64,000 nt of DNA from Bacteroidales bacterium KHT7 (GTDB taxonomy: Bacteria; Bacteroidota; Bacteroidia; Bacteroidales; Bacteroidaceae), in contig FNBQ01000003.1 of the NCBI GenBank assembly GCA_900102385.1, positions 68,787-132,786 on the forward strand, given 5' to 3'. Every line of letters starts with the position of its first letter. The stretch's first letter is position 1. Positions 1-64,000 of this stretch are shown piece by piece. The position numbers were made by a program, and so were the translations under genes. Below the pieces are notes generated by a model. It was not told the origin of the DNA. It did no database searches and saw only the letters and a list, made by a program, of their open reading frames with translations.

Positions 1-824
1 ACACTATTATTAATGTTGAAAACGTAACAAAAGACGGTGTTAAAAAAGATAAAAATTTCGAGCCAACGCCTGACAAAACAATCGTAAATATTTTTGATTT
101 TGAGCGTATTGTAGTTGGAAGTATATTCAATGGCTGGCTTAACTCATCTACATACTTTGGAGAAAAACCAAAAAGTTATAAAGGTAGTGAGTATTTGTGG
201 CAAATGATTTTAACATACCGCAAGGCGTTTTACGACTACATATATAAATCGCAGACAGAAACATTGACTTGCAGAATGTTTGACGATATGATGTTTAATT
301 CGATTCTTTTGAATATTCGTAATGACGAAATTAAAATTCGCTTTGAATTCAACTCGTTAATCAAGTGGAAAATAAACATTTGGTTCAGTTTGTATAACTT
401 ATTCAGTAACAATAATAATAACAATATTATGGCTTCAAAAGTAACAGAATTACAAGCAAAAATGGTTGCTGTCGCAAAAGGAGAAGCGAACATTGAAACA
501 AAAGAAGAGTTCGCTTTTGGAGCGGGACAGATAGTTTCGTACCTTATCGACCGTAGCGCAGCAAGCAACAAGACATACGCATTGTTGGAACCATATTTGC
601 AAAAAAGCAAATCAGACCAACTGCAAGACGCAATAGCACAAACAATTGCCGTTTATAAACACGACATTAGTGTTTATAAAGGTACATTTGAAAACCTTTC
701 GTCGCAGGTACTTACCGACGATTGCAACGCAGATATGAAACCTTTGCTAAAATACTTTTTGGCAGGTTGTTTCAGTCCTTGCGCAGTTTACACAAAAAAA
801 GACAATTCAAATAACCAACTGTAA
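1..824 (+). CDS. cas8b: Type I-B CRISPR large subunit Cas8b, C-terminal part (5' end outside window)
   Basis: The reading frame is open from base 3 to the stop at 822-824, so 273 residues of a longer protein are visible. Cas8b is the large subunit of the type I-B Cascade and takes part in PAM recognition and Cas3 recruitment. The family is assigned mainly from position: it directly precedes cas7 and cas5 in a complete I-B operon. The C-terminal helical stretch (FGAGQIVSYLI, then ALLEPYLQ) resembles the end of Csh1-type proteins. A six-Asn linker (encoded by AAY codons, about 408-425) separates a body domain from the last 131 residues, which look like a fused small subunit. There are 11 bases between this stop and cas7. 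The N-terminal half and any zinc-binding cysteines are not visible, so the subtype name is partly inferred. Confidence 0.75.
   Translation, partial: TIINVENVTKDGVKKDKNFEPTPDKTIVNIFDFERIVVGSIFNGWLNSSTYFGEKPKSYKGSEYLWQMILTYRKAFYDYIYKSQTETLTCRMFDDMMFNSILLNIRNDEIKIRFEFNSLIKWKINIWFSLYNLFSNNNNNNIMASKVTELQAKMVAVAKGEANIETKEEFAFGAGQIVSYLIDRSAASNKTYALLEPYLQKSKSDQLQDAIAQTIAVYKHDISVYKGTFENLSSQVLTDDCNADMKPLLKYFLAGCFSPCAVYTKKDNSNNQL
429..824 (+). CDS. Candidate internally translated Cas11 small subunit (within cas8b)
   Basis: An in-frame ATG at 429 would give a 131-residue, mostly helical protein starting MASKVTELQAK. Its context, an A/T-rich run followed by ATTATGGC, is nearly the same as the starts of cas7 (836) and cas5 (1858) in this operon, and cas5 also begins MAS. 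Independent translation of Cas11 from the 3' end of the large-subunit gene is known for several type I systems, including I-B, I-C and I-D, and the length fits a small subunit. The poly-Asn linker just before the ATG marks a domain boundary. Seen: the ATG, its context and the linker. Inferred: that ribosomes start here. The alternative is that this is only the C-terminal domain of Cas8b. Confidence 0.5.
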   Translation: MASKVTELQAKMVAVAKGEANIETKEEFAFGAGQIVSYLIDRSAASNKTYALLEPYLQKSKSDQLQDAIAQTIAVYKHDISVYKGTFENLSSQVLTDDCNADMKPLLKYFLAGCFSPCAVYTKKDNSNNQL

Positions 825-835
825 AAACAATAATT

Positions 836-1855
836 ATGGCAGATTTCAAAAACAGAGTTTTCGGTTGTGCGGTTGTTAAAGCCGTAAACGCCAACTACAA
901 TGCAGACTTTTCGGGACAGCCCCGCACATTGCCAAGCGGCACTGTGTATGCTACAGACAAAGCATTCAAGTACACCGTCAAAAACTACTTGAAAGACGTG
1001 TACGACAAAGAGAGAATTCTCGGTTTCAAGCGTTACAATCAAGTCAAAGAATTTGTTCCTTTTAGCCTTGTTGAGGCGTTCTGCAATTTGTTTCCAAATT
1101 TGATGGAAATCTCCGAGAAGAAGACGAAGAAAAATGAAGCCTCTAATGAAGAAAAAGAATCAACTGAGTCTTTCAAGATAAAAGGCACTAAAAAAGATGT
1201 TGCGAAAGCATTATTATCTTGTATAGATGTCAGAACATTTGGTTTCACCTTTGCGGGAAAAAGCTCTGACAAGAAAGACAACATTGCAATTTCTGTACAC
1301 GGACCTGTGCAAATAAACTATGGTGTGAATATGTGGTCAAAAGGTCAAATCTATACGGATCAAATTATGTCTCCGTTTAGAAACCCTGATGAAAAATCAG
1401 AAGACAAACAAGCATCTACCTTGGGTCGTCAGTCTCGATTAGATGAAGGCCATTACCTCCACCACTTCTCGGTAAATCCGCAGAATCTCCGCGACATTGT
1501 AAAAACAGCGGGCAATGGCTGCCAGACACTTTCCGACGAGGACATCAACAAACTGAAAGAGGCTATGCGCCGTGGTGCTACGTGGTACGATTCGGCATCA
1601 AAGGCTGGTTGTGAAAACGAAATGTTGGTTTGGGTGCAGTTAAAAGATGACTCCAAAATCGTTTTGCCAAATTTCACCAATCTTATCGTTCTGAAAGACG
1701 AAAAAGAAGAAGGCAAATGTGTCTATGATTTCAGCAAGTTGAAAACAGTGTTGGACGGAGTAAGAGGCGAAATTGCTTCTGTTGAAGTATTTTTCAACAA
1801 ACAAACCTGCAAATTGCTGAATCTGCCCGAAGTTACTAAACAAAACGATTTGTAA
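836..1855 (+). CDS. cas7: Type I-B Cascade backbone protein Cas7 (Csh2 family)
   Basis: This 339-residue protein is the repeated backbone subunit that coats the crRNA spacer in Cascade. It resembles Csh2/Cas7b: an RRM-like start (FKNRVFGCAVVKAVNANYNAD), a central FGFTFAG...ISVHGPVQINYGVNMW block, and the GRQSRLDEGHYLHHFSVNP region typical of the DevR/Csh2 group. The length is usual for the family. The start at 836 follows an A-rich stretch (AAAAACAATAATTATG). It lies 11 bases after the cas8b stop and 2 bases before cas5, so it is co-transcribed. A Lys/Glu-rich loop near residues 95-125 (KKTKKNEASNEEKEST) is probably a surface insertion. Confidence 0.9.
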   Translation: MADFKNRVFGCAVVKAVNANYNADFSGQPRTLPSGTVYATDKAFKYTVKNYLKDVYDKERILGFKRYNQVKEFVPFSLVEAFCNLFPNLMEISEKKTKKNEASNEEKESTESFKIKGTKKDVAKALLSCIDVRTFGFTFAGKSSDKKDNIAISVHGPVQINYGVNMWSKGQIYTDQIMSPFRNPDEKSEDKQASTLGRQSRLDEGHYLHHFSVNPQNLRDIVKTAGNGCQTLSDEDINKLKEAMRRGATWYDSASKAGCENEMLVWVQLKDDSKIVLPNFTNLIVLKDEKEEGKCVYDFSKLKTVLDGVRGEIASVEVFFNKQTCKLLNLPEVTKQNDL

Positions 1856-1857
1856 TT

Positions 1858-2637
1858 ATGGCGTCAAATCAAAAACTTATATCATTTGATTTGAAAGCGG
1901 AGATGGGCTTTTTTAAAAAGCCTGACATCAACAGCGGCATATACCTGACCTACAATATGCTACACAAACCCGCCTTGCTTGGAATCCTCGGCGCAATAGT
2001 CGGACTACAAGGGTATCAAGAAAACGGCAAGTTCCCCGAATATTATAAGGAATTACAGCATCTTAAAGTGGGTATATGTCCGCTTGAAAGTGACAAAGGT
2101 AATTTTACAAAAGACATTGTCGCCTATAACAACGGAACTGGTTTTGCAAGTAGCGAATCAGGTGGTAATCTAATAGTTACCGAGCAAATTGTAATCAAAC
2201 CGTCGTACCGTTGCTATCTGCTTTTGAACATTGATAACAAGATAGAAAAAACTCTTTTTGAGCGAATTATGAAATGCGAAGCCGAATTTTTGCCCTATAT
2301 GGGCAAGAACGATTTTTCGGCTTGGTGGGATAATGCGCAAGAATACGAAGCCGAAAAATTTGCGTTTGACACCAATTACGAAATCAAATCTATATTCGCA
2401 AAAACTGAGGCAGTGAGCGGATATGTGGCAAAATCAATGTCGCTTTTCTCCAAAGCGGCAAAGAAAGTCACATATATGTATTTTGAAAAACTGCCAGTAG
2501 GTTTTGACGAACAATTGAAACAATACGATTATAAGGATTTTGTATATTCAAACTCTACATTTCAAAAAGAGATGAATATGTCGGCGGCAGGTGATTTTTA
2601 CATAATCAATAGTGGCGAAATCATTCAACTTTTTTGA
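1858..2637 (+). CDS. cas5: Type I-B Cas5
   Basis: A 259-residue Cas5, the subunit that holds the 5' handle of the crRNA at the Cas8 end of Cascade. The start MASNQKLISFDLKAEMGFFKKPD is the Cas5h-type opening (first strand of the RRM fold, then a PALLGILGAIVGLQG helix containing the glycine-rich turn typical of Cas5). Two bases separate it from the cas7 stop, and 7 bases separate its stop from the ATG of cas3. In type I-B it is usually structural, since Cas6 processes the crRNA. No cas6 gene is visible in this window, so it must lie to the left of cas8b, elsewhere in the genome, or be replaced. Confidence 0.88.
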   Translation: MASNQKLISFDLKAEMGFFKKPDINSGIYLTYNMLHKPALLGILGAIVGLQGYQENGKFPEYYKELQHLKVGICPLESDKGNFTKDIVAYNNGTGFASSESGGNLIVTEQIVIKPSYRCYLLLNIDNKIEKTLFERIMKCEAEFLPYMGKNDFSAWWDNAQEYEAEKFAFDTNYEIKSIFAKTEAVSGYVAKSMSLFSKAAKKVTYMYFEKLPVGFDEQLKQYDYKDFVYSNSTFQKEMNMSAAGDFYIINSGEIIQLF

Positions 2638-2644
2638 TACGACA

Positions 2645-5356
2645 ATGTTTGACAAAGATTTTTTTGACAACTTATTAAAAGGAAAAGGCGGATGTTATTA
2701 TGCGCATTTGCCTAAATCAGAGCAATCGGGCAGACGTCCCGAACTTCTGTCGGAACATTCTGCCCTTACGGTAAGTTATGCAAAAAAAATTGTCGAAGCT
2801 CATAATCTTGAAGACATTATAAAAAAACTTGCGGAAGATTCAGTTCCTAAAAAATTGAATAACAGAAGTTTGATTGCCGATACAATAGAAGACCTTTTTT
2901 GGAAGGCTATCGCCTTCCACGATTTGGGAAAAATCAACCACGAGTATCAGCAAAAGCGGATGGGAAATAATAATCCTGTTATAAAAGTCAAACACACGTT
3001 TGGCTCGCAACATTCGATTATTAGCGCATATTTGTATCTTGCATTGTTTTTCTATGAATTTCAAGCATTTCAAATGTCTGAGGGAGAACAGACGTTTTTA
3101 ATAAATGCAGCATTTTATCTTTGCAATCCAATTATTCAGCATCATAGTTCAATAATCGGACGTTGTCAAAATGAGAATGAGTGGAGTGAACAGCAAAACG
3201 GCGAACCCATCTGCGGTAAGAAAATAGAGGATTTAAGACCGTATCTTCAAATAATTGATTGTCAACTTAATGACGAACAAATTGGGATGTTTCACGAGTA
3301 TATTTTGGGTAATACAAATCATATTTTTGAAACATACAATGAAGCAATTATAGAAAAAGATTGCGGCTTCCCGCTGTACGCACTCATCAAACTTCTTTAT
3401 TCGTTGCTTACCGCAGCGGATTATTTGGCGACCGCACATTATATGAACGGTTGGCAAACAATGATTTCGGATTTTGGGATTTTGAGCGAAAGCACCAAAA
3501 ACAAAATCATCAACAACGCCCGAAATTCCAAACCATACAACAAACAAACTTATACGGATATTGCCGAAGGCAAAACAATCAACCCCGATGATTATAAGGA
3601 ACGCAGCGGCAAAAATTTAAATATCCTTCGCGAAGCATTGGCGATAGATGTAATAAAAAACGTAAGAAACAACATTGACAAACGACTATTTTACATTGAA
3701 GCCCCAACAGGCGGCGGCAAAACCAACGTGTCGATGTTGGCGTTGTCTGAATTGTTGGCTGCCAAACCACTGATTCAAAAGGTGTTTTATGTTTTCCCGT
3801 TCACCACATTAATTACGCAGACTTTCAAAAGCCTAAAAGAGACATTAGGCCTTGAAGATGGTGAATTGATAGAATTTCACTCAAAAGCACCCAAGAATAC
3901 AAGCCATTACGAAGACGATTATTTGAATTATATCGACACTCTGTTTTTGAATTTCCCGATAGTTCTATTGTCGCATGTTAGTTTCTTCAACGTACTTAAA
4001 ACTAACGAAAAAGACCACAACTATTTATTGCAGAGATTGGCTCATTCGGTTGTAATAATCGACGAGGTTCAGTCGTATCCGCCAAAAATCTGGGACAAGA
4101 TGGTTTACTTTATAGCGAACTACGCCAATTATTTTGATATTAGATTTATATTGATGTCGGCTACGCTGCCAAAAATAGGCAATCTCATTGAAAACAAATC
4201 ACTTGGCAATGAATTTACATATCTTGTCAACAACAAGAATCTATACTTTCAAAATCCTAATTTTGCAAACCGTGTGGATTTCGATTATTCACTTTTGGAG
4301 TTGGCAAAACCTGAAAAAGATGACATCGAAACATATTTGGAAAGATTGGGCGAATTTGTTGACAATGAATCAAAACTCTATGCAGAAACTAACACGGACA
4401 ACCCTGACAGCGTTTTTACAGTTGTTGAATTTATTTTCAAGAAATCCGCAGGTTATTTCTACGAAATAATGCAAAGAAATACAACGTGCTTTGATGAAAT
4501 ATTGTTGCTTTCGGGAACGATATTGGAGCCTCGTAGAAAACAGATAATCAACGCCTTAAAATCTGACAAATATCGTTCACAAAAAGTTTTGTTGGTAACG
4601 ACGCAAGTTGTGGAAGCGGGCGTTGATATTGACATGGATTTGGGATTCAAAGACAAATCGCTGATTGACAGCGAAGAACAAATCGCCGGTCGTATCAACC
4701 GCAATGCCAACAAAAAATCTTGCAAACTTTATATTTTTGATTGCAATGCGGAAAAAACAATTTACGGTAGCGACGACAGATATAAACTCGTAAAGGATTT
4801 TGTCAGCGAAGAATATCAAAAGATATTAGAAACCAAAGATTTCGATTATCTTTACGACAAAATAATCGAAAGAATCAAGCAAAAAAACAAATCAAATTTT
4901 ATGGTAAATTTGAATGATATGCTTGATTCAATGTTGAAATTGAATTGTGCGGAAGTAAACAAATCGTTTGAAATAATTGACCGTAAAAATTGTTCGATAT
5001 TTATTCCGTTGGAAATAGATACGGAACTTATTGACGACAAATTGCTCAAAATTGCGAATGAGTTTGGTTTTGATACCGTTACAACATTGTCGGGAGACGA
5101 AGTTTGGAATAAATACGAGGAAATCATTAAAAATCAGGACGCTGATTTTGTCAGAAACAGAATCATGTTAGACAAAATTCAAGGTTTGATGTCGCAATTT
5201 ACAATTTCGGTTTTTCCCGAAAGCAAAGATGCCGAATTGTTGAAACGCTATGGTGAAGAAAAGTACGGTTATTTGTTTTTGGTATCATATTCCGAAGTGT
5301 ATTCGTTTGAAAACGGCATAAATACAACAGTTTTGCAATACTCTAACTTTTTGTGA
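2645..5356 (+). CDS. cas3: CRISPR nuclease-helicase Cas3
   Basis: A 903-residue Cas3 with fused HD nuclease and SF2 helicase, which degrades the target strand after Cascade binding. The HD domain is shown by His38, His92-Asp93 (AFHDLGK), a His pair around residue 117-123 (HTFGSQH) and QHHSS near 172. Helicase motifs are APTGGGKT (about 353-360), IIDEVQS (about 471-477), LMSATLP, TTQVVEAGVDIDMD and EQIAGRINR. All key residues are present, so it should be active. I chose the ATG at 2645, 7 bases after the cas5 stop, rather than a GTG at 2612 inside cas5, which adds a non-family extension. Its stop is 2 bases before the cas4 ATG. Confidence 0.95.
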   Translation: MFDKDFFDNLLKGKGGCYYAHLPKSEQSGRRPELLSEHSALTVSYAKKIVEAHNLEDIIKKLAEDSVPKKLNNRSLIADTIEDLFWKAIAFHDLGKINHEYQQKRMGNNNPVIKVKHTFGSQHSIISAYLYLALFFYEFQAFQMSEGEQTFLINAAFYLCNPIIQHHSSIIGRCQNENEWSEQQNGEPICGKKIEDLRPYLQIIDCQLNDEQIGMFHEYILGNTNHIFETYNEAIIEKDCGFPLYALIKLLYSLLTAADYLATAHYMNGWQTMISDFGILSESTKNKIINNARNSKPYNKQTYTDIAEGKTINPDDYKERSGKNLNILREALAIDVIKNVRNNIDKRLFYIEAPTGGGKTNVSMLALSELLAAKPLIQKVFYVFPFTTLITQTFKSLKETLGLEDGELIEFHSKAPKNTSHYEDDYLNYIDTLFLNFPIVLLSHVSFFNVLKTNEKDHNYLLQRLAHSVVIIDEVQSYPPKIWDKMVYFIANYANYFDIRFILMSATLPKIGNLIENKSLGNEFTYLVNNKNLYFQNPNFANRVDFDYSLLELAKPEKDDIETYLERLGEFVDNESKLYAETNTDNPDSVFTVVEFIFKKSAGYFYEIMQRNTTCFDEILLLSGTILEPRRKQIINALKSDKYRSQKVLLVTTQVVEAGVDIDMDLGFKDKSLIDSEEQIAGRINRNANKKSCKLYIFDCNAEKTIYGSDDRYKLVKDFVSEEYQKILETKDFDYLYDKIIERIKQKNKSNFMVNLNDMLDSMLKLNCAEVNKSFEIIDRKNCSIFIPLEIDTELIDDKLLKIANEFGFDTVTTLSGDEVWNKYEEIIKNQDADFVRNRIMLDKIQGLMSQFTISVFPESKDAELLKRYGEEKYGYLFLVSYSEVYSFENGINTTVLQYSNFL

Positions 5357-5358
5357 TT

Positions 5359-5871
5359 ATGAGAGTAACAGGTACATTATTCAATTATTACCAAGTTTGC
5401 AAAAGAGAACTTTGGTTTCACGCCAACGAGATAAGAATGGAGCATAACTCTGAATTGGTGGCGGAGGGTAAGTTTGTACACGAGGAGAGTTACCCCAAAC
5501 GCAGCGAAAAATACGAGGAGGTGGAAATCGACGGCGTCAAGGTGGACTATTTTGACGCGAAAAACAACATCATTCACGAAATCAAAAAGAGCGACAAAAT
5601 CGAAAAAGCACACCTTTGGCAGTTGAAATACTACATCTACGTTTTTGGAAAGAACGGAATATCAGGAGTTTCGGGCGTTTTGGAGTATCCAACAATGCGT
5701 CAGACCGAAAAGGTGGAACTCTCCGACGACGACCGCAAAAAGATAGAAACCATCTGCCAAGAAATTGAAACTATCTGCGAATCAGACGATTGCCCACCGA
5801 TACTGAAAAAAGGTTTCTGCAAAAATTGCAGTTATTACGATTTGTGCTTTGTTAACGAAAATATCGACTGA
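5359..5871 (+). CDS. cas4: CRISPR adaptation exonuclease Cas4
   Basis: A 170-residue RecB-family Cas4 with an Fe-S cluster. Together with Cas1-Cas2 it trims prespacers and selects PAM-compatible ends. Visible features are an N-terminal Cys (YYQVCKRELW), the RecB core (DYFDA...HEIKKSDK), the QLKYYIYVF segment that matches the conserved Q-x-x-x-Y motif, and a C-terminal Cys set (GFCKNCSYYDLCF) that completes the four cysteines. The ATG at 5359 is 2 bases after the cas3 stop. Length is normal for Cas4. Two bases separate it from cas1, consistent with coupled expression of the adaptation genes. Confidence 0.93.
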   Translation: MRVTGTLFNYYQVCKRELWFHANEIRMEHNSELVAEGKFVHEESYPKRSEKYEEVEIDGVKVDYFDAKNNIIHEIKKSDKIEKAHLWQLKYYIYVFGKNGISGVSGVLEYPTMRQTEKVELSDDDRKKIETICQEIETICESDDCPPILKKGFCKNCSYYDLCFVNENID

Positions 5872-5873
5872 CT

Positions 5874-6890
5874 ATGAAACAGACATTTTACCTTTTTAAT
5901 CCGGGAGTTTTGGAGCGCAAAGACAATACTCTGAAATTCACCGCAATAACAGAGGACGGCAACGGCGAGGAAACTCTCGGCAAGCCTAAATATCTGCCTG
6001 TGGAGCAGGTGGGCGATATTTATGTTTTTGGCAGTCTGAAAGCCAACAGCGCGTTGTTCAACTTCTTGGGACAAAAGGACATAGCGGTACATTTTTTCGA
6101 CTATTACGAAAACTATACGGGTTCTTTTATGCCAAGGGACAGCGTTTTGAGCGGCAAATTGTTGTTGGCTCAGACGGCGGCGTATCAAAACAAGAAAAAA
6201 CGTTTGGAGATTGCGCGGAAGTTTATCGAAGGCGCGGCTTTCAATATGGTCAAAAACTTGAAATATTACGACAACCGAGGCAAGGATTTGGAAAGTTATA
6301 TTCAGAAAATCAATGAGTTGGCTTTACAAATAGACAGCACCGAGGACATCAAGGAACTGATGGGCACAGAAGGTATGATTCGTCAGACGTATTATTCGGC
6401 TTTTGACTTGATAATCAACGATTTTGTGATGGAACTCCGCACCAAACAGCCGCCTCAAAACGAGGTTAATGCTTTGATTTCGTTTGGTAATATGATGTGT
6501 TACTCGGAAACTTTGCGGGCGATTCACCAAACTCAGTTGAACCCGACGATAAGTTATCTTCACTCGCCGGGTGAAAGGCGTTATTCGCTGAGTTTGGACA
6601 TCTCGGAGATTTTTAAGCCGATTATTGTTGATAGGGTCATCTTTAAAGTATTGAATAAGAAGATGATACAGCCGCAACATTTTGACCGCAAGTTAAATAG
6701 TTGCCTTCTTAACCAATCGGGCAAAAAGATTTTTGTGCAAGTGATGGAAGAGCGTTACAAGGAGACCATCAGGCACAAGTCGCTTGGCAGGAATGTCAGT
6801 TACAAGCACCTGATAAAACTTGAATGTTACAAACTCGTAAAACACTTGCTCGGCATTGAGGAATACAAGCCGTTCAAGATGTATTGGTAA
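5874..6890 (+). CDS. cas1: CRISPR integrase Cas1 (type I-B)
   Basis: A 338-residue Cas1, the metal-dependent integrase that inserts spacers at the leader end. The catalytic triad is visible: Glu166 in MGTEGMIRQTYY, His230 in ISYLHSPGERRYS and Asp242 in LSLDISEIFKP. The N-terminal beta domain (FYLFNPGVLERKDNTL) and the KPKYLPVEQVGDIYVFG block match I-B Cas1. Length is normal. It follows cas4 by 2 bases and is separated from cas2 by 61 bases. It should act on the array just downstream. Confidence 0.97.
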   Translation: MKQTFYLFNPGVLERKDNTLKFTAITEDGNGEETLGKPKYLPVEQVGDIYVFGSLKANSALFNFLGQKDIAVHFFDYYENYTGSFMPRDSVLSGKLLLAQTAAYQNKKKRLEIARKFIEGAAFNMVKNLKYYDNRGKDLESYIQKINELALQIDSTEDIKELMGTEGMIRQTYYSAFDLIINDFVMELRTKQPPQNEVNALISFGNMMCYSETLRAIHQTQLNPTISYLHSPGERRYSLSLDISEIFKPIIVDRVIFKVLNKKMIQPQHFDRKLNSCLLNQSGKKIFVQVMEERYKETIRHKSLGRNVSYKHLIKLECYKLVKHLLGIEEYKPFKMYW

Positions 6891-6951
6891 TTGACAATGA
6901 ACAAGTAGGTTCTTTGACATATTGGAAATAACGATTAAAAATTTAAGCATT

Positions 6952-7215
6952 ATGTACGTAATTTTGGTTTATGATTTTGGAGAAAGACGTGTTTCAAAAA
7001 TGTTGAAACTCTGCCGCAAATACTTGAATTGGATTCAGAACTCGGTGTTTGAGGGCGAAATAACGGAGTTGCAACTAAAACAGTTGGAAGCATCGGCCAA
7101 GGATTTTATGGATCCCGACGAAGACAGCATAATAATTTTTTCGTCGCGTTCGCAAATGTTTATGGATAAGCGCATTATAGGCGTTGAGCGCAACACAACG
7201 GACAATTTTTTGTAA
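6952..7215 (+). CDS. cas2: CRISPR adaptation protein Cas2
   Basis: An 87-residue Cas2, the dimer that bridges two Cas1 dimers. It starts MYVILVYDFGERRVSKML, with the conserved acidic residue Asp8 after the first strand, and has the usual NSVFEGEIT segment. I place the start at the ATG at 6952 (context GCATTATG, like other genes in this operon); an upstream start at 6922 would add ten residues before the conserved first strand. It ends 207 bases before the first CRISPR repeat. Confidence 0.95.
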   Translation: MYVILVYDFGERRVSKMLKLCRKYLNWIQNSVFEGEITELQLKQLEASAKDFMDPDEDSIIIFSSRSQMFMDKRIIGVERNTTDNFL

Positions 7216-7422
7216 ACTTGTAGGTTGTCGATGTCATTTTTATGAGTGTTATCGACAACCATACAAATATTAATAATCATTTTTTGATAGGTTAACAAAC
7301 TGATTCATTGTTAGTTGTCGAAGGTCGGTGCTTTTTTCTGTATTACACATCGACAATTATTCCAATTATTTTTTATACCTTTGTCCCGATTTCAAAGGCA
7401 TACAAGGCATTTTGAAGTCAGG
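7216..7422 (+). promoter_or_regulatory. CRISPR leader with paired TTGTCGA elements
   Basis: This A/T-rich 207-base segment between cas2 and the first repeat is the leader, judged by position and by the degenerate repeats at the far end of the array. It holds two inverted pairs built on TTGTCGA: a perfect 10-bp arm pair (GGTTGTCGAT at 7223-7232, ATCGACAACC at 7251-7260), and a second pair, TTGTCGA at 7315-7321 with TCGACAA at 7350-7356. Pair centres are 94 bases apart. These may bind an adaptation cofactor or a repressor, or form RNA hairpins; the sequence does not decide. Confidence 0.7.
7376..7383 (+). promoter_or_regulatory. Probable -7 box for pre-crRNA transcription
   Basis: TACCTTTG at 7376-7383 matches the Bacteroidetes -7 consensus TAnnTTTG and lies 39 bases before the first repeat. 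No TTTG -33 box is present at the usual 19-20 bp distance; the second TCGACAA arm (7350-7356) occupies that place. If used, transcription would begin around 7388-7391. Confidence 0.5.
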
Positions 7423-7978
7423 ATTTTAATCGAACCATAGTGGAATTGAAACGCGATAACCTTTGCGTTTGTCTCAGTCGGGTGCTCCATTTTAATCGAA
7501 CCATAGTGGAATTGAAACGTCCGTGCTTCCGTTAAAAAAGGTAAAGTATCTATAATTTTAATCGAACCATAGTGGAATTGAAACGGCAATGGGATAAAAC
7601 AAAAGGGGCGTTGATGTTGTATTTTAATCGAACCATAGTGGAATTGAAACATATAATATTTGGTTATTATTGGTAAAGTATCTATAATTTTAATCGAACC
7701 ATAGTGGAATTGAAACAAAAGAAAGCCCAGTCCTATTTTCCCAAACCGCACATTTTAATCGAACCATAGTGGAATTGAAACAGTACTATCTTATTCATTT
7801 ACTTATTGTATTTTTTATTTTAATCGAACCATAGTGGAATTGAAACGTTATAGGGTTAAACTTGCGCCTTATCTCGCCAAGATTCTAATCGAACCATAGT
7901 GGAATTGAAACTGTATGTACGAGTTGTACACAAGTGCTCTGTCACGCTATTCTAATCGAACCATAGTGGAATTGAAAC
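7423..7978 (+). CRISPR. CRISPR array, 9 repeats and 8 spacers (type I-B)
   Basis: The 30-base repeat begins ATTTTAATCG and ends GTGGAATTGAAAC, with the ATTGAAAC 3' end common in type I-B arrays. Repeats start at 7423, 7489, 7555, 7621, 7687, 7752, 7817, 7882 and 7949. Spacers are 35-37 bases. The first seven repeats are identical; the last two carry C for T at position 4 (ATTCTAATCG), so the leader-distal end is on the right and new spacers enter next to cas2. Spacer 2 (7519-7554) and spacer 4 (7651-7686) share their last 15 bases. The small number of spacers and the intact adaptation genes suggest a functional array. Confidence 0.98.
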
Positions 7979-8022
7979 AAGGTCTATCTCCCCAGTCCAC
8001 TTAATGCAGATTTTCATAAATA

Positions 8023-8072
8023 AAAAACAGATAGTACCACCATCCGCAAGGATAGCGACACTATCTGTTTTT
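8023..8072. terminator. Bidirectional hairpin terminator after the CRISPR array
   Basis: Perfect 13-bp inverted repeat: AAAAACAGATAGT at 8023-8035 and ACTATCTGTTTTT at 8060-8072. The loop contains a second small hairpin, ATCC-GCAA-GGAT, with a GNRA-type tetraloop. A T run on both strands lets it end the pre-crRNA from the left and the gene at 8116-8784 from the right. Confidence 0.85.
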
Positions 8073-8115
8073 ATTAGTGAGTTCAACACCTCACCTATCT
8101 TTGTGTTATATTATA

Positions 8116-8784
8116 TCACAACTCCCTTATAATCTTGTCAAACTCGTCGGCCTTGCCGTTGTTGCCGGTTAACTTCTGCAACAACTTTTTGCGAACCTTT
8201 GTAACGGCTGTAGGACTTCTGCCAATCAAAACCGAAATCTCCGACGGACCAAAACCAAGGCGGATAAGCGTGCAGATATAAATATCCTGTATCGAAATCT
8301 CCGGAATATTGGTTCGTATGTATGATGTGAACTTCGGATTCTTCTCGTCCACGGCATTCAAGAGTTGCAGAAGCATATCGTCAGCGGCAATCTGACCGCC
8401 TCGGGCAAGCGCGTGAAGTTCGTTGCACAGCGAGCCGCCAGCCATATCTGCCATGAAAGCCTGCGTTTCCTGCTCGCTAATCTTTATCTGCGCATTCTGC
8501 TCCTCAAACTCACGAATCTTGGCAGCAAGCATCTCCTTGTCGTGCGCGCCGTCCTCTATGCGACGGTTTGCATCGTCGAGCAGCGAGCGCAGTTCCTGAA
8601 TCTTGCGTTCGTTGTCGCGCATCTTCATCCGGTTCTCGTTCTCGAATCGGTATGTCTGACTGAAATTCTTCTTGCGTCTGATATTGTACCAGATGTACCA
8701 AGCAAGCCAGCACACCACAGCAATACAAATAAGCACTCCAACCGCACCTATTACATACAATCCTTCTTGATTACTTGTATTCAT
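8116..8784 (-). CDS. Membrane-anchored LuxR-like HTH protein
   Basis: A 222-residue protein with one predicted membrane segment (about residues 9-34, GLYVIGAVGVLICIAVVCWL), a charged stop-transfer stretch (NIRRKK), a long coiled coil (about 50-110, with ERKIQELRSLLDDANRR), and a C-terminal helix-turn-helix (about 165-205: IYICTLIRLGFGPSEISVLIGRSPTAVTKVRKKLLQKL). The last domain resembles the HTH at the end of Bacteroidetes TPR/DUF6377-type regulators and LuxR proteins. It would sit in the inner membrane with the DNA-binding end in the cytoplasm, but no ligand-binding or TPR domain is seen. It ends beside the array terminator and has its own promoter upstream. A link to either the CRISPR locus or the susCD operon is speculative. 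Confidence 0.75.
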   Translation of the reverse strand: MNTSNQEGLYVIGAVGVLICIAVVCWLAWYIWYNIRRKKNFSQTYRFENENRMKMRDNERKIQELRSLLDDANRRIEDGAHDKEMLAAKIREFEEQNAQIKISEQETQAFMADMAGGSLCNELHALARGGQIAADDMLLQLLNAVDEKNPKFTSYIRTNIPEISIQDIYICTLIRLGFGPSEISVLIGRSPTAVTKVRKKLLQKLTGNNGKADEFDKIIREL

Positions 8785-8809
8785 AATTGATTATCAGTTT
8801 TTGTTGGTG

Positions 8810-8840
8810 CAAAATTAAGATTTTTCTTTTTAAATGCAAT
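8810..8840 (-). promoter_or_regulatory. Probable promoter of the membrane HTH gene
   Basis: On the minus strand, TAATTTTG (8810-8817) matches TAnnTTTG. An ATTG at 8837-8840 lies 19 bp upstream in place of the TTTG -33 box. The start codon is at 8784, leaving a 5' leader of about 20 bases. Confidence 0.5.
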
Positions 8841-8854
8841 AGAAACCGCGCTTT

Positions 8855-8911
8855 GTAAAAGAAAAGTAAAGTTTTCTGCCACAAAATGCCAAGGGGTAAA
8901 AGAAAAGTAAA
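8855..8911. repeat. 16-bp direct repeat, 41-bp period
   Basis: GTAAAAGAAAAGTAAA occurs exactly at 8855-8870 and 8896-8911. The copies lie upstream of the minus-strand promoter at 8810-8840 and of the plus-strand -7 box at 8945, so they could be binding sites for a regulator of either. The sequence is purine-rich, so chance is not fully excluded, but a 16-base exact match is long. Confidence 0.6.
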
Positions 8912-8944
8912 ATAAAGTTTAATGATGTTTTTGAGACTGTTACG

Positions 8945-9046
8945 TATATTTGCAATGTCTAAAGAGAACAAAGGAATTATTACGATTTTATATCAATTAA
9001 TTATTACGATTAAAGAAAGGGATGCTTAAACAGCATCCTTTTTTTG
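8945..9046 (+). ncRNA. Candidate small RNA (or 24-codon micro-ORF) with own promoter and terminator
   Basis: A plus-strand -7 box TATATTTG (8945-8952) is followed 66 bases later by a strong hairpin (stem GGATGCT at 9020-9026, AGCATCC at 9032-9038) and a T run. No plus-strand gene precedes this terminator, which implies a short transcript of about 85 bases. Within it AATTATTACGATT occurs twice (8975-8987 and 8999-9011). The same stretch also reads as a 24-codon ORF from ATG 8955 to TAA 9027-9029 (starts MSKENKGIITILYQL). The ATG lies only 3 bases after the box, so translation from this promoter is doubtful. There is no TTTG at the usual -33 distance. Confidence 0.45.
9018..9046 (+). terminator. 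Orphan rho-independent terminator
   Basis: Stem GGATGCT (9020-9026) with AGCATCC (9032-9038), five-base loop, then seven T residues on the plus strand. The minus-strand side lacks an equally clean T run. No annotated plus-strand gene lies upstream. Confidence 0.75.
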
Positions 9047-9065
9047 TGCGCCCCAAAAGACAAAA

Positions 9066-9103
9066 AAAAGAAAGCCCGACACTTTCTGCCGGACTTTCCT
9101 TTT
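9066..9103 (-). terminator. Terminator of the susC-susD operon
   Basis: Read on the minus strand, AGTCCGGCA pairs with TGTCGGGCT around a five-base loop (9 bp with two G-U pairs, extended by AA/TT), followed by a run of T residues. It lies just past the stop of the surface lipoprotein gene at 9124. Confidence 0.8.
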
Positions 9104-9123
9104 TTTATATTCTGATATGCAGT

Positions 9124-11649
9124 TTACTTGAACCAACTTGCAGAGATGTAACTGCGGCGTGACTTAGCCGATGCTGAAGAACTGCCTTCACCGTTCCAAG
9201 ATGCACCTGTAAACCAGCGTGGGTCGCCAATCTGCTTCTTGTAGATTGGGTGATTCATCACCTTCTCGGTCTTGTTGATGTAGAATCCGTCGAGAGTTGA
9301 ATGGTAGTAAGCCTTTCGTGTGAATGTCTCCTTGGCATTTACCGTACCCTCTGGAGCAGGATTCTTGAACAACTCCTCGGCTGTAAGCTGATAGCCGCAG
9401 GCATCGTCCTCGTTCTCGTTTAGATTATCGCCGAATTTGATCTTAGTCTCGCCGAAACCGCCTACGTTAAACGCGCCCTTGTTGTAGCCCGCACCTGTAG
9501 ATGAGTTGCTGAATGCATTCTGTGCAAACATACCATCGAGCAGCGTTGTGCCGTTGTTCGATGACTTGAAGTTCTGATATGCAGGAACGACAGTAGAATA
9601 GTTGTCGGCAAAGTCGTATACAGGACTCATTGGGTTCACAACCATACCCTTCATGTAGAAGTCACGGCCGCTAACACCATCAACAACCTCGTTTGGATTT
9701 CCGGCAAATACAAACAAGTTCTTCTTGCAAGTAATCTTAGAATTCTTTGGAGGATAAGCAATCTCGAACATCAATCCGTGAGCCTTGTTGTTTGAACGTG
9801 GCGAGAAGTTTACGAATGTATTATTCTCTACCGTGATATTCCATGTTGTACCCTCTGGCCAAGCAAGCTGCTTGTTCTCTGTTACGAGTGCATGACGCGG
9901 AGAGTTCACGATTGTATTGTTACGGAACGTGAAGTTCTTGTAGAAGTTTGAGTTTCGGTTGTTACCCGGACCTGCAAACCATGAATATCCACGGCCGTTT
10001 GTATCGTAACCGCCCTCGTTGTAGAATACGCAGTTCTCAACGGTCAGTTTCTCGATAATCTGTCGGTTAGGACCTTGGAAACGGATAAATCCGCGGACAT
10101 GGCCCTGGAATGTACAGTTGCTCACCTTCAACTCGGCAAGAGAGAACGACAAGCCCTGAGAATACATATTCATGAAGTAGTTACCGTTGATGGTAAACTT
10201 AGAATTGCCGTCGCTGGCCTTCTGGTCGAAATAATTATACCAGTACTCAGGCTGGAAGTTGATGTTGTTGAATACGATTGGCTGAATTGCCAGACATACG
10301 CCGTTCTCTGCGCCAGAGCGTGCGTTACGGCACAATCCCCAGTTGTTGGCGTTGGTTGCAGTATGGTCGGCATTTGTATATCCAACACCCTGAAGAACCG
10401 TTGCGCGTCCCTTTCCTGCGGCAATGTCGGCAGGGTCGGTTTCAAGGGTGAATCCCTTTGTCATCTCAACGGTTGTGCAAGTATAATATGTCTTGCCGCC
10501 CTCAAGATAGAACACCTGACCTTCGGCAATCGTGTTGTCGCTCATATAGTTTGTAAGCACTGTATCGATACGGCAAGCCTGAAGGTTCTCTGAACCGAAT
10601 ACCGTTCCAACTTGATTACCGTTGTTGTGAAGAATAGTATCGTTAGGGTCGCAATACCACTTCAACTTGATTGGTTCGCCCGGATCGCCCTGCATACGCA
10701 CCATTGTAGAGTTGTACTGACGGTCGTAGTAGCGGGCAACCTTGTTGTTCATACCACTTACGATGTAGGCCGCATTACTCTCAAGTCCGGTAAACTCAAC
10801 ATAGCCCTGAGCGCGCTCGGCATCAGTTACATCATGATAGATGGCAGGAAGTGTAGGATTGTCGGCAGATGGCACAACGCAAATCTGGTCGAAATCCCAG
10901 TTCACATCGTCGCCGCTCGTCGTAGTTGTCGCGCCGGCATCCAAGAAATCCTTGAACGAATTAACCGTGCTTTGGTCGGTAAGCGTATTGAAGTAGACCT
11001 TCATCGTTGTCTTCGTAACGTCCTCAGTCCAGAAAACCGACGGAACATCGTAGCGCATACCTGTTGTCATGCTACCAGTCTGCTCGCGCGAGTCGTCGCG
11101 CGACATATCGTTCTGATGCGAACCGTCGCCGTAGCCGTACCACTTTGAGTTGCGCGGATCGTTAGGATTAGCCAGATATTCAGGCTTCATCTTGCCCTTT
11201 CCGTCGCAGCCGTCGATGCTTGCAAGCGCACGGATGGCATACAGGTATCCAACGCTGTACTGCAAATCCTCGTGGATAAACTGATACTGGTCGGCAGTAA
11301 GGATTGTATCGAGCACTTCGTCTCTGTCCCACTCCGTTCCCTGAACCTTTGCCTTTAGTTCGTAGCCGGCAGCATCGTTCACCTGATACCAAATCATCAT
11401 GATATCGTTAACATGAGGAGTATATCCGTTTGGAAGTACATCCGAAGAAAGACGTGTGGTGATATCGCAATGATACTTGTCTGTCGTACTGTTCAGATTC
11501 TGTGTAAGACGGAACATCGGCATGAACAAGCGGTTGCTCTCTCCGCCGTCGCAACTTGGGCTGTCGGAGCAGGCTGTAAACATAGCCGATGCTCCCAGCA
11601 GCATTGAAGCGAAAATATATTTATTATATTTCTTCATTGTTTCTGTCAT
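9124..11649 (-). CDS. Surface lipoprotein with FN3-like and right-handed beta-helix domains (DUF4957/DUF5123 type)
   Basis: An 841-residue lipoprotein encoded last in the susC-susD operon. The signal peptide ends at a lipobox (AMFTAC, Cys about residue 27). Residues about 45-150 and 195-320 look like two fibronectin-III-like domains (IMMIWYQVNDAAGYELKA; PSVFWTEDVTKTTMKVYF). From about 380 to 720 there are repeated short strands and Asn-rich turns (TINGNYFMNMYSQG, KVSNCTFQGHVRG, TVENCVFYNEGG, TFRNNTIVNSPR, TVENNTFVNFSP), a parallel beta-helix as in pectate-lyase-like folds. Such proteins accompany SusCD in polysaccharide utilisation loci and bind or cleave glycans at the cell surface. No catalytic residues can be named. 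The start could also be the ATG at 11637 (MKKYNK), which gives a more typical signal peptide. It lies 6 bases after susD. Confidence 0.8.
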   Translation of the reverse strand: MTETMKKYNKYIFASMLLGASAMFTACSDSPSCDGGESNRLFMPMFRLTQNLNSTTDKYHCDITTRLSSDVLPNGYTPHVNDIMMIWYQVNDAAGYELKAKVQGTEWDRDEVLDTILTADQYQFIHEDLQYSVGYLYAIRALASIDGCDGKGKMKPEYLANPNDPRNSKWYGYGDGSHQNDMSRDDSREQTGSMTTGMRYDVPSVFWTEDVTKTTMKVYFNTLTDQSTVNSFKDFLDAGATTTTSGDDVNWDFDQICVVPSADNPTLPAIYHDVTDAERAQGYVEFTGLESNAAYIVSGMNNKVARYYDRQYNSTMVRMQGDPGEPIKLKWYCDPNDTILHNNGNQVGTVFGSENLQACRIDTVLTNYMSDNTIAEGQVFYLEGGKTYYTCTTVEMTKGFTLETDPADIAAGKGRATVLQGVGYTNADHTATNANNWGLCRNARSGAENGVCLAIQPIVFNNINFQPEYWYNYFDQKASDGNSKFTINGNYFMNMYSQGLSFSLAELKVSNCTFQGHVRGFIRFQGPNRQIIEKLTVENCVFYNEGGYDTNGRGYSWFAGPGNNRNSNFYKNFTFRNNTIVNSPRHALVTENKQLAWPEGTTWNITVENNTFVNFSPRSNNKAHGLMFEIAYPPKNSKITCKKNLFVFAGNPNEVVDGVSGRDFYMKGMVVNPMSPVYDFADNYSTVVPAYQNFKSSNNGTTLLDGMFAQNAFSNSSTGAGYNKGAFNVGGFGETKIKFGDNLNENEDDACGYQLTAEELFKNPAPEGTVNAKETFTRKAYYHSTLDGFYINKTEKVMNHPIYKKQIGDPRWFTGASWNGEGSSSASAKSRRSYISASWFK

Positions 11650-11655
11650 TTTTAA

Positions 11656-13701
11656 TTAGTAACCATAGTAGTTCTTGTATGCGCCCTGACTCTTTGTTAT
11701 AGCGTCGGTTGGATAAGGCAGCATGTAACGTACCGGAGGCAATGTCTCGAGCACATCGAGCGAGTTGAACTCTGGCATTGAGGCTGGTGTGATTACTCCG
11801 TAAACATCGATATAGATGTATCCACGCAAAGAGCAGCGGCAAGGAGCCTTTGCAATACCTGTCTCGTCGTCGAGCCAACTGAAGAAAGTAACCTTGCTCC
11901 AAGCATCCGAACCAACCTCTGATGGCATATAGTCTACGTTCATACCGAAGTTGTCCCAAAGGTTCACGATTGTCAAATCGTCTGAATCGTAACGGAAGAA
12001 TTCAAGAACATCGAGAGTCTTGTTTGGATAAGATGCCAGTTCTGGATACTTCTCGGCTGTGTACTTCTCTGGGTACTTGTTCAGGCTGTCGCGTGAAAGG
12101 ACCTTGTAGAAGCATACGCCCGGCAATTTGTTGAAGATGCCCTCGTAGTCGTAAGAGTCATCGCGGTCGCAACCCATTCCGTAGTACTTCCAGAACTGCT
12201 GATAAACCACCTTGTTATACATATTCCAGCGGATAAGGTCTTTCCAGCGGATGTTCTCGCCGCCAAACTCCCAAGCACGCTCCTTTACGATGAGGTCGAA
12301 GAATGCTTCCTTAGTAGATGCAGCATCAACATAGGCATCAACTTTGTCGCTCTTATTATTGGCAGAGCGGAATGCACGCTCTCTCACAGCCTTCAAAGCA
12401 GCCTTTGCCTCGTCTGTCGGCTTGCCCTCAATCTCATTATCAGCCTCTGCAAACATCAGAAGAACATCGGCATAGCGCATGTATGGGAAGTTTACACCTG
12501 TGTTGCCAGAACTGTTCTTGCCCAATGTTCCAGCCTCATCCCAAAACTTAGACCACTTGTTACAGTAGTTGTTGTAACTTGCAACGGCAACAGGAGTTCC
12601 GTCGTAACTGTATGACCAGTAACCTATTGTATTGCGACGGCTGTCTTCTGAGTCGAATGTAAAGCGATAGAAGGCATTCAAGCCAACAGAGCCTGATGAC
12701 TTACCCCAAATGTTCTTGCCCTCAGTACCACCAGCACTTGACTCGTCACCCTTTGGTCCGTGAATATAACCGATGTTTCCGTTTACATCCTGCACAAATG
12801 GAATCTCGAAAATTGGGTCGTCGCCAGTCGCAACCTTGTAGTTTGACTCGTCAACAAAGACTGTGAAATAATCCTTTGTAAGATTGTGCGAGCCAGACTT
12901 GATTACAGAATCGGCATAAGTGCGTGCAATCTTGTAATAGTCAAGATAATCGGCAGGACGCTCCATCTTGTAGCCCTTTGTATCACCGTCGTTGTGACGA
13001 AGCGAATATCCACCGCGGAACAACGACATACGAGCGATAAGCGACCAAGCAAACTCCTTAGAGCAACGCTCAACACCCTCGGTTATCTTTGATGCCATCT
13101 TCATTTTAGGAGCAGCCGAACGCAAGTCTTCGATAAGGGTTGACAGAATTACATCGCGGCTGGCAACTGGCATTATAAGGCTCTCGTTGTCGTATGTACG
13201 GGTTAGCGAGAACGGTATATCGCCCCAAAGAATTACGGCATCGAGATAGTTCATGGCTCTGATGCACTTAGCCTCGCCAATCATCTGGTTCAAATCTTCG
13301 TTGCCTGACTTGTACAAATCGCTGTTCTCAGCAGCGTTTACAAAGTTATTGGCACGCTCAACGGCCGCGTAGACAGCGTTCCATGTGCTCTCCAGACCGC
13401 TACCGTCGGCCTCGCCGTCAAACAGTTTCCATTCGTTGTGACTCGCACTCTTCAACTCAGCCGACGATGTTGTAAACTCAACGTCGCTGTTCAGACAGAA
13501 TGTTGTAAGATAGGCATTGCCATAAGTATTACTCGAACATGTGGCCTGATACACACCGTTCAAAAGTCGGTTAGCCTCTTCTGCTGTTGAAAAAACATAG
13601 TCGTCAGTAAGTTTTGAAGGCGCTTCCGTCTCCAGATAATCGTTACATGACGCCATGCCAAAAGAAGCAAGACCTACGAGAAATATATTTTTAATCTTCA
13701 T
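11656..13701 (-). CDS. susD: SusD/RagB-family outer-membrane nutrient-binding lipoprotein
   Basis: A 681-residue SusD homologue that forms the lid on the SusC channel and captures oligosaccharide or peptide outside the cell. The lipobox is MASCNDYLE (Cys19). N-terminal signature: NDYLETEAPSKLTDDYVFSTAEEANRLLNGVY; the TPR-like helical core includes AKCIRAMNYLDAVILWGDIPF, and the C-terminal half has RYADVLLMFAEADNEIEGKPTDEAKAAL, the usual SusD_RagB segment. It is somewhat longer than the common 500-600 residues because of C-terminal insertions. It lies 19 bases after susC, in the same operon. Confidence 0.95.
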   Translation of the reverse strand: MKIKNIFLVGLASFGMASCNDYLETEAPSKLTDDYVFSTAEEANRLLNGVYQATCSSNTYGNAYLTTFCLNSDVEFTTSSAELKSASHNEWKLFDGEADGSGLESTWNAVYAAVERANNFVNAAENSDLYKSGNEDLNQMIGEAKCIRAMNYLDAVILWGDIPFSLTRTYDNESLIMPVASRDVILSTLIEDLRSAAPKMKMASKITEGVERCSKEFAWSLIARMSLFRGGYSLRHNDGDTKGYKMERPADYLDYYKIARTYADSVIKSGSHNLTKDYFTVFVDESNYKVATGDDPIFEIPFVQDVNGNIGYIHGPKGDESSAGGTEGKNIWGKSSGSVGLNAFYRFTFDSEDSRRNTIGYWSYSYDGTPVAVASYNNYCNKWSKFWDEAGTLGKNSSGNTGVNFPYMRYADVLLMFAEADNEIEGKPTDEAKAALKAVRERAFRSANNKSDKVDAYVDAASTKEAFFDLIVKERAWEFGGENIRWKDLIRWNMYNKVVYQQFWKYYGMGCDRDDSYDYEGIFNKLPGVCFYKVLSRDSLNKYPEKYTAEKYPELASYPNKTLDVLEFFRYDSDDLTIVNLWDNFGMNVDYMPSEVGSDAWSKVTFFSWLDDETGIAKAPCRCSLRGYIYIDVYGVITPASMPEFNSLDVLETLPPVRYMLPYPTDAITKSQGAYKNYYGY

Positions 13702-13720
13702 GGATTTCTTTTTGATTAAA

Positions 13721-16700
13721 TTAGAATGTCATGTTAAGACCAAACAAATAGCTGCGGCTACGCGGATAAGTGTTGTAGTCGACACTTGGAGTAAGTCCCT
13801 TCTGGATGTTAACCTCAGGGTCGTAGCCAGAGTAACTTGTAATGCAGAACAAGTTAGAACCTGTTACATAAGCACGAAGTTTAGAGATGCCCACCTTCTT
13901 AGTCAACTCGCTTGGCAGAGTGTATCCAACAGTTACGTTCTGCAAGCGCAGGAACGAGCCATCCTCAACAAAATAAGAGTGAGTGTAGCGTGTTGTAACG
14001 TCCTGTGGATTCCACAAAGTCTTACCTGAGTTAAGTTGCTCGTAAACATCAAGATAGTCGATATGCTGAGAGTTGCTCAACAAAGGCTCGTTAAGATTGT
14101 AGATGCTCTGTGTTCCATCGGTATTCTGAGTATAGATGTCGCCATAGTAAACCCAACGGTTGTCGTAGTTGAACTTGGCAAGAACGTTGTACGGTTTCTT
14201 CTGACTTGCGTCCTTAGCCGATGACAGTTCATAAGCCGTAGCGTTAAGAATATCGAAGTCGAGCATATATACGAAGTTTGCATTGAAGTCGAAATTCTTG
14301 TACTGGCCGTTCAAACTGAAACCTCCCTGATAGCGTGGGTTGGTGTTACCAATAACGGTGCGGTCGTTAATGTCGATGCTGCCGCTGTCGTCAAGATCCT
14401 TGAACTTTATGCGTCCCGGCAAAGTACCGAACAAGCCCTCAACCGTTCCTTCCTTAGGCTCGTAGTTGAAGCCGTTGCGGTTAAACTCGTCGAACTGGTA
14501 GATGCCGTCGTAAACGTAACCGTAGATAAGGCCGAGTTCCTGACCGACAACCATGCGGAAGTTGTTCTCGCTGTCCCAGCTCGAAGCCTCGAAATAGTTG
14601 TTCACGCCGTTAACCTTGTCAACGCGAGTCTTGTTCATACCAAGGTTGAAGCTACCTGTAAGGAAGTAGTCCTTTCCGCGAAGAATATCGCCCGATACAG
14701 AGATTTCGAAACCGCGGTTAGTAACCTGACCAATATTCTGATACTGAGTAGCATAACCAGTAGTTGTAGGAATCTCGCACTTGTAAAGGAGGTCGTGGGT
14801 TGTATCCCAATAAACCTCAGGAGTGATTGTCAGGCGACCTTTAAACAACTGGATATCGAATGCCAAGTTTCGAGAAACCTTTGTCTGCCACTTGATGTTG
14901 TTGTTTGGGAACAGGCTCTCGGCAGCATAATAAACCTCACCAAGTTTTGAAACGGTATTCTCGCCCCAGCTTGGACCGCCGTTTGCGTTCACCGAATATA
15001 CATATCTCCATCTGTCCTCGCCAATGTTGTTATCACCCGAAGTACCGATGGCAACACGAACCTTGAACATATTTACAAGGTTATTGTCGCCCCAGAATCC
15101 TTCTTCAGAAACAACCCAACCGGCTGATGCTGATGGGAAGTAGCCCCACTGCTGTCCCGGTGCGAATCGGCTCGAACCATCGGCACGGAATGTAGCAGAA
15201 ATAAGATACTTGTGCTTGTAGTTGTAAGCAGCCTGTCCGAAGAATGAAGCGGTACGGATTGGAGTGCTTCTTGACGATGTTATCTGATAAGCAGAACCAA
15301 GTCCCATGTTGTTGAACGCATCGCGTGGAGAAATTGTCTGTGGGAAATAGCGTGAAGCAGAATAATGAGTTTCATTTTCTGAATGCTGTATTTCCTGACC
15401 CAACAAGAATGAAAGGTCGTGACTCTTGTTCAATGTAATGCCATAGTTCAGAGTATTTGTCCAAGTGTAATCCATCTTGTTATACTTGGTAATCTCGGCA
15501 AACGGCATATCATTATTAGCAATACCCTCTTTTGTCAAAGCGCCATAGAAACGGTTTGTGTCTCTGAACATCCAAGACAAACCGAAATCAGACTTGAATG
15601 TAAGTCCTTCAAGAATATTCCAAGTTATACTTGCCTGATTAGTAAAGGTATAAGTGTGCTTCAACTGATAGTTCTGGTCGATGTCGTCCTTAGGGCTTGA
15701 CATTGCCCAGTATTTCTCCTCATCGTAGCTAAGCATCTGCTCGGCAGGACTTGCATACTCGCGCAATCCGTTTGTCGGGCGGTAACGAAGCACGCCAACA
15801 AGTCCGTTTGTACCAATGTTGCTCGAACCAGCACCAAGGTCGCGACGGTAAGTAAAGCGTGGATTGATAAGTATCTGCACCTTAGGACTTACCGTGATAT
15901 TCAGTTTGGTGTTCATGTTTGTACGGCGAACGCCTGTGTTATCAACCAAACCTTCCTGATCGTTGTGAGACAAAGAAGTGTTGAAACGAATCTTGTCGTT
16001 ACCACCAGTCAAGGTTACATTATAGTTCTGTGTAAGCGGAGTTCCGCCAAGAACCTCGTCCTGCCAGTCGTGAGTTACACAGTTCTTGTAAATGTCAAGG
16101 TCGTTAGGGTTACCATAGTCTCTGCGGAACTGATAAGTACGACCATTGTTTGCGATACAATAATCGAGCTGATACTTCACAAACTCGTAAGTGTTAAGCA
16201 TCTCCTGCTTTCCGGCAAGTTTGCTCCACGACCAGTATGTGTTGAAATCGACCTTTACGCTGCCCGACTTAGCCGACTTTGTTGTTACGATAACAACGCC
16301 GTTACCTCCTCGCGCACCATAGATGGCTGTAAGCGAAGCATCCTTCAGGATATCCATGCTCTGAATATCTGTTGGAGGAATATCGTTGATGTTATCCTGC
16401 GGGAAACCATCGACAATGAACAAAGGCTTGCTCGAGTCTGAAGAAAGTGACGAGCCACCGCGAATACGGATGTTAACCTCGGCACCCGGAGCACCATCGT
16501 CGGTTGTTACCTGCACACCGGCAATCTTTCCCTGAAGAGCCTCGGCAGCAGATGCCACAGGCACTTCGGCAAGTTTTGCACCAGAAACCGAACCGACAGA
16601 ACCGGTAAGGTCTTTACGCGCACGGCTTGTATAACCAACAACAACGATTTCTTCGAATGTCTTTGAGTCGTCCTCAAGGACAATCTTAAATTCGCGGGTA

Positions 16701-16966
16701 GCACCAATCTTTACGGTTTGAGTTTTCATACCGATGTATGAGAACTGAAGTTCATGGTTAGTGCTCTGCACCTTGAGGGTAAACGCTCCCTCAAGATCGG
16801 TAGTTGTACCGTTCTGGGTACCAAGTTCCAAGATAGAAGCACCGATAATCGGCTCTCCACTTGAATCTTTTACAACTCCCTTCACAGTCTGCGCATGCAA
16901 CGCCGCAACAAAAACGAGCAACAGCATTGTCAGTGCAATTCGAAATAAATTCAAATTTTTCGACAT
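13721..16966 (-). CDS. susC: SusC/RagA-family TonB-dependent outer-membrane transporter
   Basis: A 1081-residue TonB-dependent channel. Order: signal peptide (to ALHAQ, about residue 26), carboxypeptidase-regulatory-like domain (TVKGVVKDSSGEPIIGASILELGTQNGTTTDLEGAFTLKV), TonB box region (EEIVVVGYTSRARKDLTGSVGSV), plug with the NIRIRGGSSLSSD segment, and a 22-strand barrel ending in Phe (YLFGLNMTF). It imports the substrate captured by SusD using TonB energy. First gene of the operon, with a promoter at 17106-17136 and two palindromic sites just upstream. No glycoside hydrolase or sulfatase is next to it, so the substrate is unknown. Confidence 0.96.
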   Translation of the reverse strand: MSKNLNLFRIALTMLLLVFVAALHAQTVKGVVKDSSGEPIIGASILELGTQNGTTTDLEGAFTLKVQSTNHELQFSYIGMKTQTVKIGATREFKIVLEDDSKTFEEIVVVGYTSRARKDLTGSVGSVSGAKLAEVPVASAAEALQGKIAGVQVTTDDGAPGAEVNIRIRGGSSLSSDSSKPLFIVDGFPQDNINDIPPTDIQSMDILKDASLTAIYGARGGNGVVIVTTKSAKSGSVKVDFNTYWSWSKLAGKQEMLNTYEFVKYQLDYCIANNGRTYQFRRDYGNPNDLDIYKNCVTHDWQDEVLGGTPLTQNYNVTLTGGNDKIRFNTSLSHNDQEGLVDNTGVRRTNMNTKLNITVSPKVQILINPRFTYRRDLGAGSSNIGTNGLVGVLRYRPTNGLREYASPAEQMLSYDEEKYWAMSSPKDDIDQNYQLKHTYTFTNQASITWNILEGLTFKSDFGLSWMFRDTNRFYGALTKEGIANNDMPFAEITKYNKMDYTWTNTLNYGITLNKSHDLSFLLGQEIQHSENETHYSASRYFPQTISPRDAFNNMGLGSAYQITSSRSTPIRTASFFGQAAYNYKHKYLISATFRADGSSRFAPGQQWGYFPSASAGWVVSEEGFWGDNNLVNMFKVRVAIGTSGDNNIGEDRWRYVYSVNANGGPSWGENTVSKLGEVYYAAESLFPNNNIKWQTKVSRNLAFDIQLFKGRLTITPEVYWDTTHDLLYKCEIPTTTGYATQYQNIGQVTNRGFEISVSGDILRGKDYFLTGSFNLGMNKTRVDKVNGVNNYFEASSWDSENNFRMVVGQELGLIYGYVYDGIYQFDEFNRNGFNYEPKEGTVEGLFGTLPGRIKFKDLDDSGSIDINDRTVIGNTNPRYQGGFSLNGQYKNFDFNANFVYMLDFDILNATAYELSSAKDASQKKPYNVLAKFNYDNRWVYYGDIYTQNTDGTQSIYNLNEPLLSNSQHIDYLDVYEQLNSGKTLWNPQDVTTRYTHSYFVEDGSFLRLQNVTVGYTLPSELTKKVGISKLRAYVTGSNLFCITSYSGYDPEVNIQKGLTPSVDYNTYPRSRSYLFGLNMTF

Positions 16967-17105
16967 GGTTAGATTGTTTTTAATTAATAGTGATTAGTTT
17001 AGCTTTTTTTGTTATTTAAGTTTCTCTTTTTTTATGGTTAACGATCGAATCGCAATCATTTAACATAGTTAGTTCGTTTCTATGCATTTATCTGTAAACG
17101 CGCTA

Positions 17106-17136
17106 CAAATTTAAAAGTTATTGTGAAATATGCAAA
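17106..17136 (-). promoter_or_regulatory. Promoter of the susC operon
   Basis: On the minus strand, TTTG (17133-17136), 19 bp, then TAAATTTG (17106-17113): both boxes fit the Bacteroidetes primary sigma consensus. The expected start near 17100 leaves an untranslated leader of about 135 bases before susC. Confidence 0.8.
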
Positions 17137-17148
17137 GAAAATATTTAT

Positions 17149-17195
17149 GTTTTACAAAACAAAAAAGGCTGGTTACACTTATCGTTTTGTAAAAC
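17149..17195. promoter_or_regulatory. Paired palindromic operator-like sites upstream of susC
   Basis: GTTTTACAAAAC (17149-17160) and its exact reverse complement GTTTTGTAAAAC (17184-17195). Each is itself a palindrome with GTTTT/AAAAC half-sites. Centres are 35 bp apart and lie about 55 and 90 bp upstream of the predicted susC start, a placement typical of activator sites. The regulator cannot be named from this window. Confidence 0.65.
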
Positions 17196-17277
17196 AACAA
17201 GTTGGCAGATAATATTTTTCGTCAGTAAAGGCCTCGCACGTATTTTTATGCCAATAAAATTCGATTTTTGCAAAAAA

Positions 17278-17308
17278 AGAAGTCTGCATCGATGTGATGC
17301 AGACTTCT
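17278..17308 (-). terminator. Terminator of secA
   Basis: Perfect 13-bp stem: AGAAGTCTGCATC (17278-17290) and GATGCAGACTTCT (17296-17308) with a five-base loop. The minus-strand reading continues into a T run, so it ends the secA transcript. Confidence 0.93.
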
Positions 17309-17337
17309 TTCATATACAAATCTTTTCAGACCAGTCT

Positions 17338-20300
17338 TTACAAGTTCTTTCCGTGGCAATTCTTGTACTTCTTGCCGCTTCCGCAAGGACAAGGATCGTT
17401 GCGTCCAATCTTCGGACCTTCGTTCACGATTGGAGTGCGCTGAACCTCGCGTGTGTCGTGACTTGCTGCATCACGCTGTGCAGCCTCGCGAGCCTCGTCA
17501 ATGTCAACCTTAGTCTCGGTGTACTGCTGACGTGGAGCAGGACGCTCAGGCTCAGCCTCGCGCAACTCAGGAGCAGCCGGACCATTTTCTTCGTTAGGTG
17601 CAACAGGAATCTGGGCACGCATAAGCACAGAAGTTGCATCGTTGTAGATTTTGTCGACCATTGAGTCGAAAATCTTGGCACTCTCAAGTTTGAAAATCAA
17701 AAGCGGATCTTTCTGCTCATAACTTGCATTCTGAACAGAATGTTTCAACTCATCGAGGTCGCGAAGGTTCTCCTTCCATCCCTCGTCGATAGAGTGAAGA
17801 AGAATTATCTTTTGGAACTGCTTCACAACGCTCTTGCACTCAGTCTCGTAAGCCTCCTTCATTGAGCACTGAACATTGTACATGCGCTTTCCATCAACGA
17901 TAGGAATCATGATGTTCTCGAACATCTGCCCCTGTGGCGACTCGTAAGCATTCTTTATCACAGGATATGCTATGCTTGCTATTCTGTCAGAACGACGCTT
18001 GAATACATCCATAACGGCTGCATAAGTATCGTCCTCGAGTTTCTCGCGTGGAACTGTCTCGAACTCATCCTGAGTAAATGGACACTCCATTGCGAAAACT
18101 TCAATCATCGACTCCTTGATTCCTTCGTAATCGTTATTCTTGATGATTGTGATTACGCGGTCCCATATCATGTTTGCAATATCGTTTCCGATGCGCTCAC
18201 CCATCAACGCGTGGCGACGCTTTTCGTAGATAACGGTACGCTGACGGTTCATAACATCATCATACTCAAGCAGATGCTTACGGATACCGAAGTTATTCTC
18301 CTCTACCTTCTTCTGAGCGCGCTCGATTGAACGTGAAATCATAGGATGCTCAATCATATCGCCTTCCTCGTAGCCGAAACGGTCCATAACGCTGGCGATA
18401 CGCTCACTTCCGAACAGACGCATCAAGTTATCTTCAAGAGAAACGAAGAATACAGATGAACCCGGATCGCCCTGACGACCGGCACGACCACGCAACTGGC
18501 GGTCTACACGACGGCTCTCGTGACGCTCAGTACCGATGATTGCAAGACCACCGGCAGCCTTAACCTCGTCGGTAAGTTTAATATCGGTACCACGACCTGC
18601 CATGTTTGTTGCGATTGTTACGACACCGAGTCCGTTTATGCTCTTACCTGCCTCGGCAACAACCATAGACTCGCGTGCGTGCTCCTTGGCATTAAGCACC
18701 TGACAAGGAATGTGGCGCATGTCGAGCATTCGCTTCAGCAACTCTGAAATCTCTACAGATGTTGTACCAACAAGAACAGGGCGACCAGCCTCGCGCATCT
18801 TAACAACCTCTTCGATTACGGCAGTATACTTCTCGCGCTTTGTCTTGTAAACACGGTCGTTCATATCAATACGAGCAACTGGGCGGTTTGTAGGAATCTC
18901 AACGCAGTCGAGTTTGTAGATGTCCCAGAATTCGCCTGCCTCGGTTGTTGCAGTACCTGTCATACCTGCAAGTTTGTGATACATACGGAAGTAGTTCTGC
19001 AAAGTGATTGTTGCAAATGTCTGAGTTGCAGCCTCGATGGTTACACCTTCCTTAGCCTCGACAGCCTGATGCAAGCCATCGCTCCAACGGCGTCCTTCCA
19101 TTATACGGCCAGTCTGCTCATCAACAATCTTAACCTTTCCGTCGATAACAACATACTCGGTGTCTCTCTCGAACATTGTATATGCCTTCAGCAACTGCTG
19201 AATTGTATGAACTCGCTCGCTCTTTGTTGAATAGTCGGCAAATGCGCTATCTTTCTTCTCAACGAATTCCTCTTCTGTAATCTTGCCGGCAGCCTTTTCC
19301 TTTTCAAGGTCTGAAAGGATTGAGGTGATATCAGGCAACACGAACAACTGGTCGTCGTGAACAAGGTCGGCAAGGAATGCGTTACCCTTGTCTGTAAGGT
19401 CTACGCTGTTCTGCTTCTCATCAATAACGAAGTACAAAGGCTCGACAGCCTCTGGCATACGGCGGTTATTGTCGCGAATGTACTCTTCCTCTGTCTTCAG
19501 CAACTTGTTCTTAACGCCCTGCTCGCTGAGGAACTTGATGAGCGGCTTGTTCTTTGGCAACGCCTTGTGGCTGCGGAACAACGACAATGCTCCGGCTTCA
19601 ACCTGCTTAGAGTCGCTGCTTGCCATAAGGTTCTTTGCCTCGGCAAGATATTCTGTTGCCAACTTGCGCTGAACAGCCACGAGCTGCTCTACAAGAGGCT
19701 TGTATTCGTTGAACAACTGCTCTACATCGCCCTTTGGAATAGGACCAGAGATGATAAGAGGAGTACGGGCATCGTCGATAAGCACAGAATCGACCTCATC
19801 GACAATGGCATAGTTGTGCTGACGCTGAACAAGGTCGGCAGGACTTGTTGCCATGTTATCGCGCAGATAGTCGAAACCGAACTCGTTGTTTGTACCAAAT
19901 GTGATATCGGCTCTATACGCTTTTCTACGAGCCTCTGAGTTTGGCTGATGCTTGTCGATGCAGTCAACGGTAAGTCCGTGGAACTGATAGAGAGGTCCCA
20001 TCCACTCAGAGTCACGCTTAGCCAGATAATCGTTCACAGTTACGACATGAACGCCGTTACCTGTCAAGGCATTCAGGAACACAGGAAGGGTTGCAACGAG
20101 AGTCTTACCCTCACCCGTAGCCATCTCGGCAATCTTACCCTGATGAAGAACAACGCCACCAAACAACTGAACGTCGTAGTGAACCATGTTCCAAGTCAAG
20201 TCGTTTCCGCCGGCAAGCCAGTGGTTATGATAGATAGCCTTGTCGCCGTCAATCTCGACAAAATCCTTTGTTGCCGCCAACTCACGGTCGTAGTCGGTTG

Positions 20301-20691
20301 CAGTAACCTCTACAGTCTCGTTCTGGGCAAAGCGGCGCGCAGTATCCTTAACGATGGCATACACTTCAGGAAGAATCTCAGTCAAGCCTTCCTCAAGTTT
20401 GTCGAGAACCTGCTTCTCTATCTTGTCAATCTGCTCAAAGATTGGCTGACGGTTTTCGAGTTCAGTCTCCTCGATCTTAGCCTTCAGTTCTTCAATCTTG
20501 GCTTTCTCTTCCTTCACCTTGTCTTGCAGATATGCCTGAAGAACCTTTGTCTTTTTACGAAGTTCATCGTTAGATAGTTTCTCTATTTCAGGATAAACAG
20601 CCTTAACCTTTTCAACCCAAGGCTGAATAGCCTTCATATCTCGAGTTGATTTATTACCAAACAACTTGGCTAATAAAGCATTGAAATTCAT
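17338..20691 (-). CDS. secA: Preprotein translocase ATPase SecA
   Basis: A 1117-residue SecA, the cytoplasmic motor that pushes unfolded preproteins through SecYEG. Visible: nucleotide-binding motif [11 protein letters not shown] (about 187-198), [28 protein letters not shown] (DEAD-type box), [35 protein letters not shown], and a C-terminal SEC-C zinc motif [16 protein letters not shown]. The insert around residues 330-430 and the extended C-terminal region are usual for Bacteroidetes SecA, which is longer than the E. coli protein (about 900). It starts 6 bases after the DUF4105 gene and is probably expressed with it. Confidence 0.98.
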
Positions 20692-20697
20692 TATATT

Positions 20698-21915
20698 TTA
20701 CTTTTTATATTTTAAAAATTGATAATATGCCGGCACAGCCGAGCGTGACAGCAGAAGCATTACAAGAAGATAGTGCGGAAGAACAAACTTCTGCGGAATA
20801 AGCGGCATTGCTATCAGAAACAGCGCGATGACTACAAACGCACATCTGTGATATGCACACTCTCTGTTCTTCACTCCCTTATATATAATATAAGGTATGG
20901 CAAGAAGAGGCAAAGGATTAAAAACCCACACCAACCAGTTACTGTCGACGGTTGGATGTACCGAGCACGTTGAAAGAAAGGCTATTATGCAACCAGCCAA
21001 TCCCTGCGCCAGATATATTATTGAGTTTACAATCCAATATGAAGTTTTTTTCTTGAATTCGTAGTAACACGCAACCACCGACAGCAGCAGAAGAATTGCA
21101 AACACGGTAGAAGGAGTCAGAACGGTAACGACTGGTTTCAGCGTATCTTCCGATGCTGCCACCACCACATTGTCCGATGCCACTATCGCCTCTCCGTTGT
21201 CTTTCTTCGCTTTGCGGAAACTCGACGACAAGTATTGCGGAGCAAACATCTTCTTCTTGTCGGTTATGCAAGCATCCGCGCCGCTTCCAAGAAGCATGTC
21301 TATGCCAAACGAGTTCCAAGGGTCGAAACTGTTGTAATGATGAATTATGTCGCGATACGAAACAGTCTCTTCGGCAGGCACATCGGCATCAAAGCCATTG
21401 TATTTAATTCCGCCTTCTACGCTTCCTTCAATCATGTCGCGTGCACGCAGCGTGCAGTTGTCGTAAAAGAAATTGTAGCGGTATATTCTGTTTTCAGGCT
21501 GGAAATTTACGCACAACGACTGAAATAGTCTTACTTTCTCATCAGATGTAAGATTGAGCACCTGCTCCCTCACCTCAGAGCCTCTGCGAGCATAAGACGA
21601 ACGAAAATATTCAAACGGCTCAATGCCAAGCTGATAGTCGGTCGCGCCCTTTATGAAACGATACACAAAATCGGGCGTGTTAAAGTCGAACACGCCGTAA
21701 TTGAACGTAATATCAGTTCCGCGGTTGTTGTTGAAGCGGATTGCCGTATGTCCATACTGCTCGTACACCTCCCTGCCCCCGCTGCAAGTTAGCAGACTCA
21801 CGGTTGCAGAATCGGCATGAAAATCATCGGCAGCAACAGGCATCGACATGCTCGCCAACAAAATAAATGTCAGCAACTGATAAATAGCATCTGTTTTCTG
21901 TACCCTATGTTTCAT
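20698..21915 (-). CDS. DUF4105 (Lnb N-terminal-type) membrane protein
   Basis: A 405-residue envelope protein. After a signal peptide (about 1-30, LLTFILLASMSMPVAA), residues about 35-190 match the DUF4105 / Lnb N-terminal periplasmic domain: VSLLTCSGGREVYEQYGHTAIR, FNYGVFDF, FIKGATDYQLG, FFYDNCTLRARDMIEG. The C-terminal part has four to five membrane helices (TVFAILLLLSVVACYY onward). The start is set at the ATG at 21915, because a longer version from 21957 would begin upstream of the promoter box TATTTTTG at 21927-21934. The domain has a papain-like His/Cys arrangement in some relatives, but its substrate here is unknown. It is followed after 6 bases by secA. Confidence 0.85.
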   Translation of the reverse strand: MKHRVQKTDAIYQLLTFILLASMSMPVAADDFHADSATVSLLTCSGGREVYEQYGHTAIRFNNNRGTDITFNYGVFDFNTPDFVYRFIKGATDYQLGIEPFEYFRSSYARRGSEVREQVLNLTSDEKVRLFQSLCVNFQPENRIYRYNFFYDNCTLRARDMIEGSVEGGIKYNGFDADVPAEETVSYRDIIHHYNSFDPWNSFGIDMLLGSGADACITDKKKMFAPQYLSSSFRKAKKDNGEAIVASDNVVVAASEDTLKPVVTVLTPSTVFAILLLLSVVACYYEFKKKTSYWIVNSIIYLAQGLAGCIIAFLSTCSVHPTVDSNWLVWVFNPLPLLAIPYIIYKGVKNRECAYHRCAFVVIALFLIAMPLIPQKFVLPHYLLVMLLLSRSAVPAYYQFLKYKK

Positions 21916-21926
21916 AAAATCACGTG

Positions 21927-21934
21927 CAAAAATA
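21927..21934 (-). promoter_or_regulatory. -7 box for the DUF4105-secA operon
   Basis: TATTTTTG on the minus strand, 11 bases before the ATG at 21915, so the transcript would have almost no untranslated leader. No clear TTTG at -33. Confidence 0.5.
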
Positions 21935-22019
21935 GTGTTTTTAAAGTACACATGCACTAAAACTCAAAAAAAAAATAACAAAATAGGCAAGAAAACTATG
22001 AATATAATGTTTTTTAATT

Positions 22020-22027
22020 TATTTTTG
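22020..22027 (+). promoter_or_regulatory. -7 box for the coaX operon
   Basis: TATTTTTG at 22020-22027 matches TAnnTTTG and lies 21 bases before the preferred coaX start (22049). The -33 region is weak. It supports a start downstream of the ATGs at 21998 and 22007. Confidence 0.5.
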
Positions 22028-22048
22028 CATCGTAAAAGCGTGGATTAC

Positions 22049-22768
22049 GTGAATTTGATTATTGACATAGGCAACACAACCGCGAAGATTGCGGTTTTTG
22101 AAAAAAACGAGATGGTGGATGTAATAAACGACTCCAACTCTTCGTTCTATCATCTGGAAGAGTTGATACAAAAGTATCAGCCAACCAAAGGCATATTGTC
22201 AACAGTAGTTCCGCTTTCTGCTGACATTGAGCGACAGATTTCAAATCTCCCGTTCAAGATGATGAAACTCGACGCTACGACAAACATCCCGGTACAGAAC
22301 ATGTACCGCACGCCCAACACGCTTGGGTCGGACAGGCTTGCTGCCGTAGTCGGAGCGTATACGCTGAACAACAGAAACAACATCCTCGTTGTTGACGCAG
22401 GAACATGTATAACATACGAGTTTCTCGACAGCGAAGGCAGATACTGGGGAGGCAACATCTCGCCCGGTCTGAACATAAGAATGAAGGCTATGCATGCTAT
22501 GACAGCCTCATTGCCCGAGATTACGCTCGAGGGTGAGACGCCCGACTTTGGGTTCGACACCACCACGGCACTTCGCTCGGGAATAACAAAAGGAGTAACT
22601 ATGGAAATTGAGGGATACATCCGCAAGACAAAGGTAAAGCATCCCGATTTAATGGTTTTTTTGACAGGTGGCGATTCGGAATGGCTTGCCAATAGCCTTG
22701 ATGACACCATCGTAACAAACAAAAATTTAGTATTAATTGGCCTAAACAGAATTTTGGATGAAAATTAA
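22049..22768 (+). CDS. coaX: Type III pantothenate kinase CoaX
   Basis: A 239-residue CoaX, which phosphorylates pantothenate in the first step of coenzyme A synthesis. ASKHA-fold motifs: NLIIDIGNTTAKIAVF (phosphate 1), TPNTLGSDRLAAVVGAY, LVVDAGTCITYEF (phosphate 2, with the Asp of the D-A-G-T motif), GGNISPGLNIRMKAMHAMTA, SGITKGVTMEIEGYI and FLTGGDS. The family usually starts with Met directly before NLIIDIGN, which points to the GTG at 22049. An ATG at 21998 would add 17 residues and lie upstream of the promoter box. The end overlaps the next gene by 11 bases. Confidence 0.93.
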   Translation: MNLIIDIGNTTAKIAVFEKNEMVDVINDSNSSFYHLEELIQKYQPTKGILSTVVPLSADIERQISNLPFKMMKLDATTNIPVQNMYRTPNTLGSDRLAAVVGAYTLNNRNNILVVDAGTCITYEFLDSEGRYWGGNISPGLNIRMKAMHAMTASLPEITLEGETPDFGFDTTTALRSGITKGVTMEIEGYIRKTKVKHPDLMVFLTGGDSEWLANSLDDTIVTNKNLVLIGLNRILDEN

Positions 22769-24083
22769 CGGAACGTTGAGCTGCATCTTGATGCTGAGCC
22801 TGCTCGCAGGCAATACCAAAGCACAGAACGGTGTTTCTACACCATACTCAAGATACGGTTTTGGAAAATTATCCGATGCTACTTCGGGATTCTCTTCAGC
22901 AATGGGTGGTATTGGGTACGGAATACGCGAAAACGGTAAGGTAAACACACTCAACCCGGCATCATACTCGGCTGTAGACTCACTTACATTCATCTTTGAC
23001 GCCGGTGTATCGTTAGAGAACGTGAACTATTCATACGGAAAGAATAAGACAAACAAGAAGAGTTCAAGTTTCGACTATCTTACAATGCAGTTCAGGGCTT
23101 GGAAGAATATTGGAATGACGGTTGGCGTGCAGCCTTTCTCACGCATAGGATACGAGTCAAGTACTACATCCGATATCGAGGGCTCAAAGGATGACTATAA
23201 TCCAAACAACTACACCTCTACAGCCTCATACAAAGGCTCTGGAGGCTTGCACAAGGCTTTCGTTGGAGCGGGTTACCGAATCCTCGACAACCTTTCGGTG
23301 GGTGCCAACTTCTCATATATGTTCGGAGACATTCAGCACACCATCACATACACACCAAGTTTGTCAAGTTCGTACATCAACTATTGTCTGTACTCGGCAA
23401 GCATATCGACATACAGCATAGACTTGGGAGCACAGTACACGCTCAAGATGGATGCAAAGAAAAGCCTTACCATCGGTGCAGCAGCCACTTTGGGACACAC
23501 AATCAACAACGATGCCTCATTGTACGAGACTCTGATGGACAGCAGCGGCGACACAATATACTCTAATAGAAATCCCGCCATTAAAGACGCTTTTGAACTG
23601 CCGCTGACAATAGGTGCAGGTGTAACTTATAGACACGACAACCGTCTTACTATTGGAGCAGATTACACTCTGCAAAAATGGGGCGACTGCAAATTCCCGA
23701 TGAAGGAAGACGCAGCAAACGGCACAGCCTACGCCTCAAGAACTGGCTATCTGCTTGACAGAAGCAGATTTGCAGTTGGTGCGGAATATATTCCAAACCC
23801 TGTGAGCCGCAAGTATCTGAGAAGAGTTAAATACCGCTTAGGTGCATCATACTCTACTCCATATATAAAGGTAAACGGAGCAGACGGACCAAGAGAAATA
23901 AGTGTAACTGGCGGTTTTTCGCTGCCAATACAGAACCAGATTAACAATCGCTCGTGCCTGAACTTTTCCGCACAGTGGGTAAACAGCAAGTCGTCGGCAA
24001 TCGGGCTGACAGAGAATTATCTACGTGTTTGTGTGGGACTTACATTCAACGAGAGATGGTTCATGAAGTGGAAATTCGATTAA
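22758..24083 (+). CDS. FadL/OmpP1-like outer membrane beta-barrel protein
   Basis: A 441-residue exported protein (signal peptide to about residue 23, LLAGNTKAQNG) with alternating amphipathic strands and an aromatic C-terminal end (ERWFMKWKFD). The start NGVSTPYSRYGFGKLSDATSGFSSAMGGIGYGIRENGKVNTLNPASYSAVDSLTFIFDAG is the pattern of Bacteroidetes OmpP1/FadL-like porins that sit next to coaX. It probably forms an outer membrane channel for hydrophobic or unknown substrates. Translation is coupled to coaX by an 11-base overlap. Confidence 0.82.
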   Translation: MKINGTLSCILMLSLLAGNTKAQNGVSTPYSRYGFGKLSDATSGFSSAMGGIGYGIRENGKVNTLNPASYSAVDSLTFIFDAGVSLENVNYSYGKNKTNKKSSSFDYLTMQFRAWKNIGMTVGVQPFSRIGYESSTTSDIEGSKDDYNPNNYTSTASYKGSGGLHKAFVGAGYRILDNLSVGANFSYMFGDIQHTITYTPSLSSSYINYCLYSASISTYSIDLGAQYTLKMDAKKSLTIGAAATLGHTINNDASLYETLMDSSGDTIYSNRNPAIKDAFELPLTIGAGVTYRHDNRLTIGADYTLQKWGDCKFPMKEDAANGTAYASRTGYLLDRSRFAVGAEYIPNPVSRKYLRRVKYRLGASYSTPYIKVNGADGPREISVTGGFSLPIQNQINNRSCLNFSAQWVNSKSSAIGLTENYLRVCVGLTFNERWFMKWKFD

Positions 24084-24147
24084 ACACTATAAGAGAAAAA
24101 TAAGGAGAGTAAGAAATTATTATTAAAAAACTAAATCTCATTATACA

Positions 24148-25482
24148 ATGAACGTTAAAAATCTTGCATGCATTGCTGCACTTGCTTTTGCAGCAACAGG
24201 TAATGCTTTCGCTCAGGACGATTGCATGAGCAACATGAGTATCTATCAGGAGTACTACAAGCAGAAGAACTATAAGGATGCATATCTTCCTTGGAAAGCT
24301 GTGATGGATAACGCAAGTTGCAAGCACAACATGGCACTTTATCAGAAAGGTGCAACAATTCTTCAGAATCTTGTATATTCAGAGACTAACGCCGCAAACA
24401 AGAAGGCTAAGTTTAACGAGCTTATGGCTTTGTGGGACGAGCGTATCTCAAAGCTCGACCAGCTTAACGCAACAGTTCGTACAAAGAGTACTCTTGGCGA
24501 TATGTACTGCCGTAAGGCTTACGACTACATCACATACGGTGCCGGCTGCGGCGCAACTAACGATGTAGCCTACACTATGTTCCGCAAGGGTATCGACATC
24601 ATCGCTCAGAAGGACGATGAGAATGTACAGGGCTTCGTTCTTTCTAAGTACTTCGACGTATCATACGCTAAGTATCAGGCTGATCCAGAAGGCTTCCGCG
24701 AGCAGTTCTTGAAGGACTACATGGAGACTACTGAGATTTGCGAGAAGATGCTTGCTGCTGCCAACAACGAGCCAAACCCAGCAAAGGCTAAGCAGATTGT
24801 TGACCAGTACGACCCAGTACAGAGCAACGCCGAGGCAACACTTGCTGTATCTAAGGCTGCAGAGCCAGAGATGCTTAACAAGATGTTTACTCCTAAGATT
24901 GAGGCTAACAAGAACGACGTTGACTACTTGAACTCAGTATTGTCAATCATGTCAGCTAACAACGCAACTAAGTTCGAGACTTATTACAAGGCTGCTAAGT
25001 ATGCACACGCAATCAAGCCTACTTACGAGTCTGCTATCGGTTGTGCTGCTGATGCTAACCGCAACAATCAGGCTGCTGCCGCTGCAAAGTACTACGATCA
25101 GGCTCTTACTCTCTGCCCTAACGAGCAGCAGAAGGCTAAGATCTGTTTGCAGGTTGCAAAGGCTATGCTTAAGAGTGGTAACACAGGTAACGCTGAGAAG
25201 TATCTTTCTCAGGCTACAACAATCACTCCAGCACTTGCAGGTAAGGCAGATATGGTTCGCGCACAGATTGCAGCAGTAAACGGTAACTACGACAGCGCTA
25301 TCAACCTCAGCAACAAGGCTGCTCAGGAAGACGTAACTCTTACTGGTCAGGCTGAGCGTATGAACAAGCAGATGGCTGAAGCTAAGGTTAAAAAGGCAGC
25401 TCAGGATAAGTACAACGCAGCAGTTAAGGCTGAGCAGGCTAAGAACAAGAAGCTTGAAGATTTCTGGAAGGGCGGCAAATAA
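24148..25482 (+). CDS. Secreted TPR-repeat protein
   Basis: A 444-residue periplasmic protein with a signal peptide cleaved after AFA (about residue 22). The body is helical, with tetratricopeptide-like repeats clearest at about 280-420 (AKYAHAIKPTYESAIGCAADANRNNQAAAAAKYYDQALTLCPN; QVAKAMLKSGNTGNAEKYLSQATTITPA). Function unknown; such proteins act as scaffolds in the Bacteroidetes envelope. Codon choice is much more uniform than in neighbouring genes (CAG, AAG, GCT and CTT dominate), which suggests high expression. It sits in the conserved coaX-porin-TPR-lptC series. Confidence 0.8.
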   Translation: MNVKNLACIAALAFAATGNAFAQDDCMSNMSIYQEYYKQKNYKDAYLPWKAVMDNASCKHNMALYQKGATILQNLVYSETNAANKKAKFNELMALWDERISKLDQLNATVRTKSTLGDMYCRKAYDYITYGAGCGATNDVAYTMFRKGIDIIAQKDDENVQGFVLSKYFDVSYAKYQADPEGFREQFLKDYMETTEICEKMLAAANNEPNPAKAKQIVDQYDPVQSNAEATLAVSKAAEPEMLNKMFTPKIEANKNDVDYLNSVLSIMSANNATKFETYYKAAKYAHAIKPTYESAIGCAADANRNNQAAAAAKYYDQALTLCPNEQQKAKICLQVAKAMLKSGNTGNAEKYLSQATTITPALAGKADMVRAQIAAVNGNYDSAINLSNKAAQEDVTLTGQAERMNKQMAEAKVKKAAQDKYNAAVKAEQAKNKKLEDFWKGGK

Positions 25483-25503
25483 ATTCTTGTGTTGAGACAT
25501 TCA

Positions 25504-26133
25504 ATGACAAGCAGTTACAGATATTTAAATATCAACCATATAAGCATAACAGCGGCTATCACTGCCGTTGTTATGCTTCTTTCGTTTTCCGGTTGTTCGG
25601 GCGAAAAAAAGCACATGGCGCCAGCCGTGAGCAATCGCGACCAACTGCCAATACTAAAGTCGAAAGGCGTGTCAACGCTAATCTCAGACAGCGGCGTGAT
25701 AAGATACAAAATCGTAGCCGAAGAATGGTATATCTACGACAAGACCGATCCGTCTAAATGGAGTTTCGAAAAAGGGCTCTACCTTCAGAAATTCGATCAG
25801 AAATTCCATGTAGACGCGAGCATTCAGGCCGATACAGCCTACTTCTACGACCAGAAAAAGTTGTGGGAACTGAAAGGCAACGTATTTATCCGCAACCAAA
25901 GGGGCGACAGATTCTATACCGAACTGCTCTACTGGGATCAGATTACACACAAAATATACTCGCCTATCCACGTCAAGATTGAAGGCATAGACCGCCGGCT
26001 TGAAGGTGCAGACTTCACCGCCAACGAGGAAATGACCGACTATATGTTCCACAAGGCAAGCGGCGCCCTTCCGATGGAAGACAAGCAAGCCAACAACGAC
26101 TCGATAAAGCGCGCCATGGTGCGCCCATCATAA
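25504..26133 (+). CDS. lptC: LPS export protein LptC
   Basis: A 209-residue LptC, the inner-membrane-anchored periplasmic part of the Lpt bridge that passes LPS from LptBFG to LptA. N-terminal hydrophobic segment with a lipobox-like end (LLSFSGC, Cys about 31), then the beta-jellyroll: STLISDSGVIRYKIVAEEW, KGLYLQKFDQKFHVDASIQADTAYFYDQKKLWELKGNV, RNQRGDRFYTELLYWDQITHKIYS. The ATG at 25504 is chosen over a GTG at 25489. It lies 21 bases after the TPR gene. Confidence 0.9.
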   Translation: MTSSYRYLNINHISITAAITAVVMLLSFSGCSGEKKHMAPAVSNRDQLPILKSKGVSTLISDSGVIRYKIVAEEWYIYDKTDPSKWSFEKGLYLQKFDQKFHVDASIQADTAYFYDQKKLWELKGNVFIRNQRGDRFYTELLYWDQITHKIYSPIHVKIEGIDRRLEGADFTANEEMTDYMFHKASGALPMEDKQANNDSIKRAMVRPS

Positions 26134-26151
26134 TCCTACTCAAGGCACAGA

Positions 26152-27432
26152 ATGGAACTGTTAACAATATTCATAGAAATAATCGTAGCCATCATATTTT
26201 CAGGGTTCTTCTCTGGAATGGAGATTGCTTTCGTCTCGTCGAGCAAACTGCGCTTCGAGATGGACAAGAGCGAGAAGAGCATAACGTCGCACATTCTGTC
26301 GCATTTCTACCAGAAGCCAAACGAGTTCATTTCTACCCTACTCGTGGGCAACAACATCTCGCTCGTAATCTACGGTATCTTGATGGCGCAGGTCATCACA
26401 ATCCTTTTCGGAAACTATCTGAACCTGCGGTTCGACAACAACGAGGGAACACTCGTGATGATTCAGACGATAATCTCGACGGTTATAATCCTTTTTACAG
26501 GCGAATTTCTGCCAAAAACCCTGTTCAAGATAAACCCGAACAGAATGCTTACGCTATTCGCCGTTCCGGCTTTCGTCTGCTACGTCGTTCTCTACCCAAT
26601 TTCGAAAATAGCCACCGGTATCTCGAAGATGTTCCTTCTGATGTCGGGAACAAAGATAAACAAGAAGGAAACCGCCAAGGCCTTTACTAAAGTTGACCTC
26701 GACTATCTTATCCAGTCGAGCATCGACAACACGAAAGACGACAAGGAAATAAACGACGAGGTTAAGATTTTCCAGAACGCACTCGACTTCTCGAACGTAA
26801 AAATCAGAGACTGCATTGTGCCGAGAACCGAAATTCAGGCGGTAGAGGTAAACTCGTCGATTGACGTTCTGCGCTCGAATTTCATCGAGAGCGGAAACTC
26901 AAAAATCATCATCTACAAAGAAGACATCGACCACATCATAGGCTACATTCACTCGTCGGAACTGTTCAGACACACCGACGACTGGAACAAGAATCTGCGC
27001 GACATTCCAATCGTGCCCGAGACGATGGGCGCGCAAAAACTAATGAAACTCTTCATAAAGAACAAGAAGAGCATCGCCGTGGTTGTTGATGAATTTGGCG
27101 GCACATCGGGCATCGTCACGCTCGAGGATTTGGTTGAGGAAATCTTCGGCGACATTGAGGACGAGCACGACAACACCACCTACATTGCCAAGCAGACCGG
27201 CGAGAACGACTACGTTCTGTCGGCACGTCTGGAGATTGAGAAAGTAAACGAGAAGTTCAACCTCGAACTTCCCGAAAACGACGAGTATCTGACAATCGGA
27301 GGCTTGATTCTGCATGAGTATCAGAGTTTTCCGAAACTGCACGAAATAATAACGATAGGACGCTATCAATTCAAAATTCTGAAGGTTACAAACACGAAAA
27401 TCGAACTTGTGCGCCTAAAAATTATTGAATAA
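26152..27432 (+). CDS. CNNM/CBS/CorC-domain membrane protein (HlyC/CorC family)
   Basis: A 426-residue protein with an N-terminal CNNM transmembrane domain (about 1-190, four hydrophobic segments, FSGFFSGMEIAFVSSSKLRFE), a CBS pair (about 205-335, with FVPRTEIQAVE-like segment IVPRTEIQAVEVNSS and VVVDEFGGTSGIVTLEDLVEEIFGDIEDEHD), and a C-terminal CorC/HlyC domain (about 340-425). Relatives are Mg/Co efflux-related, and GldE in gliding Bacteroidetes. It starts 18 bases after lptC, so it is probably in the same transcript. Confidence 0.88.
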   Translation: MELLTIFIEIIVAIIFSGFFSGMEIAFVSSSKLRFEMDKSEKSITSHILSHFYQKPNEFISTLLVGNNISLVIYGILMAQVITILFGNYLNLRFDNNEGTLVMIQTIISTVIILFTGEFLPKTLFKINPNRMLTLFAVPAFVCYVVLYPISKIATGISKMFLLMSGTKINKKETAKAFTKVDLDYLIQSSIDNTKDDKEINDEVKIFQNALDFSNVKIRDCIVPRTEIQAVEVNSSIDVLRSNFIESGNSKIIIYKEDIDHIIGYIHSSELFRHTDDWNKNLRDIPIVPETMGAQKLMKLFIKNKKSIAVVVDEFGGTSGIVTLEDLVEEIFGDIEDEHDNTTYIAKQTGENDYVLSARLEIEKVNEKFNLELPENDEYLTIGGLILHEYQSFPKLHEIITIGRYQFKILKVTNTKIELVRLKIIE

Positions 27433-27534
27433 GTTAAAAATGCATTAAAAATTCACATTATTAATACTTTTTTTGTATCTTCGTGCGCTAATTCTTAAAA
27501 ACAAGGAAAAAAATAAATAATAAAAAATAATAAA

Positions 27535-29670
27535 ATGCCAGCATTACAAAACATTCAGAAGCATGGCAAGGTACTCATAGCAGTCGTTGCCCTTGCTTTG
27601 TTTGCATTTATCGCAGAAGAGGGGTTCCGTGCAATGGAACAGAACTCAAACGCCAACAGAAACAAGGTTGGTGAGATAGACGGTGAGGCTATTTCAGCCT
27701 CAGATTTCGAGAAACTCGTTGACGAATATACCGAAGCAATGAAGTTCGTTCAGCAGAGATCTTCATTCACCGACGAGGAGACAACACAGATTAAGGATCA
27801 GGTGTGGCAGATGCTTGTCAACAACAAACTTGTTGAGAACGAGTGCAAAAAGCTCGGTCTGACAGTTACCGACGAGGAACTTCAGAACATCATCAACGAA
27901 GGCAACAGCCCATTGTTGAGCCAGACTCCCTTCATCGGTCAGAACGGTCGTTTCGACAAGGATATGCTTAAAAAATTCCTTGCCGACTACGAAAAGACAA
28001 AGACTCAGAATCCACAGATGGCTGAGCAGTATGCACAAGTATACAAGTTCTGGACATTCATCGAGAAGATGCTGAGAACTCAGACTCTTCAGATGAAGTA
28101 TCAGGCACTCATCTCTAACGCCCTTATCTCAAACCCTATTTCAGCAAAGGCATCGTTCGAGAACCGCACAAACCAAAGCGACATTCTGATGGCAGCCGTT
28201 CCATATTCAACAATCAACGACAACGATGTTAAGATTGAAGAGGCTGACTACAAGGCTGCATACGAGAAGAACAAGGAGCGTTTCAGAAACTTTGCTGAGA
28301 GCCGCGACATCAAGTACATCGATGTTCTTGTAAAAGCAAGCCCAGCAGACCGTGCAAGCCTTGAGGAGGAGATGAAGGAGTACGTTACAAAACTTGCTAA
28401 CGGCGAAGATGCAACAAACGTAGTTCGCTTGTCAAACTCACTTGTTCCATATTCAGACGTATTCGTTTCTAAGCACGTTCTTCCGGGCGACATCGCAGGC
28501 AAGATTGATTCAACAGCCGTTGGAACTGTTGCCTCTACATTCTACAACGCTCAGGACAATACACTTAACTGCTACCGCTACATTGCAAAGGCTTCAATTC
28601 CTGATTCAGTTGAGTACCAGTCAATTATGGTAATGGGCGCAAGCAAGGACGAAATCAAGACTAAGACCGATAGCGTTGTAAACGCAATTAACGCAGGCGG
28701 TGATATTAAGGCTATCGCAAAGAACTACAACCAGACAGGCGAGTCATCATGGTTGACAAGCCGTCAGTACGAGGGTCAGAAGTTGAGCACAGAGAATGTT
28801 AAGTACATCAACGCTGTTACAACTCTTGGCGTTGGCTCAACAACAGTTGTAGAGACTGCTCAGGGCAACGTAGTTGTAAAGGTTCTTAACCGCAAGGCAT
28901 TCAGCGACAAGTACAAGGTTGCTGCAATCAAGCGCGAAGTTACATTCAGCAAGGAGACATACAGCAAGGCTTTCAACAACTTCAGCCAGTTCGTTGCAAA
29001 GAACAAGACTTTGAAGGAAATAGAGGCTAACGCTTCAAAGAGCGGCTATACTGTTCTCGACCGTTCAGACATCTACAGCAGCGAGCACAACGTTTGCGGC
29101 GTGGGCAACACTCGCGAAATTATGCGCTGGCTCTTCAACGATGCAAAGAAGAACGATGTATCTAAACTTTACGAGTGCGGTACAGACAACGACCACATGA
29201 TGCTCATCGCTGTTACAGGCGTTAACGAGGCTGGATATCTTCCACTCGAGAAGGTTAAGCCAATGTTGAAAAACGAGATTCTTAACGACAAGAAGGCTGA
29301 GAAGATTATCGCAAGCCTTGGCAACGTTAAGAGCGTAGCAGACGCAAAGAAGCAGAAGGGCGCAGTTTCTGACACAATCAAGCATGTTACATTCTCAGCT
29401 CCAGCTTTCGTTATGGCAACAAGTTCAAGCGAGCCTGCACTCAGCGCACGCGTAAGCATGACAGCTAAGGGTCAGTTTGCTGGTCCTGTAAAGGGTAACG
29501 CTGGAGTATTCGTATTCCAGGTACTTGACAAGCAGAAGGCTCAGGAGAAGTTTGATGCAAAGACTGAGGAAGGAATGCTTACAAACATGGCTGCACGCGC
29601 AGCAAGCCGCTTCATCAACGACCTTTACATCAAGGCTAAGGTTGTAGACAAGCGTTACATGTTCTTCTAA
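27535..29670 (+). CDS. ppiD: PpiD-like periplasmic peptidyl-prolyl isomerase/chaperone
   Basis: A 711-residue protein with one N-terminal membrane anchor (about residues 12-32, VLIAVVALALFAFIAEEGF), an SurA_N-type chaperone domain (VGEIDGEAISASDFEKLVDEYTE, KDQVWQMLVNNKLVENECKKLGLTVTDEEL), one parvulin domain around residues 340-450, and a degenerate C-terminal part. It should assist folding of exported proteins leaving SecYEG. Upstream, TATCTTCG at 27476-27483 is a near match to the -7 box. Codon use is biased as in the TPR gene, which indicates strong expression. Confidence 0.85.
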   Translation: MPALQNIQKHGKVLIAVVALALFAFIAEEGFRAMEQNSNANRNKVGEIDGEAISASDFEKLVDEYTEAMKFVQQRSSFTDEETTQIKDQVWQMLVNNKLVENECKKLGLTVTDEELQNIINEGNSPLLSQTPFIGQNGRFDKDMLKKFLADYEKTKTQNPQMAEQYAQVYKFWTFIEKMLRTQTLQMKYQALISNALISNPISAKASFENRTNQSDILMAAVPYSTINDNDVKIEEADYKAAYEKNKERFRNFAESRDIKYIDVLVKASPADRASLEEEMKEYVTKLANGEDATNVVRLSNSLVPYSDVFVSKHVLPGDIAGKIDSTAVGTVASTFYNAQDNTLNCYRYIAKASIPDSVEYQSIMVMGASKDEIKTKTDSVVNAINAGGDIKAIAKNYNQTGESSWLTSRQYEGQKLSTENVKYINAVTTLGVGSTTVVETAQGNVVVKVLNRKAFSDKYKVAAIKREVTFSKETYSKAFNNFSQFVAKNKTLKEIEANASKSGYTVLDRSDIYSSEHNVCGVGNTREIMRWLFNDAKKNDVSKLYECGTDNDHMMLIAVTGVNEAGYLPLEKVKPMLKNEILNDKKAEKIIASLGNVKSVADAKKQKGAVSDTIKHVTFSAPAFVMATSSSEPALSARVSMTAKGQFAGPVKGNAGVFVFQVLDKQKAQEKFDAKTEEGMLTNMAARAASRFINDLYIKAKVVDKRYMFF

Positions 29671-29700
29671 TTTTCAGACATTAGAAATTAAATCAAACAT

Positions 29701-29737
29701 AAAATCTGAATGTGGATTCGTTCTACATTCAGATTTT
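29701..29737 (+). terminator. Terminator after ppiD
   Basis: 13-bp arms AAAATCTGAATGT (29701-29713) and ACATTCAGATTTT (29725-29737), 11-base loop, then a T run. The T run merges into the -7-like box CATCTTTG (29743-29750) of the next gene, whose ATG is only 5 bases further on. Confidence 0.9.
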
Positions 29738-29755
29738 TTTTACATCTTTGTCGCC

Positions 29756-30772
29756 ATGAAAAGAAACGCATTATCAATACTTTTGCTGATTATAAGCCTT
29801 GGCGCAGCGGCTCAAGGCTATCAGGCTGATGAAATCCAGACTTTCAACATGACAAAAGCCGGAATAAAGCCACGCAACTACAGCGGAATCGCGCACCTTG
29901 ACGGAAGTCGATATGCCCTCGTAAGCGACAAGGAAGATTCCGACGGATTCTTTATCTTCAGCATCGAACAGGACAGCATCACGGGCAGAATCATCAGCGT
30001 TAAAGACGAAGGATTTCGCTCTGCAAACACAGGCACACAGAGAGATATGGAAGGCATCTGCGCACGAATCTGCAACGGCGATACGCTCATCTACATCGCG
30101 GCAGAAAACGACCAGCAGATTTTTGAATACAATTCGAACGGCATTCCAACAGGAAAGAGTATGAATATTCCAGAAGAATTCAGCAAAAACAATATTCAGG
30201 GAAACTACGGATTCGAATCGCTCGCCTACTCTGCCGCAACAAATCAGTTTTGGACAACAACCGAAAATGCTCTGAAAAAAGACATCGGCAAACCGGACGA
30301 AGGCGTAAGACTACGCCTGCAATCGTTTGACGACAATCTGAAGACAAAACATCAATACGAATATCGCACCGATTCTCCTGTTTACGGAAACAAAAAGAAA
30401 CGGAACTACGCTTTCGGTGTGGCTGAAATCTGCGCACTCGCCGACTATGGTCTGATTGTGCTCGAACGCGAATTTATCGTCACTCCAAACTATATCGGAA
30501 GCAAGTGCAATCACAAACTTTTCGTCGTGAAACCTACGCAGAACGACGTTCCGATGGAAAAGGATTTGCTTTACTCGTTCGAGACAAAGTTCAATCTCTC
30601 TCACAAAAATCTTGCCAACTATGAAGGCATGTGCCTCGGTGCAAGACTTTCCAACGGAAAGCAAACACTCCTGCTCGTAAATGATTCACAAGCAGGAGCG
30701 GGAAATAAAATTTTTGCGCTACAAGATTACCTGAAAGTAATCTCTATTTCTTATCCTCGCGAAGCGGAATAG
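29756..30772 (+). CDS. Exported phytase-like esterase-domain protein (PF13449 type)
   Basis: A 338-residue protein with a signal peptide (to SLGAAAQG, about residue 20) and a beta-propeller of the esterase-like phytase family: GIAHLDGSRYALVSDKEDSDGFFIFSI, RDMEGICARI, YGFESLAYSAATNQFWTTTENAL, ALADYGLIVLEREF, NYEGMCLGARLSNGKQTLLLVNDSQAGAG. The conserved acidic residues after the GLA/ESL motifs are the usual metal or substrate ligands. Substrate unknown. The 3' end overlaps the convergent gene by 29 bases. Confidence 0.82.
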   Translation: MKRNALSILLLIISLGAAAQGYQADEIQTFNMTKAGIKPRNYSGIAHLDGSRYALVSDKEDSDGFFIFSIEQDSITGRIISVKDEGFRSANTGTQRDMEGICARICNGDTLIYIAAENDQQIFEYNSNGIPTGKSMNIPEEFSKNNIQGNYGFESLAYSAATNQFWTTTENALKKDIGKPDEGVRLRLQSFDDNLKTKHQYEYRTDSPVYGNKKKRNYAFGVAEICALADYGLIVLEREFIVTPNYIGSKCNHKLFVVKPTQNDVPMEKDLLYSFETKFNLSHKNLANYEGMCLGARLSNGKQTLLLVNDSQAGAGNKIFALQDYLKVISISYPREAE

Positions 30773-32255
30773 TGGTGTCGCCAGCAAGCGATTCAACCAT
30801 AGGAAGCATACGTTTGTAGGCTTCGAGCACTTCGAGAATCTTTTTTTCTTGAAAGTTGAATTCGTTTAGTGTTATCTTCGGCTTCTCGTTAAGAATCTTT
30901 CGTTTGAGAAACTGAAACGCCGTTCCTCGTCCCATTATCTCCTTTCGGAAAATCTCGTAATTGAATACGAAATACTTTTCGTGGCGGCAACATTCAAGCA
31001 CCACGTTCCACCGTTTTTGCGTAAACTGATTGAACAACCGCAGAATCTTTACACACTCACCCACATCATTCAAAGCATTCACAAAGGCACGCATAACGCG
31101 TTCCTGCTGAGTTTTTGGGTCGTAGTCGTAAACATGGTTCACGGCATCCGTTGCGTGTTCCGCAGCCCTGCTCACCTTGTGATTCCAATTCTGATTCAGC
31201 GATTGGAAATACAGTTTATCCATCTGAGCAACAAGTCTTTCGCGAATATCCCAAACCTCTTTCACATGCTTGTAATTAAGCAAATCGGTAGCCTTGTTCT
31301 TTACAAGATATTCGAAAAGCTCGCCCATTATATAAAGATTTCGTGCCACGCTGTTTCTCATTCGGTAGATATCTGTTGCAAGAATCTCGACAGACGAATC
31401 AAGATTGTCTCCCTCGGTTTCCATCATCTCGCTGTGCCCGAGGAAAGTCGAAATTCTATCGAAATCATGCGACTTGTAAACCGTTTCGGCATCCGCATCA
31501 ACTTTTAGAAGATGCTGCTCTATGCTGTCCAAATTGGCAGTCTGCTTTTTGTAATCCTCCTCGGCAAGAAGCATATAGCCTTTCATAATTGCATGATGTT
31601 CAGGAACTTTATAGAACATGCGATTGTTGTAGTTGTAAACCCAATAAGGAATCATCAGCGCAGGAATAACGACGTTTACGACAAACATAAATGCCAGTAC
31701 CATCCACGAAACCAGCAGAATATAGTTGTTTGCAAGATGCCAGTCCCAGTTTTCCCAATAAACTGTTAGCATTTCTGGCGTGCGCCAATAAAACATCAGC
31801 GCAGAATAGTTAAGCGAAAACAGAGTTACGATGATTATGATGCTCAGAATTCGCCACCAAAAATTTCGATTCTGTCCCGTGAGATGGAAAAGATGAGCCG
31901 TCCACAATCCGCCGAGAAACAGAAAGAGATACGTTCCCCACACGGTTGTCGGCTCGGGAGTTTCAACATCGTCCTTCTGCCAAGCCCACACAATTGTTGC
32001 ACCCATGTAGACCAAGAAAAGCACAAAGAATGCGTATTTTACCACAGGATTGCTCTGCTGATAACTTTCGATGTTACGGTTTGCCGATTCAAACTCCTCA
32101 ACCGTGATAATATCGTTATCAACGCCCGACCTCAGATATTTCTGCGTTGTACATACCTTGTTTTTCTTAAGGTCTGCATCTTCGGTTCGGCAACTACAGA
32201 ACATTGCCGTCATCACTGTTATAAGTAAGAATAACAAAAAATCCCTTATCTTCAT
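30744..32255 (-). CDS. Polytopic membrane protein of unknown family
   Basis: A 503-residue protein I do not recognise. Residues 1-26 are a signal or anchor ending in a lipobox-like MFCSC. Four further hydrophobic segments follow at about 74-93 (VKYAFFVLFLVYMGATIVWAW), 107-125, 134-155 and 175-203. The remaining 290 residues are soluble, mainly helical, and rich in charged and aromatic residues (HAIMKGYMLLAEEDYKKQ; RNSVARNLYIMGELFEYLVKNKATDLLNYKHVKEVWDIRERLV). The ATG at 32255 is used; an upstream TTG is unlikely. The 3' end overlaps the convergent phytase-like gene by 29 bases. A good promoter lies at 32294-32325. Confidence 0.75.
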   Translation of the reverse strand: MKIRDFLLFLLITVMTAMFCSCRTEDADLKKNKVCTTQKYLRSGVDNDIITVEEFESANRNIESYQQSNPVVKYAFFVLFLVYMGATIVWAWQKDDVETPEPTTVWGTYLFLFLGGLWTAHLFHLTGQNRNFWWRILSIIIIVTLFSLNYSALMFYWRTPEMLTVYWENWDWHLANNYILLVSWMVLAFMFVVNVVIPALMIPYWVYNYNNRMFYKVPEHHAIMKGYMLLAEEDYKKQTANLDSIEQHLLKVDADAETVYKSHDFDRISTFLGHSEMMETEGDNLDSSVEILATDIYRMRNSVARNLYIMGELFEYLVKNKATDLLNYKHVKEVWDIRERLVAQMDKLYFQSLNQNWNHKVSRAAEHATDAVNHVYDYDPKTQQERVMRAFVNALNDVGECVKILRLFNQFTQKRWNVVLECCRHEKYFVFNYEIFRKEIMGRGTAFQFLKRKILNEKPKITLNEFNFQEKKILEVLEAYKRMLPMVESLAGDTTIPLREDKK

Positions 32256-32293
32256 CCCCAAATATTATATTATAAAAGGTAACATTATTGACA

Positions 32294-32325
32294 CAAATAT
32301 ACATACCCCATACGAAAAGAACAAA
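32294..32325 (-). promoter_or_regulatory. Promoter of the unknown membrane protein gene
   Basis: Minus-strand TTTG (32322-32325), 20 bp, TATATTTG (32294-32301). Both boxes match the Bacteroidetes consensus; the ATG follows 38 bases later. Confidence 0.75.
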
Positions 32326-32470
32326 TTTTTAGACATAAAAATTGAATTTACGCACATAAAATTCTGTCATTTGGACATCTGAAAGCCCTTCGCTAACTAT
32401 CAGAGGGCGATTTTCAAAATCAAAGAAGAACAAAGAAAGCCGGCTGTGCGAACAATCGGACGTAAAAAAA

Positions 32471-32502
32471 TTCGTCAGTCTCACGTTATTTTCATATTTT
32501 TG
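32471..32502 (+). promoter_or_regulatory. Probable promoter of xseB
   Basis: TATTTTTG at 32495-32502 with TTCG (32471-32474) 20 bp upstream. The xseB ATG is 27 bases further, so longer readings of the ORF from 32446 would start before the promoter. Confidence 0.6.
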
Positions 32503-32529
32503 TACTCACTCAAAAAACATCTGGAAGAA

Positions 32530-32727
32530 ATGAAAAATAAGACATACGAAGAATCAATGGCTCGTCTTGAGGAAATAACCAAAAAGATTGAGGCTCGCGA
32601 ACTAACCATCGACGAACTGAGCAATAATCTGAAAGAGGCGCAGCAACTGCTGAAATTCTGCAAAGACAAATTGTATAAAACCGACGAAGATATACAGAAA
32701 ATATTGGATAAGTCAGAAGACATATAA
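32530..32727 (+). CDS. xseB: Exodeoxyribonuclease VII small subunit
   Basis: A 65-residue XseB: TYEESMARLEEITKKIEARELTIDELSNNLKEAQQLLKFCKDKL is the family's two-helix pattern. Several XseB subunits bind one XseA to make the single-strand-specific exonuclease VII. The ATG at 32530 gives the usual length. Unlike in many genomes, xseA is not adjacent: ilvE follows with its own promoter and a membrane protein gene lies divergently upstream. Confidence 0.93.
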   Translation: MKNKTYEESMARLEEITKKIEARELTIDELSNNLKEAQQLLKFCKDKLYKTDEDIQKILDKSEDI

Positions 32728-32767
32728 AAAAGTCAAACAAAAATATAGTTTGTGTTGATAAATTTTG

Positions 32768-32775
32768 TAATTTTG
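32768..32775 (+). promoter_or_regulatory. -7 box of ilvE
   Basis: TAATTTTG matches TAnnTTTG; a TTTG at 32749-32752 is only 15 bp upstream, shorter than usual. The ilvE ATG is 62 bases downstream. Confidence 0.5.
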
Positions 32776-32837
32776 CTTTCGACTTTCAACAAATTGAAAG
32801 TAACAACACTGATTTTATTTAAAAATATAATAAGGCA

Positions 32838-33860
32838 ATGAACGAATTAGACTGGAAAAATCTGCCTTTTGGTTATATAAAGACAGACTATAACGTACGC
32901 TGCTACTATCGCAATGGGAAATGGGGTGAGATTGAAGTTTCATCAGAAGAAACCATCAACATGCACATGGCAGCAACATGTCTGCACTACGGACAGGAAG
33001 CATTTGAGGGACTGAAAGCATATCGCTGCAAGGATGGCAAGGTAAGAGCTTTCCGCATCGAAGAGAACGCTGCACGCTTGCAGAGCACTTGCCGCGGAAT
33101 TCTTATGCCAGAGTTGCCAACAGAGAAGTTTGTCGAGATGGTGAAGAAGGTGGTACGCCTTAACGAACGCTTCATTCCGCCATACGAGAGCGGTGCAACA
33201 CTCTATGTACGTCCTCTTCTTATAGGCACAAGCGCGCAGGTAGGCGTGCATCCAGCATCTGAATATCTGTTCATTATCTTCGTAACTCCAGTAGGACCAT
33301 ACTTCAAGGGAGGTTTCTCAACCAACCCTTACGTCATCATCCGCGAGCACGACCGTTCGGCTCCTCTCGGAACTGGAATCTACAAGGTTGGAGGTAACTA
33401 CGCAGCAAGCCTTCAGGCTAATAAAAAGGCTCACGACCTGGGCTACGCATGCGAATTCTATCTCGATGCAAAAGAAAAGAAATACATCGACGAGTGCGGT
33501 GCTGCCAACTTCTTCGGAATAAAGGACAACACATACGTTACTCCAAAATCGACATCAATCCTGCCGTCTATCACCAACAAGAGTCTTATGCAACTAGCCG
33601 AGGACTTCGGAATGAAGGTTGAAAGACGCAAGATTGCCGAGGAGGAACTCGAAACATTCGAAGAGGCCGGAGCATGCGGAACAGCAGCCGTAATCAGCCC
33701 TATCGAGCGCATCGACGACCTTGAACTGAACAAGAGTTATGTGATTGCAAAAGACGGCAAGCCGGGTCCTGTGAGCACGAAGTTGTATAACAAGCTCATC
33801 GGCATTCAGTATGGCGAAGAGCCTGACACACACGGCTGGATTACAGTTGTAATTGAATAA
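32838..33860 (+). CDS. ilvE: Branched-chain amino acid aminotransferase
   Basis: A 340-residue PLP-dependent class IV aminotransferase for Leu, Ile and Val. Motifs: LHYGQEAFEGLKAYR, YVRPLLIGTSAQVGVHPA, and the PLP lysine Lys183 in GTGIYKVGGNYAASLQA, followed by IDECGAANFFGI, where the Glu contacts PLP. The length and sequence fit the BCAT2/group II form common in Bacteroidetes. Cytoplasmic. It is monocistronic, with a stem-loop at 33892-33925 after it. Confidence 0.96.
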   Translation: MNELDWKNLPFGYIKTDYNVRCYYRNGKWGEIEVSSEETINMHMAATCLHYGQEAFEGLKAYRCKDGKVRAFRIEENAARLQSTCRGILMPELPTEKFVEMVKKVVRLNERFIPPYESGATLYVRPLLIGTSAQVGVHPASEYLFIIFVTPVGPYFKGGFSTNPYVIIREHDRSAPLGTGIYKVGGNYAASLQANKKAHDLGYACEFYLDAKEKKYIDECGAANFFGIKDNTYVTPKSTSILPSITNKSLMQLAEDFGMKVERRKIAEEELETFEEAGACGTAAVISPIERIDDLELNKSYVIAKDGKPGPVSTKLYNKLIGIQYGEEPDTHGWITVVIE

Positions 33861-33891
33861 AAAACATAACGTAATTTATTTACGCACCTTG

Positions 33892-33925
33892 ATAACCGGA
33901 CACATCGAAAGATGTATCCGGTTAT
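33892..33925. terminator. Stem-loop between ilvE and trmB
   Basis: ATAACCGGA pairs with TCCGGTTAT, then one mismatch, then ACATC with GATGT, closed by a GAAA tetraloop. There is no T run after it, so it may be a weak terminator or a structured leader of trmB. Confidence 0.5.
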
Positions 33926-33953
33926 ATGGGTTATAATTAACACTAATGTAAAA

Positions 33954-34712
33954 ATGGGCAAAGGAAAGTTAGAAAAATTCGCCGACATGCGAAACTACCC
34001 ACATGTTTTTGAATATCCGTTCTCGGTGGCAGACAACGTGCCTTTCGAGATGAAGGGAAAATGGAACGAGATGTTCTTCCACAACAGTAACCCTATCGTT
34101 CTTGAACTGGGCTGCGGACGAGGAGAATACACCACCGGACTGGCACGAATGTATCCCGACAAAAACTTCATCGGAGTTGACATAAAGGGAGCGAGAATGT
34201 GGACAGGTGCAACTGAGGCACTCAAAGACGGACTGAAAAATGTGGCTTTTCTTCGCACCAACATCGAGATAATCGAACGCTTCTTTGCAGCAGGCGAAGT
34301 GAGCGAGATTTGGCTTACATTCAGCGATCCGCAGATGAAAAAAGCCACAAAGCGACTCACCAGCACATACTTCATGAACAGGTATCGCAAGTTCCTTGTT
34401 CAGAACGGATTAGTACATCTGAAGACGGACAGTAACTTTATGTTTACATACACGAAGTACATGCTCGAAGGCAACAAACTCCCCGTTCAGTTCATTACCG
34501 ACGACTTGTATCACAGTGGTCTGAATGACGAAATTCTGAACATCAAGACGTACTACGAACAGCAATGGCTCGACCGTGGTCTGACAATAAAATACATACG
34601 CTTTGAACTTCCGCAAGAAGGCGAACTAAGCGAACCAGACGTCGAGATTGAACTCGACGAATATCGCAGTTACAATCGCAGCAAACGCAGCGGTCTGCAA
34701 ACCAGCAAATAA
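33954..34712 (+). CDS. trmB: tRNA (guanine-N7)-methyltransferase TrmB
   Basis: A 252-residue SAM-dependent enzyme that makes m7G46 in tRNA. Motif I is [15 protein letters not shown], followed by [13 protein letters not shown] (motif II) and the TrmB signature [20 protein letters not shown], which corresponds to the PDPW..K.RH region. A C-terminal charged tail ([17 protein letters not shown]) is present. Start at the ATG at 33954; an upstream start at 33912 lies inside the stem-loop. Eighteen bases before mrp. Confidence 0.95.
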
Positions 34713-34730
34713 GAAATCAAATAAATAGTT

Positions 34731-35834
34731 ATGACATTATATCCAAAGTTAATTAACGACGCACTTGCAACAGTACGCTATCCCGGCACAGGCAAAAACC
34801 TGATTGAGGCTGAGATGATTGAGGACGACATGCGAATTGACGGCATGAAAGTGAGTTTCTCTATTATATTCGACAAGCCAACCGACCCTTTCATGAAATC
34901 GGTAATCAAGGCTGCCGAGGCGGCAATCCATACATACGTAGACAAAGATGTTGAGGTAACCATAGGTGTAAAGACCATTCAGGCAGCACGCCCGGAAGTA
35001 GGCAAACTTCTTCCGCAGGTAAAGAACATCATTGCCGTTTCAAGCGGAAAAGGCGGCGTTGGAAAATCTACCGTGGCAGCCAATCTTGCTGTTGCTCTGG
35101 CAAAACTGGGCTACAAAGTCGGACTGCTCGATACTGATATCTTCGGCCCAAGTATGCCAAAGATGTTCCAGACCGAAGACGCTCGTCCTTATATGGATAG
35201 AATTGACGGTCGCGACCTTATCATACCAATCGAGAAATATGGTGTTAAGTTACTGAGTATCGGCTTCTTCGTCAATCCCGACCAAGCAACATTGTGGCGC
35301 GGCGGAATGGCTTGCAACGCTCTGAAACAACTTATTGCCGATGCAAATTGGGAAGACCTCGACTACTTCATTCTTGACACTCCTCCGGGAACGAGCGACA
35401 TTCATCTTTCTCTTGTTCAGACACTTGCAATCACCGGCGCTGTAATCGTCAGCACTCCACAACAAGTGGCTTTGGCTGATGCTCGCAAGGGCATCAACAT
35501 GTATCAGAACGACAAGGTTAACGTGCCTATTCTCGGACTGATTGAAAACATGGCATGGTTCACACCTGCCGAGCACACAGACGAGAAGTATTATCTGTTT
35601 GGCAAAGAAGGCGTTAAGAATCTTGCCGAGGAGATGAACATTCCGCTGCTTGGACAGATTCCTATCGTTCAGAGCATCTGCGAGAACGGCGACAACGGAA
35701 CGCCAGTTGCCCTCGATGCAGGCAGCATCGTCGGAAATGCTTTCATTCAGTTGGCACAAAAGGTTGTTGATGCCACAAAAAAACGCAACGATGAACTTGA
35801 ACCAACAAAAATCGTCGAGGTAAGCAAAAAATAA
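34731..35834 (+). CDS. mrp: Mrp/NBP35-family Fe-S carrier ATPase
   Basis: A 367-residue P-loop protein that carries Fe-S clusters to target apoproteins. N-terminal MIP18/DUF59 domain (about 1-85), then ISVSSGKGGVGKSTVAANLA-type deviant Walker A (AVSSGKGGVGKST, about 103-115), DTDIFGPSMP, ILDTPPGTSDIHLSLVQ and PQQVALADARKGI. The CxxC that usually follows GxxENM is absent (IENMAWFTPAEHTDEKYYLFG), as I recall for other Bacteroidales members, so cluster binding may differ. Probably co-transcribed with trmB and the next small gene. Confidence 0.94.
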   Translation: MTLYPKLINDALATVRYPGTGKNLIEAEMIEDDMRIDGMKVSFSIIFDKPTDPFMKSVIKAAEAAIHTYVDKDVEVTIGVKTIQAARPEVGKLLPQVKNIIAVSSGKGGVGKSTVAANLAVALAKLGYKVGLLDTDIFGPSMPKMFQTEDARPYMDRIDGRDLIIPIEKYGVKLLSIGFFVNPDQATLWRGGMACNALKQLIADANWEDLDYFILDTPPGTSDIHLSLVQTLAITGAVIVSTPQQVALADARKGINMYQNDKVNVPILGLIENMAWFTPAEHTDEKYYLFGKEGVKNLAEEMNIPLLGQIPIVQSICENGDNGTPVALDAGSIVGNAFIQLAQKVVDATKKRNDELEPTKIVEVSKK

Positions 35835-35843
35835 GCATCAGAG

Positions 35844-36206
35844 ATGATTGAGTCATCAAGAAATAAATGTAAAGAAATAATGCGCCAGTTGGAAGCCATG
35901 AAAAAACTTCCGACTGACGCTTTTGCTGCTTCGCAAGAAAAGATTCTTTCCGACCTTAAGAAAATAATCGAAAGCACCAGCACAACACTGGCAAACACGC
36001 CAAGCACAAGCGCATTCACTAACCGCACAGAAGAACTTGAAAATGAATTGAATAAACTTCATCAAGCAGAACAAAACATCAAGCAAAACGACCTATCCGA
36101 AGCCATAAAAATCTTAAACGATTTTGCCGAAGGAAAGGCTGATCCAATGTCGTATTTCACCGGAATGGACGATCTATTCAGTTTTCAAGATCCCGACGAT
36201 TTTTGA
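35844..36206 (+). CDS. Small coiled-coil protein of unknown function
   Basis: A 120-residue acidic protein, 9 bases after mrp. It is predicted helical: MIESSRNKCKEIMRQLEAMKK and TEELENELNKLHQAEQNIKQNDLSEAIKILNDFAEG look like coiled-coil or helical-hairpin segments, with a Ser/Thr-rich stretch (STSTTLANTPSTSAF) between. The C-terminus MDDLFSFQDPDDF is strongly acidic. No signal peptide or membrane segment. I do not recognise a family; the operon position does not establish a role. Confidence 0.7.
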   Translation: MIESSRNKCKEIMRQLEAMKKLPTDAFAASQEKILSDLKKIIESTSTTLANTPSTSAFTNRTEELENELNKLHQAEQNIKQNDLSEAIKILNDFAEGKADPMSYFTGMDDLFSFQDPDDF

Positions 36207-36269
36207 TCCCGAATGCAATAAATATCCAATTTGTCTACCTAAAAAAGCGTTAATGTCATAATTCTTTAT

Positions 36270-36277
36270 TATCTTTG
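36270..36277 (+). promoter_or_regulatory. -7 box of the tyrosine kinase gene
   Basis: TATCTTTG is an exact strong form of TAnnTTTG, 40 bases before the ATG at 36318. No clear TTTG at -33. Confidence 0.55.
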
Positions 36278-36317
36278 TAAAGATTTAACATATCCTAAAT
36301 AAAAGAAGAGCAATATT

Positions 36318-38807
36318 ATGGCAGAAAGTACCATTAAAAATTCTTTTGGCACTGGAGACGAAGAAACCGCAGGATTTGATTTTCAGTCGCTTATAGCGGT
36401 TTTTCTAATGAATATACACTGGTACATTTTATGTATCGGCATAGCACTTGGTGTGGCTTACTATCTTATCAGAACAGCAATTCCGCTTTACAGCGCAGGT
36501 GCTCGCGTTGAAATAAAGGACGAGAAGAGCAACTACGAAACACGTTCGTTGATGGACTTGGGTGTACACTCGGTCAGCGATGGTAGGCAGAACGATATTG
36601 CGCCAATGCGAACAACAAACATCTCAAAGCAAGTAATCAGAAACCTAAAACTTTACACCACATACTTTGTAAGCGGAAACATGCGTGATACAGAGTTGTA
36701 TCGTAATCAACCCGTTACAGTAGACATCGAAAAAGACAAGTTGTTCGACCTTCCAGGCAACATTGTTCTCACTTTAAGCGAAGATCAAAACGGAATCAAG
36801 ATTACAGGAAATGCCAATGGCGAGCCGATAAATAAAAGGCTGAAGTTTCTTCCTGCCGTATTCAATACAAAAGTCGGAAAGATTTCAGTCTACCGAAATC
36901 CAGAAAAACCCGGTCCGATAGAGCAGCCAATGACCGTAACCATCACCAACCCGAACAATCTGGCGGCGATGTATGCATCAGGCGTGAGCATAAATCCGGC
37001 AAGCGATTCGGAAACAGACATGGTTCTCGGACTTTCAGGTACAAATGCAGACCGATGCAAAGACTATCTTCGCGAACTCGTTTCAGTCTACAACGATGAG
37101 TGGAACAGAGACAAAAATATGGTCGCACAGAAAACCGAGGAATTCATCAACAAACGTATCGAGTTGATTAGCAAGGAACTGGGCGATGCAGAAAGCAAAG
37201 TCGAGGATTTCAAGGTTTCTGAAGGAACACTGAATATTGGCGATGAAGGTGTTGCTGCATACGAGAAAAAACTAGAGTATCAAGAAAGAGTTACTGAGCT
37301 GAATATGCAACTCGGAATGCTCTCTGCTCTCTCCGAATACATCAACAAAAAGGAGAATCACATGCAGCTCATCCCTAATAACATCGGCATCAAAGATGAA
37401 ACTCTAAAACTACTCGTGAGCGAATACAACAAAGATCTGAAAGAGCGTACTAGACTAATGCGCAACAGTTCAGAAACAAGCCCTGTGGTTGTTCAGAAAA
37501 CACTCGACTTAGAGCAGTGTATGAACAATATCAAAGCCGCCATTACAAGTGCAAGATACGGCATCAATCTAAATAAGAAAGACCTTACAAAGCGCATAAA
37601 CGAAGAAAACAACAAGGTTATTGCAACCCCTTCGAAGCAGCGAATTCTTGCCAACTTCTCTCGTCAGCAAGACGTGAAGGCTGGATTGTACATAATGTTG
37701 TTGCAGAAACGCGAGGAAAACTCCATCACAATGGCTGCAACTACCGACAAGGCAAAACTTGTTGACGACCCTTATTTCGCAGGTCAGATTTATCCAAAAG
37801 AACAGATGATTTGGGTCAGCGCAACCGCAATAGGATTCACAATTCCTTCAACAATTCTCTTTATTCTGGCGATGTTCCGCTACAAGATTGAAGGACGTTC
37901 GGATATTGAGAAACTGACAACAATTCCTATTTTGGGCGACGTTCCGATAGACAAGAATCTGAAACAGGGCGAACGTGCCATTGTTGTTAAGCCAAATACC
38001 AACAACCTTATGGCGGAAACATTCCGAGGAATACGAACGAACCTCGACTTTGTGATGGAAGAAGGAAAGCAAAAAGTCCTTCTAATAACATCAACTTCGA
38101 GCGGTGAAGGTAAAACTTTCATAGCCAGCAACATAGCAATGAGCGAATCGCTTTTGGGACGCAAGGTTTTGCTCATCGGTCTTGATATCCGTAAACCACG
38201 CATTGTAAGTCTTTTCGGACTACACGACAAGCGTCGCGGTATCACGGCATATCTTTCTGGCGACATCAACGACTACGATACGCTGATGGCACAAATCATG
38301 CCATCGGGCATCAGCGACCATCTCGATCTGCTTCCTTCGGGAACAATTCCGCCAAACCCATCGGAGTTGCTGGCAAAAAAGAACATCGGTGCCGCCGTTG
38401 CATATCTGCGCAACATCTACGACATGATTATCATCGATACCGCACCAGTTGGACAGGTTTCTGATACTCTTCAACTTGGCTATCTGGCAGACGCATCAAT
38501 ATATGTTGTGAGAGCCGACTACACTCCGAAGGCAACATTCAGCATGATTAACAGTTTGCGCGATTCGAAGAAACTGCCAAGCATGAATCTCGTGCTCAAC
38601 GGAATTGACCTTACAAACAAGAAGTACGGCTACTACTACGGATATGGAAGTTCGGGCAAGGGATACGGCTATGGCTATGGTCGATACGGATACGGTCGAT
38701 ACGGATACGGCAAGAGCGGATACGGATATGGATACGGCTTGTACGAGGACGGCTACGGCTACGGCGAAAGTGCCGACACCAATGAAGAAAAAGATAAAAA
38801 CAATTAA
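36318..38807 (+). CDS. Wzc-like polysaccharide co-polymerase and tyrosine autokinase
   Basis: An 829-residue BY-kinase that controls chain length and export of surface polysaccharide. Domains: N-terminal membrane segment (about 30-52, FLMNIHWYILCIGIALGVAYYLI), Wzz-like and coiled-coil periplasmic part (about 55-500), second membrane segment (about 497-520, IWVSATAIGFTIPSTILFILAMF), then the cytoplasmic kinase with Walker A SSGEGKTFIASN (about 594-605), LIGLDIRKPR (Walker A') and MIIIDTAPVG (Walker B). The tail from about residue 770 has 18 tyrosines in G-Y repeats and is the autophosphorylation cluster. No Wza export gene is adjacent; the glycan operon is on the other strand downstream. Confidence 0.93.
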   Translation: MAESTIKNSFGTGDEETAGFDFQSLIAVFLMNIHWYILCIGIALGVAYYLIRTAIPLYSAGARVEIKDEKSNYETRSLMDLGVHSVSDGRQNDIAPMRTTNISKQVIRNLKLYTTYFVSGNMRDTELYRNQPVTVDIEKDKLFDLPGNIVLTLSEDQNGIKITGNANGEPINKRLKFLPAVFNTKVGKISVYRNPEKPGPIEQPMTVTITNPNNLAAMYASGVSINPASDSETDMVLGLSGTNADRCKDYLRELVSVYNDEWNRDKNMVAQKTEEFINKRIELISKELGDAESKVEDFKVSEGTLNIGDEGVAAYEKKLEYQERVTELNMQLGMLSALSEYINKKENHMQLIPNNIGIKDETLKLLVSEYNKDLKERTRLMRNSSETSPVVVQKTLDLEQCMNNIKAAITSARYGINLNKKDLTKRINEENNKVIATPSKQRILANFSRQQDVKAGLYIMLLQKREENSITMAATTDKAKLVDDPYFAGQIYPKEQMIWVSATAIGFTIPSTILFILAMFRYKIEGRSDIEKLTTIPILGDVPIDKNLKQGERAIVVKPNTNNLMAETFRGIRTNLDFVMEEGKQKVLLITSTSSGEGKTFIASNIAMSESLLGRKVLLIGLDIRKPRIVSLFGLHDKRRGITAYLSGDINDYDTLMAQIMPSGISDHLDLLPSGTIPPNPSELLAKKNIGAAVAYLRNIYDMIIIDTAPVGQVSDTLQLGYLADASIYVVRADYTPKATFSMINSLRDSKKLPSMNLVLNGIDLTNKKYGYYYGYGSSGKGYGYGYGRYGYGRYGYGKSGYGYGYGLYEDGYGYGESADTNEEKDKNN

Positions 38808-38818
38808 ATTATAATATC

Positions 38819-39244
38819 ATGACAATAGCAGTCGATTTTGACGGAACGATTGTAGAACACCGCTATCCTGCAATAGGACGCGAGATTCCGTTCGCTATAC
38901 AAACCCTAAAAATGCTGATAAAAGACCAGCACAGACTTATTCTGTGGTCGGTCAGAGAAGGGAAAACTCTTCAGGAGGCAGTAGACTGGTGCAAAGAACG
39001 CGGCGTAGAATTCTATGCTGTAAACAAAGATTATCCTGAAGAAACTCAAGAAGGAAACAAGAACTATTCAAGAAAGCTGAAAGTCGACATGTTCATCGAC
39101 GACAGAAATCTTGGCGGTATTCCTGACTGGGGAATGATTTACCAGATGATTACAGAGCACAAGACTCTCGAAGAACTGATTAGAGAGGAGATACGCTCAG
39201 AAACCGAACCTCCAAAGCGGAAGAAAAAATGGGGTATTTTCTAA
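38819..39244 (+). CDS. HAD-like hydrolase (BT0820-type)
   Basis: A 141-residue HAD-fold protein: MTIAVDFDGTIVEHRYP has the catalytic DxDGT with both aspartates, LILWSVREGKTLQEAVDWCKERG is the second motif region, and KVDMFIDDRNLGG is motif IV with the Asp pair. It resembles small BT0820-like HAD proteins of Bacteroides, of unknown substrate. It begins 11 bases after the kinase gene, so it is co-transcribed. Its stop overlaps the stop of the convergent wcaF-like gene by 4 bases. Confidence 0.85.
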   Translation: MTIAVDFDGTIVEHRYPAIGREIPFAIQTLKMLIKDQHRLILWSVREGKTLQEAVDWCKERGVEFYAVNKDYPEETQEGNKNYSRKLKVDMFIDDRNLGGIPDWGMIYQMITEHKTLEELIREEIRSETEPPKRKKKWGIF

Positions 39245-39792
39245 GATAGAGTTCTTTTGCGGATACAGACCGCAGGAACTCCTTGATAAACAGAATCACA
39301 ATCCAGATTTTTGGTAGCCACGCTGCCCAAAGTCAGGATTGTGTTTTTGTTTACAACCACTCCCGGACCAACCACAGCCCTTGCGCCAATCCAACAACCG
39401 TCGTGCAAAACGATAGGCGCATTACGGTACGGCATATTAAACAAGGTGTAATCGTGATTTCCAGTAATCAGAAGTGCATCTTGCGAAACACAAACGTTAT
39501 TTCCGATTGTAACATAGTCGAGGTTGTCAATCCAGCAACGTTCGCCAAGCCAAACGTTATCGCCAATCGTGAGTTTCCACGGAAACTTTATGCGGACTTC
39601 ATTCTTGATGATAAGTCCCTTGCCAATTTTCGCACCAAAAGCCCTCAAAAGAAAGATTTTCAGCCCCATAAACGGATTCCACGATGCCCTTACAAAAAGA
39701 GCATTCACGAAATACCATAGCGTAATCTTGATAAATCCCGCGCCCTTGTCAAAATTTCCTGTGGTAAACTTACTTAAATCGACACTGCTCAT
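39241..39792 (-). CDS. WcaF-like hexapeptide acetyltransferase
   Basis: A 183-residue left-handed beta-helix acetyltransferase. Hexapeptide repeats appear in IGKGLIIKNEVRIKFPWKLTIGDNVWLGERCWIDNLDYVTIGNNVCVSQDALLITGNHDY and VLHDGCWIGARAVVGPGVVVNKNTILTLGSVAT; NHDY holds the catalytic His. It probably O-acetylates a sugar in the polysaccharide made by this operon. Last gene of the minus-strand cluster; start overlaps the previous gene's stop by 4 bases. Confidence 0.9.
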   Translation of the reverse strand: MSSVDLSKFTTGNFDKGAGFIKITLWYFVNALFVRASWNPFMGLKIFLLRAFGAKIGKGLIIKNEVRIKFPWKLTIGDNVWLGERCWIDNLDYVTIGNNVCVSQDALLITGNHDYTLFNMPYRNAPIVLHDGCWIGARAVVGPGVVVNKNTILTLGSVATKNLDCDSVYQGVPAVCIRKRTLS

Positions 39793-40916
39793 GATAACAT
39801 TTTTTTATAGAAAGACATCAGTTTTTCGCCCATCATTCCGAGAGAATATTCGCGGCTGATGACAGAGAACGCGTTGCGCCCCTTCTGCTGCAATTCGTCG
39901 GCTGAAAGAGATGCGAAATCTGCCAATGCATCGGCAACATGCTCCACTCCTACAGGAACGCACCAGCCGCTATCTGTATCTGCCAAAATCTGCCAAGGCG
40001 TTGTATTTGTCGTTATTACAGGAATCGAAGCTGACATCGCCTCGGCTACCACAAGACCAAAATTCTCGCTGTAAGTTGGCAGAACAAGCACCGAAGCGTT
40101 CGAAATCAGCCGCCATTTATCGTCGCCATAAATGCCTCCAACGAACTCGACAATGTTGTTCAGATTATTTTCAGAACAGAAATTCTTCAGTTTCTCGACA
40201 TAGGCAGAATCGCCATCGCCTGCGATTTTCACCTTATAACCTGCTATTTTTTCACGAACACAGCACAAAGAATCCAAAAGAATCTCGATACCTTTCTTCG
40301 GATGTATTCGCGAAAGAAAGAGAATGTATTTTTCTCCGTCGACTTTCTGACTTGCACATTTTCTGGCTATCGACTCAGAATCAATGCCAATTGGAATAAC
40401 ATCGATATTGAGTTTCGACGCATCAGCGATGCTTTCTGAAGAATAATACTGCAGAACATGTTCACGTTCCTCCATTGCCGTAACAGTCTGCCACAAAGCA
40501 GTTTGCAATTGTCGTCTCTGAAAGAAAATCATACCGAGTTTCTTTTTCCAACGGTTACGGTTTACAATCCAAGGCTCTAACATTCCATGAACGGTGAGCG
40601 CACATTTGTAGCCCTTCTGCTCTGCCCACAACTGAGCCCACGCGCATTGCGGAAGCCAAATCGTATTGATGTGAACGACATCGGGGTTTTCGGCATCAAG
40701 AATGGCTGTCAATTCTTTTTTGTATCTACTTCGCGAATACCATTTCGACTGCATGAAAATGACTTTCGCTCCACTGATTTCGACCGGATTCGGCGAGGCA
40801 TCAGCAACGAAAACAAGTTCGGCTCTTGAGCGCAACGAGAGCGCGAGCATCTGCATGTATGTCGTTGTGCCGCCAAACGAACGGTCGAGCGTATTTATGT
40901 AATGTAGAATTTTCAT
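39789..40916 (-). CDS. Glycosyltransferase family 4
   Basis: A 375-residue GT-B enzyme. N-terminal Rossmann half starts MKILHYINTLDRSFGGTTTYMQML; the C-terminal half has ILFLSRIHPKKGIEILLDSL, VEFVGGIYGDDKWRLISNASVLVLPTYSENFGLVVAEAMSASIPVITT, where the E-x7-E-type motif (SENFGLVVAEAM) binds the nucleotide sugar. It adds one sugar in the cytoplasm to the lipid-linked repeat unit; donor and acceptor cannot be read. Overlaps both neighbours by 4 bases. Confidence 0.92.
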   Translation of the reverse strand: MKILHYINTLDRSFGGTTTYMQMLALSLRSRAELVFVADASPNPVEISGAKVIFMQSKWYSRSRYKKELTAILDAENPDVVHINTIWLPQCAWAQLWAEQKGYKCALTVHGMLEPWIVNRNRWKKKLGMIFFQRRQLQTALWQTVTAMEEREHVLQYYSSESIADASKLNIDVIPIGIDSESIARKCASQKVDGEKYILFLSRIHPKKGIEILLDSLCCVREKIAGYKVKIAGDGDSAYVEKLKNFCSENNLNNIVEFVGGIYGDDKWRLISNASVLVLPTYSENFGLVVAEAMSASIPVITTNTTPWQILADTDSGWCVPVGVEHVADALADFASLSADELQQKGRNAFSVISREYSLGMMGEKLMSFYKKMLS

Positions 40917-42940
40917 TTTGCCAAGACTTCTTTATAAACGTCCTCGTACTGTTTTACGATGCAAGAAAGTTTGAATCGCTTTACGTTTTCGAGTCCGTCG
41001 GACACGAGTTTCTGTCTCAAATCCTCATCTGAAATCAGTTTTCTGAAACCTTCGGAAATCTCCTGAACGCTTTCGGGATTGACGAAATATGCCGCATTTC
41101 CAGCCACCTCTGTCATCGGCTCAATGCGCGAGGTTAGGACAGGTCGGCCAACGCTCTGTCCCTCGATAATCGGCATTCCGAAACCTTCGTAAACTGACGG
41201 GAACGATACGATGTCGCACAACTTGTACTCTTCGACAATCTCCTCTTCCGTAAGATTCGCCCTTTGCACGAATTTAATGTTATGTTTTTTCAGCAAGAGC
41301 TTTATCTCGTCGGAAATCTCACCTATGATTCTCAGTTCGCAAACAATACCGTCGAGAGCCTCGATTACGCGTTCAAGATTCTTGTTCCAAAAAGTTCCGA
41401 TATGCAGAATTACGGGACATTCGACATTGAATTTCTTTTCTGTGAAACTAAATTTTTCATCTATTGAATTGTAGATAACAACAGTTTTCTTCTCTGCCCA
41501 CGGACAATGTTTCAGCAGATTCCGTCGCGTTTGTTCAGAGATGCACGTTACTTTGTCGGCCATCCGCACAGGCAGATAGAGCCAAAAGAGCCATTTGTAC
41601 AGTTTTTTTATCGGATTTCGCACATTATCAATGAAAACCAAATCGTGAATTGTCAGAACCGTCTTGCATCCGCCAAGGAAAAGCAGTGCATCGTGAATGT
41701 GCCCAGTTACATGATTCACCCCACGCTTGTTTCTGTGTCGAAAAACGTAGAATCCGTTAATCAGAACATCCCACGGCATAGAATTAGGCGATGGCATTTC
41801 GGTCGTGCCAACCTTCCACTCGTCCGACAACCGACTTACGACAGGCTCAAAAACGTGTGCGATAGAAAATCCGCATTTTCTGTTGCGAAAATGGAATGTA
41901 ACAGATTCCTCTGGCTTTGTTTTCTTCTGCATTTGTCCAAGAAAAACGAATGCAGTCAGACGATTAGCACGCAGCAATTTTCCGATAATCATGCAAACAA
42001 ATGCAATGGCAACGGCACCAATCAACGTACAAATATCTTTTTCTAATTCGCTCCACTTGACTGTAATTGACCAAGTTGCGTTCATTCCATACCAAAGCCA
42101 CAAAATCAAGAAATAATAATGGAAAACGTAAATATCGAGCGACGATTTTCCGAAGCTATTGAACAATCTATCCAACAATCTGATATTCCGCAGATTATAG
42201 AAAAATCCAAGCATCACGACAACAGCCGAGATGCGCGCAATATCCTTGAAAATACCTTTTTCTGATATTGAATCGGGATAAACATGCACAAGCAGAAACA
42301 AATATAAACAAAACAAGGCTGCAGTAACTTTCTTGTCTGTAAGGACATTGAAAACGCGCGGTCTGTTCAAGAACAAGCCAAAAGCGAAGAATGGCAGATT
42401 TCCGGCAAGATGCTTAAGCGAGAAAAAGCCAGAAACTACATGCGGCGACATTTTATTCGCAACTACAGCAATCACAAAGAAAACAATCCAAAACAGAACA
42501 TCTAGCAGAAATCCATATCTAAAATTCGTCCAAACAGACTTCAGAAAATGATAGAAGATGTTTATTATAGCAAGTTCGAACAGAACAAACAAATACCAAT
42601 ATCCGTACTTTGCATTTGCAAACAAAATTGCATAAGGAAGCGAACTGTAACAATAATAAACATAAAGTCCGCCAACAACTAAGAAAGGAATAAGTAAACT
42701 TACCGACTTTTTCTTAAGAACAGAAAAAAACTTCAACTCTCTGCCATCGTAGCACGAAAAATACCCGCTTACAATGAAGAACAGAGCCATGTGAAAACTG
42801 TAGATTATTCCGTAGACAAGATTTGCCGACGATGCCGCATAATCGTAACCATATATCGCCTGAATGAGATGTCCCCAAAGCACAAGCAATATGGTAAATC
42901 CCTTAATGTTGTCCCAGTATTTGATTCTCTGATTAACCAT
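40913..42940 (-). CDS. Fusion of acyltransferase-3 membrane domain and GT4 glycosyltransferase
   Basis: A 675-residue protein in one uninterrupted frame. Residues 1-325 are an acyltransferase-3 domain with about ten membrane segments (RIKYWDNIKGFTILLVLWGHLIQ has the KG and GH of the family; SLDIYVFHYYFLILWL near 280). From about Met337 to the end is a complete GT4 enzyme (KTVLTIHDLVFIDN, KVTCISEQTRRNLLKHCP, ILHIGTFWNKNLERVIEAL, DIVSFPSVYEGFGMPIIEGQSVGRPVLTS). The junction holds a short charged linker (MQKKTKPEES). These activities are normally separate genes. Both halves look intact, so the fusion may couple acylation and sugar transfer or come from loss of a stop codon. Three bases after the polymerase gene. 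Confidence 0.88.
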   Translation of the reverse strand: MVNQRIKYWDNIKGFTILLVLWGHLIQAIYGYDYAASSANLVYGIIYSFHMALFFIVSGYFSCYDGRELKFFSVLKKKSVSLLIPFLVVGGLYVYYCYSSLPYAILFANAKYGYWYLFVLFELAIINIFYHFLKSVWTNFRYGFLLDVLFWIVFFVIAVVANKMSPHVVSGFFSLKHLAGNLPFFAFGLFLNRPRVFNVLTDKKVTAALFCLYLFLLVHVYPDSISEKGIFKDIARISAVVVMLGFFYNLRNIRLLDRLFNSFGKSSLDIYVFHYYFLILWLWYGMNATWSITVKWSELEKDICTLIGAVAIAFVCMIIGKLLRANRLTAFVFLGQMQKKTKPEESVTFHFRNRKCGFSIAHVFEPVVSRLSDEWKVGTTEMPSPNSMPWDVLINGFYVFRHRNKRGVNHVTGHIHDALLFLGGCKTVLTIHDLVFIDNVRNPIKKLYKWLFWLYLPVRMADKVTCISEQTRRNLLKHCPWAEKKTVVIYNSIDEKFSFTEKKFNVECPVILHIGTFWNKNLERVIEALDGIVCELRIIGEISDEIKLLLKKHNIKFVQRANLTEEEIVEEYKLCDIVSFPSVYEGFGMPIIEGQSVGRPVLTSRIEPMTEVAGNAAYFVNPESVQEISEGFRKLISDEDLRQKLVSDGLENVKRFKLSCIVKQYEDVYKEVLAK

Positions 42941-42942
42941 TG

Positions 42943-44277
42943 CTATCTTGTTTTATGAGTGTTACATGCCGCCAAGGCGAATCCGCCCGAAATGACGGCA
43001 AATCCTAAGTTTGTCGGAACTCCGAGTTGTCCCTGCGGCTCGTTAAGAAGCATAAATACACAAAGCATCCACGGCAGCATATCGTTACCTCTGTTTAGCA
43101 TCTTGTGCGACTTTATGAAGATATCAAGACCAAAGGCACATCGTAAAGCAATAACCATCAGTCCGAAAACATATCCACTTTCATTCATAACGCGTCCCCA
43201 CTCGTTTTCGCCATTCATGAATGCGAACATACTGCTACCACCAAGCAACTGCGCTCCTGTACTTGTTCCTGCACCAAGTCCGACGCCCCAAAGCGGAGCA
43301 TACGAGTTGAATACGGCATTCAGGAAACCACCGGCATATCGTCCTCCCAAGGCACTCTGCACACCGCCCTCAATCTCTGTAGCCTCATCAATGCGGGCAT
43401 TGAAAGCAGCCGAACTATCGTCCATCCAGCCCGACAACATCACGGCGGCTGCCGCCACAATTATGAACAAACCAGTTTGTATGGCACGACTCTGCATCTT
43501 CCGGTGAATCATCATTACATAGACCAAGAATATACACTCCACCATACATTGATAGTACGCCGTTCGGGAAATTGAAAACGGAATAGCCAGCATGTAGAAT
43601 CCGAGTGCAACGAAGAGCACGATTTTGTTCATCGCAACCTTCTCCGTAAGATAATTGTTCATCAGAAGAAAGTAGCCCATGAACGCGCCAACCATTCCAA
43701 GCCACAACGACACTCCCGATGTGAATGAGAACGTTCCGGAAGAACGGTTAAAACCCATGGCACCAAGGTACGAGGCAGTACCCTCACCACCAACGCCTCG
43801 GTTTACCCACGAATCCATCGGCGAATAGAACTGCCACATAATCAGCATTGTCATCGGTATTGAGCAATACAGAATGAACTTTCCCATCGTAAGCAAATCC
43901 TTACGTGTCAAGACCTTGCCGATTATAAACATCATCGGGAAATGACAAAAATAGATTCTCGCTCCAAACAAAGCACAACTCACCGTGTGGTGGCCGAATG
44001 CCAATGATATCAAGAACATCGGCACGGTTATAATCATCATAAGTTGTGCAATTCCGTCGCAAATCCATCCGCGGCGCAAAGCTTCCCACACAAGCCAGAA
44101 CACGATAGGCTCACGACACAGAAGCAATGGGGTGGCAAGCGGAGTCAGGAACCACTTTCGGAGTGCTCCCTCGAATATCAGAAGAATCAGATAAATCCAA
44201 ATTGCACGTTTGTGAATAAGATACTGATCCTTTTCAATATACCTGTCTAATAGTTCCCAACTTATTCTAAATTCCAT
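42943..44277 (-). CDS. O-antigen/capsule polymerase-like membrane protein (Wzy type)
   Basis: A 444-residue protein with about eleven hydrophobic segments and a large loop at about 285-345 (DDSSAAFNARIDEATEIEGGVQSALGGRYAGGFLNAVFNSYAPLWGVGLGAGT). It resembles O-antigen ligase/polymerase proteins, with Arg/Gly in the periplasmic loop. It would join lipid-linked repeat units in the periplasm. Family assignment rests on topology and operon position. It overlaps the preceding GT4 gene by 16 bases. Confidence 0.75.
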   Translation of the reverse strand: MEFRISWELLDRYIEKDQYLIHKRAIWIYLILLIFEGALRKWFLTPLATPLLLCREPIVFWLVWEALRRGWICDGIAQLMMIITVPMFLISLAFGHHTVSCALFGARIYFCHFPMMFIIGKVLTRKDLLTMGKFILYCSIPMTMLIMWQFYSPMDSWVNRGVGGEGTASYLGAMGFNRSSGTFSFTSGVSLWLGMVGAFMGYFLLMNNYLTEKVAMNKIVLFVALGFYMLAIPFSISRTAYYQCMVECIFLVYVMMIHRKMQSRAIQTGLFIIVAAAAVMLSGWMDDSSAAFNARIDEATEIEGGVQSALGGRYAGGFLNAVFNSYAPLWGVGLGAGTSTGAQLLGGSSMFAFMNGENEWGRVMNESGYVFGLMVIALRCAFGLDIFIKSHKMLNRGNDMLPWMLCVFMLLNEPQGQLGVPTNLGFAVISGGFALAACNTHKTR

Positions 44278-45512
44278 TCTTTCAGATGTTTCTCTACCGA
44301 TTTTGCCATTGCTTCGCTATAAACCTTCCACGGTCTGCCTGCGGCGGTGTTCATTGCCGATTTTCCAACCTGAGCCAGAATTTCGGGATGTGAAATGATG
44401 TCCTCAATCCGCTCTCTTATCGAATCCGAATCGGCAGCCTTTACAAGCCAGCCGTCGCTTTCGTTCTCGATGATGTCGGGACCGCATGTGCGCTCGGTTG
44501 TAATGACCGGAGTTCCCTGCGACATTGCCTCGGTAACGACGAGTCCGAACCCCTCGAACAACGAAGGAAACAACAGCACGTCCGATTGAGCCATCAAAGA
44601 TAGCACATTTTCATGACTTAGCGAAGGTATGTAGTTACATTTCTGCAATTTAGACTTCAATACCGGCGTACCATCAATATTTCCGAGTCCGACAACGGTT
44701 AATTCGACGTGGCGCTCCAATCCCTCGAGGGCATCGAACATATACGACAAACCCTTTCGCTGACTCAGTCCGCCAACATAAAGCGCACGGATTTTTCTGC
44801 CGTTTGCACTCGAATACTTGCGGTTTCTATTCACATCTGGAAATCCGTAAGGAACAACCTCTATCGGCACCAGTTTGTCGGGATAAAGTTCGAGAGTCTT
44901 CTTCGTGAAACTACTTGCCACATAGATTACGTCTGCCATTGCCAATTCATTGTCCTTGCGTCGGAGTTTTGCATCAGAATCATCGAAACCTCCCAAAGTC
45001 GGATTCCAATCCGGATTTTTCTTCATCTCGGGCGAAAGATACTCGCGCATTGCCCGCCAATAGCCAATCGGAAGGTCGTAAAAGCACGGAATCCTCATTT
45101 TTTTTGCCTCGGCAAAGGTAGACTCGATTCCGTCCTCATATCCATAGATGAACGAAAAATCCTTATTCAGAAGAGTTTTTCTTGAGCATTCATCGATGTT
45201 ATGATAGATTTTATCGACTGAAAAAATGCCTCGTTCATGTTCTACAAGACCGTTAAGATGTGCTTTCTGGGCAAAAATTCTGCCGAGTTCGCGCCACGGA
45301 TGCGTTTTCAACGCAGAAGAGATTTCGGAAGAATAGCCGCGCCGTTTCAGCATCGACATGACTGGAAAACCCGACAGCCGACTAAAAATATTACCCGGCA
45401 CACAGCCCACCGTTGTGTGAAACTCGCCCAGCAATCCGTGCGAACTGAAGCCGTTGAGCACCGCCCTGACATTTGCGTTTCCCGTTGGATGAACAACTAA
45501 TCCTCCGCTCAT
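44262..45512 (-). CDS. Glycosyltransferase family 4
   Basis: A 416-residue GT-B enzyme: MSGGLVVHPTGNANVRAVLNGF at the start, DVIYVASSFTKKTL, IRALYVGGLSQRKGLSYMFDALEGL, DVLLFPSLFEGFGLVVTEAMSQGTPVITTERTCGPDII near the end, the last holding the donor-binding E-x7-E. I use the ATG at 45512, which gives the ATGA overlap with the previous gene seen throughout this operon; a start at 45560 would lie well inside it. Role: one transfer step in repeat-unit assembly. Confidence 0.92.
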   Translation of the reverse strand: MSGGLVVHPTGNANVRAVLNGFSSHGLLGEFHTTVGCVPGNIFSRLSGFPVMSMLKRRGYSSEISSALKTHPWRELGRIFAQKAHLNGLVEHERGIFSVDKIYHNIDECSRKTLLNKDFSFIYGYEDGIESTFAEAKKMRIPCFYDLPIGYWRAMREYLSPEMKKNPDWNPTLGGFDDSDAKLRRKDNELAMADVIYVASSFTKKTLELYPDKLVPIEVVPYGFPDVNRNRKYSSANGRKIRALYVGGLSQRKGLSYMFDALEGLERHVELTVVGLGNIDGTPVLKSKLQKCNYIPSLSHENVLSLMAQSDVLLFPSLFEGFGLVVTEAMSQGTPVITTERTCGPDIIENESDGWLVKAADSDSIRERIEDIISHPEILAQVGKSAMNTAAGRPWKVYSEAMAKSVEKHLKEWNLE

Positions 45513-46627
45513 AAAATCTCGTTTATTATGTTTTTGTACTCCTGATGTGTGTGTTCCCACGTGAGTTCGATAAGCAAATCGCCGTAGCCTGAACTCATTT
45601 TTTCTCTGAGCGACGAGTCGTTAAGCAAAGTCGTGAGTTTCTGCTCAACATCACCGGCATTGCTGAAATCGGCAAACATCAGTTTGTCCTTCAGAACTTG
45701 GTCGGTATGGTCGCCGCAAGCCGTGAGAATAGGCAATCGATACTGAATGGCAGCAGCGAGCGAACCGCTTTTTAGGCATACTCCGCCACGCTTCATCCTT
45801 CGGCTCACCTTCTCTGGCAAGACAAAGATATCGACTATATTGAAATATTCGGCAAGTTCCTCGGCCGAAAGTTTGCCTGTTCTGTAAACCCAATCGGGCT
45901 GAAATCCATTCCAATCAGACTTGCCGAGAATCAGCAGTTTGATGTCTTTTCGTCTTTCAAAAATATTCGAAAATGCTTTCAGAATGCTATTCTTATTGCG
46001 AACGCCGAACAAGGCTACAACCAACTTTCCATCCGCATCAATATTCTGTCTGAGACTGTTCTTTTTCTCATCATCGACAGTCAACAACGGAATGTTCGAA
46101 GGAATCGGAATTAAACTTATAGAATCATTGTACCACGACAATCGGTTCTTGTAATTCAAGATGCTTGTGGCAACCCTTGCACTTTTCTTTATAACGTAGC
46201 CTGTGATAAATCTTTCGCAAAGAGCCACAAACAAATGCTTTGGATTGCAGTCGTTTATCATTACGAAAGGCTCGTGTATAAAAGTAAATATCGGAATTCC
46301 TGTTTTATGAATATTGCGCACAATAGGTATGATGCCGAACGGAAGCCCCTTAGCATCAAATCCATGCGGAACATATTGAAGCGAAACGATATCGGGCTTT
46401 TCATTTTCTATCACGCCGAGCACTATTTTGCTTGCGCTCTTGTTCCATTTTTCCACAACGGAGTAGACAGAAATGCCCTCGACGGCATCTCTTTGGCAAT
46501 CATCCCTCCGGCACACGACGACGCACTTGTCGCCTCTCTGCACAAATTGTCTGCACAGAAAAAAAGTATAATCGCCTACCCCACAAATATTTGGCGGAAA
46601 AGTATTTGTTATAAACAGAATCTTCAT
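45509..46627 (-). CDS. Glycosyltransferase family 4
   Basis: A 372-residue enzyme starting MKILFITNTFPPNICGVGDYTFFLCRQF, a typical GT4 opening with the glycine-rich loop. The C-terminal part is KLVVALFGVRNKNSILKAFSNIF, KLLILGKSDWNGF, LAEYFNIVDIFVLPEKVSRRMKRGGVCLKSGSLAAAIQYRLPILTACG. The second half lacks the usual E-G-F-G-L-x-x-x-E signature and has RRMKRGGVCLKSGSLAAA instead, so donor binding differs or it belongs to a divergent branch. Start at ATG 46627 (an upstream TTG is not needed). Confidence 0.85.
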   Translation of the reverse strand: MKILFITNTFPPNICGVGDYTFFLCRQFVQRGDKCVVVCRRDDCQRDAVEGISVYSVVEKWNKSASKIVLGVIENEKPDIVSLQYVPHGFDAKGLPFGIIPIVRNIHKTGIPIFTFIHEPFVMINDCNPKHLFVALCERFITGYVIKKSARVATSILNYKNRLSWYNDSISLIPIPSNIPLLTVDDEKKNSLRQNIDADGKLVVALFGVRNKNSILKAFSNIFERRKDIKLLILGKSDWNGFQPDWVYRTGKLSAEELAEYFNIVDIFVLPEKVSRRMKRGGVCLKSGSLAAAIQYRLPILTACGDHTDQVLKDKLMFADFSNAGDVEQKLTTLLNDSSLREKMSSGYGDLLIELTWEHTHQEYKNIINEIL

Positions 46628-46693
46628 CAAAAATAATTATCAGGCAAATATAATAAAATTTATCCGATTATCATTTTGAGTTGAACAACAATT

Positions 46694-48250
46694 CTATTTC
46701 TTGACAAACTTAATCAAGGCATAATTCTCAGTTTCCTTAACATGAATGGTGTCGGTATCTATTGAATAATGCTCTTTTATTGAATTCTGGACGTTTGCCG
46801 TTGTTCTACTCTTGGATATGAACAGCAATGCATCACCATCAACAAAATCCCTATATGTCAAATAGCCTGTTTTTAGAGGATACCTTGCCATCCAACCAAA
46901 GAAAACGATTTGCTTTCTTCTGATTTGACTCTTTAAATGGAATGGCGAAAATAATTCGATTTTAAAATCGTTACAATAAGGAACGAGAAACTTGTTTTTA
47001 CATTCTTCAAGAATCTCTTTCTGTTCTTGATTAATTGATTTTTCAACATTTACCCTAAAAAGTTTCCCCCCTCGTATTTCACGTACGAAACCAACATAAC
47101 ACAATACAACACAAAAAACAGAAAAAACAACAACGCGATAAACGTCCTTAATTTGCAATCCACAAATTACCCACAACCACAATAAAGGCAACAACGAAGA
47201 GATGACAACCCTGTATTTAGGAGTTCCGTTCAGCGAGACATATCCAAGCAATGCCACCCATAACAAATAAGAAGCAACAGCTGTCACAACAAAAGCCCTT
47301 TTACTGTTTTTCAAAACGAGAACTGACAGCAATATAAAATTTATCAGTATTAAATGCCAATATTTATTTATAAGCAATTCTTTTACATTAACTATCTTGT
47401 TTTCTATTTTATTTGATTCCAATATCGAATACGTTTGCTTCAATACATCTGTTGTTGCAATATCTGGATCGTGAAAAAAATGAGACAATAAAACATAGTC
47501 ACTCTCTGACATTATTTTCAACAACTCAGACTTGCATTTCTCCCTGTTGGGATTATCGGAAATCTTCCCTCTGATTTCATTGTATTCCTTATACTCCTTC
47601 CATTCCTTATCCTGATAAAAAGCATTGTTACCAAGGTGTAAGACACCTGCAAAGCAAAGAATCAGACCGATCTTCAGATAACTTTTCCAGTCCCAGCCAT
47701 ACTCATAAACGAGAATTGGAACTGACAATATAAACACCATTCCGGCACAATGATACCGGACCATGAAAGACACAAAAAAGAACAATGCTCCCAAACTGAA
47801 ATGCCTTTTCTGCAACAAAATTACCGAAGCAAGAGCCAAAACTCCTGCAACTGTCGTAAATTCTAAATAAAATATTATGTAACTCCATACCGAATAGAGC
47901 GCAAACAACAAAGATGCCTTCAAAATTCTTGACCTAACGTCCCTTACTGTATAATAAGTCGCCACCGTAATTGACAAAATCTGAAAGAAAGCAAACAAAT
48001 AAGTATACCACTCAACGGACGGAACAAGTCTATACAAAAAGACTAACAAAGAACCATACAATGCATTGATAAAAACCAAATGGCAATCTGGCTCTCCCAA
48101 ATATGTTCCGTTGGCGATACTTGCCATTAAGACATCATCATTCTCCTCAAACCTTATAGGAAAGACATTGGCGATAACTGCAAAAAAGGCTATATTAAAT
48201 AATAATATAGCCGCTAATGTGATTATAGATTTATTTTTGAAAATCCTCAT
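46694..48250 (-). CDS. GT-C-like polytopic membrane glycosyltransferase (candidate)
   Basis: A 518-residue protein with about ten to eleven membrane segments and a soluble C-terminal end (about 400-518). Just after the first segment is an acidic loop, FPIRFEENDDVLMASIANGTYLGEPDCHLVFI, placed as the catalytic Asp/Glu loop of GT-C enzymes that use polyprenyl-phosphate sugars. No named family is certain. Within an operon that also has an ArnC-like GT2 and EmrE-like half transporters, it is the natural candidate for the periplasmic transfer step. Ten bases separate its start from the transaminase stop. A 66-base gap follows before the next gene. Confidence 0.6.
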   Translation of the reverse strand: MRIFKNKSIITLAAILLFNIAFFAVIANVFPIRFEENDDVLMASIANGTYLGEPDCHLVFINALYGSLLVFLYRLVPSVEWYTYLFAFFQILSITVATYYTVRDVRSRILKASLLFALYSVWSYIIFYLEFTTVAGVLALASVILLQKRHFSLGALFFFVSFMVRYHCAGMVFILSVPILVYEYGWDWKSYLKIGLILCFAGVLHLGNNAFYQDKEWKEYKEYNEIRGKISDNPNREKCKSELLKIMSESDYVLLSHFFHDPDIATTDVLKQTYSILESNKIENKIVNVKELLINKYWHLILINFILLSVLVLKNSKRAFVVTAVASYLLWVALLGYVSLNGTPKYRVVISSLLPLLWLWVICGLQIKDVYRVVVFSVFCVVLCYVGFVREIRGGKLFRVNVEKSINQEQKEILEECKNKFLVPYCNDFKIELFSPFHLKSQIRRKQIVFFGWMARYPLKTGYLTYRDFVDGDALLFISKSRTTANVQNSIKEHYSIDTDTIHVKETENYALIKFVKK

Positions 48251-48259
48251 TTCGAAAAA

Positions 48260-49399
48260 TTAAATCTTATCGAAATACTTCTTTATCAAGCCAACAATGT
48301 AATCGACTTGTTCGAGAGTCAACTCGTAGAACATTGGCATACGGACAAGACAGTCGGCATACATGTCGCAATATGGCAAATCAGGAATCTCTGTATAATT
48401 AGAAGTGTAATACTCGCTCTTATGCAAACTCAAATAATGGAACACGCTTAAAACGTTATGCTCTTTCAGATATTTAATCAATCCTGTTCTCTCCTCAAGG
48501 TTTCGACAAACCAGATAGAACATGTGAGCATTGTTTGTTGCATATCCCGGAATCTGCGGAAGTCTGATTTTTCCGCTTACAGCCAAAGTCTGAAGCCCTG
48601 CGAAATACTGATTCCACAGCAGTTTGCGCTTGTCCTGAATCTGCTGCATACTCTCCAACTGCGCCCAAAGGAAGGCACTCACGACCTCAGAAGGCAAGAA
48701 TGACGAACCGGTGTCGCACCATCCATATTTATTAACCTCGCCACGGAAGAACTCGGAGCGGTTTGTTCCCTTCTCCCAGATAATTTCAGAACGACGGATG
48801 AATCGCTCATCGTTTATGCCAAGCATTCCGCCCTCGCCAGAGATGATATTCTTGGTTTCGTGGAACGAGAAGGCCGAAAGATGACCGATGGTTCCGAGCG
48901 GTCTGCCCTTGTAATAAGAATCGATTGCCTGAGCTGCATCTTCGACCACAAGAAGATTGTGCTTGTTGGCAATATCCATAATCTTGTCCATATCGCACGC
49001 CACTCCAGCATAATGAACCGGCACGATAACCTTTGTCCGCGGAGTTATGAGAGCCTCGAGTTTATCGGCATCGATGTTAGGATTGCTTTCCATAGAATCG
49101 GCAAAGACAATCTTACAACCCTGACGAACAAAAGCCAATGCCGATGAAACAAACGTATATGAAGGAACGATAACCTCGTCGCCCGGACCTACGTTGCAGA
49201 GAATTGCGCACATCTCAAGAGCATCGGTACAAGACGTTGTAAGCAATGCTTTCTTAAAACCATACTTGTCTTCGAAATACTTTTGGCATCTTTTTGTAAA
49301 AACGCCGTTACCTGACAGTTTTCCTGTGTAAACTGCCTGATACATATAATGCGCCTCCTTACCCGTAAGGAATGGTTTGTTAAAAGGTATCTGTTCCAT
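48260..49399 (-). CDS. wecE: dTDP-4-amino-4,6-dideoxygalactose transaminase-like enzyme (WecE/RffA)
   Basis: A 379-residue DegT/DnrJ-family PLP enzyme. Motifs: IPFNKPFLTGKEAHYMYQAVYTGKLSGNG, LLTTSCTDALEM, PSYTFVSSALAFVRQG, VEDAAQAIDSYYKGRPLGTIGHLSAFSFHETKNIISGEGGM with the PLP Lys183. The opening and the FHETKNI signature are those of WecE, which converts dTDP-4-keto-6-deoxyglucose to the 4-amino sugar. A WecD-like acetyltransferase is three genes upstream, supporting synthesis of dTDP-Fuc4NAc or a close isomer. Confidence 0.92.
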   Translation of the reverse strand: MEQIPFNKPFLTGKEAHYMYQAVYTGKLSGNGVFTKRCQKYFEDKYGFKKALLTTSCTDALEMCAILCNVGPGDEVIVPSYTFVSSALAFVRQGCKIVFADSMESNPNIDADKLEALITPRTKVIVPVHYAGVACDMDKIMDIANKHNLLVVEDAAQAIDSYYKGRPLGTIGHLSAFSFHETKNIISGEGGMLGINDERFIRRSEIIWEKGTNRSEFFRGEVNKYGWCDTGSSFLPSEVVSAFLWAQLESMQQIQDKRKLLWNQYFAGLQTLAVSGKIRLPQIPGYATNNAHMFYLVCRNLEERTGLIKYLKEHNVLSVFHYLSLHKSEYYTSNYTEIPDLPYCDMYADCLVRMPMFYELTLEQVDYIVGLIKKYFDKI

Positions 49400-49433
49400 A
49401 AATATTCTAAATTTAAATACAAAAATAATACAA

Positions 49434-49775
49434 TTATTTCAGATAGAACACATAAATGCCCAATAATATCAGCGCAATCGACAGGCAGACACGCTTCGTT
49501 ATCTTCTCTCCGATGAAGAAATACGACAGAATCGGAACGAAGACATATCCGAGCGACTCCATTATCGGTAACTCCTTCATCTCAACGCCGTTGCCCATTG
49601 CCATGATGTTAATGAACAACGATGAGAAAAATATCAGATAAGCCGTTATAACCCGCCAATTAAGCATCGAGGATATCCATGAGCGATGTTTCATATCGGC
49701 ACTTTTCTTCAGAAGAATCTGGCTGCACGACGAGGCAAAGATACCCAAAATCAGCAAAGCGTAAAAGAATGTCAT
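49434..49775 (-). CDS. EmrE/ArnE-like small membrane transporter, half 2
   Basis: A 113-residue protein with four membrane helices: FYALLILGIFASSCSQILLKKSA, then VITAYLIFFSSLFINIMAMGNG, LPIMESLGYVFVPILSYFFIGEKIT and VCLSIALILLGIYVFYL. The Glu-Lys-Ile signature (FFIGEKIT) is typical of EamA/SMR half transporters. Start at 49775 gives the ATGA overlap with the preceding half; an ATG at 49784 is also possible. Probably forms a heterodimer with the neighbouring half to flip a polyprenyl-phosphate sugar. Confidence 0.85.
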   Translation of the reverse strand: MTFFYALLILGIFASSCSQILLKKSADMKHRSWISSMLNWRVITAYLIFFSSLFINIMAMGNGVEMKELPIMESLGYVFVPILSYFFIGEKITKRVCLSIALILLGIYVFYLK

Positions 49776-50116
49776 CTTCTCCATGCCAGCACAAACAATC
49801 CTAACATTATACACAACGCTCCACACACATTATAGACCGATATATGTTCGGCAAAAAACACGTGCGAAAGTAGCATAACCATCACGATAGTAACGCTTTT
49901 GCACAAAAATGCCGTATTGAGTTGCATGAACGACAATATCTTCTGCCACAGCACGGCGTACAAACCAAGAGCAAGAACAACTCCTGCAAAGAATAGAATG
50001 TAGCCAAGCGACATGATATCGTGCTGAGAAGCCATCTTACTGAACAATATCGAACTTGAATAAACGGCAAAGGCAAACAAAAGCAGCCCCACTCTGCCTA
50101 TCGACAATTTCTTCAT
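49772..50116 (-). CDS. EmrE/ArnF-like small membrane transporter, half 1
   Basis: A 114-residue protein with four membrane helices (GLLLFAFAVYSSSILFSKMAS; LGYILFFAGVVLALGLYAVLW; TAFLCKSVTIVMVMLLSHVFFAEHIS; VCGALCIMLGLFVLAW). The FFAEHIS segment is the SMR/EamA-like signature. It overlaps the WecD-like gene by 4 bases and its partner half by 4. Tandem half genes of this type resemble ArnE-ArnF, which flip undecaprenyl-phosphate-aminoarabinose. Confidence 0.85.
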   Translation of the reverse strand: MKKLSIGRVGLLLFAFAVYSSSILFSKMASQHDIMSLGYILFFAGVVLALGLYAVLWQKILSFMQLNTAFLCKSVTIVMVMLLSHVFFAEHISVYNVCGALCIMLGLFVLAWRR

Positions 50117-50811
50117 TTAAGCCAAATGTGATAGATGTTTGTTACAGACTTTACCTCAAAACCGTTCTTTTCGTAATAGCGGCATGCAACGGCATTTCTC
50201 TTCTGAGTAGCAACTTCGATGTGCGTTCCGACTTCGAACATTGACAGAAAAGTCTGCATTATTTTTGAGCCTACGCCACGACCTGCCACCGTCGGATTTA
50301 CGGCTATCAGACCGATGTCCACACAGTTTTCCTCTTTTTTATATGTCAACAAACCATCGCAACAATCCGACTGGCAGAAACCGAGCACATCAGTCGCTAT
50401 CGTTCCATTGAGCGAACGTTCCATCCACAGTCGGTAAAGAGTCTTGAATACCGAAGATGGCAGTTTCTTGTCGATGTTATAGCGCGAATATTTGCCACTT
50501 TCGTAGGCAAGCGCAAGAAGTTCGTCGGACAATTCGCAATTCTTTATGCTTACAACACTTGCGTCGGAGAAATAACTATCCGAAGGCTTAATATCTTGCT
50601 GATACACAACTCTTTCATCAGCAAGAAGAATATTTTCCGACATCAATTCTTCGGGAATTGAGCCGCCCTTGAGATAAAGCAGTTCGTAGCCTTGATTTCT
50701 GGCTTCGAGAAGTTCGGCATCAAGCCACTCTTTTGTTATATCGGCATCGGGAACAAGATTTCCTACCTTGAATCCGAAATTATCGGTATCCCACTGTACT
50801 AACTGTATCAT
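50113..50811 (-). CDS. wecD: WecD-like GNAT acetyltransferase
   Basis: A 232-residue two-lobed protein. The N-terminal lobe starts MIQLVQWDTDNFGFKVGNL, matching the WDT-x-x-F-x-F motif of WecD/RffC. The C-terminal GNAT domain has DIGLIAVNPTVAGRGVGSKIMQTFL (acetyl-CoA loop) and EVATQKRNAVACRYYEKNGFEVKS. WecD N-acetylates the dTDP-4-amino sugar made by WecE to give dTDP-Fuc4NAc. Overlaps both neighbours by 4 bases. Confidence 0.88.
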   Translation of the reverse strand: MIQLVQWDTDNFGFKVGNLVPDADITKEWLDAELLEARNQGYELLYLKGGSIPEELMSENILLADERVVYQQDIKPSDSYFSDASVVSIKNCELSDELLALAYESGKYSRYNIDKKLPSSVFKTLYRLWMERSLNGTIATDVLGFCQSDCCDGLLTYKKEENCVDIGLIAVNPTVAGRGVGSKIMQTFLSMFEVGTHIEVATQKRNAVACRYYEKNGFEVKSVTNIYHIWLK

Positions 50812-51737
50812 TTTTCCGAAAAATTTACCGTCTCACCAATTATAAAGACAGGGCGACCTTTCACTCTGTCGAAAATCTTACCTATATACAATCCGGTGAT
50901 TCCCAGCATCATTGTAAGGATTCCGGCGATGAGCCACAACGAAATTACCATCGTCGTAAAGCCATCGACAACAATCAAGCCCAAGCACCATTTTACAAAA
51001 TAATACAGAGCAACAAGCAACGAACCGATTACGACATAGAAGCCAAACGTAAGCATCAGTCTGAGAGGTTTGTCTGAGAAACCAATCATATTGTCGCTTG
51101 CCAGTCGTATCAGTTTGAAGAAGCTGTATGACGACGAACCGACTTGCCTCTCGGCATGCTGAACTGGCAGATATCCCTTGCGGAAGCCAACCCACTGAGC
51201 CATAATCGGGAAATATCTAATGCTATCGCCCATCGACAAGATGGCATTTACGACCTTTCGGTTATAGATTCCGAAATTTGCCACGCTTTTGTCCTGCTTC
51301 GAATCAGTCAGAAATGAGAAAACAAAGTAGAATGCCGCACTCGAAAGACGTTTCATGAAAGTATCCTGACGCTCAACGCGCTGTGCGAAAACCGAGTCGA
51401 AACCTTCTCTTGTCTTGGCATAAAGGTTCGGGATTTCTTCGGGACGGTCCTGAAGGTCGCAGTCCATAACCACAACCCAGTTGCCCGACGTCTTTGACAA
51501 TCCGGCGGTAATTGCGTAGTGCTGACCGAAATTTCGTGAAAGATTCACCCCCTTCACCTTTTTGTTTTCGTTACATAGTTGAACGATTTTCTCCCACGAA
51601 TTATCTGGCGAGCAGTCGTTTACAAGAACAATTTCGTAATCATCCGTTATGTCTTTTACAGAATCGATTATCCGGCGAACAAGTTCGTCGAGCATTTTTT
51701 CTCCGCGATATATTGGCGATACAATAGAAAGCTCCAT
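50808..51737 (-). CDS. ArnC/DPM1-like polyprenyl-phosphate glycosyltransferase (GT2)
   Basis: A 309-residue GT2 enzyme: MELSIVSPIYRGEKMLDELV, IVLVNDCSPDNSWEKI, VKGVNLSRNFGQHYAITAGL, VVVMDCDLQDRPEEIPNL (DxD-type), then two C-terminal membrane helices (about 230-255 and 265-290) ending IGKIFDRVKGRPVFII. This is the pattern of ArnC/GtrB proteins that move a sugar from a nucleotide to undecaprenyl phosphate at the inner face of the membrane. First gene of the operon; promoter box at 51758-51765. The likely sugar is the WecE/WecD product, by context. Confidence 0.93.
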   Translation of the reverse strand: MELSIVSPIYRGEKMLDELVRRIIDSVKDITDDYEIVLVNDCSPDNSWEKIVQLCNENKKVKGVNLSRNFGQHYAITAGLSKTSGNWVVVMDCDLQDRPEEIPNLYAKTREGFDSVFAQRVERQDTFMKRLSSAAFYFVFSFLTDSKQDKSVANFGIYNRKVVNAILSMGDSIRYFPIMAQWVGFRKGYLPVQHAERQVGSSSYSFFKLIRLASDNMIGFSDKPLRLMLTFGFYVVIGSLLVALYYFVKWCLGLIVVDGFTTMVISLWLIAGILTMMLGITGLYIGKIFDRVKGRPVFIIGETVNFSEK

Positions 51738-51757
51738 ATTATTACATTTTTCAACGG

Positions 51758-51765
51758 CAAAGATA
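51758..51765 (-). promoter_or_regulatory. -7 box of the polysaccharide operon
   Basis: Minus-strand TATCTTTG, a strong match, 20 bases before the ATG of the first gene (51737). No clear -33 TTTG at standard spacing. Confidence 0.6.
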
Positions 51766-51813
51766 GTAAAAAAACTGACGAATAAGCGTAGTTTTCAGTC
51801 TATAAAAACCAAA

Positions 51814-51846
51814 AAAGGCTCGCTACACTTTGTGTAACAAGCCTTT
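51814..51846. terminator. Terminator of the small lipoprotein gene
   Basis: AAAGGCT (51814-51820) pairs with AGCCTTT (51840-51846), with an inner TACAC/GTGTA stem and a short loop. The minus-strand side runs into T residues, so it ends the lipoprotein transcript 20 bases after its stop codon. Confidence 0.8.
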
Positions 51847-51866
51847 AATTTCTTACTGTTCGTAAA

Positions 51867-52040
51867 TTACTTTACTGAGTCAGCAGCAACTGAATCGGCA
51901 GCAACTGTATCAGCAGCAGTAGTATCAACTGTAGCAACTGAATCTGAATCAGCAGCGTTAGCAGCTGCATCGTTCTTATTACCACATGAAGCCAAAGAGA
52001 TAGCTGCGAAAGCTACGAACAAAAATACAAGTTTCTTCAT
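51867..52040 (-). CDS. Small repetitive lipoprotein
   Basis: A 57-residue protein: signal MKKLVFLFVAFAAISLASC with a clear lipobox (Cys19), then a mature part of about 38 residues made only of low-complexity A, D, S, T and V repeats (ATVDTTAADTVAADSVAADSVK). Mature function unknown; small abundant lipoproteins of this kind occur in Bacteroidetes. The start at 52040 is set by the signal peptide. It has a -7 box (52093-52100) and a terminator of its own. Confidence 0.82.
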   Translation of the reverse strand: MKKLVFLFVAFAAISLASCGNKNDAAANAADSDSVATVDTTAADTVAADSVAADSVK

Positions 52041-52092
52041 TTTTTTTTGCTTTTTAAATCTGTAAAACAATCATTTGCTTATTAAAACGATG

Positions 52093-52100
52093 CAAAAGTA
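52093..52100 (-). promoter_or_regulatory. -7 box of the small lipoprotein gene
   Basis: Minus-strand TACTTTTG fits TAnnTTTG and lies 52 bases before the ATG at 52040. Confidence 0.5.
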
Positions 52101-52301
52101 ATCACTTTTTTGATACAACGTATATTTTTTTTGAAGTTTTTTTCACTCTTTCTGTAACTTTTTTATAACTATTTTATTTTCAAGATATTACAGATTTACA
52201 TTTTTAGCATTACTTTAGCGTCCAAAACAATACACTTCAAATAAAACACGATAAAAATGTTCTACAATAGTGTTTTTACACAAAAATTAAATTCATTTTA
52301 T

Positions 52302-52332
52302 TTTGTCTGGCTATCGTTTTACAGTATCTTTG
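52302..52332 (+). promoter_or_regulatory. Promoter of the mtaB operon
   Basis: TTTG (52302-52305), 19 bp, TATCTTTG (52325-52332): a full match to the Bacteroidetes consensus, 25 bases before the mtaB ATG. Confidence 0.88.
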
Positions 52333-52357
52333 CCAAAGATATATTATAAGGTAAAAG

Positions 52358-53710
52358 ATGATTGATTTATCAATATTCCAGCATAAAAAAGTGGCTTTCT
52401 ACACGCTCGGATGTAAGTTGAACTTTGCCGAAACATCGTCGATAGGCAAATCGCTGAAAAACATCGGCGTTGAAAAAGCCGGAGAAAACGAAACAGCAGA
52501 CATCTGCATAATAAACACATGTTCGGTTACCGAGGTTGCCGACCAGAAAGGTCGTCATGCCATAAACAAACTTGTGCGCGAGAATCCGGGAGCATTCGTA
52601 GTGGTTATAGGCTGCTACGCACAGCTCAAACCCGAGCAAGTGGCTGCCATAAAGGGAGTTGACCTTGTTCTGGGAGCCGAGCAGAAAGGACAGATAATCG
52701 AATACATGTCCGAAGCGATGGTTCAGCGGATGCAGAACGGCGAGGGAGACTCGCATCTGCACGAGTTTCATCAGGTGGCAACGAAGGATATTAAATCGTT
52801 CGCACCGTCGTGCTCGTGCGGCGACCGCACCCGATATTTCCTGAAGGTTCAAGACGGCTGCAACTACTATTGCACATACTGCACCATTCCTATTGCGCGC
52901 GGAAACAGCCGAAACGGTTCTATCGCATCGCTCGTGAAACAAGCCGAAGAGGTGGTTCAGGAAGGCGGAAAGGAAATCGTTCTGACAGGCGTGAACATCG
53001 GCGACTTCGGGCACTCTACAAACGAGAAATTCGCAGACCTTGTAAACGCTCTCGACAAAGTTGAGGGAATTGAGCGATACAGAATATCATCAATCGAACC
53101 AAACCTTATTACAAACGAGATTGTGGACTATTGTGCCGAATCGAAAGCATTCATGCCGCACTTTCATATTCCGTTGCAAAGCGGAAGCAACAGCGTTCTG
53201 AAACTGATGCACCGCCGCTACACAACCGAATTCTTTGCCGAGAAAATTAACTACATCCGCCAGAAAATGCCAGATGTATTCTTCGGCGTTGACGTAATCG
53301 TGGGCACACGAGGCGAGACCGACGAATATTTTGAGGAGGCCTACCGATTCATCGAGTCACTGCCAATCTCGCAGTTGCACGTGTTCAGTTACAGCGAGCG
53401 TCCGGGCACTCAGGCCTTGAAAATAGACTATGTGGTATCGCCCGAAGTAAAGCATGAGCGCAGCCAGAGGCTTTTGGCTCTCTCGGACAGAAAACTGCAT
53501 GATTTTTACGAGAGATTCATCGGAACGATACGCCCCGTTCTGCTGGAGAAGCCGAAGGCTGGAATGCCAATCCACGGATTTACAGATAATTACATAAAGG
53601 TTGAGATTGAACCGACCGACAAGAATATGAAGCTGATAAACACCATTGTAAACATAGAGTTGAAAGGCTTCAACCACAACGGAACGGCACTTGAAGGAGT
53701 TTTGGCATGA
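52358..53710 (+). CDS. mtaB: tRNA t6A37 methylthiotransferase MtaB
   Basis: A 450-residue radical-SAM enzyme that converts t6A37 to ms2t6A37 in tRNA. N-terminal UPF0004 domain with VAFYTLGCKLNFAETSSIG, INTCSVTEVAD and VIGCYAQ (three Cys for the second cluster); radical-SAM triad Cys168, Cys172 and Cys175 in DGCNYYCTYCTIPIARG; C-terminal TRAM-type domain (RPVLLEKPKAGMPIHGFTDNYIKVEIE). Its stop overlaps the next ATG by 4 bases. Confidence 0.96.
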   Translation: MIDLSIFQHKKVAFYTLGCKLNFAETSSIGKSLKNIGVEKAGENETADICIINTCSVTEVADQKGRHAINKLVRENPGAFVVVIGCYAQLKPEQVAAIKGVDLVLGAEQKGQIIEYMSEAMVQRMQNGEGDSHLHEFHQVATKDIKSFAPSCSCGDRTRYFLKVQDGCNYYCTYCTIPIARGNSRNGSIASLVKQAEEVVQEGGKEIVLTGVNIGDFGHSTNEKFADLVNALDKVEGIERYRISSIEPNLITNEIVDYCAESKAFMPHFHIPLQSGSNSVLKLMHRRYTTEFFAEKINYIRQKMPDVFFGVDVIVGTRGETDEYFEEAYRFIESLPISQLHVFSYSERPGTQALKIDYVVSPEVKHERSQRLLALSDRKLHDFYERFIGTIRPVLLEKPKAGMPIHGFTDNYIKVEIEPTDKNMKLINTIVNIELKGFNHNGTALEGVLA

Positions 53711-54732
53711 AAAGAGTTTCGATAGTAATACTAAACTGGAACGGCAAGGAGATGCTGAGAAAATATCTCCCTTCGGTGCTAAAATTCAGCAATGGCGAGG
53801 ATTTTGAAGTCTGCGTTGCCGACAACGCATCGACCGACTCATCGGTAGAAATGCTGAAAGCCGAGTTTCCGAGCGTGAGAATTGAACAACTCGACATGAA
53901 CTACGGCTTTGCACAAGGCTACAACATCGCGCTGAAGCGCATCGAGGCTGAATATTACATTCTGCTAAACAGCGACGTTGAGGTTACTGAAAACTGGATT
54001 GAGCCGATGCTTCAGTATCTCGACTTCAACCCAGATGTAGCGGCGTGCCAGCCTAAGATTCTGAGCGCGCACGACCACTCAACATTCGAGTATGCCGGGG
54101 CTGCCGGAGGCTACATCGACAAGTACGGCTACCCTTTCTGCCGCGGAAGAATTTTCGACACGGTAGAGAAAGACAACGGGCAGTACGACGAGCCGGCATC
54201 GGTTATGTGGGCAACGGGCGCGGCCTTGATGGTTCGCGCGGCTGATTTTCACAGCATTGGCGGACTCGACCCGAAATTCTTTGCACACATGGAAGAGATT
54301 GACTTCTGTTGGCGACTCCGTTCGCGCGGCAGAGGTATCGTGTACATCCCCGACAGTAAGGTCTTTCATGTTGGCGGCGGAACTCTTCCGAAGAACAATC
54401 CGTTCAAGACGTTCCTGAACTTCAGAAACAATCTGCTGATGCTCTACAAAAACGTTCCAGACGATTGTCTGAAACGCATTATGATTGTCCGCTTCTGGCT
54501 CGACATGCTTGCCATGCTTGTCTTTGCCCTTAAAATGCAGATGGGCGACGCAAAGGCGGTTATCAGAGCGCGAAAGGAGTTCAAAAAACTCAGAAAAACG
54601 CTTTACAAAGACATCAGAAAGCAGAACATGGCTCTTGCAACCAACAAATATCCGGCTGAATGGTGGGACAAAAGTCTGCTGAAAGCCTATCATATAAACG
54701 GAAAAAAGACATTCTCCGAACTAAACTTTTAA
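53707..54732 (+). CDS. Glycosyltransferase family 2 (rhamnosyltransferase-like)
   Basis: A 341-residue GT2: VSIVILNWNGKEMLRKYLPSVL, VADNASTDSSVEML, YILLNSDVEVTENWIEPM (DxD-like), WATGAALMVRAADFHSIGGLDPKFFAHMEEIDFCWRLRSRGRGIVYIPDSKVFH. The ED-type acceptor motif (MEEIDFCWR) is clear, and a C-terminal amphipathic segment follows. It resembles WbbL-like enzymes acting on cell-surface glycans. Translationally coupled to mtaB by an ATGA overlap. Confidence 0.9.
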   Translation: MKRVSIVILNWNGKEMLRKYLPSVLKFSNGEDFEVCVADNASTDSSVEMLKAEFPSVRIEQLDMNYGFAQGYNIALKRIEAEYYILLNSDVEVTENWIEPMLQYLDFNPDVAACQPKILSAHDHSTFEYAGAAGGYIDKYGYPFCRGRIFDTVEKDNGQYDEPASVMWATGAALMVRAADFHSIGGLDPKFFAHMEEIDFCWRLRSRGRGIVYIPDSKVFHVGGGTLPKNNPFKTFLNFRNNLLMLYKNVPDDCLKRIMIVRFWLDMLAMLVFALKMQMGDAKAVIRARKEFKKLRKTLYKDIRKQNMALATNKYPAEWWDKSLLKAYHINGKKTFSELNF

Positions 54733-54735
54733 GTA

Positions 54736-55965
54736 ATGAAAAACATCTGGCTAATCATAGCGACAACCTTTATCTGCACGGCTGCCAAGGCTCAAAACAC
54801 GGTTGTGAACGACCGCAACATCCATTCTGTTCAGTGCGTGGCAAACAACGACTGGAGCCAACTGCCTATAATCGGACTGAACGACGATATGCAGATAAAC
54901 ATCTCGTTCGACGAGTTGTCGCACGATTACCGGAAGTTTCATTACACCATCCGCCATTGCGACCGCAACTGGCAGCCAACCGACATGCTCGACTCGGAAT
55001 ACATCAGCGGATTCAACGACCAGACAATTGACGACTACGCGCAATCGATGAACACGACAGTTCCGTTTAACCACTACTCCATCGCGCTGCCAAACGAACA
55101 GATTCAGTTCAAACTATCTGGAAACTACAAACTTATAGTCTTCGAAGATGGAAAAAGTGAAGAAGAACCGTCGTTCACCACTAATTTCCACGTCGTTGAC
55201 AGAAAAATCCTCGTCGGAGCGACAATTTCGGGAAATACCGACATCAATAACCGAACTACGAGCCAGCAACTCGACATCAGCATGAATCTGACATCGATGC
55301 GCATTAACTACTGCAAAACTGAACTGACAACCATCGTTACGCAAAACCGACGATACGAAACCCGACGGAGCGTCGAGCCGAGTTACATAAGCAGTTCGGC
55401 TCTGAAATTTGAGCACAACAGAGATTTGATTTTCGACGGAAACAATGAATACCGACGCTTTGAGGTTACAAACCATCTTAACGGAACGATGGGCGTTGAC
55501 CGCATAAGATGGAACAAGGCTGAAGAACATTTCGATGTTTTTCTGTTCGAAGATGAGCCACGTCAAAACTACTCGTACGACGAGGATAAAAACGGACTTT
55601 TCTACATCCGAAACGAGAATCGCGAAGACATAGACACCGAGAGCGACTACATGCTCGTTCACTTCAGTCTAAAAAGCGAACCGCTTGTTAATGAGCGAGT
55701 TTTTATAAACGGCGCATTTACCGGCGGCTGTTTCATTCCGGAGTACGAGATGCAATATAATACGCTTACGCAACGCTACGAACAAGCAGTATTGCTTAAG
55801 CAAGGTCAGTACAACTACTTGTATACCAACCAGAAAGGCAAGCCTCTTGCCGACATCGAAGGCAATTTTTACGAAACCCGAAACGAATATCAGATTTTCG
55901 TCTACTACCATCCTTTCGGAGCGCGCTACGACCAACTTATCGGCTTCTGCCAGCAGAAAAATTAG
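54736..55965 (+). CDS. DUF5103 protein (type IX secretion Plug family)
   Basis: A 409-residue exported protein with a signal peptide (to CTAAKAQ, about residue 19). Features: VNDRNIHSVQCVANNDWSQLPIIGLNDDMQINISFDELSHDYRKFHYTIRHCDRNWQPTDMLDSEYISGF, the N-terminal domain of the DUF5103 family, which includes the Plug protein that closes the SprA channel of the type IX system in Flavobacterium. Whether this organism has T9SS cannot be told from this window. It starts 3 bases after the GT2 gene and its stop overlaps the convergent nucleotidase stop by 4 bases. Confidence 0.85.
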   Translation: MKNIWLIIATTFICTAAKAQNTVVNDRNIHSVQCVANNDWSQLPIIGLNDDMQINISFDELSHDYRKFHYTIRHCDRNWQPTDMLDSEYISGFNDQTIDDYAQSMNTTVPFNHYSIALPNEQIQFKLSGNYKLIVFEDGKSEEEPSFTTNFHVVDRKILVGATISGNTDINNRTTSQQLDISMNLTSMRINYCKTELTTIVTQNRRYETRRSVEPSYISSSALKFEHNRDLIFDGNNEYRRFEVTNHLNGTMGVDRIRWNKAEEHFDVFLFEDEPRQNYSYDEDKNGLFYIRNENREDIDTESDYMLVHFSLKSEPLVNERVFINGAFTGGCFIPEYEMQYNTLTQRYEQAVLLKQGQYNYLYTNQKGKPLADIEGNFYETRNEYQIFVYYHPFGARYDQLIGFCQQKN

Positions 55966-57650
55966 TCATCGAAGAGCAAGCGTGCATCTCTCGCAGCCGC
56001 CTTCCGGCACCAGTCCTCGGGCACAAACTTCCAGTTGTTGAATGGCTTAGGGTCAATCCGTTGTTTTTTCTCGATATATTCAGTAATGTAATATCTGATG
56101 TCGTAAGGCGTGGCATCCACCACCCTGCTTTCAAGTTCATCGTGCGGAATTCCGCAGCCCTTCGTCAGAATCTCGCCACCGCCGTTGGCACGATAGGCAT
56201 TCATCGCCACAGTATAATCGGCATCCATGCTGAAAGGCTCGCCGTTTCGCATACTTTTTATCGAAATCTTCTCGCCGGCAGGTTTAGTTACATCGACCTC
56301 ATAGACGATTCCGACAGCCGAATCGAAGTTGAAATTCGGATTTTTGAAACCGTAATGGCGCGGCGCGTTCGTTGTGTCGAGCAGCAGCAGATGGTCGTCG
56401 GGCGAAGTCATAACATCGACCCACTTCATGTAACTGTATTCCAGATAATCCTTTATCTCGCTGCCCTTCAGACGCATTGTGTAGAGCGAATTTTCGTATC
56501 GGTAGAACTTGAACATATCGCGCATGGTAAGCGCGCCGCCGCGAAGCACCGAATTGTACGACAGAGGCGCGGCAAAGCTCACATCAGCCCCCGTTTTGCT
56601 TAGCTGAACTTGATGAATGAAATCGACAAAGGCACACGGACCGAAATACGCCTTGTTCTCCTCAATCTGATGCTTAATCTCGCCCACACGATGAGAAACG
56701 TAACTCTTTACGGCATAATACTGCGCGCGGAACTGCTGAAAAAGTTCGTTTCCGTTGATGTCTAAATCATGAATGTCGGCAAGCTGCGGATTTATCTTCT
56801 TGTCAACAACCTTGCCGTCGCACTTCGTTACAATCATCTCCACATCGCTCACCTTGTAGGCGTTTGCTCCCGGATCGATGCAGCAGACCTTTTCGCCGCA
56901 GGTGTTCTCAATCCAGTCGAGACGGCGCACATGGTCGTGCCCAAAGAAAACGATGTCGAATCCCGGCACTTGCTGAGCCACCTCCCACGATGCGTTCTCC
57001 TTGCCGTCGGGCATCACCATTCCCTCGTCCTTGCCTGAATGGAACAATCCAACAAGAACATCGGGCTTCTCTTCTTCCTTGATACGATTTACCCAATATT
57101 TGGCAGACTCGAGCATATCGACAGGCTTCAGACCGTTCCAAAGGCGATGCGGAAACCAGTTGGCAAGCATCGGCGACGTTAGTCCGAGCACGGCAATCTT
57201 AACGCCTTCGCGATGGAGTATTATATAAGGTGTAAAATAAGGCCCGCCAGTCTTTTCGTTCAGAATATTTGCTGCCAGAATCGGAAAATCGCATTGCTCA
57301 ACGAAACGGTCGTAAACCTCGTGCCCCGTCTCAATGTCGTGGTTTCCGATGGTGCAGGCATCGAATTTCATGTAGTTCATCATCTGCGCCGCTAGATGCT
57401 TTGAGCACGTATCGACAACATTGTAGAAATATGCCGACGGCTGTCCCTGAAGCATGTCGCCACCGTCGAGCAGGACGAGCGCGTCTTTGTATTTCTCGCG
57501 CTGTTCAGCAACGTAAGTGTGCAGTCGGCACAGGCTTCCGATACTGGCATTTCCCGAACGGTCGCGAATGAAATCGTACGGAAAATAATTGCCGTGAATA
57601 TCTGTACAATGAACGAATTTTAGTCTGACTTCCTTATTGTTTTCCATCAT
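55962..57650 (-). CDS. Metallophosphoesterase / 5'-nucleotidase, no visible signal peptide
   Basis: A 562-residue two-domain enzyme of the UshA type. N-terminal calcineurin-like domain: LKFVHCTDIHGNYFP, LDGGDMLQGQPSAYF, CTIGNHDIETG, VGLFHSGKDEG, FFGHDHVRRLDW, all metal ligands present. C-terminal 5'-nucleotidase domain with substrate-binding aromatic segments (FAAPLSYNSVLRGGALTMRDMFKFYRYENSLYTMRLKGSEIKDYLE; YTVAMNAYRANGGGEIL). Family members are normally exported, but this one begins MMENNKEVRLKF with no hydrophobic segment, so it appears cytoplasmic. Possible substrates are nucleotides or nucleotide sugars. Could be a start-site problem, but no upstream in-frame signal peptide was seen. Confidence 0.88.
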   Translation of the reverse strand: MMENNKEVRLKFVHCTDIHGNYFPYDFIRDRSGNASIGSLCRLHTYVAEQREKYKDALVLLDGGDMLQGQPSAYFYNVVDTCSKHLAAQMMNYMKFDACTIGNHDIETGHEVYDRFVEQCDFPILAANILNEKTGGPYFTPYIILHREGVKIAVLGLTSPMLANWFPHRLWNGLKPVDMLESAKYWVNRIKEEEKPDVLVGLFHSGKDEGMVMPDGKENASWEVAQQVPGFDIVFFGHDHVRRLDWIENTCGEKVCCIDPGANAYKVSDVEMIVTKCDGKVVDKKINPQLADIHDLDINGNELFQQFRAQYYAVKSYVSHRVGEIKHQIEENKAYFGPCAFVDFIHQVQLSKTGADVSFAAPLSYNSVLRGGALTMRDMFKFYRYENSLYTMRLKGSEIKDYLEYSYMKWVDVMTSPDDHLLLLDTTNAPRHYGFKNPNFNFDSAVGIVYEVDVTKPAGEKISIKSMRNGEPFSMDADYTVAMNAYRANGGGEILTKGCGIPHDELESRVVDATPYDIRYYITEYIEKKQRIDPKPFNNWKFVPEDWCRKAAARDARLLFDD

Positions 57651-57740
57651 CTGTTATTTGCAATGCGAATTTAGCAAAAAATCACGTTTCGTGCAACTGA
57701 ATGGCATTTATTTTGCAGAGTGCAAAACAAAAAAACTATT

Positions 57741-58448
57741 ATGGCAGTTGATTACTACAAAGTTCTAGGTATTGACAGAAACACTCCGCAGAAGGACATT
57801 AAGAGTGCCTACCGCAAGAGAAGCAAGCAGTTCCATCCCGACTTGCATCCCGACGATCCGAAGGCAGAAGCCAAGTTCAAGAAACTTCAGGAGGCTTACA
57901 ACGTGCTGGGCGACGAGAACAAGCGCAAACTCTACGACCAGTATGGCGAGAATTGGGAGAACATGAGCAAGATGGGCGGCGATCCGTTTGGAGGTGCAGG
58001 CGGCTTTGGCGGCGGCAATCCGTTTGGAGGCGGAAATCCTTTCGGAGGAGGTTTCGGAGGAGGCGGATTCAACACGTCCGACCTCGGCGACATCTTCAGC
58101 CAGATGTTTGGCGGAATGGGCGGCAGCCGAAGACGAAGTTCGGGAGGCTGCGGCGGCAGTTGTCATTCTCAGCCTGAGCCTGAGGAAACGCTGAGCACCG
58201 TAAACATCGACATGTACACCGCTCTGCTTGGCGGCGAAGTCATTGTTCAGACTCCGAGCGGAAGCAAAATAAAGCTTAAAGTTAAGCCTTGCACGCAAAA
58301 CGGCACAAAGGTTAAACTTGCTGGTAAGGGCAAGCCGAAGAGCAACGGATATTATTCCGACCTTATTATAACGTACAACGTTACGCTGCCCGAGTCGCTG
58401 TCGGACAAGCAGAAATCGCTTCTCGAGCAGATGCGAAATGCAGGATAA
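57741..58448 (+). CDS. cbpA: DnaJ-like co-chaperone (CbpA type)
   Basis: A 235-residue Hsp40. J domain at residues 1-65 with His32-Pro33-Asp34, a Gly/Phe-rich region at about 78-125 (GGAGGFGGGNPFGGGNPFGGG), then a single C-terminal substrate-binding domain (DMYTALLGGEVIVQTPSGSKIKLKVKPCTQNGTKVKLAGKGKP). It lacks the four CxxCxGxG zinc motifs of DnaJ, and is shorter than E. coli CbpA (about 306), with only one of two C-terminal subdomains. Stimulates DnaK. The ATG at 57741 is used; an upstream ATG at 57720 adds a non-family leader. Confidence 0.9.
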   Translation: MAVDYYKVLGIDRNTPQKDIKSAYRKRSKQFHPDLHPDDPKAEAKFKKLQEAYNVLGDENKRKLYDQYGENWENMSKMGGDPFGGAGGFGGGNPFGGGNPFGGGFGGGGFNTSDLGDIFSQMFGGMGGSRRRSSGGCGGSCHSQPEPEETLSTVNIDMYTALLGGEVIVQTPSGSKIKLKVKPCTQNGTKVKLAGKGKPKSNGYYSDLIITYNVTLPESLSDKQKSLLEQMRNAG

Positions 58449-58449
58449 T

Positions 58450-58500
58450 AAAGAAAATGCCTTTCATTCTGAAAATCAGCAGGATGAAAGACATTTCTTT
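58450..58500. terminator. Bidirectional terminator between cbpA and the PfkB kinase gene
   Basis: AAAGAAAATG and CTTTCATTCTG (58451-58471) pair with CAG, GGATGAAAG and CATTTCTTT (58477-58500) with three mismatches, giving a long stem with T runs at both ends. It serves the two convergent genes. Confidence 0.8.
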
Positions 58501-59424
58501 TTATAGTCTGCGGCTTGCACCGAATTCTTTCGAAACTGAATTGTTAACACTCTGGCACACCTCGGCCGAGAAATCGGTGGCGCACTCTATGAGTTTTTGC
58601 CATTGCTCTGCCGACAGATTCTGAAGGTCGTTCTTGCAGACATCATACTTAATCAGACCGTAAACAAAGCCGGCGTTGAAGTTATCGCCCGCGCCGATGG
58701 TGCTCACCGTCTCAACCTGCTTTACATCGTACTCGCCGCTAAAGTTTGCCGTGCGCAGCGAAACGCTCTTTCCGGCATTGGTACAGATGAAGCAAGGCAC
58801 ATGAAACTTTAGTTTCTCGTCGAAAAGGCGGTCGGCATCGTGCATTCCGTACATCACATCAAAATCGTCGGCAGAACCACGGAAAACGCTGCACATCTCC
58901 ATGTTTTCGAGGATTGACGACTGAAGTCGCACAAACTCGTCTTTATGGTTGGCGCGATAGTTTATGTCGTAATACAGAATTGCGCCGCGCTCGTAGGCAT
59001 ACTGCAAAAATTGCAGAGTCTTTGGTCTGAGCACCGGATTTATAACGAAATACGAGCCAAACATCACGATGTCGTCGCGGTTTATCTCAGGCAATACAAG
59101 TTCGAAATTATTCTTGTTGTAATCCTTGTAAAACGAATAGTTGGCATCGTTATTCTCATCGAGGAAAGCCAACGAAATGGGCGATTTTCCTTCGGGATAC
59201 ACACTAACGTATTCCGTTCCGACGCCGTTCTCTTTCATGAAGTTGATGATATTGTTGCCAACGTGGTCGTTGCCGATTTCCGTAATCATCGATACGGGCA
59301 CACCGCATCTGCCAAGCGAAATCACACCGTTGAAAGTAGAACCTCCCGGAACCGCCGCCACAGGCTGCTCGTTCCTGAAAATAATGTCGAGAATAGTCTC
59401 TCCTATTCCTATTACCTTTCGCAT
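58501..59424 (-). CDS. PfkB-family carbohydrate kinase (fructokinase-like)
   Basis: A 307-residue ribokinase-fold enzyme. It begins MRKVIGIGETILDIIF, has GGSTFNGVISLGRCGVPVSMITEIGNDHVG (sugar lid and GG motif), a DENNDANYSFYKDYNKN substrate segment, and the C-terminal VSTIGAGDNFNAGFVYGL motif with the catalytic Asp of GAGD. Probably phosphorylates fructose or a related sugar. It follows nadE by 21 bases on the same strand and may be transcribed with it. Confidence 0.92.
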   Translation of the reverse strand: MRKVIGIGETILDIIFRNEQPVAAVPGGSTFNGVISLGRCGVPVSMITEIGNDHVGNNIINFMKENGVGTEYVSVYPEGKSPISLAFLDENNDANYSFYKDYNKNNFELVLPEINRDDIVMFGSYFVINPVLRPKTLQFLQYAYERGAILYYDINYRANHKDEFVRLQSSILENMEMCSVFRGSADDFDVMYGMHDADRLFDEKLKFHVPCFICTNAGKSVSLRTANFSGEYDVKQVETVSTIGAGDNFNAGFVYGLIKYDVCKNDLQNLSAEQWQKLIECATDFSAEVCQSVNNSVSKEFGASRRL

Positions 59425-59445
59425 CTTATTGTTATTTTTAATAAT

Positions 59446-61485
59446 CTACAGATTTTCACACTCTTTCACCCAAAGATTGTACGAAGCATCGCTCGGCATT
59501 CGCCAATCACCTCGCGGACTGAGTGTTACGCTACCAACCTTAGGACCATCAGGCAAGCACGAACGCTTGAACTGCTGGGTAAAGAAGCGACGGCAGAATG
59601 TCTTCAGCCACTTCTTTATTGTCTCATCATCATAATATCCTACGATGCCGGCAGAAACGTATTTCGTATTGTACGATGTGTCGCCGTTCTCCGCTGCCTT
59701 TCTGCCCTCTTCGTTCTGCTTTTGGAAGGCAATTTTGGCAAGATAGTAGATTTTTGAAGGACGGAAACCGAATCGGAGCATATTGTAAAGAAAGAAGTCG
59801 TGCAACTCGTAAGGACCGACCAAATCCTCGGTTTTCTGCTTGATGTTGCCGTTCTCATCTGCCGGGATGAGTTCGGGACTGATAGGCGTATCGACGATGT
59901 CAAGAAGCGTTGTACGCGCCAGTTCGTTTACGACATCAGAATTTGCGACCCATGCCACCAAATGCTTTACCAAAGTCTTTGGAATGCTGCAATTTACGCC
60001 GTAGTTACTCATGTGGTCGGCATTGTATGTTGCCCAGCCAAGAGCGAGTTCTGACAAGTCGCCAGTTCCAACAACAAAGCCGTTCATCTGGTTGGCAACA
60101 TCCATCAGCACCTGAGTTCTCTCGCGCGCCTGACCGTTCTCGTACGTTACGCTATAATCATCAAGAGGATGGTTAATATCCTTAAAATGCTGAATGCAAG
60201 CATCTTTTATGCTGATTTCGCGCATCGTTATGCCGAGCGACTCCATCAGTTTTATAGAGTTGTTGTATGTTCTTCCAGTTGTCCCGAAACCCGGCATCGT
60301 TACGCCCACAATGCCCTTGCGGTCGCGCTTAAGTTTGTCGAATGTCTTTACACATACGAGCAGAGCCAAGGTTGAATCCAATCCGCCCGAAATGCCGAGA
60401 ACCACGGTCTGCGCGTTAGTATGAACAATGCGCTTTGCGAGTCCAGCAACCTGAATGTTGAATATTTCCTCGCATCTCTCATCGAGAGCCTTTCCTGTTG
60501 GAACAAACGGATGCGGATTCACTCTTCTTGTAAGTTCCATTTCCTGCTCCTGACTGTATCTGTCGCGTTCAACGAAGGTCACGAAATCGTTGTCTTTCTC
60601 GGTTCGCTGAAGAAGCGTCTGCGAGTAGGTTTTGTTAACCATTCGCTCGTTTCTGATTTTCTCAACGTCAATCTCGCCCAAGACAAGTTGCTCGTCGTAG
60701 TCGAAGCGGCGGCTCTGCGCAATGAACGAACCGTTCTCGCAGATGTAGGCGTTTCCGGCAAAGACGAGGTCTTGCGTAGACTCGCCGAATCCGCACGATG
60801 CGTACACATATCCGGCCATACAGCGTGCCGACTGAGACGAGATGAGGTTCATGCGATAGTTATGCTTTCCGATTACTTCGTTACTTCCCGACAGGTTGAA
60901 GATGATGTCAGCTCCCTTCAGCACAAGCTCGTTGCTCGGCGGATTTACAGCCCACAAATCCTCGCAAAGTTCAATTCCGAAATTGAACTTGCTGCTACTG
61001 AACACCTTATTTATATAAACGTATCCGTTGATATCGTTCTCCAAGTCGAGCGATGAGCGGAAAACCGTATCGTTCAGCAAGTTGTCTGCCGACGAGAACC
61101 AGCGGAGTTCGTAAAATTCCTTGTAGTTTGGCATGTAAGTCTTAGGAACATAGCCTATCACGCGTCCCTCCTGAACCAAGGCAGCTATGTTGTAGAGGCA
61201 TCCGTTAAGGCGAAGCGGCAAACCGACAATAGCCAGAATCTCCAAATCGGCAGTCTCGCCTACAATCCGGTCGAGTGCCTTCTCAGCCTCATCAAGCAGA
61301 AGCGAGTTGAAGAACAGGTCTTGACAGGTGTAGCCCGTTATACACAATTCGGGAAAGCAGATGACGTCCACCTTCTGTTCATCTGCCTTTTTTATCATAG
61401 AAATAATGTGCTCAACATTAAACTCACAGTCGGCAACCTTCACAGCAGGAACAGCAGCCGCAACCTTTACGAAACCGTATTTCAT
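59446..61485 (-). CDS. nadE: Glutamine-dependent NAD+ synthetase
   Basis: A 679-residue enzyme that amidates nicotinic acid adenine dinucleotide to NAD+. The N-terminal nitrilase-like glutaminase has the Glu-Lys-Cys triad: Glu in VICFPELCITGY, Lys in YVPKTYMPNY, Cys in FGIELCEDLWA. The C-terminal synthetase has the PP-loop VLGISGGLDSTLALLV, plus VVGTGDLSELALGWATYNADHMSNYGVN. The length fits the long glutamine-dependent form. I place the start at the ATG at 61485 (MKYGFVKVAAA); an ATG at 61605 adds 40 residues and lies upstream of the -7 box (61509-61516). Confidence 0.97.
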   Translation of the reverse strand: MKYGFVKVAAAVPAVKVADCEFNVEHIISMIKKADEQKVDVICFPELCITGYTCQDLFFNSLLLDEAEKALDRIVGETADLEILAIVGLPLRLNGCLYNIAALVQEGRVIGYVPKTYMPNYKEFYELRWFSSADNLLNDTVFRSSLDLENDINGYVYINKVFSSSKFNFGIELCEDLWAVNPPSNELVLKGADIIFNLSGSNEVIGKHNYRMNLISSQSARCMAGYVYASCGFGESTQDLVFAGNAYICENGSFIAQSRRFDYDEQLVLGEIDVEKIRNERMVNKTYSQTLLQRTEKDNDFVTFVERDRYSQEQEMELTRRVNPHPFVPTGKALDERCEEIFNIQVAGLAKRIVHTNAQTVVLGISGGLDSTLALLVCVKTFDKLKRDRKGIVGVTMPGFGTTGRTYNNSIKLMESLGITMREISIKDACIQHFKDINHPLDDYSVTYENGQARERTQVLMDVANQMNGFVVGTGDLSELALGWATYNADHMSNYGVNCSIPKTLVKHLVAWVANSDVVNELARTTLLDIVDTPISPELIPADENGNIKQKTEDLVGPYELHDFFLYNMLRFGFRPSKIYYLAKIAFQKQNEEGRKAAENGDTSYNTKYVSAGIVGYYDDETIKKWLKTFCRRFFTQQFKRSCLPDGPKVGSVTLSPRGDWRMPSDASYNLWVKECENL

Positions 61486-61508
61486 ACTATTTTTTATTTT
61501 TGTCGGGG

Positions 61509-61516
61509 CAAAGTTA
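61509..61516 (-). promoter_or_regulatory. -7 box of nadE
   Basis: Minus-strand TAACTTTG fits TAnnTTTG and lies 23 bases before the nadE ATG at 61485, which excludes the longer reading frame. Confidence 0.55.
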
Positions 61517-61609
61517 AATATTTTTAAACGATTCTGCCACCCTGCCAAATATTTATTTTTCGGCAATCTGAAACAAGACATTTTATTTACGAAAATTTTT
61601 AACAAAATA

Positions 61610-61640
61610 TTTGTTTTTTAGATTTTATTTTTTACCTTTG
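61610..61640 (+). promoter_or_regulatory. Promoter of the rubrerythrin gene
   Basis: TTTG (61610-61613), 19 bp, TACCTTTG (61633-61640): full match. The ATG is 52 bases downstream. Confidence 0.85.
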
Positions 61641-61692
61641 CGAATACCAAACAAATATTATAAAATAGAACTTAACTTTAATACATCAAGAT

Positions 61693-62244
61693 ATGAAGAA
61701 AAAATTTATTTGTGCTGTTTGCGGCTATATTTACGAAGGTACAGAAGCTCCGGAAAAGTGTCCACAATGCGGAGCAAAATCTGATAAGTTTACTGAGGTT
61801 AAGGATGACGGAAGCCTTACTTTCGTATGCGAGCATACCCTCGGAATTGCCAAGGGTATAAATCCCGAACTTCTGCAAGGATTGCACGACCACTTTAACG
61901 GCGAATGCAGCGAGGTTGGAATGTATCTGGCAATGAGCCGACAGGCCGACCGCGAAGGCTACCCAGAGATTGCCGAGGCGTTTAAACGCTACGCATGGGA
62001 AGAGGCTGAACACGCAGCCAAGATTTGCGAGATGTTAGGCGAACTGGTTTGGGACACCAAGACCAACGTTGAGAAGCGCATGAATGCCGAGGCCGGTGCA
62101 TGCGAGGGCAAGGCACATCTGGCAAAGATTGCCAAAAATGAGAATCTCGATGCCATCCACGACTCTATCCACGAAATGGCAAGAGACGAGGCAAGACACG
62201 GAGCCGGATTCCAAGGCTTATACAACAGATACTTCAAAAAGTAA
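61693..62244 (+). CDS. rbr: Rubrerythrin, reverse domain order (NADH peroxidase)
   Basis: A 183-residue peroxide-reducing di-iron protein. The rubredoxin-like domain is N-terminal (Cys7, Cys10, Cys23, Cys26 in ICAVCGY and EKCPQCGAK), followed by the ferritin-like four-helix domain with the iron ligands ([54 protein letters not shown]). This order is that of reverse rubrerythrins from anaerobes. It reduces H2O2 in the cytoplasm. Its own strong promoter precedes it and a hairpin follows. Confidence 0.95.
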
Positions 62245-62302
62245 GTTAAAGATACTAGGGTTATTAAGGTAAAGAGGATAGTTTTAGGTAACAAACAGAC
62301 AG

Positions 62303-62335
62303 AAGGCGTGCCATAGCGATTACGGTGCGCCTTTA
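62303..62335 (+). terminator. Hairpin after rubrerythrin gene
   Basis: AAGGCGTGCC (62303-62312) pairs with GGTGCGCCTT (62324-62333) in 10 bp with two G-U pairs. The following T run is short. Confidence 0.65.
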
Positions 62336-62348
62336 TTATGCTGTATTT

Positions 62349-62380
62349 TTTGCACAAAACGCAAGATTTGTATATATTTG
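62349..62380 (+). promoter_or_regulatory. Promoter of the AT-rich lipoprotein gene
   Basis: TTTG (62349-62352), 20 bp, TATATTTG (62373-62380). The lipoprotein ATG at 62417 lies 36 bases downstream; longer frames from 62378 start inside the -7 box. Confidence 0.8.
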
Positions 62381-62416
62381 CCGATGTTATTTCAGAACTA
62401 CAACAAAATTCAAAAA

Positions 62417-63286
62417 ATGAAAAGCCTATACTTATTATTCATTTTCTTGCCCATAATTTGCGGATGCAATTCAAACACAAGAAATTCTGGCATTGCTGAT
62501 AAAAATCAGCAGAAAGATTCTGTAAATGCAGCAGATACTCTTTACGATTTTGTTTCCAAAATTTACAAGCATAATTTTATGAAGACAAAACCTGAAGTTT
62601 TAGATTCATTGTATTTGTCTTCCGAATTATATGCTTTTAGAAAAGAAGGTTATGATTCAAATCCTGACACATATTACAATCATTGGATATGTGACGATAT
62701 TGCTTATTATCCTTCCTTTAAGATTGGCAAAATCACCCAATTATCTGACACCACAGCGACTGTTGATATCTCTATTTCAAATGGAAATAGCCGAACTGGT
62801 TATCAGTTGGTTATGTTTTTAGAGAATGGCAAATGGAAAGTGGATGATTTTGCAACAGAGACATCCTCGGAAAAATATACCATAAAAACTTTGCGCGGTA
62901 TGGAAATACCGTTACAAGGTTCAATGTCTGAATACTGTTTGAAGTTTTGCGAGCAAACGGAAAATGAACATGAGGGTACTATCAATTTATATAAAAACAA
63001 AACTCTTGTCTCCCAAAACATTGTTAGTGTAGGCGAAAACATATATTCTCAAGTAATAGCCGATACAAAAGAAGGATTTAAAATTATATATTGCTGTGGG
63101 CATAATAAATATTATTACGAGAATGTATTTCTTTTCAAATATCAAAAAGGACAATTTTATCTCTATAAGGTTATTCGATATCGTTCTTTCGAAATTGAAG
63201 AAGGATTTGATTTTAAGAGGACAGAGGAAGTTCTTAAAACTCCAATTCTGTTCAAAGATGTAGATTTTGAAAAGTTTCTATTTTAG
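62417..63286 (+). CDS. Hypothetical lipoprotein (DUF3828-like N-terminal half)
   Basis: A 289-residue lipoprotein: signal MKSLYLLFIFLPIICGC with Cys17 in the lipobox. The first half (DTLYDFVSKIYKHNFMKTKPEVLDSLYLSSELYAFRKEGYD to LVMFLENGKWKVDDFAT) has the cystatin-like helix-then-strands pattern of DUF3828 proteins; the second half (about 180-289) has beta strands and many Tyr residues (IYCCGHNKYYYENVFLFKYQKGQFYLYKVIRYR). Function unknown. The gene is visibly more A/T-rich than its neighbours, with its own promoter and terminator, which could mean recent acquisition. Confidence 0.7.
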   Translation: MKSLYLLFIFLPIICGCNSNTRNSGIADKNQQKDSVNAADTLYDFVSKIYKHNFMKTKPEVLDSLYLSSELYAFRKEGYDSNPDTYYNHWICDDIAYYPSFKIGKITQLSDTTATVDISISNGNSRTGYQLVMFLENGKWKVDDFATETSSEKYTIKTLRGMEIPLQGSMSEYCLKFCEQTENEHEGTINLYKNKTLVSQNIVSVGENIYSQVIADTKEGFKIIYCCGHNKYYYENVFLFKYQKGQFYLYKVIRYRSFEIEEGFDFKRTEEVLKTPILFKDVDFEKFLF

Positions 63287-63298
63287 TTATTAAGAAAG

Positions 63299-63336
63299 AA
63301 TTCGGTAGGTCTCCGCAGATGGAAACCTACCGAATT
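63299..63336. terminator. Bidirectional terminator at the lipoprotein/efflux gene border
   Basis: 12-bp arms AATTCGGTAGGT (63299-63310) and ACCTACCGAATT (63325-63336), then a T run on the plus strand. It separates two convergent genes. Confidence 0.88.
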
Positions 63337-63353
63337 TCTGTTTTTTTAAGCCA

Positions 63354-64000
63354 TCATTCTTCACCATGGTCGGCTGCCATCGATGCCAGATAGAAGGCAT
63401 TGTCGGTAACCACGGTTGCATTGGCATCTGCCGATGTTACGAAATCAACTTGCGTATAGCCCAATTCGCTCACGCCGGTAACAACCTCGGCACGCCTGAA
63501 ACGAAACGACTTTTCGCCGTTCTCTGCCGTAGTTTCGTCGAGCACAAAGACGAACTTTCTGCCCTCGGCACGGACAATGGCATTATCGGGCAGAGCCTTG
63601 ACCTTTTTCTGCCCAGTCTTGATGCTTCCCGATACGTACATTCCGGCGATAAGGTTTGCCGCTTCCTTGCCCACAATGTGCACATGAACGGCAACAGCCT
63701 TGGTATCGGCATCGAAACTGCGGTTTATCTGCTGCACACGCCCCTTCAGATGCGTGCCGGGACTATTCGTAACCACCAAATCGACATCCTGCCCCACCTC
63801 GACTTGGGCGATGTTGCGTTCGAACACATTCAGACAGGCATAAACAGCCGAATTGTCGGCAATCTGCATAAGCGGAGCGGTGGCATCGACATAACTTCCG
63901 GTGCTGACAAAGACCTTGCCAACAACGCCCGAAAGCGATGCGCAGACGGGGATTCGGGTTACTATTTTACCGTCAGCCACTTGCTTTGGACTAATGCCCA
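63354..64000 (-). CDS. RND efflux periplasmic adaptor (CzcB/HlyD type), 5' end outside window
   Basis: The frame is open to the right edge; about 215 C-terminal residues are visible. TRIPVCASLSGVVGKVFVSTGSYVDATAPLMQIADNSAVYACLNVFERNIAQVEVGQDVDL is the lipoyl-like and beta-barrel part of a membrane fusion protein, followed by VQQINRSFDADTKAVAVHVHIVGKEAANLIAGMYVSGSI and a membrane-proximal end (NAIVRAEGRKFVFVL, then VVTGVSELGYTQVDFVT). It would link an inner-membrane RND pump to an outer-membrane channel. The C-terminus (ASMAADHGEE) could bind metal, hinting at a CzcB-type heavy metal adaptor. The pump gene would be expected to follow, but only the terminator at 63299-63336 does, so it must lie upstream on the minus strand. 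Confidence 0.85.
   Translation of the reverse strand, partial: GISPKQVADGKIVTRIPVCASLSGVVGKVFVSTGSYVDATAPLMQIADNSAVYACLNVFERNIAQVEVGQDVDLVVTNSPGTHLKGRVQQINRSFDADTKAVAVHVHIVGKEAANLIAGMYVSGSIKTGQKKVKALPDNAIVRAEGRKFVFVLDETTAENGEKSFRFRRAEVVTGVSELGYTQVDFVTSADANATVVTDNAFYLASMAADHGEE

Follow-up and report, generated by a model that had tools for sequence, protein, structure and literature searches.

A putative internal start codon for Cas11b within cas8b of a Bacteroidales type I-B CRISPR operon, and the match of its leader to the host mode of translation initiation

The type I-B operon and its array

The window, that is, the whole 64 kb stretch of DNA that was analysed, starts inside a type I-B CRISPR operon on the + strand, in which cas6, cas8b, cas7, cas5, cas3, cas4, cas1 and cas2 are followed by a CRISPR array. 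Operon and array are complete, the edge of the window cutting cas8b, and the operon genes were matched by PADLOC, NCBIfam and Pfam. The 3' part of cas8b occupies positions 1-824 (+; open frame 3-824), and the gene starts 1036 bases upstream of the window, as seen from the surrounding contig; its product, the large Cascade subunit, has 619 aa overall. It is followed, all on the + strand, by cas7b (836-1855; Pfam Cas_Cas7, E=2.3e-37; PADLOC Cas7b), cas5b (1858-2637; TIGR02592, E=1e-32; PADLOC), cas3, with HD nuclease and helicase (2645-5356; PADLOC Cas3b, E=8.7e-243), cas4 (5359-5871; Pfam Cas_Cas4, E=2.5e-53), a type I-B cas1 (5874-6890; TIGR03641, E=3e-138) and cas2 (6952-7215; TIGR01573, which matches from residue 11 of the mechanical ORF starting at 6922). 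The array itself (7423-7979, +) comprises 9 repeats of about 30 nt (ATTTTAATCGAACCATAGTGGAATTGAAAC) with a spacing of 65-67.

The full-length product of cas8b is matched by the PADLOC Cas8b model PDLC01507 (E=2.4e-80), positions 431-559 of which correspond to the last 131 residues of the protein. Both the Pfam and the NCBIfam libraries were also tried, and no model in either of them names the Cas8b of the window; the matches that they returned were dismissed as noise. With no model for the family in Pfam or NCBIfam, the gene would go unnamed by both libraries, and annotation misses the Cas11 subunit.

The placement of this protein on the tree depends on the part considered. Residues 361-619 fall firmly inside the Bacteroidales clade (support 100), and residues 1-330 fall outside it, on a very long branch (AU test against grouping, p=0.037). 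The Cas8b of the window (1-824; L002:3752-4830) may be a chimera, or may have a fast-evolving N-terminal part.

Conservation and context of the Met489 codon

Within cas8b, an ATG at 429-431 (+), in frame with the 3' end of the gene, encodes Met489 of Cas8b and opens a frame of 131 aa (429-824, +) for a predicted helical small subunit. The codon is preceded by the hypervariable linker SNNNNNNI (405-428, +), whose DNA constitutes the A-rich, unstructured leader of the putative cas11b start. The preliminary description had drawn attention to this in-frame ATG, to the poly-Asn linker and A-rich stretch before it, and to a context like that of the cas7 and cas5 starts, and all of these points were borne out: the octamer ATTATGGC is found at 426, 833 and 1855, exactly at the cas11, cas7 and cas5 starts, and occurs 6 times in the window, as compared with 1.8 expected.

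Homologues were gathered at the level of the family and of the phylum and from a collection of whole genomes, and 36 non-redundant Bacteroidota proteins were kept after near-duplicates and truncated loci had been dropped. Met489 is present in all 36, and in their alignment Met1 and Met489 are the sole invariant methionines of Cas8b. On the homologue tree, with a total length of 16.7 changes per site, no change is found at Met489, and linker columns 481-488 show a mean of 12.8 changes per column; the linker is variable in length (4 to 14 residues) as well as in sequence. Moreover, a methionine stands at the domain boundary in 8 more Bacteroidota loci (L106, L108, L109, L110, L113, L117, L118 and L119) and in 3 loci outside the phylum (L038 from Clostridia, and L067 from Arcobacter and L068 from Sulfurospirillum, both Campylobacterota). 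Together with the 36 aligned proteins these make 47 homologues with a readable linker, and the comparison of the start codon across related loci, which the preliminary description had advised, found the methionine in 47/47; homologues keeping the domain and lacking a start codon near the linker, which it had regarded as decisive against internal initiation, amount to 0/47. By this comparative evidence, the Met489 codon as a functional internal start is well supported.

Some loci require comment. L032 and L046 are truncated, ending before or at the linker, and L033, with frameshifts on both sides of the domain start and a contig coverage of about 2x, was kept outside the 47, the Met still being there. 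A break of the L119 gene by a flagged TGA was considered and rejected, the TGA falling outside the 630-aa frame. A 139-aa frame in the relative L113 was likewise rejected as a standalone cas11: the contig break lies exactly in the linker, and the N-terminal part is on L112. The assembly of this relative splits cas8b at the linker and can pass for a standalone cas11. Viral contigs and phages were also searched, and no relative was found among them.

As regards the loci from other phyla, the I-B operon of the Arcobacter cloacae plasmid (L067:3216-3731, 5425-7664) has extra genes, including an AAA ATPase, which lie in the intervals from cas6 to cas8 and from cas8 to cas7. The cas8 of this plasmid and that of Sulfurospirillum are annotated merely as hypothetical protein.

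The sequence around the codon also has start-like features. When scored with a weight matrix derived from 114 unambiguous start sites in the host genome, ATG429 receives 3.59 bits, a value above 97.8% of internal ATGs and about equal to that of the cas5 start (3.49 bits). Two results count against it: among real starts ATG429 is no higher than the 32nd percentile and scores below the cas8b start (9.65), even though each Cas8b is accompanied by 3 Cas11b in the solved I-B complex, and Met500 scores slightly higher (4.51), yet is conserved in only 13/36 proteins. In further comparisons, whose p-values are optimistic, the loci being treated as independent though related, and whose direction agrees in every test, the residue after Met489 is small (ASGPTVC) in 33/36 proteins vs 77/314 (25%) at other internal methionines (p=1.8e-15), which fits removal of the initiator Met; A occupies position -3 in 27/36 (75%) vs 120/314 (38%) (p=2.8e-5), this base being reported to favour initiation in Flavobacterium johnsoniae (PMC6847099); compared with the gene average, the 50 nt around the ATG show far less structure (Wilcoxon p=1.3e-9); and third positions in the ten codons before Met are 80% A/T vs 71% elsewhere (p=2.5e-4).

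The invariance of Met489 could in principle have another origin, if full-length Cas8b alone were made and the methionine were kept for protein structure where the C-terminal domain enters its first helix. A predicted helix (489-504) does begin precisely with Met489, and some neighbours outside the linker, S475 and F480, are invariant as well. However, the residues flanking Met489 vary freely, the linker differs in length, and such a structural role, which we regard as very improbable, leaves unexplained the small residue after Met, the A at -3, the low RNA structure and the Shine-Dalgarno motifs of the relatives, described below.

The leader sequence and the host mode of initiation

The preliminary description had assumed a host without reliance on Shine-Dalgarno sites, and only about 1% of 230 starts were found to carry one. 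Such motifs occur at 0-2% of starts in the genome of the window and in its same-class relatives G096, G149 and G592, and Bacteroidia ribosomes have been reported not to recognise them (PMC9976891). In five genomes from another class of the phylum, one of which is uninformative since it gives just 14 starts, they are found at 7-32% of starts vs 1-4% of internal ATGs.

The signal before the cas11 ATG matches the type of host, being A-rich and unstructured, with A at -3, in hosts that do not use Shine-Dalgarno sites, and AGGAG/GGAGG in those that do. The latter motif is located 5-8 nt before the ATG in 10/10 homologues from that other class and is absent from the remaining 31 alignment rows, L015 having GAGG only; in the relatives of the window an A-rich leader takes its place. 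In the 3 homologues from other phyla (plasmid homologues included), AAAGGAG or GAGGAG precedes the ATG. The residues encoded by the Shine-Dalgarno leaders vary (GGIN, GGEN, KGVN, GDKN and also Glu-Glu-Lys-Glu), and what is kept is thus the DNA motif and not the peptide. Those rows of the phylum that bear the motif form one clade of the tree, which probably reflects one change of signal rather than many independent events.

These results bear on the release of free Cas11b by proteolysis of Cas8b, instead of internal initiation. A flexible, Asn-rich linker is compatible with cleavage, and for type I-B, fragmentation of Cas8b was once proposed in Clostridium thermocellum and Methanococcus maripaludis (cited in PMC11899642); proteolysis, however, needs neither a Met nor a ribosome-binding signal, yet it is these two that are conserved and not the linker peptide, which makes it even less credible than a purely structural role. 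Just as hard to credit as proteolysis is the translation of Cas11b from ATG429 on a separate short transcript with its promoter inside cas8b, since, although the same start codon would serve and its conservation is compatible with this, an internal promoter sought upstream of ATG429 in 31 loci was not found, the Bacteroidetes -7 motif TAnnTTTG occurring in 1/31 vs 7% of background windows.

Internal initiation is therefore preferred: cas8b almost certainly yields two same-frame proteins, full-length Cas8b and a free Cas11b begun at ATG429. With regard to its history, the cas11b start is likely to be an old, invariant overlapping gene, the signal of which was rewritten when the Bacteroidia lineage dropped Shine-Dalgarno sites, the linker residues then being set mainly by initiation. 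If this is true, the linker reads Gly-Gly, Lys-Gly-Val or Gly-Asp in Shine-Dalgarno-using relatives as a reflection of AGGAG/GGAGG, and poly-Asn/Lys here as a reflection of the A-rich stretch. An internal start that is encoded differently in the two groups of hosts would also offer a natural comparison for the study of initiation without Shine-Dalgarno pairing.

A separate observation concerns cas7. The motif AGGAGAT stands just before this gene in six Bacteroidales-type loci (L008:2573-2594, L009:5933-5954, L010:4114-4135, L013:5948-5969, L031:5898-5919 and L035:2117-2138), and is absent before the other readable cas starts and before the cas11 start. Its presence is unexpected, as such hosts are not thought to use Shine-Dalgarno sites; it may be vestigial or may serve in regulation.

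The predicted Cas11b and known Cascade complexes

The 131-aa domain, described beforehand as helical, is indeed predicted to be all-helical (pLDDT 82), and in the model of full-length Cas8b a helix runs from residue 489, the linker forming a lower-confidence coil. The top Foldseek match of the 131-aa model is a weak one (E=0.6, probability 0.60) to 7kha_K, the Cas11c chain in the type I-C Cascade of D. vulgaris, type I-A Cascade chains (7tr6) being found lower among the matches, with E values of 0.6 or worse. For the full Cas8b, the top match is chain I of 8dej, also from the D. vulgaris type I-C Cascade (probability 0.99, E=0.0055), which we take to be Cas8c. Weak as the domain matches are, they support, short of proof, a type I Cas11 fold for the 131 residues. 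Cas11 and Cas8b sequence profiles found no solved structure in the PDB.

A Cas11 profile, run against the whole genome, has its single match inside cas8b, and a standalone cas11 gene was not found. Members of the Bacteroidales clade share 62-94% identity over the Cas11 part vs 32-79% over the rest of Cas8b. Saturation at four-fold degenerate sites is equal in the two parts of cas8b (35% and 37% identical), so the higher identity of the Cas11 part reflects constraint on Cas11 and not recent transfer.

The production, copy number and role of Cas11b, which we infer by analogy with better characterized complexes, could be as follows. Initiation at the first cas8b codon would give full-length Cas8b, which ends in a domain predicted to be a helical, Cas11-like bundle. 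Other ribosomes would be recruited to ATG429 by the unstructured, A-rich stretch, which doubles as the coding sequence of the poly-Asn linker, and would produce a free Cas11b of 131 aa, probably shortened to 130 aa by removal of the Met, since Ala follows. Copies of the free Cas11b would adjoin the C-terminal domain of Cas8b and form the belly of Cascade, by analogy with Synechocystis I-B, and this belly would hold the non-target (displaced) DNA strand, after the model for the same system.

The preliminary description was right that separate translation of Cas11 is known in other type I systems; it has also been published for I-B itself, internal translation being established for types I-B, I-C and I-D (PMC11899642 and its references; PMC7684278; PMC11096372). 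A search confined to the open-access literature found no paper joining Cas11, Bacteroid*, type I-B and translation. Internal Cas11 translation as such is thus already known, and the window provides a well-supported further case of it; the new part is the lineage-matched change of the ribosome-binding signal; hidden Cas11 genes would at the same time be extended to the type I-B systems of Bacteroidota.

The closest systems by type are those of Synechocystis, whose I-B Cascade has one Cas8b and three Cas11b (PMC11096372; structure 8H67), and Haloferax volcanii, with an internal cas8b start at M545 (PMC11899642). As in these, the window has an in-frame start between the N-terminal part of Cas8b and the C-terminal domain, a small C-terminal product (here predicted) and no separate cas11 gene. 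Unlike them, its leader is without a Shine-Dalgarno motif and its product is a predicted one, and searching the PDB with a sequence profile fails to link its protein to them. Type I-C Cas11c of D. vulgaris (7kha, 8dej; PMC7684278) provides the best fold match, for the domain and for the full Cas8, and its start is likewise internal, at the end of cas8; it differs in type and in its reported internal ribosome-binding site, and the match of the domain alone scores weakly. Finally, a start within cas8b has also been proposed for the Cas11 of Thermotoga maritima type I-B1 (PMC13199841), which belongs to another phylum; the signal of this start falls short of what counts as optimal in E. coli, where it is silent. 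As E. coli ribosomes prefer other signals, cas11b would probably have to be supplied separately if a Cascade such as that of the window were rebuilt in this species, as has been reported for Thermotoga.
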